Source: Microcaldota archaeon
GTDB lineage: Archaea > Micrarchaeota > Micrarchaeia > Micrarchaeales > CABMGC01
Assembly: GCA_021817125.1 (NCBI GenBank)
Contig: JAKAWC010000005.1
Location: 1-46,676, forward strand
Length of the DNA: 46,676 nt
Direction of reading: 5' to 3'
A program made the position numbers and the translations under genes. Numbering within the stretch: the first letter of the stretch is position 1; each line of letters starts with the position of its first letter. Below the pieces are notes generated by a model. It made no database searches, was not told the origin of the DNA, and saw only the letters and a list, made by a program, of their open reading frames with translations. Positions 1 to 46,676 of this stretch are shown here, one piece after another.

Positions 1-1
1 C

Positions 2-91
2 TACCGTTCAGTCAGCAATATCACCGAGGACATTGTCAGAAGATATGTCCGTGAGGACAATACGCAGCGTCAGAGGTTGCTATTCTCCTGA
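2..91 (+). CDS. C-terminal fragment of a possible IS200-type transposase TnpA (truncated by window edge)
   Basis: Frame 2 reads YRSVSNITEDIVRRYVREDNTQRQRLLFS*, resembling IS200/IS605 TnpA C-termini; a perfect 8-bp hairpin follows 8 nt downstream, as at IS200 right ends. Confidence 0.4.
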   Translation, partial: YRSVSNITEDIVRRYVREDNTQRQRLLFS

Positions 92-98
92 AGAAAAT

Positions 99-118
99 CC
101 CACACCTTTAGGTGTGGG
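99..118. repeat. Hairpin CCCACACC-TTTA-GGTGTGGG, likely IS200/IS605-type right-end stem-loop
   Basis: Perfect 8-bp inverted repeat with TTTA loop directly after the partial ORF; same layout as the hairpin at 35599-35618. Confidence 0.5.
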
Positions 119-147
119 TAATTTAATGGCCGATATCGGAGGTCACA

Positions 148-639
148 TCATGGTATTTTAACCGTCATCTTAACAGCGTTAGCGAAAGGTGCATTCTGCG
201 ATATAAGATACTTGGTTACTATATGTTGCCCAACGGCCGTATAATCCGATAGCATCTGCGGTTTTCTTCCACTGTCAGAGCCCCTGCTCGCCGGGATACC
301 GGCCGCATGTATCGCCATCTCAGACCTGCTTACAAAAGCGTAGGCGCTATGCTCGTCAGATACCTTTACTTCTGGGTCAGAGTCCAGCTTCTTATGGAAT
401 AGGTGCACCCTAAACTTCCCAAGAAGGAACATCCCGACAGAAGCAGCATCCCCGACGACTACCCCCGCTTCTTCACGTAGTTCCCTGATCGCTGCGCTTA
501 TGTCACTCTCGCGCTCTATGTGACCTCCAGGCGGAGACCACTTCCCCGGAGAGCTTTTGTGAGCCGCTCTCCTGAGGAATAAGTACCCGCTCGGGCATTC
601 GAGTAGCATCAGTGCCACCGGTTCGGTGTCTTTAGCCAT
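148..639 (-). CDS. NUDIX hydrolase
   Basis: Nudix box GGHIERESDISAAIRELREEAGV. Confidence 0.88.
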   Translation of the reverse strand: MAKDTEPVALMLLECPSGYLFLRRAAHKSSPGKWSPPGGHIERESDISAAIRELREEAGVVVGDAASVGMFLLGKFRVHLFHKKLDSDPEVKVSDEHSAYAFVSRSEMAIHAAGIPASRGSDSGRKPQMLSDYTAVGQHIVTKYLISQNAPFANAVKMTVKIP

Positions 640-680
640 GAGATCGCTCCTACTGGAAACGACGTCCTATTTAAATGATA

Positions 681-755
681 TGGGCCCAGGGGGATTTGAA
701 CCCCCGACTTGTTGGTTAAGAGCCAACCACTCTGACCAAGCTGAGTTATGGACCC
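681..755 (-). tRNA. tRNA-Lys (anticodon CTT), no intron
   Basis: Reverse complement GGGTCCA..GTTGG-CTCTTAA-CCAAC..GGGGG-TTCAAAT-CCCCC-TGGGCCC-A folds as a cloverleaf with 7-bp acceptor stem (one G-U). Confidence 0.93.
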
Positions 756-804
756 AAAATGAGTAGTTAAATTATGCCCTAATGCTATTTAAACCTAAGT
801 TTCG

Positions 805-2154
805 CTAGCCTGTCGGCTTTATGCCAGCGACAAAAGCCTTGATCTCAGCGTCCAATTCCTTCCCGATGGGTGCAAGCTCGTAGCCCACGTTTATCAGCGG
901 CTTCCTGGTCTTGATTAGTCGACCGAGGTCAGTCGGTGTCGCAGAGATTATGACGTCACACTGCGCTTTATTAACCGTTGTCTCAAGGTCCCTTATCTGC
1001 CTCTTGCTGTATCCGACGGCCGGTAGCTCCTTATTCAAGTAAGGATATTTCTCAAACATCGCCCTTATCTCGCCCACCGCATAGAACTTGGCAGTCGCAA
1101 TCTCTTTCACACCATACTGCTTCGCAGCTACGTATGCGGCGCCGAACAACATGTTGCCATGCGTGATAGTCGGGCCATCCTCCACGAGGAGGGCTTTCTT
1201 GCCATGAATGCTGCTCGCCGGTGCATTAATAGAGACCACAGACTCAGCAAGCACTATCTTTGCCTTAGGATTGATCTTGGCAAGATTCATCCGAACCCTT
1301 TCTACATCTGCCTTTGACGCGGAGTTCACTTTGTTAATCAGTAAGATGTCTGCCATCTTTGCTGTTGTTTCGCCAGGGTAGTATGTCAGCTCGTTGCCAG
1401 CCCTGAGTGGGTCAGCGACCGTTATCATGAGGTCCGGCTTGAAGAATGGCCAGTCGTTGTTGCCCCCGTCCCAGAGAATCACATCTGCCTCCTTCTCTGC
1501 TTGACGCAGGATTCTTTCGTAATCAACCCCCGCATAAACGACAAATCCATTCCTTATATGGGGCTCATAATCTTCCCTCTCTTCGATTGTAGTCTTTTGC
1601 GTGTCCAGGTCCTTCAGAGTTTCAAATCTCTGCACCGCTTGCTTAGCGAGGTCGCCATAAGGCATCGGATGCCTGACTACGACTACACGATATCCCAAGT
1701 TCCGCAGAAGTATCGCCACATATCTCGAGGTCTGACTCTTGCCGCACCCTGTCCTGACCGCACACACGGCGATCACCGGTTTTTTTGACTTGATCATAGT
1801 CTCCACAGGGGAAGCGAGCCAGAATTCTGCACCAGCAGCGTTCGCAATGCTGGCCTTGTGCATCACTTCATCGTAAGGAAGGTCGCTGTAAGCCAACATG
1901 CACCTCTCGACGCCGAACTTCTTAATTAGCGTAGGCAGCTCCGACTCATCGTAGATCTGCACACCTTTAGGGTAAAGCTTACCGCTGAGCACTTTCGGGT
2001 ATTTCCTGTCAGAAATATACGGGATTTGTGCCGCCGTAAAGGCCACAACCTCATAATATCTGTTGTTCCTGAACATCACATTGAAGTTTTGGAAGTCTCT
2101 TCCAGCCGCCCCTAAAATAATGACCTTTTTTCGCGCCATTAGCTCGTCCAACAT
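805..2154 (-). CDS. Cyclic 2,3-diphosphoglycerate synthetase-like predicted GTPase (COG2403-like)
   Basis: ARKKVIILGAAGRDFQNFNVMFR N-terminus and P-loop AVRTGCGKSQTSR typical of this archaeal family. Confidence 0.8.
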   Translation of the reverse strand: MLDELMARKKVIILGAAGRDFQNFNVMFRNNRYYEVVAFTAAQIPYISDRKYPKVLSGKLYPKGVQIYDESELPTLIKKFGVERCMLAYSDLPYDEVMHKASIANAAGAEFWLASPVETMIKSKKPVIAVCAVRTGCGKSQTSRYVAILLRNLGYRVVVVRHPMPYGDLAKQAVQRFETLKDLDTQKTTIEEREDYEPHIRNGFVVYAGVDYERILRQAEKEADVILWDGGNNDWPFFKPDLMITVADPLRAGNELTYYPGETTAKMADILLINKVNSASKADVERVRMNLAKINPKAKIVLAESVVSINAPASSIHGKKALLVEDGPTITHGNMLFGAAYVAAKQYGVKEIATAKFYAVGEIRAMFEKYPYLNKELPAVGYSKRQIRDLETTVNKAQCDVIISATPTDLGRLIKTRKPLINVGYELAPIGKELDAEIKAFVAGIKPTG

Positions 2155-2298
2155 ACCTTTTTAAGGCAACATTATTAACCCTTTTTAGGGCACGTTCTGA
2201 GGCCAATTTGTCGTCGGAAAACAGCCCCCAAAAGGTTTATAGAGCTGATTAGGGCTATACTATGCAGCGACACTAGAGGGTAGAAGGCATAGGTTATC

Positions 2299-4215
2299 AT
2301 GGTAGAGGAGCACGAAGAGTATAACGCATCAAAGATCATGGTACTGGAAGGGCCGCAGGGAATCAGAAAGCGACCAGCTATGTACATAGGCTCCACTGGC
2401 GCAAGCGGAGTGTTGCATCTCCTATACGAAGTAATCGACAACGCAGTAGACGAAGCCCTGGCTGGTTACTGCAAGAACATCACAATAAGGCTTTCACAGG
2501 ACGCCAAGGGGGACATCGCAGAGGTAAGCGATGACGGAAGGGGGATCCCGATAGACATGATGCCGAAATACGGGAAGAGCGCGCTTGAGGTAATCATGAC
2601 TACCCTGCACAAGGGAGCAAAGTTCAATGGAGAGATGTATAAGGTATCGGGTGGTCTCCATGGGGTAGGTCTGACCGTAGTTAATGCCCTCTCAGAGTAC
2701 ACTGAGGTCACAGTTAAGAAGGACGGGAAGGCATACCGGCAGACATTCGCGAAGGGAATCCCGCAGACCCAAGTGGTGCAGATAGGCGAGGTTATAGGCA
2801 CCGGCACCCTGATACGGTTTAAGCCAGACGGAGAGATATTCCAATCACCGGTCTTCGATTCCATCGTGCTCAAAGACAGGCTGCGATACACCACCTTCCT
2901 CAATCCAAACCTCAAGATAAGGCTGATTGACGACAGGTTCAACAATCATGAAGAGGAGACTTTCGTATCCGCGAATGGGATACACGATTTTGTAGTCTAC
3001 CTCAATAAGAGTACACAACCGCTCACCGCGGTAATGAGTGCAAAAGGAAAAGAAGAGTCTACATCCATAGAGTTTGCGCTACAGTACAACAACACCTACG
3101 ATGAGAAACTACTTTCCTTCGTCAACAACATCAAGACTAGCGAGGGAGGCACTCACGTAGTAGGTTTCCATTCGGGATTGACCAGAGCGATACTGAACTA
3201 CATCGCCAAGAACATAAAGAACGGTGCAAAGCAGGTAAAGATAACCGGAGATGACACCCGTGAAGGGCTCACGGCAGTAATAAGCGTGCTAATGCAGAAT
3301 CCCGAGTTCGAGGGGCAGACAAAGGAGAAACTCGGCAACGTCAGGATAAAGAACATCGTAGAGAGCATGGTCTACACCCAGATTTCCCGCCATCTTGAGG
3401 AGCATCCTGCAGAAGGACGTCTGATAGTGGAGAAAGCGGTCAATGCAGCAACGGCAAGGGAGGCCTCAAGAAAGGCGAAGGAGCTCGCACGGAAGAAGAA
3501 CATATTCGACGGCGCAATACTACCCGGCAAGCTTGCTGACTGCACTCTTGATGACCCAGACAAGACCGAGATATTCATCGTCGAGGGGGTGAGCGCTGGC
3601 GGGTCCAGCAAACAGGGCAGAGATAAGTCCACGCAGGCGGTGCTGCCGCTCCGAGGCAAGATACTCAATGTAGAGAAGGCAGGGATCGAAAAGATATTTG
3701 CCAACGCCGAGATTCACGCGTTGGTCACCGCGTTCGGCACGGGGATACAGGAGTCATTCAATGCTGACAACATCAGGTACAAGAAAGTGATAATAATGAG
3801 CGATGCAGACGTTGACGGGAGCCATATACGGACCCTTCTGCTCACGTTCTTCTACAGATATATGCGCAAGATAATCGATCTGGGATATGTCTATGCGGCC
3901 CAACCCCCATTGTACAAAGTCTCCAATGCAAAGACTACCTACTACTGCTACACCGAAGACGAGCTGGTCGCAAGAACGAAAGAGCTCGGAGACAAAGTGG
4001 CGATCCAGCGATACAAGGGACTTGGCGAGATGAACTCCGAGCAGCTCTGGGAGACAACCATGAACCCGGAGAAGAGAGTCCTAAAGAAGATTACGATAAC
4101 CGATGCGGAGAATGCCGAACGTTTGTTCACCGTCCTAATGGGGCTTGATGTGGACCTGAGGAGGAAGTTCCTCGTAGAGCACTCTGGAGAGGTAAAGTCT
4201 TTAGACATATGGTGA
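2299..4215 (+). CDS. gyrB: DNA gyrase subunit B
   Basis: RKRPAMYIGSTGASGVLHLLYEVIDNAVDEALAGYC; EGVSAGGSSKQGRD; TOPRIM DADVDGSHIRTLLLTFFYR; QRYKGLGEMN. Confidence 0.97.
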   Translation: MVEEHEEYNASKIMVLEGPQGIRKRPAMYIGSTGASGVLHLLYEVIDNAVDEALAGYCKNITIRLSQDAKGDIAEVSDDGRGIPIDMMPKYGKSALEVIMTTLHKGAKFNGEMYKVSGGLHGVGLTVVNALSEYTEVTVKKDGKAYRQTFAKGIPQTQVVQIGEVIGTGTLIRFKPDGEIFQSPVFDSIVLKDRLRYTTFLNPNLKIRLIDDRFNNHEEETFVSANGIHDFVVYLNKSTQPLTAVMSAKGKEESTSIEFALQYNNTYDEKLLSFVNNIKTSEGGTHVVGFHSGLTRAILNYIAKNIKNGAKQVKITGDDTREGLTAVISVLMQNPEFEGQTKEKLGNVRIKNIVESMVYTQISRHLEEHPAEGRLIVEKAVNAATAREASRKAKELARKKNIFDGAILPGKLADCTLDDPDKTEIFIVEGVSAGGSSKQGRDKSTQAVLPLRGKILNVEKAGIEKIFANAEIHALVTAFGTGIQESFNADNIRYKKVIIMSDADVDGSHIRTLLLTFFYRYMRKIIDLGYVYAAQPPLYKVSNAKTTYYCYTEDELVARTKELGDKVAIQRYKGLGEMNSEQLWETTMNPEKRVLKKITITDAENAERLFTVLMGLDVDLRRKFLVEHSGEVKSLDIW

Positions 4216-4219
4216 CCCC

Positions 4220-6649
4220 ATGGCAGAAAAGCAACTAGCGGTGTCTCTAGAAGAAGAGTTGCAGACGAGTTACATAGACTATGCCATGAGTGTAATCATA
4301 GGCAGGGCTATTCCTGACGCTAAAGACGGTCTCAAGCCGGTGCAGAGAAGAATACTGTATGCAATGTACAATATAAACAACCTGCATAACCAGCCAACAA
4401 AGAAGTCCGCCAGAATAGTCGGAGAGGTCATCGGTAAGTTCCATCCTCACGGCGACATCTCCATCTACGATGCTCTCGCCAGGATGGCACAGGACTTCGC
4501 AATGAATCATATGCTTGTGGAAGGTCAAGGAAATTTTGGATCGATTGACGGAGATCCTCCGGCGGCGATGAGATATACTGAGGTCAGGCTCACCAAACTC
4601 GCAGAAGAGATGCTCAACGATCTCGAGAAGGAGACCGTGGACTTCGTTCCGAACTTCGACAACACCGAACAAGAGCCAGCAATCCTGCCGGCAAAGGTCC
4701 CGAACCTACTTGTTAACGGCGCTTCGGGCATAGCCGTAGGGGTGGCGACAAGCATGCCCCCACACAACCTGAGCGAGGTGTGCGACGCGGTGTCGCACGT
4801 CCTGGAAAACAAGCATGCCACTGTAGAGGAATTAATGGGAATAATAAAAGGTCCGGATTTCCCAACTGGCGGGGTAGCGATAATATCCGAAAGCACGAAC
4901 AACGGCTACAAGTTCGGCAGAGGCCAGGTTACCATACGTGCGAAGATAGACATAGATGAGGTCAAACATCGCCTGATAGTCAAGGAGATTCCATACAACG
5001 TAAACAAGTCACAGATGATACAGACAATCGTCCAGCTTGTGAGGGACAAGAAGATAGTCGGGATAAAGGACGTCCGCGATGAGAGCGGCAAAGAAGGGAT
5101 AAGCATACTAATCGACCTGAAAGAGGGCATAAGTGAGGAGCAGATGGTCAATCTGCTTTACAAACATACTCAACTTGAGGTGACTTTCCCGATAATCAAC
5201 CTCGCGATAGTCGGAAAGCAGCTCAAGAGCCTCAATGTGCTGCAGCTCATAACCACTTTCCTAGACTATAGGAGGGAGGTCGTCACAAAGAGGAGCAGAT
5301 ACGAGCTGAAGATAGCAGGCGAGAGGCTGCACATAGTGGAAGGCCTGCTCATAGCGATCACCGATATAGACAATGTGGTAAAGACGATAAAGGAGAGCAG
5401 CGAAGTCAGCGATGCGCGCCAGAGGCTCATGAAGTCATACTCCCTATCGGACAAGCAGGCCAATGCTATACTGGACATGAAGCTCAGTAGGCTTACGAAG
5501 CTAGAGAACACATCCCTGACCCATGAAAAGGGCGAGCTGCAGAAGACCATCGCATACCACACCGAACTGATTAACGACCCTGCCAAAGTCGACTCCGTGA
5601 TAAAAGTTGAAATGCAGGATGTAAAGAAGAAATACGGCAGACCCCGAAGGACTGAGATTGTTCACATGGAGGGCATGGCAGAAGTGACCTCAGAGGACCT
5701 GATAAGCAATGACAAGGTTACCGTGATAATGACAAACAGCGGCTATGTCAAGCGTCTCGGGATGACAAGCTACAAGGAACAAGCGAGAGGAGGAAAGGGT
5801 ATCATCTCGATAAACCTCAAGGAGGGGGACTACGTAAAGCAGATGCTCACATGCATGAACAAAGATTATCTCATATGCATCTCAAACGTCGGCAGAGCGT
5901 ATTGGCTTAAGGCATACAACATACCCGAGGGTGGCAGATACTCCGAGGGTAGGTCGATAGCAAATCTGCTCCAGCTGAACAACGAGAAAGTGGTGATGAT
6001 GCTCAACATTCGAGACTTTACCAACTCCAAACTTGCATTCCTGACTACAAAAGGCACCGTCAAGAAGGTAGATGCCGAACTCTTCTCCAGACCAAGGGCG
6101 AACGGCATAAGGGCTATAACCCTGGCGACTGGGGACGAGATAACAGATGCGATAGTCTATGGTCCCGAGAAGTATCTGTTTGTAGTGACGAGGAACGGCA
6201 AGGCGATAAAGTTTGCAGAAAGCGACCTAAGGCTGATAGGAAGGGCCGCGATGGGGGTTCGTGGCATAAGGACTAGGGACGGTGACGTCGCAGAGAATAT
6301 AATCGCAGCCAGCACTGCGGGTAGCATCCTAACGATCACCACAAAAGGATACGGCAAGGTAACCGACGTCAACGAGTATAGGGAACAGGGAAGGGGTGGG
6401 CAGGGTGTGATAAACATAAAGTTGTCCGAGAAGACTGGTCATGTCACTCGCGCCCTGTTCATAGAAAAGGAGCAGAGGGTCATTCTCATCAACTCCAAAG
6501 GAGTTAGCATATCTTTCCCGATTGCCGATATACGGGTCACCGGAAGGGCGGCAAGCGGGGTGAGGCTCATGCGCTTAGAAGAAGGAGTGCACGTCATCGA
6601 TGCGCAGTTGGTCTTAGATGATGTGGCCGTTCCGGCCCAACCAACCTAA
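4220..6649 (+). CDS. gyrA: DNA gyrase subunit A
   Basis: SYIDYAMSVIIGRAIPDAKDGLKPVQRRILYAM; catalytic Tyr in AAMRYTEVRL; C-terminal GyrA-box-like EQARGGKG. Confidence 0.97.
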   Translation: MAEKQLAVSLEEELQTSYIDYAMSVIIGRAIPDAKDGLKPVQRRILYAMYNINNLHNQPTKKSARIVGEVIGKFHPHGDISIYDALARMAQDFAMNHMLVEGQGNFGSIDGDPPAAMRYTEVRLTKLAEEMLNDLEKETVDFVPNFDNTEQEPAILPAKVPNLLVNGASGIAVGVATSMPPHNLSEVCDAVSHVLENKHATVEELMGIIKGPDFPTGGVAIISESTNNGYKFGRGQVTIRAKIDIDEVKHRLIVKEIPYNVNKSQMIQTIVQLVRDKKIVGIKDVRDESGKEGISILIDLKEGISEEQMVNLLYKHTQLEVTFPIINLAIVGKQLKSLNVLQLITTFLDYRREVVTKRSRYELKIAGERLHIVEGLLIAITDIDNVVKTIKESSEVSDARQRLMKSYSLSDKQANAILDMKLSRLTKLENTSLTHEKGELQKTIAYHTELINDPAKVDSVIKVEMQDVKKKYGRPRRTEIVHMEGMAEVTSEDLISNDKVTVIMTNSGYVKRLGMTSYKEQARGGKGIISINLKEGDYVKQMLTCMNKDYLICISNVGRAYWLKAYNIPEGGRYSEGRSIANLLQLNNEKVVMMLNIRDFTNSKLAFLTTKGTVKKVDAELFSRPRANGIRAITLATGDEITDAIVYGPEKYLFVVTRNGKAIKFAESDLRLIGRAAMGVRGIRTRDGDVAENIIAASTAGSILTITTKGYGKVTDVNEYREQGRGGQGVINIKLSEKTGHVTRALFIEKEQRVILINSKGVSISFPIADIRVTGRAASGVRLMRLEEGVHVIDAQLVLDDVAVPAQPT

Positions 6650-6650
6650 T

Positions 6651-9431
6651 TCAATTGGTTTGCCAGAACTTCTTGTTCTTTATGAAGGTCTTCTGTGCCT
6701 CTAGGAGATCCACGTAGAACTGTTTATAGTCAGTCCTTAGGAGCTTAAGCATCCTGCCAGCGGTTGTCAATCCAATCCCGTATGTAGAAAGTGCAATCAG
6801 GGCCCTGTTGCCATATGTTCCTATGATGCCGGCCTCCTTATTCATGGTCTCATAGCTGGCCTGCTCCGTGCGAGTTACGCGCTTTCCCTCCAGTTTCTTC
6901 TTGATCACCGCCTCCCTATCATCTGAGTGCATGACTACCATAGGACTCCCGCAGGATATGCAATGCACATCATTGTCTTTCATCATGCTGGTCTCCTTGT
7001 TGAAGACCATCCCGCAGTAGGTGCAGAGTATCGCGATCTTCTTGCCCCTGAAATCTTCCGAAAAGTTCTCAACTTCCTTGTCGCTAGGCATTACGGGCAG
7101 CAAGAGCTCCCGGTAGTACAATACCGAGCGCAGAAGTTCCTTCGAAAGCGGCGAATCGGTCTGCTGGAACACCTTTACGCTTATCTTCCCAAGCTTTAGG
7201 TCATTTACAAACTCCTCTACTGTCGCGTAGTCAAAATAATTCTTGCTAAGGTCACGGATTGTCTCGCCGAATATCGGTGACTGCCTATAAAAATCGATTA
7301 TCTTGCCTGCCCCGCTCCTGGTTACTGCAGCTTTCTTGTCAACGACGCCGAAAAGCTTGGCAATTTGGATGAACTTCCACCTAAAAAGCTCGGAGTTTGC
7401 AATGAATGCTGTGCTTTTCGCAACAGAGAGCGTGTCATAGCTCTTTATCGATTCCAGGATCCTGACCAGACTCGTCCTTTTCCTGGCTCCAGCGTAGTCA
7501 AGTATTATAGCATAAGGCATCGACTTCACGATAACCTCTTTCCCCATAGACGCAGCCGCAAATGTGCCTATTATCTTTGCAAGAAGCTCGTTAGCCAGCT
7601 TTCCCAATGGGGCATACATTATTGCATAGTTTTCAAGCTCCTCAATGACTATCGCATCAGAGCTCGGAGTGAAGTACCTATGCTGGCTCTTCACAAAGTC
7701 GTGAACTTCCTCAAAGGTCTTCCCTTCATATATGCTTTTTACTTTGGAGATGGCGTCATCATCCAGCAGCCCAAAGACCCTGCCCGCCACTGCATGTGAT
7801 ACCGGAATATCCTCCCCTTCCCAGTCTGGCACTGCAGCTTCAAGGTCTGTACTCGGTGCGACGAAGATGGTGTCCTTCTCTAGGCTTATGACTTTCCATG
7901 GCAGGCCTTTTGTTATGAAAACGCTCCCATCGTCGACATACTTTGACACAAATCGCTCGTCAAGCGTGGAGATTATCCTATTGTTTGACACGTTCTTCAC
8001 ATAAAACCTTGCGACATCTGGTATCACGCTTATGTTGCTGAAGAAGTACTCTCGCGTTCTGCTCCCAAGCCCGCATTCGTCAGCTCGAAGTCGGATAAGA
8101 TGCGCGTCGTCGCAGAACTTGACCACCGAATCAAAGGCATCCCTGCTCAGCTTTGCGAACGACGCAGAGCGTTTGACCATGCCGTAGATTTTCTCAGGCT
8201 TTATCTTCTTGTATTCCAGGAGGATTGCGCATATCTGATTTGCCAGCACGTCCAGCGGGGCCTCTTCAAGTGCGGCCTTCTCAAGCTGCCTCTCCTTGAC
8301 CGCAGCGACTACGGCCGCAGATTCGAGCGCATCTAGCATGCTCGCGACCACTATCACTCCCTTCGAAGTCCCTCCCACATTGTGCCCTCCCCTCCCAGCC
8401 CTCTGGAGAAGCCGGATAGTCTGCCTTGGCGAGCCGTACTGTATGACCAGGTTTATCTTTCCGATATCTATCCCGAGCTCCAAGGAGCTTGTGGCGATTA
8501 TGCTTCTCACAATCCCCTCCTTGAATTGGTTCTCGACGATAATCCTCTCATCCTTGTCAAGAGAGCTGTGATGCACGGATATGCCTCCGAAAGGCTCTAT
8601 CTTATCGAAGGTCAGCAGCTTGCTGCCCAATGACTCCACCACCTGCCTTGTGTTAGCGAACATGAGCGTAGACTCAGACTCCCGTATGAGCTCAGCAACC
8701 AACTCTATTCTCGCCAGCGCCTCGTTGTCAAGCCCGAACGTCTCCTTGAACTGCGGGTATTGCTTCTTCGGCTTTGAAGGCATCTCTATGGTTATCTCAA
8801 GGTTCTTCTTCGCCCCAGCCTCTATTATCTTGCACCGCCTTGCCCCGCACAGGAACTCAGCAGCCGTCTCCGCGTTCCCTATTGTGGCGCTGATGCCGAC
8901 TCTCTGGTAGCTGCCCGCGACCTCCTCGATGCGCTCCAGTGCAACGCACAGCTGCGCCCCTCTCTTGTTAGAGTAGAGCTCGTGCACCTCGTCTACTATC
9001 ATCGTCTTCAGGTTCTTGAGCGAGCTTCTCAGTGTCGCAGAAAGGAACAGGTTCTGAATGGTCTCTGGTGTTGTTATCAGGAGCTGCGGCGGGCGCCTCA
9101 CCTGCGCCTGCCTCTCCTTCTGCGATGTATCCCCGTGCCTTACGGCTATGCTTATGCCCAACTGGCCGCATATCTCCGAAAGCCTCTTGAGCAGGTCCCT
9201 GTTGAGCGCCCGAAGCGGGGTCACGTATATTGCCTGTATCCCTGCCTTGCTGCTGGACGAGTAAAGTCTGTTCAAGACCGGCAGGAGGGCAGCCTCTGTC
9301 TTGCCGCTTCCTGTTGGCGATATCAAAAGGCAGTTCTCTCCTGCCTCTATGCTCTTGAAAGCCAGGTTCTGTATCTCCGTGAACTCAGGAAACTTTTTCA
9401 GGAATAGCTCATAGGGTCCTTCTGCTGGCAT
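6651..9431 (-). CDS. Lhr-like DEAD/DEAH superfamily II helicase with zinc-finger-like C-terminus; start probably at the internal Met (MPAEGPYELF)
   Basis: LLISPTGSGKTEAAL, VDEVHEL, ISATIGN, RAGRGGHN motifs; CTYC...CISC near the C-terminus. Confidence 0.88.
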   Translation of the reverse strand: MPAEGPYELFLKKFPEFTEIQNLAFKSIEAGENCLLISPTGSGKTEAALLPVLNRLYSSSSKAGIQAIYVTPLRALNRDLLKRLSEICGQLGISIAVRHGDTSQKERQAQVRRPPQLLITTPETIQNLFLSATLRSSLKNLKTMIVDEVHELYSNKRGAQLCVALERIEEVAGSYQRVGISATIGNAETAAEFLCGARRCKIIEAGAKKNLEITIEMPSKPKKQYPQFKETFGLDNEALARIELVAELIRESESTLMFANTRQVVESLGSKLLTFDKIEPFGGISVHHSSLDKDERIIVENQFKEGIVRSIIATSSLELGIDIGKINLVIQYGSPRQTIRLLQRAGRGGHNVGGTSKGVIVVASMLDALESAAVVAAVKERQLEKAALEEAPLDVLANQICAILLEYKKIKPEKIYGMVKRSASFAKLSRDAFDSVVKFCDDAHLIRLRADECGLGSRTREYFFSNISVIPDVARFYVKNVSNNRIISTLDERFVSKYVDDGSVFITKGLPWKVISLEKDTIFVAPSTDLEAAVPDWEGEDIPVSHAVAGRVFGLLDDDAISKVKSIYEGKTFEEVHDFVKSQHRYFTPSSDAIVIEELENYAIMYAPLGKLANELLAKIIGTFAAASMGKEVIVKSMPYAIILDYAGARKRTSLVRILESIKSYDTLSVAKSTAFIANSELFRWKFIQIAKLFGVVDKKAAVTRSGAGKIIDFYRQSPIFGETIRDLSKNYFDYATVEEFVNDLKLGKISVKVFQQTDSPLSKELLRSVLYYRELLLPVMPSDKEVENFSEDFRGKKIAILCTYCGMVFNKETSMMKDNDVHCISCGSPMVVMHSDDREAVIKKKLEGKRVTRTEQASYETMNKEAGIIGTYGNRALIALSTYGIGLTTAGRMLKLLRTDYKQFYVDLLEAQKTFIKNKKFWQTN

Positions 9432-9435
9432 GGCT

Positions 9436-11067
9436 CTAACCGACGACGTTGATGAATGCACCGCCGGTCACGATGTTCGTCGTCCCTGCCGAGGTGTAGT
9501 TCAGTGCGAAGTTCAGTCCGAGCGATACGAATAACCCTTGCAGGACATTGCCGTTAGCGTAGCATTGGGTAGATATCTGATCAGTCTGCCCTGGCCCCAT
9601 CGTCAGGTTGAAAGGAGACGGGTGGTAGGCTCCGGCAGAATAACATCCCATATTGTTGAGCGTTAACGCGTTTGCGCCTGTGTTCTTTAGAGACAGGTAG
9701 GCCACTCCCCTGGCCATGCTGAATGTGACATTGCTGCAGGAGAAAGGCGGATAGAAGTTGCATAGATTCTTCGCAGAAGCCGTGAAGTTTGCCGACTTGC
9801 CTGTCAGGTTAAGTCTCTGTATGAGCCATTGGCTGGTGTTCGATTGGAGCAGAAGCTTCGATTGGTTCACGAGAGCAATGTAGCTTAGGTTGTAATGCCC
9901 CACGCTTGCCCATGTCTTTTCGCCGCTCACGTTCCTCGCGACACTGCTGTTTACTCTTGAGACGAGAAGCTGGCTGCAATAATCCGTGCCATTAACGTAC
10001 CTTATTATGCCATTGCACTTGCTGCTTGGCGTATTGTTGGCCCATATGGTCCCATACAGGAACGTATAGTTACGGTATTCCAAAACAGATGTCCTTAAGC
10101 TGTTCCCGCTTTGATAGGTGGAGTTTGCCAGGACTAGTGCGTTGGCCGCCAGAAGCCTAGGGTAAAGCGGGCTGTCTATCCAGTTGCCTGCACTGTTGTT
10201 GACGAGCGTTATGCAGCTGTTGGCTCCATTCCAGAAGAGGAGCTTAATCCATCCCCGTGAGTACCAGCTGCAAAGGGTCCAGTTCCCGTTGAGCGAGGCG
10301 ACGACTATCGTCCCGTTCTTCGAAGAGACGTTAGTGACCGGATATCCCTGACTCTCCGCTGCGATCCCTATAACCGAAGGCTCGATGTATCCCTGCATCC
10401 AGAGGGCATACCCCTGGGAGCCGTTCCTATAATTGGCATAACCTATACTAAGCCTGTCGAAGTAGGTCGCAGAGATGTTCAATAAAGGTGACAGTAGCGC
10501 GTATATCGGATACGGCCCAGAGAACGCCATGGAGCTGACCCCGTAGCCTCCATAGAGGTATGAACCTACAAGGAATCCCTCAAGACTGCTGGCCATCTGT
10601 CCCTGCGAGACTATGCCATTCTGCGGCAGCAGCGATTCCGGCGTCACACCAGATGGCTGGTTCACCGTAATGTTGAAGACAAGCTGCGTTGCTGACCTGC
10701 CAGCAAGGTTGTAAAGATGGTCGGGATCGGCGACCAAAAAGAGGCTATAAACTCCAGGCGTTGTGGGTGTGTAGTTGAACAACAATTCCTCCTGCTTACC
10801 TGCAGGCAAGTAGATCTTGTACAGTGTTGTTATGTTTCCATTGAGGTACGCCCCAATGCTGAGGTTCTCGATGGCGGCAGACCCGGTATTGTTGACCGCG
10901 ACCGGCAGGGACACTCTCTGGTAGGGATAGATCGAAGACATATTGGCCGCCTGTGGGAGAAGGCTCATCTTCAACGCCAGCGCCGGCTGGTAATAGAACC
11001 TAAAGTAGCCGGCAATCGCCATGACCGCTATGAAAAATGCTATCCAAAGATAAACTTCTCGTCTCAT
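9436..11067 (-). CDS. Secreted/membrane-anchored, N-glycosylation-sequon-rich surface protein of unknown function
   Basis: N-terminal TM helix YLWIAFFIAVMAIAGYFRFYY; many N-x-S/T sequons; CARDB-like stretch (VNNTGSAAIENLSIGAYLNG). Confidence 0.7.
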   Translation of the reverse strand: MRREVYLWIAFFIAVMAIAGYFRFYYQPALALKMSLLPQAANMSSIYPYQRVSLPVAVNNTGSAAIENLSIGAYLNGNITTLYKIYLPAGKQEELLFNYTPTTPGVYSLFLVADPDHLYNLAGRSATQLVFNITVNQPSGVTPESLLPQNGIVSQGQMASSLEGFLVGSYLYGGYGVSSMAFSGPYPIYALLSPLLNISATYFDRLSIGYANYRNGSQGYALWMQGYIEPSVIGIAAESQGYPVTNVSSKNGTIVVASLNGNWTLCSWYSRGWIKLLFWNGANSCITLVNNSAGNWIDSPLYPRLLAANALVLANSTYQSGNSLRTSVLEYRNYTFLYGTIWANNTPSSKCNGIIRYVNGTDYCSQLLVSRVNSSVARNVSGEKTWASVGHYNLSYIALVNQSKLLLQSNTSQWLIQRLNLTGKSANFTASAKNLCNFYPPFSCSNVTFSMARGVAYLSLKNTGANALTLNNMGCYSAGAYHPSPFNLTMGPGQTDQISTQCYANGNVLQGLFVSLGLNFALNYTSAGTTNIVTGGAFINVVG

Positions 11068-11582
11068 TGCGTTCCCGTAGCGTTCTTATTCTTCAGCTCG
11101 TTTATGACGCTGCCGACGTTCATGGCAATGTCCTTATAATCTGCTTCGAGGACTCCGCGCGCCCATACCGCGGCATCGTATTTGTCGCCGACAACTGGGG
11201 GCTTGAAGTAGAACTTTCCATGCGCGTTCTCCACGAATCCCATCTTCTTAATCCTGCCAAGATGATATCGCAGCGTCTTCTCGTTTATCTGTTCCCAGTT
11301 CGCGTTTATGTAGTCTGTAAGGTCTTGTGCACTTGGCTCGGTCTTCTTCACGAATTGATAATGTATCAGTGCGTCGAGCACCGCGAGCGCACTTAGCCTC
11401 GACTCGCCCGGATTGATTATCCCCAGCGATAACGCCAGCCATCTTATCATCGCGCGCCTCGTCTCCAGTACCTCTTTGGTTATCCTAAGGCTACGGATGG
11501 TAATCTCCCGCTGTATAAGCTCCGCCTCATTGAGTTCCATAGGACCACAAAGCAGCAAATGTATAACCTTCTGTCCCGTCAA
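11064..11582 (-). CDS. Predicted winged-helix-like protein, conserved hypothetical
   Basis: KTLRYHLGRIKKMGFVENAHGKFYFKPP resembles a wHTH recognition helix and wing; start-stop overlap with the downstream surface-protein gene. Confidence 0.55.
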   Translation of the reverse strand: MTGQKVIHLLLCGPMELNEAELIQREITIRSLRITKEVLETRRAMIRWLALSLGIINPGESRLSALAVLDALIHYQFVKKTEPSAQDLTDYINANWEQINEKTLRYHLGRIKKMGFVENAHGKFYFKPPVVGDKYDAAVWARGVLEADYKDIAMNVGSVINELKNKNATGTQ

Positions 11583-11631
11583 ACCTTAAAAGCCTTCTGT
11601 GGCGTAAATATATACTACCCGGAGCGATACC

Positions 11632-12015
11632 ATGGGCACCGTAAGCATAGAGTTTGCAGAGCAGCCGGTTACCATCAGGCCGTTCACGCCGGATAAGGCA
11701 GAAGTCCACTTCACGCTCTCGCTAAATTCTGCAGGCCCGTACTGGGTGGAGTGCCTTGTAGAGTCGCCGCGGCAGCTATCGCTTGCCCCACAGAGGGAAC
11801 TGGACCGGGCGAGGATGATGATAGGAATACTCAACAAAGGCGAGTCCAAGAACAAGGATCTCAGGGTATTCTCATCGAACGCCACCTACCCTGACACCTA
11901 CAACATCAAGTTCACGTTCCTGATCTATGACAGGGACGGCGTGATAGCGGAGCGGGTAGACTACAAACACGATATAGTATGCAGAGTTGCTGATGTCAAT
12001 GCCAAAGTATTATAA
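11632..12015 (+). CDS. Hypothetical protein, beta-rich
   Basis: Intact ORF upstream of a compact + strand cluster; no clear family recognised. Confidence 0.55.
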   Translation: MGTVSIEFAEQPVTIRPFTPDKAEVHFTLSLNSAGPYWVECLVESPRQLSLAPQRELDRARMMIGILNKGESKNKDLRVFSSNATYPDTYNIKFTFLIYDRDGVIAERVDYKHDIVCRVADVNAKVL

Positions 12016-12232
12016 GGTATATGATACAAAAGAAACATTGTACGTCACTGTCGATGACGGTGGCGCCGTAATCCTGAAGGATCAAGCTGGCCGCAAGGTA
12101 TTTCTTTCAAAATATCAAGCGAAGCTGATGAAGTTCGGGGTTGAAAACCTGTTGAAGAGCCTTTTCAAGGACTCTGACAGCAAAGATGTTCACGTTGAAG
12201 AGCTGGCTGAACCGCCAAAGGTCGAGAAATGA
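11987..12232 (+). CDS. Hypothetical small protein (MPKYYKVYDTKETLYVTVDDGG...)
   Basis: Intact ORF tightly spaced before prefoldin beta. Confidence 0.5.
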   Translation: MLMSMPKYYKVYDTKETLYVTVDDGGAVILKDQAGRKVFLSKYQAKLMKFGVENLLKSLFKDSDSKDVHVEELAEPPKVEK

Positions 12233-12241
12233 GATGAGTAC

Positions 12242-12610
12242 ATGGCAGACAAGACACCAAACATAGCCGCTGGGTCACCAATGGGAAACCAGCAAGAGAT
12301 AGAGAAGATGCTCAGAGATTACCAGGCGCTACAGGAGCAGATGCGCATGTACGCCATGCAGCTTGAGCAGCTTCAGGTAGGCAAGGCAGACCTAGACCGC
12401 GCGCAGAAGGAGATTGAATCTGCATCAGGCAGAGTCTTCATCAATGTCGGCGGGGTTATCGTAGAGACAACCAAGGACAAGGCGATAACAGACGTAAAGG
12501 AAAGGGCGGAAGTCAGCGACACAAGAATCAAGTCGACGAGCAAGCAGTATAAGGACTTGCAGGAAAAGGAAAAGGCGCTTAAGGAGAAGATACAGACGGT
12601 CTACAAGTAA
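12242..12610 (+). CDS. pfdB: Prefoldin beta subunit
   Basis: Two coiled coils flanking SASGRVFINVGGVIVETTKDKAITDVKERAE. Confidence 0.88.
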   Translation: MADKTPNIAAGSPMGNQQEIEKMLRDYQALQEQMRMYAMQLEQLQVGKADLDRAQKEIESASGRVFINVGGVIVETTKDKAITDVKERAEVSDTRIKSTSKQYKDLQEKEKALKEKIQTVYK

Positions 12611-12623
12611 CTCGGGCGCCAGC

Positions 12624-13613
12624 GTGATCACCGAGCTGAACCTCGAATCGCTCTGCGAAACACTAAAGCGTTACAGGGACAAGCGCGTCATCCTGACCTT
12701 TCATTCGATAGGTGATAGGGACAGCGTCTCCTCCGCAATTGCACTCTCAAAGTTCTTTAAGGATGCGAAGGTTGGCATGCCGGACTTCATAACCAACAAC
12801 GCAAGGCATATGCTCGACAAGGCGCAGGACCAGAAGAAGATAATTCGCTTATCGAAGCCTACCGCAGACCTGATTATAGCCTGCGACACCAACAGTTTTG
12901 ACTATTTTGGCAAGCTGAACCGCGAGATGGCGTCGTTCAAAGGGCAATTCATGTTCATAGACCACCACGCACAACATGAGATAAGCCAGAGGGACGTGCT
13001 GATGTTTAACAGCGAAGCGTACAACTCGACAGCCAGCATTGTGCACGAGGTCCTAAAGAGGCTCGGAGTCAGGATTGACAAAGAAACGGCAATACTCCTG
13101 CTCAATGGCATAGTCTCGGATTCGGCAGAGTTCAGGAACGCTATGCCCCTCACATTTAAGCAGATATCGGAGCTGTTAGAGATAGCAGAGATGGACTTCG
13201 CTGACGTGTTGGAATACTTCCATGAGAACGTGTCTGTGAAGAGCAGGATAGAGCTGCTTGATGACCTAAAGGTGGCGAGGTCAGAGGCAGTCGGAGGTTA
13301 TATGCTCGCCTACGGGCAGACCACGCTCCATGCCAATGTGGTGGCAGACACAATGATAAAGCTCGGAGCGGATGCGGCGGTATTCTGGGAGATTGGCGCA
13401 GAAGAGGTATCCATCTCGGCACGCCTCAGGCCCCCACTAGACCGAATTCGGTCGATACATCTCGGGCTAATCACACAGGGCGTAAAGGATATCTTAGGCG
13501 GCAACGGAGGAGGGCATCCCTGTGCAGCCGGCGCATATGGTCCAAACAGAGAGCGGTCGGAGGAAGCGGTCAACAAGATAATAAATGAGATCCGGAAGAA
13601 GTTCGCCGGTTAG
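12624..13613 (+). CDS. DHH-family phosphoesterase (NrnA/RecJ-like)
   Basis: IDHHAQHE motif, IACDTNSFDYFG, C-terminal DHHA1-type GGNGGGHPCAAGA; GTG start. Confidence 0.9.
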   Translation: MITELNLESLCETLKRYRDKRVILTFHSIGDRDSVSSAIALSKFFKDAKVGMPDFITNNARHMLDKAQDQKKIIRLSKPTADLIIACDTNSFDYFGKLNREMASFKGQFMFIDHHAQHEISQRDVLMFNSEAYNSTASIVHEVLKRLGVRIDKETAILLLNGIVSDSAEFRNAMPLTFKQISELLEIAEMDFADVLEYFHENVSVKSRIELLDDLKVARSEAVGGYMLAYGQTTLHANVVADTMIKLGADAAVFWEIGAEEVSISARLRPPLDRIRSIHLGLITQGVKDILGGNGGGHPCAAGAYGPNRERSEEAVNKIINEIRKKFAG

Positions 13614-13620
13614 TGGTTCG

Positions 13621-14829
13621 ATGAAGCTTGCAATCCTCTCAGATTTTCATCTCGGGTACGAGAGGTTCAGCAGGGACGCATACGCCCAGGCAGCCCAGGC
13701 GCTCGAGGCAGCATCGCAGGCCGCCGATGTGCTGCTGATTCCGGGCGACATATTCGATATGCGTGCCCCGAAGCCAGAGGTTCTCGCAGAAGCCATCAAC
13801 CTGTTCAGAAACCTGCAGCAGAAGAAGTGGGCAGCGAAAGTTGTTGACTTTAAGGGTGAAGGTGCAATTTACTCGAACGCGCCGATAATCGCGATACCAG
13901 GCACACACGAGCGCAGGGCAGCCGGAGCCGCAGACCCCGTCGATCTCCTAAACCTTGCCGGTCTCCTAGTTGATATAAGCGATGCGACCGCCATGATAGC
14001 GAAAGGCGATGAAAAGGTGGCTGTCCGCGGGCTGGGTGGAATAGCAGAGGAGAGATTCAGAGAGAGCCTTATAGCCGCAGACGTGAAACCTGTCGCCGGA
14101 GCATTTAATGTATTCTTGTTTCACCAGTCGGTATACGAGTTACTGCCGTTTAGCAAAGACTTTATAAATATCGATGAGCTGCCAAAAGGGTTCGACCTCT
14201 ATGTAGACGGGCACATCCATGGCAGGGTGGAAAAAAGAGCACATGGAAAGCCGTTCCTGATTCCCGGCAGCACCGTCCTGACACAGCTCAAGGACAGCGA
14301 ACAGGAGCAGAAAGGATTCTACATCTTCGATACCACCTCGGGGAAATACGAGTTCCACAAGATAAGCTCAAGGAAGTTCTCCGTAGTGACTTTCAACGTC
14401 GGCTCGAAAGAGCCAGCTGCGATAAGGAATGGAGTGGAAAGGGCGATAGACGCCGCGATTCTTGAAGCTGGCGCCAATGAACCCATAATTCGTGTCGAGC
14501 TCCATGGAAAGCTGAGGGACGGATTCAAGCACATAGATCTCGACCTCGCCGGAATCCCCAGGAGTTACAAAGGAAAGGCCATGGTAGAGATAGCCAAAGG
14601 ATCAATGGAGCTTACCGAAACAGAAGCCTTGTCGAGCGACGTCAGGAAGGGCACCCTAGACAACGTCTCGGTGAAAGATTTCGGGATGGGCATACTGATG
14701 ACAAACCTCGCCAGGGCAGGATACAAGCTCAAAGTGAACCCGACAGCGCTGTTCGAGCTCCTCAGCGCCGACTTGAGCAAGGATAAGACAGTGAAAAAGG
14801 TGCTTGAAGAACTGTTCGAGAAGGGTTAG
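13621..14829 (+). CDS. mre11: Mre11-like DNA repair exonuclease
   Basis: MKLAILSDFHLGYERF, LLIPGDIFDMRAPKPEVL, IPGTHERR, DGHIHGR phosphoesterase motifs. Confidence 0.88.
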   Translation: MKLAILSDFHLGYERFSRDAYAQAAQALEAASQAADVLLIPGDIFDMRAPKPEVLAEAINLFRNLQQKKWAAKVVDFKGEGAIYSNAPIIAIPGTHERRAAGAADPVDLLNLAGLLVDISDATAMIAKGDEKVAVRGLGGIAEERFRESLIAADVKPVAGAFNVFLFHQSVYELLPFSKDFINIDELPKGFDLYVDGHIHGRVEKRAHGKPFLIPGSTVLTQLKDSEQEQKGFYIFDTTSGKYEFHKISSRKFSVVTFNVGSKEPAAIRNGVERAIDAAILEAGANEPIIRVELHGKLRDGFKHIDLDLAGIPRSYKGKAMVEIAKGSMELTETEALSSDVRKGTLDNVSVKDFGMGILMTNLARAGYKLKVNPTALFELLSADLSKDKTVKKVLEELFEKG

Positions 14830-14921
14830 GGCACTACGCTTTCCGTCATGGTACTTAGTCAAGCGTAGAACCCCCCGAAAGGCTTTAAAAGCCTCTTTCT
14901 ACCACTCAATCTGGCGATCGG

Positions 14922-15416
14922 ATGGCAAATCACATGGAAGCCGTAACATCACTGCCTGCTAGTGGAGCGACGGAAGCATTGGCAAGCAGTTTCAGAAGCG
15001 CTCCGGCGCCTGGCGCTGCACTTCACGAAGCAGCCAGAGACCAGGCGACCAACTTCAACAGGCTCTCATTGACGGACAAGGCATCAGCAATAGTGAGCCG
15101 CGCCGCAGCGGATCACTGCGCAGTCGGCGACGCATTGGGCAAGATTGTAAAGTTTGACCAGATACAGACTTGCATGATGGTCGTGCTGCCCTGGGCTGTA
15201 GCCGACGTACTGAAGGCGATGGAAGTGTATACCCCGGAACAATACCGTCTCTTATCTCGCCTTGGGTACCCTCAGACCAGCACCGAGATAAAGCATGCAA
15301 CTAGACTCGCGGCGAGTCGACTCAGCGATAATGGAGACCTGAGAGACGGGCTCTCAACAGTGGGACATTTAGTGGTTGATGGAAAATGCGAAAGATGCGG
15401 AAGGGACGAAAGCTAG
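14922..15416 (+). CDS. Hypothetical protein with C-terminal CxxC (KCERCGRDES)
   Basis: Intact ORF with TATA-like element about 35 nt upstream of the start. Confidence 0.55.
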   Translation: MANHMEAVTSLPASGATEALASSFRSAPAPGAALHEAARDQATNFNRLSLTDKASAIVSRAAADHCAVGDALGKIVKFDQIQTCMMVVLPWAVADVLKAMEVYTPEQYRLLSRLGYPQTSTEIKHATRLAASRLSDNGDLRDGLSTVGHLVVDGKCERCGRDES

Positions 15417-16798
15417 CGCTTCCTGTTCTTATAGACGTTGTAACTAAGAAGGGCGGAAAGCGCCTTGACGGCAGCGGCAGGCGAGTCGTAAACAGGCAAA
15501 CCGGCGCTCTCCATGAGTACCTTATGCATTTCGGTGTACTGCGCTCCGACGCTCACCACAATCATAGGCTTATCCATATTGTCCTTGAAACGGACGAGCT
15601 CGGCAGCCAGCTTTGAATCTGCTCCTGGCGTCTGGAAAAGTGCAACCACCACGAACATATCTATCCCCGGGTCATTCCTAAGAGCCTCAATTGCTGTGCC
15701 ATATCTCTGATAGTCTGCATCACCGGCAAGGTCCAGTGGGTTCCTGATACTGACAATGCTCGGCATCGCCTTCCTTAATGCCTTCTGGGCGGTCGCGCTG
15801 AAAACGCCCATCTTCAAGTTAGGTGATGAGGCCAAGGCATCGGTCACCAGGACTCCCGCCCCCCCTCCGTTAGTTATTACCGCCACGTGGTTTCCTTTCG
15901 GAGGTGGCTCGGAGACTAGCACTTTTGCGTAGTAGAGCAGGTCGCTCAGGTCGTCGGCTATTATGAATCCAAACTGCCGGAACAGCGCAAGATATGTTTC
16001 AAAGTCTCCTGCAAGCGCTGCGGTGTGTGAGTGCGCAGCCGCCTGCCCCTCTGCGGTCTTGCCTGCCTTCAGGACCACCACGGGCTTCTTCCCCGCGGTC
16101 TTCCTAGCAACATCCAGGAACGCCTTGCCGCGTTTCACCCCTTCAAGATACATCACGATTACTTTTGTATCCTTATCGTTCATGAGATATTCGAGTATGT
16201 CCGCTTCGTCGACATAAGTTGCATTTCCATAAGATATGAACTTGGAGAGGCCGAAACCCTCCCCCGAAATAAGGTCAAGTATGGTGCTTCCTACCGCGCC
16301 ACTCTGTGCCATGAAGCTGACCCCGCCTATTGACGGTCTGCTCAGCTTGTAGGTCGGCAGGAACAACGTATCGACACGCGACCGAGGGTCCATGACTCCA
16401 AGACAGTTCGGGCCGATCATGGGCATCTTGTACTTCATTGCAATCTGCCCTATCTTCTCCTCCAGCTCAGTGTTTCCTACTTCTGCGAACCCCCCGCTTA
16501 CCACCACAACCGACCTTACCCCCGCCTTTCCACATTCCTCCAGCACACCGGGCACGAACGGCGCAGGTATCGCTATGACTGCCAGATCCACACTCTTCTT
16601 TATCTGGTCCACGTTCTTGTACGTCTTAAGCCCAAGGATGTCTTCGCCGCTCTTATTTACCGGATATAGCTCCCCATCATAGCCTGCATTTATGTAATTC
16701 TGGAGGATTACGTGCCCCACCTTATCCGGGTCCCTAGATGCACCTATGACCGCGACGCTTTTCGGGTTCATTATTTGGGCAAGGTCGACTCTAGACAT
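15413..16798 (-). CDS. Acyl/acetyl-CoA synthetase (ADP-forming) alpha subunit
   Basis: SVAVIGASRDPDKVGHVILQNYINAGYDGELYPVNK CoA-binding domain; GPNCLGVMDP; SHTAALAGDFETYLALFRQFG. Confidence 0.92.
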   Translation of the reverse strand: MSRVDLAQIMNPKSVAVIGASRDPDKVGHVILQNYINAGYDGELYPVNKSGEDILGLKTYKNVDQIKKSVDLAVIAIPAPFVPGVLEECGKAGVRSVVVVSGGFAEVGNTELEEKIGQIAMKYKMPMIGPNCLGVMDPRSRVDTLFLPTYKLSRPSIGGVSFMAQSGAVGSTILDLISGEGFGLSKFISYGNATYVDEADILEYLMNDKDTKVIVMYLEGVKRGKAFLDVARKTAGKKPVVVLKAGKTAEGQAAAHSHTAALAGDFETYLALFRQFGFIIADDLSDLLYYAKVLVSEPPPKGNHVAVITNGGGAGVLVTDALASSPNLKMGVFSATAQKALRKAMPSIVSIRNPLDLAGDADYQRYGTAIEALRNDPGIDMFVVVALFQTPGADSKLAAELVRFKDNMDKPMIVVSVGAQYTEMHKVLMESAGLPVYDSPAAAVKALSALLSYNVYKNRKR

Positions 16799-16802
16799 AG
16801 AT

Positions 16803-17360
16803 TCACTTCAAGATCCTGATATCAACAACGTCATAGCCATGTTCATGCATTATCACTGGGTTCAAGTCCAGTTCCTTCACGTCGTCGTTGGCAACGAGGA
16901 ACTTAGAGACCTTCATGAGCAGATCAACAACAAGTCTCTTTGTCTTGCCATTGTAAGTTATCATGTCTTTTGACCTGAGCTGCTCTATCATCTGCTCCGC
17001 ATCATAACTCGTGATTGGACATATCCTCAATGCAAAGTCCTTAAACGCCTCTACGTATATCCCTCCGAGGCCCAGCATGATTACCGGCCCGAACTGGGCG
17101 TCCATCCGACCGCCGATTATAGCTTCGACGCCAGAATGGGCCATCTTCTGGACTACGATGTCGTAAGGTTTCAGCCACGCAGCCTTCTTCTTCAGCACGC
17201 CGAATGCAGCCGCAACCTCCTTATCACCACGAAGATCGAGTTTCACAAGCCCGGCCTTTGTCTTGTGCAGTGCTTTCGGCGAGAGGACCTTCATCGCTAT
17301 CGGCTTGCCATCGGAGAACGAGACCGCATCCGAAGAGGTCTTCACATACCTGCTTTCCAC
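16803..17360 (-). CDS. Acyl/acetyl-CoA synthetase (ADP-forming) beta subunit (ATP-grasp); homologous reading frame continues upstream of the GTG
   Basis: PIAMKVLSPKALHKTKAGLVKLDL, GRMDAQFGPVIMLGLGGIYVE, LDLNPVI; adjacent to the alpha subunit. Confidence 0.88.
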   Translation of the reverse strand: MESRYVKTSSDAVSFSDGKPIAMKVLSPKALHKTKAGLVKLDLRGDKEVAAAFGVLKKKAAWLKPYDIVVQKMAHSGVEAIIGGRMDAQFGPVIMLGLGGIYVEAFKDFALRICPITSYDAEQMIEQLRSKDMITYNGKTKRLVVDLLMKVSKFLVANDDVKELDLNPVIMHEHGYDVVDIRILK

Positions 17361-17427
17361 GCTCTTTACCCCATATCGCTCGAGAAGTTTTTTCGCGGCG
17401 AGGTAGTCGAGAAGCGTTTCGTCACCT

Positions 17428-18096
17428 TCAGATAGTGATGTAGCCCTGCGAGTTTAACACATACAGCAGCACTCCGATTAGGATTACTATCACCAGTACA
17501 ATGAGAGTGGTCTTGCCGATACCCCCTTTCTTCTGGATCGGCATACCTTGCTGTCCATGCTCGGATATCGCCTGTGGGACCGCCTGCCCTCCTATCTGTT
17601 GTGTGGTTGGCATCTGGCCCGCAGGCACCGTCACTTTCTGTTCGACCTTTGCCCGTAGGAATCCCTGCTCGGTAAGCATGATGAATACCGCACCGTTCTT
17701 CGCTTCGTAGGTGGTGAACCCCTGTTTGTCCAGCTTGTAGAGCCTGAGCGCAAGGTCCTTCGACCTGAGGTTCAAGGTGCTTCCAAGATCTGCAGGTATC
17801 CTCTTGCCACCTGAAAGCTGCATCAGTATCGACTCGTCCAGTTTGTCGAAAGGTTCAGTCGCCTTCACATCCGCCTCTGTGAGCAACATCTTGCCAGCGT
17901 CAGTGAGCTGTATTGTTGTCGGACCTGGAAATGTCGCGGTGAAGTCTATCAGCCCCTTCTGCTTAAGGCCACCGGCAAGGTTCGACGCATCAAAGATGGA
18001 TGCGTTTATCATGCCCCCAATCTTCTCAAGCACCATGTTCGGGGTGATCTTCAGCAGTACCACAAGGTCCAGAAAATTAACATCCTCTACCGTCAT
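17428..18096 (-). CDS. Tail-anchored protein with putative winged-helix repeats
   Basis: Two wHTH-like segments (LKQKGLIDF...QLTDAGKMLL; LYKLDKQGFTTYEAKNGAVFIMLTEQG) and a single C-terminal TM helix TTLIVLVIVILIGVLLYVL. Confidence 0.6.
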   Translation of the reverse strand: MTVEDVNFLDLVVLLKITPNMVLEKIGGMINASIFDASNLAGGLKQKGLIDFTATFPGPTTIQLTDAGKMLLTEADVKATEPFDKLDESILMQLSGGKRIPADLGSTLNLRSKDLALRLYKLDKQGFTTYEAKNGAVFIMLTEQGFLRAKVEQKVTVPAGQMPTTQQIGGQAVPQAISEHGQQGMPIQKKGGIGKTTLIVLVIVILIGVLLYVLNSQGYITI

Positions 18097-18190
18097 AAAA
18101 TCATTCTTCGGAAGCCGTATTTACATCTACACAGGTTTATTTATACCTTGTCGTGTATTATCTACTCAGCTTTTAACGATAAGTGATCGG

Positions 18191-19444
18191 TTGGAGATAC
18201 AACTTCTGGGTGGCGCAAGCGAGGTAGGCAGATCGGCAATCCTGCTAAAGGACTCCAAGAACATACTTCTTGACTACGGTGTGAAGATTGACGGCAAGAC
18301 GGAGTACCCGATGAGCGCAGGAAGAGTCGATGCTTTCGTGTTGAGCCACGCCCACCTTGACCACTCGGGCAACGGACCCGCGCTGTACAACGCGCACTCG
18401 CCGCAAACTTTCGGCACGGAGCCGACGCGCAGGCTCTCCGAGCTGCTCCTCGAGGACTCGATGAAGATAAACAGGGCGAAGCACGAGAGACCACCATTCT
18501 TCTCAAAACAGATGAAACATTTCCTTGACAAGTTCATACCCTGCAAGTTCGGGTCGGTAAAAGATTTTGCTGGAGAGTACTTCATAACGCTCAACGATGC
18601 AGGACACATCTGCGGAAGCTCGGTAACCACCATCGAGAAGGGCAGGACCGGAAAGAAGCTGGTCTACACCGGCGACTTCAAGCTCGGGGACCAGTTCCTC
18701 CAGAGACCCGCGGAGATAGTCGAGAGCGATGTGCTGGTCATAGAATCTACGTATGCGACAAGGGAGCATCCGGACAAGAACGAAGTAGTCAAGAAGTTCA
18801 TAGCCGAAGTAAAGGAAGGCGTGGATAACGGCGAGACCGTCCTCCTGCCCTGTTTTGCAGTAGGAAGGTCGCAGGAGATACTCGCCGCGCTATACCAGCA
18901 CGGGCTGATAGAGTACACCTACCTCGATGGCATGGCCAAGGCCGCCACCGAGATAGTCATGAGCTTCCCCGACTTCACACACAACAAAGAGCTGCTCGCT
19001 TCGGCCATGAAGCATGCAATGTGGATAGGCATGGGGCACCAGCGCAAACATGCTCTGGACGGGCCAAGCGTTATAGTCACGACAAGCGGGATGCTCAGCG
19101 GCGGGCCGGTGCTGGACTACATAACGAAGCTGAAGGAGAACTCAAGGATAATCCTGACTGGCTACCAGGCGGAGGACACCAACGGCAGGCGGCTCATGGA
19201 AGGCAAGCCGATAATAATAGACGGAAAGAAGCACCTGATAAAATCGCCGTTGTCGTTCTATGACTTCTCAGCGCATGCTGGCAAGAAAGACCTGTACGAA
19301 TACGTGCGGAAGTCCAACCCGGAGACGATAATATGCGTCCACGGTGACGAGGACAACTCGCGTGCCTTTGCAGACCAGCTCAAGCTTGAAGGATTCGATG
19401 CCAACGCCCCACAAGTGGGAGAAAGAATAAAAGTAAACTTCTAA
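18191..19444 (+). CDS. Metallo-beta-lactamase / beta-CASP ribonuclease (archaeal CPSF-like); probable TTG start inside the longer ORF
   Basis: VLSHAHLDHSG, YTGDFKLGD, IESTYATREHP, CFAVGRSQEIL, TTSGMLSGGPVLDYI, VHGDEDNSRAFADQL motifs. Confidence 0.9.
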   Translation: MEIQLLGGASEVGRSAILLKDSKNILLDYGVKIDGKTEYPMSAGRVDAFVLSHAHLDHSGNGPALYNAHSPQTFGTEPTRRLSELLLEDSMKINRAKHERPPFFSKQMKHFLDKFIPCKFGSVKDFAGEYFITLNDAGHICGSSVTTIEKGRTGKKLVYTGDFKLGDQFLQRPAEIVESDVLVIESTYATREHPDKNEVVKKFIAEVKEGVDNGETVLLPCFAVGRSQEILAALYQHGLIEYTYLDGMAKAATEIVMSFPDFTHNKELLASAMKHAMWIGMGHQRKHALDGPSVIVTTSGMLSGGPVLDYITKLKENSRIILTGYQAEDTNGRRLMEGKPIIIDGKKHLIKSPLSFYDFSAHAGKKDLYEYVRKSNPETIICVHGDEDNSRAFADQLKLEGFDANAPQVGERIKVNF

Positions 19445-19461
19445 TAAGAAGCGAATGGCGA

Positions 19462-19809
19462 TTACTCGTCTTCAGGGACGTAGTCATCTTCCGGTTCCGC
19501 ATCGCTTCCGCCAGCGCCCTTCTCCACAACTTCGATTTTGCCGAACTTGCCTGTAGAAAGCTGTGGGTTTCCACGAAACTCGCTAACGTATCCGTTGACG
19601 ACTCGTATCTTGTCTCCCTTACCAACTGTTTCTATGTCCTTGCCCCACAATGAAAAGGCGATGCTTCCAGTGTCATCCTTAAGGGTAACGTTTGCGACGT
19701 TCAGTCTCTTTCCGAACTTAGTGATGACCTCTCTCGGTTCCTGCTTTTCAGCGACGGTAGCCTCAACTGTGACATTGCTTGCTCCCGCTTTCAGTTCATT
19801 TATTTTCAT
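19462..19809 (-). CDS. OB-fold single-stranded nucleic acid-binding protein (RPA/SSB-like)
   Basis: MKINELKAGASNVTVEATVAEKQEPREV...GKRLNVANVTLKDDTGSIAFSLWG, acidic tail EPEDDYVPEDE; GGTGG preceding ATG. Confidence 0.8.
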   Translation of the reverse strand: MKINELKAGASNVTVEATVAEKQEPREVITKFGKRLNVANVTLKDDTGSIAFSLWGKDIETVGKGDKIRVVNGYVSEFRGNPQLSTGKFGKIEVVEKGAGGSDAEPEDDYVPEDE

Positions 19810-19955
19810 TATACCACCAAAATGGCATAAGAGCATTATATAGTTAATTATAATAATGTTTGCGCAATTTTTCCAAAAACTTCCACTAATCCTGCAGCAT
19901 CCGGGACAGTTCACTGGAAAGCTTTTTATACTATGTAAGACATTATCATTCCTCG

Positions 19956-21470
19956 ATGTCAGTCAAAGTACAGTCTAGTGCAGACGCCGCCGCATCAAGG
20001 GCAATATGCAGGCAGGCACGCGCTGGAAACGTTGTCACGCTCCCTCTAGCGAACATATTCAGCGCAAAAGAGCAGGAAGCCGCCTGGGTTACCAGCATGA
20101 GCGTCGAATTCTATCCAACAATGATAGGGAAGCAGACACGGGCAAAAGCCGACGCATTGTACCCACAAGCTACAGTCAGGACCAGCATCCAAAACCTTCT
20201 AGGGTTCCCAGTACAGGAAGGGGAGAAAGTCAAGAACGCAATCGACGCAGAAGAGTTCTTCGAAGCCGTCAAGAAGCATGTCAAACTAGATTACGAAACA
20301 ACGTTCATACTATCCGAGAACAAGCAAGAGATGGAGGTAAGGATAAACCAGTACTCGTATATGATACGCATAGCCCTGCTGCCAACATTCGATTTTACCA
20401 TACGTGGCATGCACACAACGCACATAATGCCCGGGAATGCAGCCCAAGAGCTCAGGACGATGTGCAAGGTCCTCCAGGGCTGTCTAAATGCCATGCACGG
20501 GATACTTGAGATCCCCCCAACCCATAATTATGATTATGCAGTCTCCACTGGCGCGCTGCTTGCCATGCAACCTGCGCAGCAGCCAAGACGGGTAAAAGTG
20601 AGGAATGCGCCAAATGCAGCAAAAGGCAAAGCCGACGCAGAGGTAAATCCATTTGATGTAGTAGGCGGGTATGCCGAAGTCAAGGCCACGATGGAAGAAC
20701 TTGCATCAGGTCTTGTGAATCCGCAGGTATATGCTCTATTCGACACGCCAGCCCCACGCGGCTTACTGCTGTGCGGCCCTCCTGGAACTGGCAAGACCTC
20801 GCTGGTAAAAGCGATGGCAAAGATAGCCAAGGCACGCATTGAGATAATACGCTCCAACGACATATCTACCATGTGGTACGGGGAGAGCGAGCGCAAGATC
20901 AATGAGTTGTTTGAAAGGGCTGCAAAGAACGCACCTACGATAATCGTGTTTGACGAGATAGACGCCATGGCTGGGCAAAGAGACCACATACACGAAGCGT
21001 CGCAGAAAGTGCTCAGCATCATACTTCAGAAGATGGATGGGATGGAGGAGCTTAACGGAGTGCTGGTCGTGGCTACGACGAACAGGAAAGACTCCCTAGA
21101 CCAAGCAATACTCCGCCCCGGGCGGTTTGACCGGATAATAGACGTCCCATTGCCTGACGTCAAGGCAAGGGCGGACATATTTAGGATACACCTCAAAGGA
21201 AAACCGCTAGCAACCAACATCGATTACCAGCAGCTTGCCAAGGATAGTGAGGGGATGAGTGGCGCAGACATAATGGGTGTCGTATCAAAAGTGTTAGAGC
21301 CCCGGATAAGGGCAGAGCTCAGAAGGAGTGTGATGGACACGCAGAGGGATGCTGGAATGACGACCCCACGGCCTGCCCCCTCCCCTATCACGCTGCAGGA
21401 ACTACTCTCGGTATTGCAGGCCAGGTCGCGGAAAACTCTGCCGGAAGCGGCAAAGCGGTCGTACGCATAA
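19956..21470 (+). CDS. AAA+ ATPase with unusual N-terminal domain
   Basis: GPPGTGKTSLVKAMA (Walker A), TIIVFDEIDAMAG (Walker B), VVATTNRKDSLDQAILRPGRFDR (sensor-1/Arg finger); C-terminus RSYA. Confidence 0.9.
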   Translation: MSVKVQSSADAAASRAICRQARAGNVVTLPLANIFSAKEQEAAWVTSMSVEFYPTMIGKQTRAKADALYPQATVRTSIQNLLGFPVQEGEKVKNAIDAEEFFEAVKKHVKLDYETTFILSENKQEMEVRINQYSYMIRIALLPTFDFTIRGMHTTHIMPGNAAQELRTMCKVLQGCLNAMHGILEIPPTHNYDYAVSTGALLAMQPAQQPRRVKVRNAPNAAKGKADAEVNPFDVVGGYAEVKATMEELASGLVNPQVYALFDTPAPRGLLLCGPPGTGKTSLVKAMAKIAKARIEIIRSNDISTMWYGESERKINELFERAAKNAPTIIVFDEIDAMAGQRDHIHEASQKVLSIILQKMDGMEELNGVLVVATTNRKDSLDQAILRPGRFDRIIDVPLPDVKARADIFRIHLKGKPLATNIDYQQLAKDSEGMSGADIMGVVSKVLEPRIRAELRRSVMDTQRDAGMTTPRPAPSPITLQELLSVLQARSRKTLPEAAKRSYA

Positions 21471-21510
21471 CCTCCCTCTTTTTAAATTTCTTCATCACTA
21501 TCTCGGTCAT

Positions 21511-22425
21511 ATGCGGTTCAAAAATAGGGCCTTTAGGCGTAATAGACTCCAATCAGCGATGGAGTACCTTATGACATACGGCTGGGCGATACTAATCATC
21601 GCGGTCGTCCTCGGCGCACTCTTCCAGCTTGGCATATTCAATGCGAATAACTTTGCAGTGAAGGCTCCGCCTGGCAGCTGCCAGGCTTACCGACCAAACG
21701 GGCCAGGCACTCCTGTGCAGGGGTTGGAAGGGGAATGCACCAATGCATTACCACAGTATGTGGCGCAGTTCGGTGGGACGGGATATATACAGATTACAAG
21801 CTTGATTGGGGCGCCAGTTGGCAATTCTCAAAGGACAATGACGGCATGGGTCTATGTCCCGATAACCAATGCTTATAATGGCATCGTTGGGTATGGCGAA
21901 GGCGTCGCTTCGTTGGCATTCACTGCATTTGCAGATAATGCTTACGGGGGCACCATATGCATAGATGCATGGGGTAGCAGCGGCCAGTGTGGCGGCGGAT
22001 ACAATTTTCCTGCAGGTACATGGACATTTCTTGCAGCGACATACAATGGAGTAACATTGGAAGGGTATACTGCGTATGGCGGCCAGGTGTCCTCGTTTAA
22101 TGCGGGTTCTGGCCCCCTGAATACAATAAGTGTATCTGCATCAACTCCTTTTTTCATAGCATTCCGCACAGGCACACCTTCCCTAGTCGGGAGCGTTTCT
22201 GGGGTACAGTTGTATAATTCATCACTCTCCCCGGCAGAAGTCAACGCGCTCTATAGCGAGGGAATCGGCGGCGCCCCGGTAAAACCGCAGAACCTAGTGG
22301 GCTGGTGGCCGCTCAACGGCAATGCAAACGACTACAGTGGGAACAACAACAACGGTGCGCCAAACACTCCCGGGGCGGTAATCTACACTAGCGCCTGGGC
22401 GAGCCAGTACACTGGGCCAGTCTGA
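21511..22425 (+). CDS. LamG-like surface protein with class III (pilin-like) signal, copy C1
   Basis: QSAMEYLMTYGWAILIIAVVLGALFQLG; LYSEGIGGAPVKPQNLVGWWPLNGNANDYSGNNNNGA; ends SQYTGPV. Confidence 0.8.
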   Translation: MRFKNRAFRRNRLQSAMEYLMTYGWAILIIAVVLGALFQLGIFNANNFAVKAPPGSCQAYRPNGPGTPVQGLEGECTNALPQYVAQFGGTGYIQITSLIGAPVGNSQRTMTAWVYVPITNAYNGIVGYGEGVASLAFTAFADNAYGGTICIDAWGSSGQCGGGYNFPAGTWTFLAATYNGVTLEGYTAYGGQVSSFNAGSGPLNTISVSASTPFFIAFRTGTPSLVGSVSGVQLYNSSLSPAEVNALYSEGIGGAPVKPQNLVGWWPLNGNANDYSGNNNNGAPNTPGAVIYTSAWASQYTGPV

Positions 22426-22445
22426 CATTCAATCACCGTATCCAA

Positions 22446-22712
22446 CTATCTCAGATACTCTTTGTTGCCGGCTAGGACCGGTACGGCCAGAATCTCCGGC
22501 ACCTTATAATCGTGAAGCCTCTTTATCTCAGCCTCGACCTTCTTGTAGTTGCTCTTCCTTGTCTTGATGAGCATGAGCCACTCCTTGTCCGACACCACCT
22601 TGCCCTTCCACAGGTACCTGCTTGTAATCGGCGATGTCACCCGAACGCACGCGGCAAGCTCCTTACCCACAAGCAACTCCGATATTCGGTCCAAGGTCTT
22701 CCTCTCGTTCAC
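22446..22712 (-). CDS. cutA: CutA1-like divalent cation tolerance protein
   Basis: LLVGKELAACVRVTSPITSRYLWKGKVVSDKEWLMLIKTRKSNYKKVEAEIKRLHDYKVPEILAVPV. Confidence 0.88.
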   Translation of the reverse strand: MNERKTLDRISELLVGKELAACVRVTSPITSRYLWKGKVVSDKEWLMLIKTRKSNYKKVEAEIKRLHDYKVPEILAVPVLAGNKEYLR

Positions 22713-22743
22713 GGTCGTGAATATCTAGATATGCTGTTGTATG

Positions 22744-23073
22744 TCATCCGCCGTACAGCTTCTTGCACTCCGAGAGCAGCTTCCTCATCGTGCCGGATGT
22801 CCTTATGGTGTAGATTCCGATGTCTCTGTTCCCAAGTCTCCTGACGAACGACAGCGAGAGCAGGACGCTCCTCTCCGCTCCGCGGTTGACGCTCGCTATG
22901 AACGTGTTTCCTCCGCACATCGTCGCAACCCTAAAGTTCGCATCGGCGTACTGGTGTTCTCCCATGAATCCCATCAGCGCGCTCTCCAGCTCTCCGATCG
23001 CCCTGCGGTCTGCGGCATCAAAATCCCTTGACGTCTCGACCAGGATATAACGCAGCTTTCTCTTCAGTATCAT
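22744..23073 (-). CDS. RNase P protein component Pop5/Rpp14-like
   Basis: LKRKLRYILVETS...LMGFMGEHQYADANFRVATMCGGNTFIASVNRGAERSVLLSLSFVRRLGNRDIGIYTIRTSGTMR; follows an Rpp30-like ORF. Confidence 0.85.
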   Translation of the reverse strand: MILKRKLRYILVETSRDFDAADRRAIGELESALMGFMGEHQYADANFRVATMCGGNTFIASVNRGAERSVLLSLSFVRRLGNRDIGIYTIRTSGTMRKLLSECKKLYGG

Positions 23074-23561
23074 ACCACATCGCCTATCTTTTGCAGCATC
23101 GCCTTTGACTGCTCGTCGTTCGCTCCAAGATAAGATGCGAGCGCCGAAAGCTGCATCCTCGACAGCATCTGGTCCTTGTTCTGCGCCAGCGAGACCACAG
23201 CCACTTGGGCCCTGTACCTCAGAGCAGTCTTCAGCAGCCTCCTCATCCTGCCTATGCCCCTGAGCCTAGCTCTCTGGTCGTGCTGCATTATCTGCGACAG
23301 AGGCAGGACCACGAGCTTCCCATTCTCGTGTATCTCCTCAAGAGCCTTTCGTATGATAGATGAGTCATCGAAGATGAACCCGACGACGTCCCTGCTCTTG
23401 ACATGTCTCGCGACCGCATCCATGTTCTTCGCATAGATCACTGTCTTCTTCGTGTCGTTGCCCGCATTCAGCAATGCAACATCCTTCCCGACAATGAGCA
23501 CTCTTTTGTAGCCGAGGCGGCGCGCCAGCTTCTGGTCGACCCCCTCTGGCATGGCAACCAT
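23070..23561 (-). CDS. RNase P protein component Rpp30/Rpp1-like
   Basis: MVAMPEGVDQKLARRLGYKRVLIVGK...RNAseP p30-like fold; overlaps Pop5 start; short (163 aa). Confidence 0.75.
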   Translation of the reverse strand: MVAMPEGVDQKLARRLGYKRVLIVGKDVALLNAGNDTKKTVIYAKNMDAVARHVKSRDVVGFIFDDSSIIRKALEEIHENGKLVVLPLSQIMQHDQRARLRGIGRMRRLLKTALRYRAQVAVVSLAQNKDQMLSRMQLSALASYLGANDEQSKAMLQKIGDVV

Positions 23562-23586
23562 ATCAAAGTAGTCTATGCAATCACCG

Positions 23587-24813
23587 TCATTCCGCAGTCG
23601 CTGTGGCCTCGTTCTCCTTGAACAGGTTCTTCTCGACAGTCGCCTTTATCTTCTCTGGCACATACGCCAGCTTGATAAGCTTGGTGTGCCCCCGGATGCC
23701 CTGCCCAGATTCGTAAGTGACAATGAGTCCCTGCATCTCCAGGTCGGTGATATACTTTCGGTACCACCTTGAACTCTTTGGGTCCTTCTTCAACGATTCT
23801 GCGATAGCGGCATACTTGTCATAGACCTCGCCGCTGAATATATACGTGTCTGTGCCCTCCATCAGCTTCTTGTAGCGGCCACCCTGCAGTGAAAGTAGCG
23901 CAATCGCGTACACTATCAGTTTCTGATGCTCGGGAAGGGTGTTGACGAGCTCGTACGCGATATCTTCCTCCGCGTACTTCGAGGCCTCCTCTACCTCCTT
24001 CGCCGATATAACCTGCATCTTCTTCTCCTCTGCAAGTTCCCCTGCTTTGGAGAGTATCTTGAGAGCGAGCCTTGCGTCTCCACTGTCCCTCGCGGCCATC
24101 GCGGCAGCAAGGTTTATGGCAGCGGTCTCCACCTTCCCCTTTTTGAAGCCCTTCTCACACCTGTCCTTGAGTATTGAAGATAGCTCCATTGAGTTGTATG
24201 GCGGGAAGACCAGCTCGTTTTCGTAGAGTGTGGAGAGGCTCCTTGGGTCGAGGTCCTCCTTGAACGATATCTTGTTTGATATTCCTACTATTGTGATGCC
24301 CCCCGCTTTTATATCACTGTTAACTCTTGTCATAGTGTAGACAAGGTCATCGAGGTCCTTTACCAGGTCTATCTCATCCAGAACCACAACCAGGACCTTG
24401 CCGTCCTCCTCTATCCAGTTGATGACCTTCTCGTAGATATCCACAACGCCGTATCCTCTCTTCGCATAGAGCGGAAGATGGTCGCTCGCAATCTTACTGA
24501 GCACCCTGTAACGCGAGTTGTATATCCTGCAGTTGACGTATGATATCCTAGCCCTGACCGTCGGCAGCTCTTTCACCTTCTCCAGCACGCTCCTGACGCA
24601 GGTCGTCTTTCCGGTGCCTGTCTTCCCGTAAACAAAAAGGTTCCTCCCCCGCTCCCCTTTCAGCGAAGGGGCGAGGTACTTCGCAATGTCGTTTATCTGC
24701 TTCTCCCTGAAAAGAAGTGCGCTAGGGACGTAGTGCGGCGATAGGACCTCACGGTTCGCGAATATCTCAGACTCCTTGAAAAGTTCTTCGAACGGCTCCG
24801 GCATCACTATCAC
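23587..24813 (-). CDS. Orc1/Cdc6 replication initiator
   Basis: FREKQINDIAKYLAPSLKGERGRNLFVYGKTGTGKTTCVRSVLEK; VVLDEIDLV; C-terminal wHTH with RGHTKLIKL. Confidence 0.95.
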   Translation of the reverse strand: MIVMPEPFEELFKESEIFANREVLSPHYVPSALLFREKQINDIAKYLAPSLKGERGRNLFVYGKTGTGKTTCVRSVLEKVKELPTVRARISYVNCRIYNSRYRVLSKIASDHLPLYAKRGYGVVDIYEKVINWIEEDGKVLVVVLDEIDLVKDLDDLVYTMTRVNSDIKAGGITIVGISNKISFKEDLDPRSLSTLYENELVFPPYNSMELSSILKDRCEKGFKKGKVETAAINLAAAMAARDSGDARLALKILSKAGELAEEKKMQVISAKEVEEASKYAEEDIAYELVNTLPEHQKLIVYAIALLSLQGGRYKKLMEGTDTYIFSGEVYDKYAAIAESLKKDPKSSRWYRKYITDLEMQGLIVTYESGQGIRGHTKLIKLAYVPEKIKATVEKNLFKENEATATAE

Positions 24814-25616
24814 TGCTTCTTCGGGATACTTAATCGGCTAATGATACTTATAAACTCTTCTTTTATCTCGTTGTCCCGCAGTGCTGGAATCTCTCCCGCA
24901 TCGCTGTATTCGTCGAACTTCTTGTTCAGTTTGACAGTCCCGATGACGTCACAACCCAGTGCTTTCGCAACATGCTCTGCGCCTGTCGCCTTCCCATCGG
25001 ACATGTTCTCCACCACTCCTAATGTCGCCACGCCGAGCCTTTTTGCCATCATCCCCGAGCGTATCGCGTTGGTCGCAGCTATGCGCTGCGGCGTGGTGAC
25101 AAGGATGAACCCATCCATTTCAAGAAGCTGCATTATCGAGAGCGGCGAGTCGCTGGTGCCCGGCGCAAGGTCGAGTATCAGATAATCAAGCTCGCCCCAC
25201 TCCGTGTTCTCGAAGAATTCCCTGATCATCTTCCCGACCATCGGCCCCCTCCAGATGATCGGCCGCTTGTCATCATCGACATACAGCCCTGTTGAGATGA
25301 CCTTCACGCCGCGGTTGTCTATCGGATGCAGGGGATAGTTCGCCTCCATCGTCTTGTTCAGGCCGAGAAATATCATCACGTTCGGCGTGTCTATGTCCGC
25401 GTCGAGCAGCCCGACCTTGTAGCCCATCCCGCTCAGCGTATATGCGAGATTCACTGCCACTGTCGTCTTGCCGACTCCCCCCTTTGCGCTGTAGACTCCT
25501 ATCCTGTGCTTTATGCCGGAGAGCTTCTCCTTGATGTTCTTCCTCTGGTTTATCACGTTAAGTATCGATGGGTGCGCTCCGTGCACGTGCTGGCCTCCTA
25601 TCTCCACGTCTACCAT
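24810..25616 (-). CDS. Mrp/NBP35 (ApbC)-family P-loop ATPase
   Basis: RIGVYSAKGGVGKTTVAVNLAYTLSGMGYKVGLLDADIDTPNV; DYLILDLAPGTSDSPLS; GVVENMSD. Confidence 0.92.
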   Translation of the reverse strand: MVDVEIGGQHVHGAHPSILNVINQRKNIKEKLSGIKHRIGVYSAKGGVGKTTVAVNLAYTLSGMGYKVGLLDADIDTPNVMIFLGLNKTMEANYPLHPIDNRGVKVISTGLYVDDDKRPIIWRGPMVGKMIREFFENTEWGELDYLILDLAPGTSDSPLSIMQLLEMDGFILVTTPQRIAATNAIRSGMMAKRLGVATLGVVENMSDGKATGAEHVAKALGCDVIGTVKLNKKFDEYSDAGEIPALRDNEIKEEFISIISRLSIPKKQ

Positions 25617-25632
25617 AGAACCAAGTTATACA

Positions 25633-25668
25633 ATTTACGTCGAGAAAATCTATAAAGTGGACGTAAAT
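25633..25668. promoter_or_regulatory. 9-bp perfect inverted repeat ATTTACGTC-N18-GACGTAAAT bracketing a TATA-like box of the Mrp-Orc1/Cdc6 cluster
   Basis: Arms 25633-25641 and 25660-25668; minus-strand CTTTATAG lies between them, 30-40 nt upstream of the Mrp ATG (25616). Confidence 0.6.
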
Positions 25669-25818
25669 GGCAGCAAAACACGCCGATTGCCGAATCCACT
25701 GGGCAGCTTTAAATATGCCTAAAAGAAGGGGATATACGGATTCTGACGGTTGTGTGAGCTCCCGGATTCCACAAGTCCGGAAGCATAGCACAGACACGAT
25801 GTCACCTGGGGGAGATGG

Positions 25819-26268
25819 ATGACAGCGATGATGCTTGACAGGGCAGCAGCCGGAGAGGGAATGGCACCATCAGCGATGCGCATGCTCGCAGACTCAAAAC
25901 GCGATCCCAGACCGCGCGAAGTGCACGACGAAGTCAGACTAAAATTCACAGGTGGCTACAGGGTCGAAGCAAAATCGGGCGGAGAAGAAGACATGTACTT
26001 CGAGGTCGAAGGGGGAAAGGAGATAGCGTTCGACAGGTACAGCTACTCTGGTAAAGAACTCAGGAGGCTGCTCGACTCCGGCAACAGAGAGTTGACTGTG
26101 AACAGGACCGCTGTGATTGGGCCCGCTGGCATGATGTTTTGTTCCTACGAACTGCCCCCGGCACAACCTGCACCAACGACCGAAGAGCATACTCCTGTAG
26201 AATCCTTCCATGCAGCCATGCGTTCAGCATCCAGCGCAGCCGGCAAGTCAGAGAATTCCGACTCCTAA
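25819..26268 (+). CDS. Hypothetical protein
   Basis: Intact ORF with GGGGGAGAT upstream of ATG; no recognisable family. Confidence 0.5.
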   Translation: MTAMMLDRAAAGEGMAPSAMRMLADSKRDPRPREVHDEVRLKFTGGYRVEAKSGGEEDMYFEVEGGKEIAFDRYSYSGKELRRLLDSGNRELTVNRTAVIGPAGMMFCSYELPPAQPAPTTEEHTPVESFHAAMRSASSAAGKSENSDS

Positions 26269-27534
26269 CGCGATACCTGCGATTGCGCAGGCTGCGCCCA
26301 TCACGAACGTGGCAAGCGTTACCTCCTTCAACCGTCCGAACTCCTGTCTCTTGCTGTGCAGGGCGACCTCGAGTATCTTCGTCTTCGGATCGACGCCCAT
26401 GAGCTTCACCGGCTTGCCTCCGATAAGTTTGTCCGAAGTGCTGACCAGCCCGATGCCGAAGTAGTCCTGATCCATAGGGACATATATCTCAGATATATAG
26501 ATGCAGCCGACCTGCCCACCGGGATTCCTTCCCGCACCGAACGGGCTTACCTCGAGTATCTTCTTGTTCCACATCTGCCTGAACTGGTACTGGCTCTGTT
26601 TGGTCAGATCAGGAGCGACGGAACTGCCGAACTGGTCCGCAATGAAAGCCTTGAACTCGTTGAACGCCCCTATCACCGCACCCTCGTTCAGATGGAAGCC
26701 CTCTATATAGCTGAGCGCCTTGCCGTCCTTCTCCACTGCATAGCTGTTTTCAAGCACACTGAGGTTGGTGTTCGCCATGTCTGGCGCCAAGTAGCCCGTC
26801 CCGTCAGTAAGTAGCGATGGGACCCCATGCTCCCTCTTTCCGAGGGTCATTACCTCAACGTGCCTGCTCTTTCCGCTGCCTCTCTCAACCAAAGTGTATA
26901 TGGTAAAAAGATAATACGGTGACGCTGTCCTCGAGAGGGGCGTTGTTATTGGCTGGTTCGCGCCTTCGGGAGTGAGTCTGCCAGTTATCTCATTCAGGCC
27001 ATACGATGCGCCGTCTATTTTTGCGACTGGCGTTGCCATCAGGACCTGTTCCTTGGAGAACTCTCCGAAGCCGATGTAGATGAATATCGCGCCGAAGAAT
27101 ATGAGGTCCCCGACAAGGAAGTTGTGTATGTTCTGCGCCTGCGCAGGAGTCATTGGGCAGACCTGCCCTTTCGGGCAACTTGGGCCCAAGACAACGACGC
27201 CGATGACTGTTATGAAAATAAACGCCAATACCACGCCGATGATTCCATTGCCTATGAGCGTCCTTCCCGACGCCTTTGTAGTCTCATGGACCTCCCCAGC
27301 TATTTTACTCTGAATCAGCAGGAGATTCGGCCACCCTCCGAGCATTGTCGACTGCAGCATCCTCTGCGCCATCTGCTGCCTCAAATTCATCAGGTTGCCC
27401 TGGGTCTGCTGCGCAGGCCGCTGTGCGGGCTGTTGCTGTTGTGCAGTTTGAGGCGTCGTCGGAATAGGAAATGGCATCGGATTCGGCACGGGCTTGGCTG
27501 GATTCTTCGACGGAACGCTTGGCATAGGATTCAC
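26248..27534 (-). CDS. Membrane protein with GIDE/BAM-like domain (tentative) and Pro/Gln-rich N-terminus
   Basis: TM helices (GIIGVVLAFIFITVIGVVVLG, FLVGDLIFFGAIFIYIGFG) followed by TPVAKIDGASYGLNEITGRL...TPLSRTASPYYLFTIYTLVERGSGKSRH. Confidence 0.6.
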   Translation of the reverse strand: MNPMPSVPSKNPAKPVPNPMPFPIPTTPQTAQQQQPAQRPAQQTQGNLMNLRQQMAQRMLQSTMLGGWPNLLLIQSKIAGEVHETTKASGRTLIGNGIIGVVLAFIFITVIGVVVLGPSCPKGQVCPMTPAQAQNIHNFLVGDLIFFGAIFIYIGFGEFSKEQVLMATPVAKIDGASYGLNEITGRLTPEGANQPITTPLSRTASPYYLFTIYTLVERGSGKSRHVEVMTLGKREHGVPSLLTDGTGYLAPDMANTNLSVLENSYAVEKDGKALSYIEGFHLNEGAVIGAFNEFKAFIADQFGSSVAPDLTKQSQYQFRQMWNKKILEVSPFGAGRNPGGQVGCIYISEIYVPMDQDYFGIGLVSTSDKLIGGKPVKLMGVDPKTKILEVALHSKRQEFGRLKEVTLATFVMGAACAIAGIALGVGIL

Positions 27535-27641
27535 GCTAAGAGAGGGTGGTTTATAATATATAACTATTCTGGTTTATCCCGGTTGTCCTCCAAAGCAAAA
27601 CTCTTTAGATGAAGAGATTCATAATATCTCGCGGGAAAAGA

Positions 27642-28238
27642 ATGTCGAATCCACCCGTTGCCTTAAGGCCCAAAATCGAGAAACTTGCCGAAGTATATCA
27701 AAGGTTTAGCCTCAGCGCGAGGGAGATTGTCAAAGATGCGCTGCATGAGGTAGAGACTGCCCTCGCCAAAATGGATGCTGCAGAACGCGCACTCCCGCAG
27801 GGATGCAGGGAGGCGAAGATATCTGCGCTGCCACATGCGGTGGATGCCATGCAAACCGTCCAGGGGCTGTGCCCACGTCTGAACAAGTTAGCCTCGGGTG
27901 CGAAGAGCGACGCCAACAATATGGTCGGATACCAGAGCACGAACATTTTCGAGGAAAGGGAAATCAATAGGATACAGGAGCTCAACATGCTCCTGGAGGG
28001 CGTGCTGGAAGGTGCATCTCCTGGAGCCAACACTGCCGAGTTCGTTGCAAAGAGATACGCATTTTCCGGCACAGATAACATCTCTGAAGTCAAGGTGAAC
28101 GACGACTTCCGCATTGTCCACGGAGCCCTCCGGAACGCCGCAGACAAGCTTAAGGACCTGCTTACGCACCTCGCCCCGGTGCCCCCACCGGTCAAAAGCC
28201 AGCCCGAGGTTCTCGCCGACGCAGCGAGGGACCAATAG
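27642..28238 (+). CDS. Hypothetical helical protein
   Basis: Intact ORF; MSNPPVALRPKIEKLAEVYQRF; no family recognised. Confidence 0.5.
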   Translation: MSNPPVALRPKIEKLAEVYQRFSLSAREIVKDALHEVETALAKMDAAERALPQGCREAKISALPHAVDAMQTVQGLCPRLNKLASGAKSDANNMVGYQSTNIFEEREINRIQELNMLLEGVLEGASPGANTAEFVAKRYAFSGTDNISEVKVNDDFRIVHGALRNAADKLKDLLTHLAPVPPPVKSQPEVLADAARDQ

Positions 28239-28287
28239 CGGAACTCCGCATCGACAGCAAACAAAAGGCTTAATAAACATAAACCCC

Positions 28288-28295
28288 AATTATAT
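28288..28295 (+). promoter_or_regulatory. TATA-like box of the psmA-exosome operon
   Basis: AATTATAT about 45 nt upstream of psmA ATG in an AT-rich spacer. Confidence 0.4.
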
Positions 28296-28339
28296 CCTGC
28301 TAATTAGAGTAGTCTTACTATTTACTATTAGGTGCAAAT

Positions 28340-29038
28340 ATGGTATATCCGAACGTGCAAGCTTATGACCGCGGAGTAATGTTCAATCCAGACGGAAGGC
28401 TCTTCCAGGTAGAATACGCCAAAGAGGCAGTCAGGAAGGGGGCGACATCGGTAGGGATGACAACAAAAGAAGGAGTAGTGTTCGTCGCACACAAGAACAT
28501 AGTCGAGCCGCTTTCCGTGCCAATGACAATCCAGAAGGTCTTCAGGGTAGACGCACACATAGGGGCCACATACAGCGGCATGATGGCCGACGGAATACAC
28601 ATAATAGATCAGGCGCGGTCCTATGCACAGAACCACAGGCTTGTCTATGACGACGTGAAGTCGGTGGAGGCTGTCACAAAGGATCTTTCTACTGACATGA
28701 TGCAGGCAACAATGTACGGCGGAGTCAGGCCTTATGCGGTGTCCGTCCTCATCGGAGGATTCGACACGGAGCCAAGGCTCTTCGAACTCGGCCCGGGAGC
28801 AGAGTTCTCCGGCTACAAGGCAGACGCGATCGGCGTAGGCAAGAAGGTGGCACTGGAGATGCTCGTAAAGGAATACAAGGACGGCATGTCCACCGACGAT
28901 GCCATAGCGCTTGGCGTGAAGATAATAAAGAAGATAAGCGAGACCAAGCTGACTAAGGAGAACATGGACATAGGCTACGTCTCGAAGGGCAACAATTTCG
29001 TGATGCTCACTCCTGAAGAGATAGCAAAGTACCTCTGA
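28340..29038 (+). CDS. psmA: Proteasome alpha subunit
   Basis: YDRGVMFNPDGRLFQVEYAKEAVRKG; YAQNHRLVYDD. Confidence 0.96.
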   Translation: MVYPNVQAYDRGVMFNPDGRLFQVEYAKEAVRKGATSVGMTTKEGVVFVAHKNIVEPLSVPMTIQKVFRVDAHIGATYSGMMADGIHIIDQARSYAQNHRLVYDDVKSVEAVTKDLSTDMMQATMYGGVRPYAVSVLIGGFDTEPRLFELGPGAEFSGYKADAIGVGKKVALEMLVKEYKDGMSTDDAIALGVKIIKKISETKLTKENMDIGYVSKGNNFVMLTPEEIAKYL

Positions 29039-29057
29039 TTGTCCCAGATTACAGCGA

Positions 29058-29753
29058 GTGAAGGCAATGTCCAAAACGGTAATAGCGAAATACTCCCATG
29101 GGGGAGAGGAATTCGAGGTCTTCGTAGACAGCGACATCGCTTACGATTACATAACCGGCAAGCAGCCAGACCCCATGCGCGCCCTCCAGAGCGAAGAGGT
29201 GTTCAAGGACGCGAACAAGGGGGAACGGCAGAGCCAGGACAAGGTGCAGAAGATATTCGGCACGACCGACATAAAGAAGGTTGCCGAGATAATACTGAAG
29301 AACGGCAACGTCCCTGTGACGACCGAACAGAGAAGCAAGCTGATGGAAGACAAGCGGAAGCAGATCATAGCGATAATAGCGAGGAACTCCATCGACCCAC
29401 GGACGAACACGCCGCACCCGGCGCAGAGGATAGAGAACGCGATGGTGCAGGCGAAGGTTCAGATAGAGCCGTTCAAGAACGCGCAGGAGCAGATAGATCC
29501 GATACTGAAGAAGATCAACCTTCTGCTCCCCATAAAGTTCGCCACGGCGAAGGTCGAGGTAATCATCCCTCCGGAATACGCGAACCGGTGCTATGGGCTG
29601 CTCAAGCAGTATGGGCTTAAGAGCGAAAAGTGGCTCGGTGACGGGTCGCTCAGCGCGAACGTGGAGTTCCCGGCAGGGCTGCAAGGGGAGTTCCTTGACA
29701 AGCTCAACAATTATACTAAAGGAAATGCAACAACGAAAATCGTAGAGGTATGA
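29058..29753 (+). CDS. SBDS/Sdo1 ribosome maturation protein
   Basis: VIAKYSHGGEEFEVFVD...; RNSIDPRTNTPHPAQRIENAM. Confidence 0.93.
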   Translation: MKAMSKTVIAKYSHGGEEFEVFVDSDIAYDYITGKQPDPMRALQSEEVFKDANKGERQSQDKVQKIFGTTDIKKVAEIILKNGNVPVTTEQRSKLMEDKRKQIIAIIARNSIDPRTNTPHPAQRIENAMVQAKVQIEPFKNAQEQIDPILKKINLLLPIKFATAKVEVIIPPEYANRCYGLLKQYGLKSEKWLGDGSLSANVEFPAGLQGEFLDKLNNYTKGNATTKIVEV

Positions 29754-30361
29754 ACATGATAAAGATAGTAGTCCCAGGAGATCTTCTCGATGACAAGCCT
29801 GTTCACATAGAGCACGCCATAATCGAGAACGACAAGACCTACGCCACGGTGCTAGGCAGTTATGACGAGGAAAAGAAGAGGCTTGTGCCTCTCGAAGGCT
29901 TATGGTATCCTGTGCAGGGCGACATAATCATCGGCATTGTAGACGAGGAGAAGCTCAATAGCTATTCGGTCAACCTGAACGCTCCTTACAAGGGAATAAT
30001 CGTGTCCAAGTTCGTGGAGACACAGCTCCAGAACGGCGACGTGGTGGAAGCAACGGTGAAAGAGGTCGACAAGACCGGCACAGCAGTGCTGGTGCGGTCC
30101 AGGAAGCTTTTCGGCGGAAAGATAATAAAGGCAAAGCCGTCGAAGGTCCCAAGGATAATCGGCAAACAGGACACAATGCTCAGGCAACTTTCCGATGGCA
30201 CGAAGGCGACGATAAAGGTCGGCAGGAACGGCATAATTTGGATGAAGGGCGGAGACGTCGCGCTCGCCACCGAAGCGATACTCAGGATTCAAGAGGAGGC
30301 TCACACTCCGGGACTCACAGACAGGATAAAGGAGATGTTGAGCGGCAACAACAAGGTGTAA
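29750..30361 (+). CDS. rrp4: Exosome RNA-binding protein Rrp4
   Basis: S1/KH architecture: VQGDIIIGIVDEE...VEATVKEVDKTGTAVLVRS...VPRIIGKQDTMLRQL. Confidence 0.92.
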   Translation: MNMIKIVVPGDLLDDKPVHIEHAIIENDKTYATVLGSYDEEKKRLVPLEGLWYPVQGDIIIGIVDEEKLNSYSVNLNAPYKGIIVSKFVETQLQNGDVVEATVKEVDKTGTAVLVRSRKLFGGKIIKAKPSKVPRIIGKQDTMLRQLSDGTKATIKVGRNGIIWMKGGDVALATEAILRIQEEAHTPGLTDRIKEMLSGNNKV

Positions 30362-30363
30362 AC

Positions 30364-31104
30364 ATGGGCGGAGAAAACAAACCAGAACTCATAGTCAATG
30401 GAAAGCGACTGGACGGCAGGATGCCCGATGAGCTCAGGCCGATACGGATAATGACGAATGTGATCAAGAACGCCGACGGCTCAGCGTACATAGAATGGGG
30501 TGACAACAAGATCATATGCGGGGTATACGGGCCAAAGGAGGCGCTCCCGAAGCACACCGGGAACCCCGAGCGGGCGGTTGTCAAATGCAGGTATCAGATG
30601 GCCCCATTCTCGTCGCTCGAGGACCACGGAAGGACTGGACCGAACAGGAGGGCGCATGAGATATCGAAGGTCACTAAGGAGGTCTTCGAGAACGCAATAC
30701 TGCTCGAGCAGTTCCCGGGCAATGCGATAGAGATTTACATCGAGGTGTTGCAGAGCGATGGAGGCACAAGGGCGGCAGGCATAACCTGCGCCGCTGTCGC
30801 GCTCGCGACATCTGGCATCCCGATGCGCGACGTTCCGTTCGCCGTGTCGGTTGGCAAGGTGGGGAACACGTTGATACTCGACATGAACAAGATTGAGGAC
30901 AACTACTCCGACGCCGACGTCCCGATCTGCATCAGCCCGCGCACCGGCGAGATACTGCTGCTGCAGATGGACGGCAACATAACGCGTGAGGAGTTCAGCA
31001 CAATAGTAGCGATGATAAAGAAAGCCGGAGAGAAGATAGGCAAGATACAGCGCGACGCGCTCAAGGCGCCATACGAAGCCATCTCCGAGAGGTACAAGAG
31101 ATAG
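30364..31104 (+). CDS. rrp41: Exosome core exonuclease Rrp41
   Basis: NGKRLDGRMPDELRPI...GDNKIICGVYGPKE...LEQFPGNAIEIYIEVLQSDGGTRAAGITCAAVALA. Confidence 0.95.
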   Translation: MGGENKPELIVNGKRLDGRMPDELRPIRIMTNVIKNADGSAYIEWGDNKIICGVYGPKEALPKHTGNPERAVVKCRYQMAPFSSLEDHGRTGPNRRAHEISKVTKEVFENAILLEQFPGNAIEIYIEVLQSDGGTRAAGITCAAVALATSGIPMRDVPFAVSVGKVGNTLILDMNKIEDNYSDADVPICISPRTGEILLLQMDGNITREEFSTIVAMIKKAGEKIGKIQRDALKAPYEAISERYKR

Positions 31105-31112
31105 GTGAGCAC

Positions 31113-31901
31113 ATGACAAACGGAGCAATAACTGGAGAATTCATAAAAGAGCTGTTGAGCAAGGGCGCGAGGGAGTTCGGTCGCGGGTTCAACGATTACA
31201 GGAGGGTGGTGCTCTCAACTGGAGTGATACCGCATGCAGAGGGCAGCGCAGAGTGCTTCATAGGTAACACGCGCGTGCTTGTCGGCGTGAAGCTGGCGGT
31301 GAGTGAGCCCCTGCCGGACAAACCGCACGAAGGGGATATCCGGACCGCTGCAGAGATGTTGCCTCTCGCGTCGCCGGACTATGAGCCTGGCCCGCCAAGC
31401 CCCGAGTCGATAGAGCTCGCACGGGTCGTGGACCGCGGGATAAGGGCGGCAGGCATGATCGACACAAAATCGCTTTTCATAGAGGAGGGCAAGGTCTGGT
31501 CCGTCTTCATAGACATATACGTCCTCAACTTCGATGGCAACCTTTTCGATGCATGCACGCTTGCTGGCGTCGCAGCGCTCCTGGACTGCAGGATGCCTGC
31601 GTACAAGGACGGCAAAGAGGACCACGAGAACACCGTGGGGAAGCTCAAAGTGACCGGAATGGTTACCTCCTCCACGTTCGCGAAGATCGGCGACAAGATA
31701 GTCCTCGACCCGGATGCCACCGAAGAGAAGAACGCAATGGATGCGAGAGTAACGGTAGCGACAGACGAAAACCTGATAAGGGCCATGCAGAAGGGCGGCA
31801 GGGGCGCGTTCACGGCAGAGGAGATGGACAGGATAATCCAGCTGACGTTCGAGAAATCGAAAGACCTTAGAAAGATAGTCAAGGAAGCTGTAGGTGAGTA
31901 A
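31113..31901 (+). CDS. rrp42: Exosome core subunit Rrp42
   Basis: RGFNDYRRV...GSAECFIGNTRVLVGVKLAV; VDRGIRAAGMIDTKSLFIEEGKVWSVFIDIYVLNFDGNLFDACTLA. Confidence 0.94.
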   Translation: MTNGAITGEFIKELLSKGAREFGRGFNDYRRVVLSTGVIPHAEGSAECFIGNTRVLVGVKLAVSEPLPDKPHEGDIRTAAEMLPLASPDYEPGPPSPESIELARVVDRGIRAAGMIDTKSLFIEEGKVWSVFIDIYVLNFDGNLFDACTLAGVAALLDCRMPAYKDGKEDHENTVGKLKVTGMVTSSTFAKIGDKIVLDPDATEEKNAMDARVTVATDENLIRAMQKGGRGAFTAEEMDRIIQLTFEKSKDLRKIVKEAVGE

Positions 31902-32171
31902 ATGGCAAGCCCAAGGATAAGATACGGAGTAAGTCTCAGGAAGAGATACGCAGCGGTGCAGAAGGACAAGCGCGCACGATACATGTGCGACGTCTGCGGT
32001 AAGGAAGCAGTGCGAAGGATAAGCACAGGCATCTGGAGATGCAGGCACTGCAGCGCCACGTTCGCCGGCGGAGCGTATACATTCAAGACCGCAGCAGGCG
32101 AGGCCGCGATCCAGGCGATAAGCGGAAAGTCTGCCATGCAGAAGCCGCAGGCGCAGGCCCAGGCAAGATAA
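31902..32171 (+). CDS. rpl37ae: Ribosomal protein eL43 (L37Ae)
   Basis: RYGVSLRKRYAAVQKDKRARYMCDVCGKEAVRRISTGIWRCRHCSATFAGGAYTF. Confidence 0.94.
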   Translation: MASPRIRYGVSLRKRYAAVQKDKRARYMCDVCGKEAVRRISTGIWRCRHCSATFAGGAYTFKTAAGEAAIQAISGKSAMQKPQAQAQAR

Positions 32172-32172
32172 G

Positions 32173-32529
32173 ATGGCAAAGATAACTTTTTCCCCTGTTG
32201 AAGAGCTCGTGATACACGAAGCGGTAGAGGTGACGCGCGAAGATCTGTTCAGGGAGCGCATAACCCCGCAGGGCAACCTGCCGCTATATTGGTGCGACGG
32301 CATACTCTTCAGCTTCTCGTCGCTACCGCTCACAGATGAGGTGGTAAGGGATTACCTGAAAGGCAAGATACACTGGGCGGAGGTGCACTTCTCGAAGATG
32401 GAGCAGTACCAGCCGATAATCCAGCTCGAGGCGGAGGAATACAAGACCACGATGAGCATAAGGGTAATAAATACTGGCAAGTCAATACTCCACAAGGAAC
32501 TCATCAAGTGGCTCAAGTCAAAGAAGTGA
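32173..32529 (+). CDS. Uncharacterised 118-aa protein inside the exosome/ribosome superoperon
   Basis: Intact ORF between eL43 (ends 32171) and RpoP (starts 32538); no recognised family. Confidence 0.7.
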   Translation: MAKITFSPVEELVIHEAVEVTREDLFRERITPQGNLPLYWCDGILFSFSSLPLTDEVVRDYLKGKIHWAEVHFSKMEQYQPIIQLEAEEYKTTMSIRVINTGKSILHKELIKWLKSKK

Positions 32530-32537
32530 GTGATACT

Positions 32538-32672
32538 ATGACGTACACGTGCATACACTGCGGAAAAGAGATAAAGAACCTGGAGAAGAACTTCGTCAGA
32601 TGCCCCTACTGCGGCTACAGGGTGCTCTCGAAGAAGAGGTCATCCCTCGCAAGGGAGTCGTCCTCCACCTGA
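32538..32672 (+). CDS. rpoP: RNA polymerase subunit P (Rpb12-like), 44 aa, not in supplied ORF track
   Basis: MTYTCIHCGKEIKNLEKNFVRCPYCGYRVLSKKRSSLARESSST*; zinc-ribbon CxxC...CPYCG and operon context. Confidence 0.85.
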   Translation: MTYTCIHCGKEIKNLEKNFVRCPYCGYRVLSKKRSSLARESSST

Positions 32673-32716
32673 AGGCTTATTCTTATAACTCTTGCATCTT
32701 CATTAGACTAGATTAG

Positions 32717-33628
32717 ATGCACGGGCGCACAGGACACAGCCACAGCAAGGCGCAGTCAGCCATGGAGTACCTGATGACCTACGGGTGGGCGATACTGATT
32801 ATTGCCGTAGTTCTTGGCGCTTTATTTCAGCTAGGCGTGTTCAATACGTCTAACTTCGCACCGAGGGTGCAGCCTGGCGCGTGCTATGTAGCAAGGCCGT
32901 ACGGCGTGGGTTCGACGCAGTTCATGACCCTGCAGGGGCAATGCAACGAGGGTCTGCCAGAGTACGTAGCGGAGTTTAACGGCGCAGCGTACATCCTAGC
33001 ATCAGACGCGCCGCAGATAGACATAACCAACAACCTCACGGTCAGCATATGGGTATACCAAGCATTGTCAAAGGGTGGCGGCCAATTCATGCTGACGCAC
33101 AACGCCACAAGCAGCGGTGCTTATAGGGTAGGATTCAACGGCGGGGCAGAGACCGAGGATTTCTACTTGCAGTATGCAAGCGGTGCGGGAGTGGATTACC
33201 TTTATACTCCTTCGGTGTCACCCCTCCAAAAGTGGGTCATGTTCACGATGACATACAATTACCCATCAAATTCCATCAGCATATATTACAACGGCGTGCA
33301 ATCTCCGCTGCAGGTAGGCGTAAGCCCGGCTTCCGTGCTGAAGAGCAGTGGGCAACTTCTGATAGGCGGCGTCTTCACATCAGGAGTGTACATGTTCAAC
33401 GGCAGCCTTTCGAACGTGCAGATATATAACGCGACGCTGACCGCAAACGAGATCAGCTCTCTGTACAGCGAGGGCATAGGGGGTGCGCCGGTCAGGCTGC
33501 TGAACCTCGCTGCATGGTACCCACTCAACGGCAACGCCAACGACTATTCCGGTAACAACAATAATGGAGCTGCAACCAGCGTAACCTACACCAGCGCCTG
33601 GACAAGCCAGTACACAGGACCGGTGTGA
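32717..33628 (+). CDS. LamG-like surface protein with class III signal, copy C2
   Basis: AQSAMEYLMTYGWAILIIAVVLGALFQLG...LYSEGIGGAPV...PLNGNANDYSGNNNNGAATSVTYTSAWTSQYTGPV. Confidence 0.8.
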   Translation: MHGRTGHSHSKAQSAMEYLMTYGWAILIIAVVLGALFQLGVFNTSNFAPRVQPGACYVARPYGVGSTQFMTLQGQCNEGLPEYVAEFNGAAYILASDAPQIDITNNLTVSIWVYQALSKGGGQFMLTHNATSSGAYRVGFNGGAETEDFYLQYASGAGVDYLYTPSVSPLQKWVMFTMTYNYPSNSISIYYNGVQSPLQVGVSPASVLKSSGQLLIGGVFTSGVYMFNGSLSNVQIYNATLTANEISSLYSEGIGGAPVRLLNLAAWYPLNGNANDYSGNNNNGAATSVTYTSAWTSQYTGPV

Positions 33629-33632
33629 ATGT

Positions 33633-33767
33633 ATGGCAAAGCAGAGCAGATATTCAAGGAAGATGCTGCTCAACGCCAACGATTATAGCGGAAACAACTA
33701 CAACGGGCAGGCCTCAAGTGTAAGCTTTACAGGCGTCTGGTACAATCAGTACACCGGCCCGGTGTGA
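33633..33767 (+). pseudogene. Detached LamG-family C-terminal tail (44-aa ORF), probable remnant of an additional tandem copy
   Basis: MAKQSRYSRKMLLNANDYSGNNYNGQASSVSFTGVWYNQYTGPV*, matching tails of C1/C2/C4; starts 4 nt after C2. Confidence 0.75.
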
Positions 33768-33768
33768 G

Positions 33769-34272
33769 TCACTTCTGGCCATCCTTCTTCTCAAGCAGCT
33801 TCTTGCCCAGCTCCTCCCGCTTCTTGATGTCATCGAGGACCTTCTGGTAGTCCTCCTCCTTCATGACCTTGGACATGATATACTTCGAGTATTCGAGCGA
33901 GATGTTCGCCACGTCGAGAAGCATGGACTGCAGGACGGGTATCTTCAGGACGTAGTCCTTCTCGGGCTTCAATATCTCCACCCCTGCAGGAGTATATCGG
34001 AACACAAGCCCTATCAGTGACCCCAGGTCCTTGAAGAGCACCGTGAGTGTCGAAGTGGTCGAGTACCCCTTGTCGACCGCTATCGGCTCGTCTATGGTTC
34101 CGAAGCAGTATACCACTCCCGGGAACTTCAGTATGCTGTTGTTCACGAAGTCTGCCATCAACGGCTGCAGCTGGTCCTTCTCCTCGCTCTGCATGTCGAA
34201 GTAAATCTTGACCAGGACGCCACCTGTCTGCACTGTCTTGTGGGTTACCTCCTCAATCTCCTGTTTTGCCAT
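33769..34272 (-). CDS. Hypothetical protein
   Basis: Intact ORF directly downstream of hisS on the same strand; no recognised family. Confidence 0.6.
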   Translation of the reverse strand: MAKQEIEEVTHKTVQTGGVLVKIYFDMQSEEKDQLQPLMADFVNNSILKFPGVVYCFGTIDEPIAVDKGYSTTSTLTVLFKDLGSLIGLVFRYTPAGVEILKPEKDYVLKIPVLQSMLLDVANISLEYSKYIMSKVMKEEDYQKVLDDIKKREELGKKLLEKKDGQK

Positions 34273-34276
34273 CGTC

Positions 34277-35566
34277 TCACTGCTTCTTAAGTATAGTTAC
34301 TGCTTCATCAACGCTAATAAGGTTCTCCTCCCCGCTGAGCATGTTCTTGAGCCTGACCTTCTTCTCATCGCGCTCCTTGTTGCCCAGGACGGCAACGTAC
34401 TTTATGCCGAGCGCGTTGGCATATTCGAGTTGTTTCGCAAGGTTTCTCGTGGTCAGGTTGAGGTCGGCGTAGATGCCCATGCCGCGCATGTAGTTGGCTA
34501 CGCTCGTCGCATACTCCTGGTTCTCCTTGCCTATGTACGCCACGAAGACCTGCGCATAGGTCTTGCTGACAGACCTGCCGTCAAGGATATCAAAGAGCCT
34601 GGATATCCCTATAGACACCCCCGTCGCTGGAAGGCTCTGCTTCGAGTATATGCCTATAAGGTTGTCGTACCTGCCTCCTGCGGCCAGTGTAGGGGCGCGC
34701 TTGCCGTCGATGTAGACGACGAACTCCCAGACGAAGCTCGTGTAGTAGTCGAGGCCCCTCGCCAGCGACAGGTCGAACACCGCCTTGCCCCGCAGGCTGT
34801 AGGCTTCGAGCAGCCTGAACAGCGTCTTAAGCCTGTCGACCTCCTCCTTGGCCGCGGGCACCGTCGTGAGCACCTTCTCGAAGAGCGCATCGTTGGAGCT
34901 TCCCTGCTCGAGGAAGTTGAGCAGGTCCTCTGCCTTCCTGGCATCTATGCCTCCTGCGGTAAGCTCTCTGACCACCCCCTCCTTGCCCGTCTTAGGAAGC
35001 TTGTCTATGGACCTGACGGCGGCGACGACCTTCTCCTTGGGTATCGAGAACGACTCGAGCACGGCGTTGAGCACGTTCCTGTTGTTTATGAGGATGCTAT
35101 AGTCGCTGAGCCCCAGCCCCTCAAGCGCGAGCGCAGCTGCTGCGACGGCCTCCGCGTCGCTGGCCGGCTCGCTGCTCCCCACTATGTCGACGTCAGCCTG
35201 AAGGAACTCCCGCGCCCGCATGTGCTGAGGCTCGTCCTTGCGCCAGGCGCGGTCTATCTGGTACCTCTTGAACGGCAGGTTGACGTTGCGGTTCATCGCG
35301 ATGTACCTTGCAAGCGGCACGGTGAGGTCGAACCTAAGCCCTGCCGACTCGCCGCTTACGACATATATCTCCTTAGCAGCCTCATCACCGTATGCCTTGG
35401 CGTTGAGCACGTCCATGTTCTCCAGCCTGGGCGTGTCTATCGGATAGAAGCCGAAGCGCTTGAATATGTCCTCCACCACAGCGACTATCTCCTTCAGCGA
35501 GATAGTCTCACTAGGGTTGAAGTCGCGCGTGCCACGTGGGATTCCAAGTTCAGCCATAAGGACCAA
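34277..35566 (-). CDS. hisS: Histidyl-tRNA synthetase
   Basis: GTRDFNPSE; RFDLTVPLARYIA; YQIDRAWRKDEPQHMRAREFLQADVDIVG; LARGLDYYTSFVWE; AAGGRYDNLIG. Confidence 0.96.
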   Translation of the reverse strand: MVLMAELGIPRGTRDFNPSETISLKEIVAVVEDIFKRFGFYPIDTPRLENMDVLNAKAYGDEAAKEIYVVSGESAGLRFDLTVPLARYIAMNRNVNLPFKRYQIDRAWRKDEPQHMRAREFLQADVDIVGSSEPASDAEAVAAAALALEGLGLSDYSILINNRNVLNAVLESFSIPKEKVVAAVRSIDKLPKTGKEGVVRELTAGGIDARKAEDLLNFLEQGSSNDALFEKVLTTVPAAKEEVDRLKTLFRLLEAYSLRGKAVFDLSLARGLDYYTSFVWEFVVYIDGKRAPTLAAGGRYDNLIGIYSKQSLPATGVSIGISRLFDILDGRSVSKTYAQVFVAYIGKENQEYATSVANYMRGMGIYADLNLTTRNLAKQLEYANALGIKYVAVLGNKERDEKKVRLKNMLSGEENLISVDEAVTILKKQ

Positions 35567-35598
35567 CCATATCTGATATCGAAGTCTTGTGACATCCT

Positions 35599-35618
35599 CC
35601 CACGGCTAAAGCCGTGGG
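35599..35618 (-). ncRNA. Right-end hairpin / likely 3' scaffold of an omega (re)RNA
   Basis: CCCACGGC-TAAA-GCCGTGGG; the tnpB stop codon (35606-35608) falls partly in the loop; element end GGATGTCAC follows. Confidence 0.6.
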
Positions 35619-36877
35619 CTTCCCCCTGAGATTATCTCAGGAGTATGTTCTCGGTTCGGCGACTCGACTTGCGGTCCCCGTTGGGCCGTAGAGGTCGTGT
35701 CTCCCCGAGCGTGACTTCCCGCATGCCCTGCGGTAGTTGCCCTATGCAATATGTTTATCGATGCGTTCATGTCCCTGTCCAACCGCAGGCCGCATCTGCC
35801 GCAGTCGTATTCTCTCATGGATAGCGGCGTGTTCTGGATGTTGCCGCAGCCGCTGCATGTCTTTGAGGTATTTCGCGGGTCTACCTTTATTACCTTCATA
35901 CCAGCGCTTTCAGCCTTGTATGAGAGCATCTGCACAAACCTGCTCCATGAAGCGTTCTGTATTGAACCTGCCAACCTATGATTTTTCATCATATTTTGTA
36001 TATGGAGGTTCTCCACTGCAAATGAGGTATATCCCGAATTGACGAGCATGTCTGAGAGTTTATGCAGGTAGTCGTTCGACCGGTTGTTTACACGCTCCCA
36101 TTCCCTTTGCAGCTTTAGTTTTGCCGTTTCCCTCCTTCTGGATCCCTTCTTTCTCCGCGAGATTATCCGCTGCCAGCGCGCAAGCGTTTTCCTCCTTTCT
36201 TGCATGAACTTCGGCTTCTCTGCCCTCTTCCCATCGGACATCGCGATGAACGAGTTCAGGCCAACGTCAATCCCAACAGGCCTTGTATTCTCTACTGAAG
36301 ATGCCGCACTCTCTTTCATTGCCGTAAATATCGCATAGTATCTCCCAGCCTCTCTTTTTATCGCCATTGTCTTTACCTTCCCCTCCATCGTCCTGTGCAT
36401 ATCTATCTTCATCGTTCCTATCCTTGCGACACGCAGTCTGCTGAATCCCTTTATGCGTTCTATCTGAAAAGAACCGTTGTCCTGAGGGTATGCCAGCGAA
36501 GCGTACGTGTCCTTCGACTTGAATCTCGGAAATCCTGCCCTGGTCCTTTTTCCGTTCTTCTTTGCATTGATCCTGCGGAAGAAGTTCTGGAACGCCTTCT
36601 GAAGCCTTATGAAGACGTCCTGCCGCGTCTGCGAATAGAGCAGGAGGAAGTATTTATTCTCGTTTATCGCTTCCCTCATGAACCCGTTCAGCGTAGACCT
36701 GTTTATCTTCGAGTTCCTGTTCTTTCCGTACTCCCCTCTTGACTTTTCCAGTATTTTGTTATATAGCCGCTGCGCAAGAATCAGCCTCCTGTCTATCTCC
36801 TCCCGCCTTTTGGCGTCAGGATGTATCCTAAATCTGTACGCCCTTGCGGACTCCATGCATCTTGTATCGAACTTCAC
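35606..36877 (-). CDS. tnpB: TnpB RNA-guided nuclease (IS605 OrfB family)
   Basis: RuvC residues in GIDVGLNSFI, AVENLHIQNM, LDRDMNASINI; zinc finger CSGCGN...CGRCG. Confidence 0.95.
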   Translation of the reverse strand: MKFDTRCMESARAYRFRIHPDAKRREEIDRRLILAQRLYNKILEKSRGEYGKNRNSKINRSTLNGFMREAINENKYFLLLYSQTRQDVFIRLQKAFQNFFRRINAKKNGKRTRAGFPRFKSKDTYASLAYPQDNGSFQIERIKGFSRLRVARIGTMKIDMHRTMEGKVKTMAIKREAGRYYAIFTAMKESAASSVENTRPVGIDVGLNSFIAMSDGKRAEKPKFMQERRKTLARWQRIISRRKKGSRRRETAKLKLQREWERVNNRSNDYLHKLSDMLVNSGYTSFAVENLHIQNMMKNHRLAGSIQNASWSRFVQMLSYKAESAGMKVIKVDPRNTSKTCSGCGNIQNTPLSMREYDCGRCGLRLDRDMNASINILHRATTAGHAGSHARGDTTSTAQRGPQVESPNREHTPEIISGGSPRL

Positions 36878-36903
36878 GTTAATATACTTTACTACGCCTT
36901 CAG

Positions 36904-36924
36904 CCCACCTCTGGAAGAAGTGGG
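36904..36924. repeat. Left-end hairpin of the tnpB element
   Basis: CCCACCTCT-GGA-AGAAGTGGG, 9-bp stem with one mismatch. Confidence 0.55.
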
Positions 36925-37117
36925 TTTTCGGCGATTTGTCTATAAGCGTTTTCTGCCCATGCGCCAGGCAGGGAGATAATCGAAAAGGATGAGCATCTAG
37001 TCAACACTAACCAAGGGCTTAGGGTGCCAATAGGTCTGCATGTTGGAAGGGCATCACGATTACCTTCTTATGCAAAGAATATGCATCCCCTCCTATTTAA
37101 ACATGCTGTCCAAGCGG

Positions 37118-37840
37118 TCAGATGATCGAGGTGAGGGTGAATATCAGAAGCACGGCAGCTGTCATCGGAATCATCATCTTCCAATACGCATGGTGGTACG
37201 TCTCGCGTATGATGCTCGAGGCGCCAAGGTAGATAAACTCCCCTGTGAACAATGCAAGTATCCATGCGAGATAGCTCTCCGGGAGCACGATGGCGTATGT
37301 CGATAGTACACCTAACACCGGAGCCATCGCGTCCATCAAAAGGAAGAGTGCGGCGTTCTTCGCGTTATGCTTGTTCCTGAACATCACAGTCACTGTATTT
37401 ATCCCGTCGTTAAAGTCGTGTGCTATGACTGCCAGCGCGACTATGACCCCAATTGCGGCATTGACCTGGAACGAGGCACCGATAGCGACTCCGTCAAGGA
37501 AGCTGTGTATGGTCAGGCTGCCCGCGCCTACCGGGCCGAGCACATGTGCATGCTCGCCTTCTTTCTCGTGGAAGTGGTGCGTCAAGAAGAACCGCTCAAG
37601 GAAGTTGTAGAACAGGTATGCTGCAACTACGGCAATCATCAGGTCTCTAAATGGCATGTTGAGGCTCTGCGCTATGCTCAGGCTTTCCGGGAATACGTCA
37701 AAGAAAGCGACGGCAATCAGACTGCCAGAAGCGAATGCAAAGAAGTAAGGCAGCCACCTCTTCAGTTTTATCGCCAGGATACCTCCAACCGAGGTCGAAA
37801 GGAACGTGGCAAATGCCAGCAGCAAGACTAAGTAGTTCAC
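37118..37840 (-). CDS. ZIP-family metal transporter (probable GTG start)
   Basis: HSFLDGVAIGASF and HDFNDGINT metal-binding TM motifs; several TM helices. Confidence 0.88.
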   Translation of the reverse strand: MNYLVLLLAFATFLSTSVGGILAIKLKRWLPYFFAFASGSLIAVAFFDVFPESLSIAQSLNMPFRDLMIAVVAAYLFYNFLERFFLTHHFHEKEGEHAHVLGPVGAGSLTIHSFLDGVAIGASFQVNAAIGVIVALAVIAHDFNDGINTVTVMFRNKHNAKNAALFLLMDAMAPVLGVLSTYAIVLPESYLAWILALFTGEFIYLGASSIIRETYHHAYWKMMIPMTAAVLLIFTLTSII

Positions 37841-37892
37841 AGTATCACGAAATAGGAAGTTACGCCATTGGCATCTATATAGCTTTGCGTAA

Positions 37893-38207
37893 TCACTTGT
37901 TCTTGTCAACCCACTTCTTGACGGTGTCCTTCGGGAGCGCCCCGATGGAAGTTGCCTTGACATCGCCTCCCTTGAACAGGAGCAGTGTGGGGATTGACAT
38001 TATGCTGTACTTCTGCGCGGTCTGCTCGTTCTCGTCAACATTCATCTTTCCGAACTTGACCTTGCCGCTGTACTCCTTTGAAACCTCCTCTATGACCGGG
38101 CTGAAGACCCTGCACGGTCCACACCATTCTGCCCAGAAATCTATCACTACAGGGATGCTCGACTTTAGAACCTCTTTCTCGAAATTAGCGTCGGTAAAGA
38201 TCTCCAT
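37893..38207 (-). CDS. trxA: Thioredoxin
   Basis: VVIDFWAEWCGPCRVFSPVIEE; IMSIPTLLLFKGG. Confidence 0.95.
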   Translation of the reverse strand: MEIFTDANFEKEVLKSSIPVVIDFWAEWCGPCRVFSPVIEEVSKEYSGKVKFGKMNVDENEQTAQKYSIMSIPTLLLFKGGDVKATSIGALPKDTVKKWVDKNK

Positions 38208-38237
38208 CGTTCCACTACAATATTATGCCACTATAAG

Positions 38238-38245
38238 TTTATATA
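38238..38245 (+). promoter_or_regulatory. TATA box of the histone gene
   Basis: TTTATATA, about 25 nt upstream of position 38268, followed by palindrome CCCTTAAGGG (38246-38255). Confidence 0.55.
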
Positions 38246-38265
38246 CCCTTAAGGGATGAGTATAT

Positions 38266-38316
38266 CAGTGATGAGATCTTTTCTGATGCTAGTGATGAGG
38301 ATCTTGAGTACTGATT
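38266..38316 (+). ncRNA. Candidate C/D-box sRNA-like element in the histone 5' leader
   Basis: C GTGATGA (38268-38274), D' CTGA (38283-38286), C' GTGATGA (38292-38298), D CTGA (38311-38314); C'-D spacer exactly 12 nt, D'-C' spacer 5 nt. Confidence 0.4.
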
Positions 38317-38319
38317 GAA

Positions 38320-38532
38320 ATGGCGAGCATATCCAAGCAGGCAATCAAAAAGTTGGTCAGGCAGCACTTCAAGGCAACCATAACCGACGACGGCGCTGCG
38401 GAGCTCGCACGCATCCTGGAGAACGAGGCAGCGAAGATATCCCGGTTCGCTGTCGGGAATGCGAAGAAGGCAAATCGCGCAAAGGTGACGCGTGACGACG
38501 TTCGGACATACAAGATAAAGAAGAACACCTGA
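38320..38532 (+). CDS. Archaeal histone
   Basis: Histone fold: ISKQAIKKLVRQHFKATITDDGAAELARILENEAAKISRFAVGNAKKANRAKVTRDDVRTYKIKK. Confidence 0.9.
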   Translation: MASISKQAIKKLVRQHFKATITDDGAAELARILENEAAKISRFAVGNAKKANRAKVTRDDVRTYKIKKNT

Positions 38533-38587
38533 TGGTGGTTTTGCGTTAGACGTAACGAAGGGCAAGGGCGAAAGGTACCGGACCGCT

Positions 38588-39094
38588 GTGTACGAAAACT
38601 GCGGCGCAAAAGAGTTCTGCATAGCCGAAAAGACCGTAGGAGGATCGCTGTTGACGAAGTTTACTCCTGACGGCGAGGTATTGAGCCAGAAAGCAGTCCG
38701 AGCGACCAACGTCGTCACGGCGCTAAAGGAGTATGCCGGCGTTGATGAGCTGAAGATTTCCAGCGATAGGCATTACGCGCCGACAAGGCTTAATGCGGTG
38801 TGCAACTCCTGCAACCGCGGGGAGCTAGTCCGGGAGCTCGACCTCAGCCCACCGGAACAGATAACGGAGGTGCCGGTCGTACCTATCTTCGTCTGCACCA
38901 ACTGCAAGAAAAGGTTCTATACGCTGACCGATGAATACCTGAAAAGCATGGTGGCCGCAAACATGCATCTGTTCGAGCACGAAGAGTTAAGGGAGAGAGA
39001 TACCGACGAGGCGATGTTTATTAGAACTTTGCAAGATTATATAGTTAGAATGTTTGCAGCTAAGAAAATCTCACGTGTTATGGTCAATAGATGA
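38588..39094 (+). CDS. Zinc-ribbon-containing hypothetical protein (GTG start, N-terminus uncertain)
   Basis: VCNSCNRGEL...FVCTNCKKRFYTLTDEYL. Confidence 0.6.
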   Translation: MYENCGAKEFCIAEKTVGGSLLTKFTPDGEVLSQKAVRATNVVTALKEYAGVDELKISSDRHYAPTRLNAVCNSCNRGELVRELDLSPPEQITEVPVVPIFVCTNCKKRFYTLTDEYLKSMVAANMHLFEHEELRERDTDEAMFIRTLQDYIVRMFAAKKISRVMVNR

Positions 39095-39098
39095 TTGC

Positions 39099-39332
39099 AT
39101 GGTAAGCGTATCTGAACTTTATGGGAAAAGAATAATATCGGTAGAGGGGAAGATGCTGGGTCAGGTCAAAGGCGTAATCCTTAACATGGTCGATGGAGAG
39201 GTCTCTTACCTGCTTACGGACAAGATGGAGACGCTAGGAAAGGAGGATCCAAGAGGCGAGCTCCAGAGGAAGGGGGTCCTCTACAAGCGGGTTAAGAAGG
39301 TCGACGAGTCAATAATCGTCGGCGCTAAATAA
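39099..39332 (+). CDS. PRC-barrel domain protein
   Basis: MVSVSELYGKRIISVEGKMLGQVKGVILNMVDGEVSYLLTDK. Confidence 0.82.
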   Translation: MVSVSELYGKRIISVEGKMLGQVKGVILNMVDGEVSYLLTDKMETLGKEDPRGELQRKGVLYKRVKKVDESIIVGAK

Positions 39333-39335
39333 GTA

Positions 39336-40436
39336 TCAGCCTCTTTCTCTCAGGAAGAGCCGTTTCAGTATTAGCGTAGGTCTATCCATGTCACCATGCT
39401 TGCCCAGGAAGCTGTCCATGCCAAGCATCCCCATAACGCCGAGCGCGCTCTCTACGCCGCGGGTCCCAAGTCCCGAGTAGAGCTTATTGACAATAGAATG
39501 CATCTTCAGGTCCATCAAGAAGCCTTTCCTGAATGCCTTGTCGTAAGCTTCAAGCGAATCCCCGTCGCGGATATGATTATTTATCGCATCCGCAGCGAGC
39601 ATAGCGGCGTTCCCTCCGAAGATAATGCCTCCGCCTGTGGATGGCTTCACCTGCCCGGCAGCGTCCCCGACGAGTAGCACCTCCCCCGCATTATCAACGA
39701 TCTTTCTCCTTAACGACATCGGGATGATGCAAGCGGCCCCATCAAGCATCTTCGCATTGCCGATAACGCTCTTTACCTCCTCCCTTTTTATGAAGTTGTC
39801 GAAAGCTCTCTTCGCGTTGCCATAGGCAGGGTCCACGCCGATGCCTACCTCTAGCACGTCCTTCGTGTTCGGGCAGAACCATGCGAAGAAGTTCGGGGAT
39901 ATGTCGCGTCCGAAGAACAGATCTACCATGTCATCAAGCCCGCCGACGTCGTATTCCGCCTTGTATGTCAGGACGTGCTTTCCCATCCCTCCCATCGCGA
40001 AGTGCCTTGCCACTGTCGAGACCGCACCGTCCGCCCCAACCATTATATTATCAGCGTGAAGCTGGTCCAATGCCTGTCCGTCGATCTTCTTCCCAGTGAC
40101 CACCTTTGCGCCAGCAGCCTCCGCCTCGTCCCTGCATATCTCGTTGAGCTTTATCCTATCGAGCACATAGGCGATGTCGCCGCCAGCCCTTATTGTCATC
40201 TCTCTCTTGCCCGCGTGTATCCTTGCGCCCCTGAGCGTGTTTGTTATACCGCTTCGGTATCCTATCTTAAGCCCTGCAAGGCCGCTGATTGAGAGTATCC
40301 CAGAGGCCCTTACCGGGAAGCCAAGCCGCGTCTTCTGATCGTAAACAGTGGTCTCTACCCCATGCCTTCCAAGGCTCCTTGCCGCGATAAGTCCAGATGT
40401 CGCAGCGCCGACTATCGCCACTCTTTCTCTCTTCAT
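39336..40436 (-). CDS. Geranylgeranyl reductase-family FAD-dependent oxidoreductase
   Basis: VAIVGAATSGLIAARSLGRHGVETTVYDQ; VGADGAVSTVAR; LLVGDAAGQVKPSTGGGIIFGGNAAMLAADAI. Confidence 0.9.
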   Translation of the reverse strand: MKRERVAIVGAATSGLIAARSLGRHGVETTVYDQKTRLGFPVRASGILSISGLAGLKIGYRSGITNTLRGARIHAGKREMTIRAGGDIAYVLDRIKLNEICRDEAEAAGAKVVTGKKIDGQALDQLHADNIMVGADGAVSTVARHFAMGGMGKHVLTYKAEYDVGGLDDMVDLFFGRDISPNFFAWFCPNTKDVLEVGIGVDPAYGNAKRAFDNFIKREEVKSVIGNAKMLDGAACIIPMSLRRKIVDNAGEVLLVGDAAGQVKPSTGGGIIFGGNAAMLAADAINNHIRDGDSLEAYDKAFRKGFLMDLKMHSIVNKLYSGLGTRGVESALGVMGMLGMDSFLGKHGDMDRPTLILKRLFLRERG

Positions 40437-40531
40437 AGAACCCGCACGATACCTTTAAGAACTTCTCTCTGTCTAATGATAAGAAGATAGTAAACCTAGT
40501 ATAAATAAGTTTTCTATTACTGGGGGACTTT

Positions 40532-43500
40532 ATGGTGCTTGCAACCCTGATTATAGCCTTCATATCGATAATGGCTCCTGGCTTCTTTCTTGCGCTAGCC
40601 CTGCTCAAGAAGACGGGGATGTCCTGGTTTGAGATAACCGTCTTCGGTTTCATACTAGGGCTTATCTTCCCTCCAACGCTCACCTGGCTCGAGGCGTACC
40701 TGATTCCGATCTCATCTGTGTTCTCCTTCTCGGCAGGTCTATACGAAGCCAATGTGTTCCTTCTGACTATCATAGGCGTAGTCCTATCCTGGTGGCAGGG
40801 CGCACTTGACTTCAAGGTGATGGGCGTGCCGTCTCCAGGCTCTTCGCAAGTGAGTGCTAGAGAGTCCCTCACCGCGGACTACAAATCAAGGGTTGTGGAG
40901 CTGAGGCACAGGGTCTCGGCGCTGAACGTAGACATGAAACTCATAAGGAGTCACGAGCAGGAGGAGGACGAGCTTACGAAGAGACACCAGAACGAGTTAA
41001 GTTCCCTCAAGAACATCGGCTCAGAGGAGAAGGCGAGGCTCGCGGAGATGCACGCCCGAGAGGAAAATGGTCTGATGGAGTTGCACGAGCGAGAGGAGAG
41101 ATCCATGCTCAGCGGATCAGCCGCAACCACCGCGCCATTCTTCAACAGGCAGACTCTGGTCTGGGTCATACTTCTCGGATTGATGCTGTTCACGTTCGCC
41201 ACCAGGATCGCGAGCCTGGGGATAGCGGCACACTTCTTCGAATTCGACCCGTACTTCGACATGATAAGCACGCAGTACATACTCACATATGGTCATCAGC
41301 TGGCGTACGACCATGCCGCATGGCCCACTGCCGTGAACGGAACGATCCACAGGATCCAACCGATAGTGCCGTACCTGGAGGCTTACTGGTACAACCTTGC
41401 AGGCGGTAACCCAAACCAGAACATAGACATCACGCTCCTCAGCAACGTATCGAGCTTCTATCCTCCGATAATGGCAGCGCTCCTAGTCTTCGTGGTGTTC
41501 ATCTTCCTCTATTATGAATACGGCGCCTTCGCCGGACTGATAGGCGCAGGGTTTACGACGGTCATGCCAGCCCTTCTCACCACATTCATAGCCGGCGAGC
41601 AGCTGCTCGAGCCGTGGGGTATATTCGCGATGTTCTTCTTCTACGCAACCTACCTTCTGGCGGTGAAGAACATGAAGGAGACGCGCTATGCGATACTCGC
41701 AGGCATAGCGTTCGCGTCGACATTCCTCGGCGCCCATTACTACACCGTCAACGCCGGGGTGCTCGCTGTATACATAGCGCTGCAGGGCATAGTCGACGTG
41801 CTCAGGAACAAGTCGACCAAAGACTTCTACATAATGAACGCCAAGGTGCTCGCTGTAATAGCTCTCTTCTATCTGGCGTACGCACCATACAACACCGCTC
41901 TCGCCCAGGGGATGCCCCTGATACTCGGAATCATCCCTGTCATCGTAGGATTCCCGCTCGGCGCGCTTGTGCTGGTGCTGCTCTTCGAATACATACCAAC
42001 TCTTGCACGTGAGCGCAACATCATAAGCAGCCTGAACCCGACCATATACGTCATCTGGCTCGCCATCCTGGTAGCCATCGCGTCCATCGCAGTCTTCCTG
42101 ACACCTCTCGGCGGTCCGGTGCGCGCATACCTACAGCTTAGCCAGCACTATACTACTCCATCCATCCCGCTCTTCGCGACCGTCCAGGAGTATGCGCCAA
42201 CTGGCTTCTTTACATACAACTTCGGCTCCAGCGGCTTCGGTCTGATAGGCTGGTCAATAGGCGGCCTGTCCCTCCTGGTTTGGGCGGTGCTCATACTCTT
42301 TGGCGTGCTCGCTGTTCGCAGCATATGGGAGAGTGACTCCAAGATCAGCATACTAACGATATCTGCAATAGCGCCCCTCGCGTTCGCCGGCATGATGGAG
42401 GTCAAGTACCTGCCGCACTTCGGGGTCGGCTACATAATCGCAATAGGTTTCATACTTGGCGAGCTCTTGCTGATAGTCAAGAACAACCCTCATCACCTAC
42501 AGAGGAACATAATCTATGGGGTAGGCATAGCCCTGGTGCTCATCGAGTCCTTCACGATGCTCGGGCTCTTCGCAGCCGCAGCGAATCCGAACTGTGCCAC
42601 GATATCCAACTCCGGCAACGGCGTGGGCTTCGACATATACTGTAATACAGTGCCACAGTACTGGCTGTCTGCAACCAACTGGATGCGTACCAACGTCGGC
42701 CCATATGCACCAAGAATACTCTCATGGTGGGACTATGGGGACTGGATAAACTGGTTCGGAAACAGCAACGCCGTGCTCAGGGGAGACAACGCCGTCGCGA
42801 CACTTGATTACGCTACCGCAGCGCGCTTCGTGCTTGGCTCGTCTGATGGCTACACTCCAGCGAACCTTGCCGGCTTCATGGACTCCATCCAGGCAAAGTA
42901 CCTGCTGTTCGACGACCAGCTCGTCCCCAAATGGGGTGCGCTCGACTTCCTGGCGTGCGTCCACGCGAACGAGACAAGCTTGGCGTTCGCAGAGTCTCAG
43001 GGTCAGCAATACGGGCAGCCGTATGTGCTGGGCACATCGCAGTGCGAACTTTCCCACGATCCAGCAGCGATCCTCATCCCATCGAACTTCAACAACATAA
43101 ACAATTATTGTTCATTCCCTGGCAACTCTTCTTCCACTGCACTGAAAAGCATCCTGGTGGTCGGCAACCAGGCGTCGAACCAGACCTACTGTGCCCCCGC
43201 CAGCGTCTCCACGGTCGGCCCTACCTTCCTGTACAACCTAAACGGGACGAGGACCAACATAGTGTTCCTGCCTACTACAGAGTTCTACAACGGGCAGACT
43301 ACGATAGGGGGGCAGACATACCTCAGTTTCACGCTCATCTACCTGCCGAACGGCAAGAATGGCACGATAACCGATGCTCCTTCGCAATTCTACAGCTCGA
43401 ACTTCTACAAAGGGTTCTTCCTCGGCAAGCTACCCGGATTCAATCTAGTCTACCCATCGAACTTCACCGGAGTCAACTATGTGAACTCATCAGCACCAAT

Positions 43501-43594
43501 AATGATATTCGCGCTCAACAACTTCACCGGCACGCTGCCGTATGTGGTGCCAAAGCCAAGCTACATACACAATAACTACACGATGCCTGGCTGA
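40532..43594 (+). CDS. aglB: Oligosaccharyltransferase AglB/STT3 with long N-terminal extension
   Basis: FEFDPYFDMISTQYIL and catalytic RILSWWDYGDWINWFGN motif; about 13 TM helices; extracellular C-terminal domain. Confidence 0.92.
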   Translation: MVLATLIIAFISIMAPGFFLALALLKKTGMSWFEITVFGFILGLIFPPTLTWLEAYLIPISSVFSFSAGLYEANVFLLTIIGVVLSWWQGALDFKVMGVPSPGSSQVSARESLTADYKSRVVELRHRVSALNVDMKLIRSHEQEEDELTKRHQNELSSLKNIGSEEKARLAEMHAREENGLMELHEREERSMLSGSAATTAPFFNRQTLVWVILLGLMLFTFATRIASLGIAAHFFEFDPYFDMISTQYILTYGHQLAYDHAAWPTAVNGTIHRIQPIVPYLEAYWYNLAGGNPNQNIDITLLSNVSSFYPPIMAALLVFVVFIFLYYEYGAFAGLIGAGFTTVMPALLTTFIAGEQLLEPWGIFAMFFFYATYLLAVKNMKETRYAILAGIAFASTFLGAHYYTVNAGVLAVYIALQGIVDVLRNKSTKDFYIMNAKVLAVIALFYLAYAPYNTALAQGMPLILGIIPVIVGFPLGALVLVLLFEYIPTLARERNIISSLNPTIYVIWLAILVAIASIAVFLTPLGGPVRAYLQLSQHYTTPSIPLFATVQEYAPTGFFTYNFGSSGFGLIGWSIGGLSLLVWAVLILFGVLAVRSIWESDSKISILTISAIAPLAFAGMMEVKYLPHFGVGYIIAIGFILGELLLIVKNNPHHLQRNIIYGVGIALVLIESFTMLGLFAAAANPNCATISNSGNGVGFDIYCNTVPQYWLSATNWMRTNVGPYAPRILSWWDYGDWINWFGNSNAVLRGDNAVATLDYATAARFVLGSSDGYTPANLAGFMDSIQAKYLLFDDQLVPKWGALDFLACVHANETSLAFAESQGQQYGQPYVLGTSQCELSHDPAAILIPSNFNNINNYCSFPGNSSSTALKSILVVGNQASNQTYCAPASVSTVGPTFLYNLNGTRTNIVFLPTTEFYNGQTTIGGQTYLSFTLIYLPNGKNGTITDAPSQFYSSNFYKGFFLGKLPGFNLVYPSNFTGVNYVNSSAPIMIFALNNFTGTLPYVVPKPSYIHNNYTMPG

Positions 43595-43598
43595 GCCG

Positions 43599-44765
43599 AT
43601 GAAGCTTATAATTGTCCAACCGTACATGAACCAGCGTGGTGGGGCTGAGCGTGTCATACTCAAGATAGCGCAGCACTACGACGCGAGGCTCTATTTCCTC
43701 GAATACAACAAGGAGGCGACCTTCCCAGAATTCCAGGACCTGGACGTCAACATAATCGGCAGGAAGGTGCCCCTGTCGAGCATGCTTCCCTATAGGGCGT
43801 CGCAGGGGCTCAGGTACGGATACAACTTCTACAACCTCAAACTTAAGGACGACTACGATGTCATCAATGCCCACGTCTCCCCGAGCGAGTGGATACGGCA
43901 CAAGAACAAGCGCGTCCTGTGGTACTGCCACACTCCTCCGCGCGAAGTGTACGATCTCTATGCGGAGAGGATGAAGGGAAGGTCTGCGTCGGAGAAGATC
44001 ATCTACGGCTCGATGGCGAAAGTATACAAGCTGGTCTCGGGAAAGATAGTAAAGAACCTCGAGGCGGTGGCCTCAAACAGCGGCAACACCCACGACCGCC
44101 TGCTGAAATACATGAACCTTGAGTCTACCGTAATCAACCCAGGGCTGGATGTCGACAAGTACTACGACGAAGGGGACGAGAAGTACTTCTTCTGCTCCTC
44201 GAGGTTCCTGCCGAACAAGAGGCAGGACTACCTCATCACAGCCTTTAAACAGTTTGTGAAGAAGGCGGGCAACGAGAAATACAAGCTCATACTCGCAGGC
44301 TCGCTGACGAAGGACAAAGAGCACCATAAGTACTTCGAGAAGCTGAAGGGGATGGCCAATGGTAACGTTGTGCTAAAGCCCAACATCCCGGACAAGGAGC
44401 TATTCTCACTCTACGCAAGATGTACCTGCGTGTTATTTGCAGCCATAAACGAGGACTTCGGCTTTATACCTGTAGAGGCGATGTCGAGCTCGAAGCCTAT
44501 AATATCCGTCAACGAGGGCGGTCCGAAGGAGACAATCAAGGACGGGAAGACCGGTTACCTTGTTGAGTCACCTGCCGACATGGCGGAGAAGATGCAGTAC
44601 CTGACCGAGCATCCAGACGTAGCGGAGGCACTGGGCAGGGAGGGCAGGCGCGTCGCCGAGAAGGAACACACCTGGGAGGCGTTCTTTAAGAGGTTTGACC
44701 TGGTACTCGACAAAGTAAGCAAGCAGCAGGAACCGGCGAATGGTCCGAGGAAGGGTGCCCGATAG
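43599..44765 (+). CDS. Glycosyltransferase (GT4-like)
   Basis: MKLIIVQPYMNQRGGAERVILKIAQHY; FLPNKRQDYLITAFKQF; NEDFGFIPVEAMSSSKPIISVNEGGPKETI. Confidence 0.9.
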   Translation: MKLIIVQPYMNQRGGAERVILKIAQHYDARLYFLEYNKEATFPEFQDLDVNIIGRKVPLSSMLPYRASQGLRYGYNFYNLKLKDDYDVINAHVSPSEWIRHKNKRVLWYCHTPPREVYDLYAERMKGRSASEKIIYGSMAKVYKLVSGKIVKNLEAVASNSGNTHDRLLKYMNLESTVINPGLDVDKYYDEGDEKYFFCSSRFLPNKRQDYLITAFKQFVKKAGNEKYKLILAGSLTKDKEHHKYFEKLKGMANGNVVLKPNIPDKELFSLYARCTCVLFAAINEDFGFIPVEAMSSSKPIISVNEGGPKETIKDGKTGYLVESPADMAEKMQYLTEHPDVAEALGREGRRVAEKEHTWEAFFKRFDLVLDKVSKQQEPANGPRKGAR

Positions 44766-45689
44766 CTAAGGGAACGAGTACCCCTGCGTCCATGACTGGG
44801 AGTAGATAACTCCAACAGAATTTGCATTGTAGCCATCTCCGCTATAATCATTCACGTCACCATTGAGCGGCCACCATGCAACCAGACTCGACAAGTCTAT
44901 AGGCGCGCCGCCTATTCCCTCCGCATATAATGCATCCAGGCCATTCGCTGACAGCGACGCATTGTACAGCTGCACGTCTGAAAGGTATCCCTGGAACACG
45001 CTGCCGTCACATTGGGCGGTCTGCGTTCCAATAACCACCTCGGCGTTATTATTGACCCCATAAGTATTTGTCACATTATCGCCGTAATTGTTCACTTGGA
45101 AATGGTAGTCCGGCGGAGCTACAGTTACCGCAATGAAGTACCACGTGCCAAGGGTCATGATAGGCAGCGGTGCGCCGGACCAGGTATCTCCGGAAGTGCA
45201 TCTGTGCAGTCCGAGCTCGCAGGCCTGGACGTTGAGGCCGCACCTGAAAAGCTCAAATGCCTGGTACCCCTGGAACCCGAATAGCGGCATATTATTGTTG
45301 TCAGTAGTGGCTGGGTTTACCCACATTGTCACCGTATATATCACGTTTGTCCCAGCCATGCTGTTGATGTTTACATACGCATATGTGTTGCTGGAGTACA
45401 CCGCGCCAGCCCCGTTGCCCATAAAGTTTGCTACATATTCTGGTATCCCCCCGCAAACTCCCTGCAGCGAGAGCTGGGTGTCTGTCATCGGCCCGTTTGG
45501 CCGCACCACGGTACAGCTACCCGGCGGATTTCGCGAAGCAAACGTAGCGGGGTTGAATACGCCGAGGTTAGCAAGCACTCCCACTACTACTGCTATGACG
45601 AGTATCGCCCAGCCGTAAGTGGTGAGATATTCCATCGCGCTCTGCGCCCTTGGCGATATCTTCCTCGGATACTTGCTATGATCTGTCAT
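44766..45689 (-). CDS. LamG-like surface protein with class III signal, copy C3
   Basis: AQSAMEYLTTYGWAILVIAVVVG...ALYAEGIGGAPIDLSSLVAWWPLNGDVNDYSGDGYNA. Confidence 0.8.
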   Translation of the reverse strand: MTDHSKYPRKISPRAQSAMEYLTTYGWAILVIAVVVGVLANLGVFNPATFASRNPPGSCTVVRPNGPMTDTQLSLQGVCGGIPEYVANFMGNGAGAVYSSNTYAYVNINSMAGTNVIYTVTMWVNPATTDNNNMPLFGFQGYQAFELFRCGLNVQACELGLHRCTSGDTWSGAPLPIMTLGTWYFIAVTVAPPDYHFQVNNYGDNVTNTYGVNNNAEVVIGTQTAQCDGSVFQGYLSDVQLYNASLSANGLDALYAEGIGGAPIDLSSLVAWWPLNGDVNDYSGDGYNANSVGVIYSQSWTQGYSFP

Positions 45690-45693
45690 ACTC

Positions 45694-46662
45694 TCACACA
45701 GGTCCTGTGTACTGGTTTGTCCAGGTGCCAGTATAAATAACATTTGTAGCCGCACCATTATTGTTATTGCCGCTATAGTCGTTTGCGTTGCCGTTCAGCG
45801 GCCACCAGCCCACGAGGTTTTGCGGCTTGACTGGTGCGCCGCCGATTCCCTCGCTATAGAGAGCGTTGACTTCTGCCTGGGAGAGGGAGGTGTTGTAAAC
45901 TTGTACGTTTGCGATGCTACCGACTATGCAGCTGCCGCATATACCATCCCCCCTTGTACCTATCCAAGTTTGTTGTAAGTACAAGGAATTTGTAGCGTAA
46001 GATGCAGCCACGGGATACTGCACACTGTCAGAGTAAGCATAGATAGTGCTGCCCTGCACTACAAAACCTACAAACTGCCATGTGCTAAGAGGAAAGCTCG
46101 TCGCTGCTGCATACTGGTTCCAACTATATGTTGCTCCATTATAATAAAATGATGGTGAAGCCCTCCCCGCACCGTTGTTATATAATTCTACGAACCAGGT
46201 GCAGTAGCTACTGCACCGTTGCGCTACAACACCGCCGTGCGTATCGCCGCCTGGCGCTACGGGCACGTACACCCAAGCAAAAACACTGAACGCATTTGTT
46301 ATCCCATCCGGAGGAACATATGCAGGCACGTTGATATATGCATTGCCGTTGAGTTGTGTCACGTACTCCGGCAGCTGACCGTTGCATAATCCTTCCAGAG
46401 ATGCCACCACCGTTCCTCCGGCTTCGCTGGTTCTTACTACTTGGCATGCACCGGGCTGCTCTTTCGGCGCAAAGTTGTTTGCGTTGAATATGCCAAGCTG
46501 GAAGAGAGCGCCGAGGACGACCGCGATGATTAGTATCGCCCAGCCGTATGTCATCAGACTTAAATGTTCGATTCCTGTGTAAAGCATTAGCGCCGCAACA
46601 AGTAAGAGATGTTGCGGCGTAATGATGTTCGGTGTTAAAATGAACATAGTAGGAATTGACAT
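45694..46662 (-). CDS. LamG-like surface protein, copy C4, with altered N-terminus
   Basis: MTYGWAILIIAVVLGALFQLGIFNANNF...LYSEGIGGAPVKPQNLVGWWPLNGNANDYSGNNNNGAATNVIYTGTWTNQYTGPV; SAMEY part replaced by IEHLSL. Confidence 0.75.
   Translation of the reverse strand: MSIPTMFILTPNIITPQHLLLVAALMLYTGIEHLSLMTYGWAILIIAVVLGALFQLGIFNANNFAPKEQPGACQVVRTSEAGGTVVASLEGLCNGQLPEYVTQLNGNAYINVPAYVPPDGITNAFSVFAWVYVPVAPGGDTHGGVVAQRCSSYCTWFVELYNNGAGRASPSFYYNGATYSWNQYAAATSFPLSTWQFVGFVVQGSTIYAYSDSVQYPVAASYATNSLYLQQTWIGTRGDGICGSCIVGSIANVQVYNTSLSQAEVNALYSEGIGGAPVKPQNLVGWWPLNGNANDYSGNNNNGAATNVIYTGTWTNQYTGPV
46591..46619. repeat. 10-bp perfect inverted repeat CGCCGCAACA-N9-TGTTGCGGCG
   Basis: Arms 46591-46600 and 46610-46619, at the 5' boundary of copy C4. 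Confidence 0.8.
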
Positions 46663-46676
46663 GGGAAAATATAAGA

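Follow-up and report, generated by a model that had tools for sequence, protein, structure and literature searches.

The 5′ leader of the main histone gene in this Micrarchaeota genome is in all likelihood a C/D box guide RNA for C34 of tRNA-Leu, which would be cotranscribed with the histone. Judged from its boxes, their conservation, and its complementarity to tRNA-Leu(CAA), the leader element is a tRNA-targeting C/D box sRNA; it is neither a chance repeat nor solely a protein-binding leader. The element lies in a stretch of 46,676 nucleotides, which was analyzed as a whole and is referred to below as the window. A C/D box sRNA filling the histone leader was the first of three readings in the original prediction made on this DNA, and it is supported by the conserved boxes and the tRNA target. 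Re-reading of the sequence showed that the order C–D′–C′–D, the box sequences, and their coordinates had been given correctly (Table 1), and the spacer of 12 nt between C′ and D was confirmed.

Table 1. Features of the histone leader and the adjoining gene. Positions are those of the window.
Feature	Position	Strand	Basis or remark
TATA box TTTATATA	38238..38245	+	First base 30 nt ahead of the C box
Predicted C/D box guide sRNA occupying the 5′ leader of the histone gene (approximate ends)	38265..38318	+	Conservation; sub-threshold C/D snoRNA matches
C box GTGATGA	38268..38274	+	TGATGA the same in all 56 leaders
D′ side spacer, 8 nt, unlikely to be a working guide	38275..38282	+	Variable in length and sequence
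D′ box CTGA	38283..38286	+	CTGA in 54/56 leaders
D′–C′ loop, 5 nt	38287..38291	+	3–7 nt in the family; mostly 8–11 nt in the sister family
C′ box GTGATGA	38292..38298	+	Box comparison across 56 leaders
D guide GGATCTTGAGTA, 12-nt C′–D spacer	38299..38310	+	Pairing with own tRNA-Leu(CAA); core conserved
D box CTGA	38311..38314	+	Invariant in 56 leaders
Main archaeal histone, 70 aa, probably on a common transcript with the sRNA	38320..38532	+	Profile matches to histone structures

Boxes of the type expected for a C/D sRNA (RTGATGA for C and C′, CTGA for D′ and D) were present in the proper order. Scanning of both strands of the window for the pattern C-N6..14-D′-N2..12-C′-N9..14-D gave this one match, while 100 Markov-shuffled windows gave none; the expected number is about 1e-5. 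At the gathering score, Rfam reported no C/D family over the leader, and its only match in the window was a tRNA. Below the gathering score, all matches over the leader belonged to C/D snoRNA families, including the best one, sR5 (E = 9e-4; 23.2 bits versus a gathering score of 40), and snoPyro_CD (E = 5e-3). The copies of the guide from Thermococcus, Nitrosopumilus, and Micrarchaeum also gave no Rfam match at the gathering score. The leader element would represent an RNA gene overlooked by the Rfam gathering thresholds.

The C′–D spacer has the length of about 12 nt typical of a guide, and its core is invariant. The C–D′ spacer, in which a second guide of about 12 nt would be expected, comprises only 8 nt here and 8–13 nt in the family, and a terminal stem is lacking (contiguous flank pairing of 0–1 bp in 27/33 leaders of the family). 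Both the short spacer and the weak stem had been pointed out in the original prediction and are typical of the relatives. A terminal stem is no strict requirement for a C/D sRNA. The named contigs without a histone were left out of the terminal-stem comparison, as their C box was called unreliably. The short C–D′ spacer was not taken as excluding a C/D sRNA, since tRNA-targeting representatives usually possess one guide without a target (PMC7994747).

The strongest evidence that the element is real is its conservation, which was examined in 60 genomes, including the one under study, from two families of one Micrarchaeota order. Histone orthologues were found in a search of these genomes, mostly with 43–65% identity within the family, and all orthologue leaders read carried the same C, D′, C′, and D boxes. 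The C′–guide–D pattern, searched with a tolerance of two mismatches, was detected in 56/60 genomes and 42/44 genera, and in all 56 genomes it was located at the main histone gene; conservation of the boxes upstream of histone orthologues, proposed earlier as a check, was thereby borne out. The match was single in each genome, except for one extra two-mismatch match in G034. Two genomes without the pattern (G012 and G035) gave no histone match either, and two others (G020 and G027) gave only a weak, paralogue-like one. The element was absent from secondary histone genes at all nine matches read.

The 12-nt D guide was nearly invariant (GATCTTGAGT); the presence of a 12-nt C′–D spacer in all 56 leaders follows from the construction of the search pattern. 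The guide core GATCTT-AGT was invariant at 9 of its 10 positions, and the tenth position was the same in 54/56 leaders. Within the family, pairwise identity of this 10-nt core was 99% versus 30–35% for the C–D′ spacer. The D′ side therefore probably contains no working guide and serves as filler. In the sister family, the longer D′–C′ loop usually opens with GC, and a matching GC often closes it.

The D guide forms 10 Watson–Crick pairs and one G–U pair with the anticodon arm of the own tRNA-Leu(CAA), which was located at G000:C14:784-883; it pairs with ACTCAAGATC, that is nucleotides 31–40. The guide was compared with the 23S locus and with 49 tRNAs predicted in the genome. As a result of this comparison, also proposed earlier, tRNA-Leu(CAA) was the best match by a clear margin. 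The 23S locus yielded only weaker, wobble-rich matches, and 23S rRNA was rejected as a target. G38306, the fifth base ahead of the D box, faces C34, so that the D+5 rule places the mark on this wobble base, a plausible site of 2′-O-methylation. The tRNA-Leu(UAA), which in L164 reads ACTTAAGATC, pairs with the same guide with one G–U at U34. The complementarity suggests that the leader RNA very probably directs a mark onto the tRNA-Leu anticodon. In Pyrococcus, C/D sRNAs have been reported for the first anticodon base (34) of both tRNA-Leu(CAA) and tRNA-Leu(UAA) (PMC7994747). These sRNAs and the rule of one idle guide both agree with the leader element.

The tRNA-Leu anticodon pattern TNAAGA was found in 57/60 genomes, each with at least one copy containing ACTCAAGA. 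Since the target arm is invariant, covariation could not be used as a test. The tRNA-Leu pattern with an uninterrupted T arm overlooks the own tRNA-Leu(CAA) because of a T-arm insertion. This tRNA (L203, G000:C14:760-900) has a T arm that is apparently interrupted by a short insertion (TTCAAAAAGAAATTGAACAAATC), which may be a non-canonical intron, and is not detected by ARAGORN. One genus departs from the common guide: the leaders L020 and L023 (genomes G032 and G008, respectively) possess GATCTTTAGT in place of GATCTTGAGT. This puts U instead of G at the base facing C34, a mismatch, while tRNA-Leu(CAA) is unchanged; no second guide copy was found in these two genomes. Methylation may have been lost here with a cis role retained, or the modification may be reached by another route.

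The gene for fibrillarin was not found in the own assembly, which is 85% complete. It was present in 59/60 genomes, including the nearest relative, the own genome being the sole exception. Within the family, this gene is located about 3–5 kb from tRNA-Leu(CAA) (G001, G002, G003, G008, G024, G031, and others), and the own tRNA-Leu(CAA) is located on a contig of 5.7 kb, which ends 0.8 kb away from it. Accordingly, the missing fibrillarin is probably due to an assembly or contig gap.

The protein encoded behind the leader gave, when compared alone with PF00808, an E-value of only 0.03. A profile of 13 histone sequences matched the structures of HmvA, HPhA, and HMfA with E-values of 1.8e-9 to 2.6e-6. 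Elsewhere in the window (35606–36877, minus strand), an IS605 OrfB/TnpB-like protein of 423 aa is encoded (PF01385, PF07282).

The original prediction took the TATA box to place the transcription start near the C box. The spacing of 30 nt is similar in most relatives: 25–33 nt from the first TATA base to the C box in 28/33 family leaders, and 27–32 nt in 21/23 leaders of the sister family. Given the usual archaeal spacing between TATA box and start site, transcription would begin at or just ahead of the C box. TATA-like scores of 7–8 of 8 were obtained ahead of the C box in 24/30 loci, while 1/30 loci reached a score of at least 7 where a TATA box for the histone ATG would be expected; a separate histone promoter within the sRNA was rejected on these low scores. 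The distance from the end of the D box to the histone start is 4–5 nt in at least 21/30 family loci. Since the D box ends near the ATG and the histone has no good TATA box of its own, both RNAs are very likely made as a single transcript from a common promoter.

Four loci of the sister family (L274, L283, L292, and L293) have no ATG, GTG, or TTG after the sRNA in the histone frame. The histone apparently starts in these loci at the ATG of the C′ box (MMILSAE.. or MMILST..), within the sRNA, and the guide would double as coding sequence. As a general feature, N-terminal extension of the histone from the C′ ATG was rejected: this ATG is in frame in about 40% of loci, and about one third is expected by chance.

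We infer the following sequence of events, from the start of transcription through RNP assembly and tRNA methylation to processing and histone output. Transcription would begin at the position set by the TATA box and continue into the histone gene. The C/D and C′/D′ boxes would recruit L7Ae, Nop5, and fibrillarin; binding of L7Ae is expected alongside guiding. The D guide would then base-pair with tRNA-Leu(CAA), and fibrillarin would methylate the ribose of C34; via its one G–U pair, the guide may also reach U34 of tRNA-Leu(UAA). Trimming around the assembled RNP would free the guide, and the histone mRNA molecule would be destroyed or left leaderless.

The same guide is widespread in archaea, including Thermococcus, Nitrosopumilus, Thermoplasmata, Heimdallarchaeota, Bathyarchaeota, and others. 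Among 119 guide-bearing contigs, a histone gene was located directly behind the guide in 31, and the other 88 were not scored as histone-linked. A gene in L114, cut off at 31 codons, begins like a histone and was perhaps missed among the 31. Where titles were listed, the histone-linked contigs belonged to Micrarchaeota and, in one case, to Marsarchaeota. No histone was found downstream of the guide in the Thermococcus contigs. Other Micrarchaeota families also carry the guide, in some cases in tandem; in the few named contigs read from them (L044, L058, L061, L072, L098, and L102), it occurred without an adjoining histone. As far as sampled, the sequences indicate that the guide RNA is old and that its fusion to the histone is specific to one order, because the guide is widespread in archaea away from histones.

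Several other arrangements of this guide were observed. In one other Micrarchaeota family (G141, G109, G112, G292, and others), 2–4 guide–D segments are arranged in tandem, about 45–140 nt apart. In Nitrosopumilus-type genomes, the same guide sRNA is located about 10–20 nt upstream of a UPF0047 gene (L035, L036, L040, L060, L063, L076, L080, and L097). In the Micrarchaeota contig L098, the C′–guide–D half ends 5 nt ahead of the ATG from which an exonuclease III-like protein (PF03372) is encoded; the C/D′ half is not clearly defined.

Of the readings other than a guide RNA, chance direct repeats were named in the original prediction. The half-units are indeed alike in the own genome (AGTGATGAG, ATCTT, and CTGAT), but the shuffled windows and the architecture kept in 56 leaders exclude this reading, whose probability is negligible. 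Control of the histone by translational coupling to a regulatory uORF, which would extend from the ATG at 38271 to the TGA at 38318 (MRSFLMLVMRILSTD), is scarcely credible. This ORF is present in the own genome and ends one base ahead of the histone ATG. In the other leaders, however, ORFs from the C-box ATG differ in length, frame, and end, and only the boxes and the guide are conserved; the uORF was rejected for this reason. It is also improbable, though less so, that the leader acts chiefly as a cis-regulator, with L7Ae (alone or with Nop5 and fibrillarin) repressing histone translation on the C/D k-turn as in Sulfolobus l7ae, and guiding being secondary or lost. Archaeal L7Ae is known to exert control via k-turns located in the leaders of mRNAs (PMC5539422). 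The element keeps a fixed position relative to the start codon of the histone, and one genus retains all boxes despite the guide mismatch at the target base. A pure k-turn leader, however, needs neither an invariant 10-nt guide matching tRNA-Leu nor an identical guide at unrelated sites in other archaea. The earlier suggestion that the leader binds protein and does not guide is unlikely to hold, since no part of the leader is better conserved than the 10-nt guide core.

If the leader is a working guide RNA, the histone may merely be located behind it on a shared promoter, without regulatory consequence for either. This alternative accepts the main claim and differs from a regulatory fusion solely in the consequence; we give it about an even chance. 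Archaeal C/D sRNAs commonly exploit transcripts of neighboring genes (PMC7994747; PMC5539422), and the same guide precedes other genes as well, namely those for UPF0047 and the exonuclease III-like protein. A neutral linkage would, however, be expected to break occasionally over two families and about 42 genera, and no break was seen. Moreover, 5′ overlap has been reported to lower expression of the downstream gene (PMC7994747) and would be counter-selected unless tolerated or useful. The guide has stayed on the main histone gene through the order, and therefore the overlap either has no such cost here or brings a benefit through the coupling. A regulatory role of the fusion is a tentative proposal: each nascent transcript may yield either a tRNA-Leu guide RNP or histone translation, which would tie the histone supply to free L7Ae, Nop5, and fibrillarin, and release of the RNP may set the 5′ end of a leaderless mRNA. 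In that event, methylation of a tRNA wobble base would be linked to the dosage of a chromatin protein.

The Pyrococcus C/D sRNAs (PMC7994747) resemble the leader element in their target tRNAs, the wobble position, and the C/D architecture. The latter differs from them in its location in a histone leader, its short and variable D′ side, and the lack of a terminal stem. Maturation of C/D sRNAs proceeds by trimming around the assembled RNP and requires no special flanking signals (PMC7994747), and their genomic contexts are reported to be variable. Overlap with the 5′ end of an ORF occurs in 7% of C/D sRNA genes of six model organisms and is called rare and expression-lowering (Tripp et al., 2017, as summarized in PMC7994747). 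In the cases described there, as in the histone leader, the sRNA is located at the start codon of the following gene or overlaps it, with start codons in the guide or just past the D box; the histone leader differs from these cases in that one guide–gene pairing is fixed order-wide, with its own TATA box ahead. The k-turn leader of Sulfolobus l7ae (PMC5539422) resembles our element in that the leader of an mRNA contains C/D-like motifs that form a k-turn. The Sulfolobus motif is a regulatory k-turn, whereas the histone leader, as known from its sequence, contains a complete C–D′–C′–D RNA with a conserved tRNA guide. The literature searched contained no description of an order-wide guide–histone fusion and nothing usable on Micrarchaeota C/D sRNAs or Micrarchaeum transcriptomes. 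Both components are thus of known kinds, and the stable order-wide fusion to the histone is, with respect to the literature searched, the new part. It offers a concrete example, accessible to testing, of a single transcript that would be both a tRNA-modification guide and the mRNA of a chromatin protein in archaea with reduced genomes.
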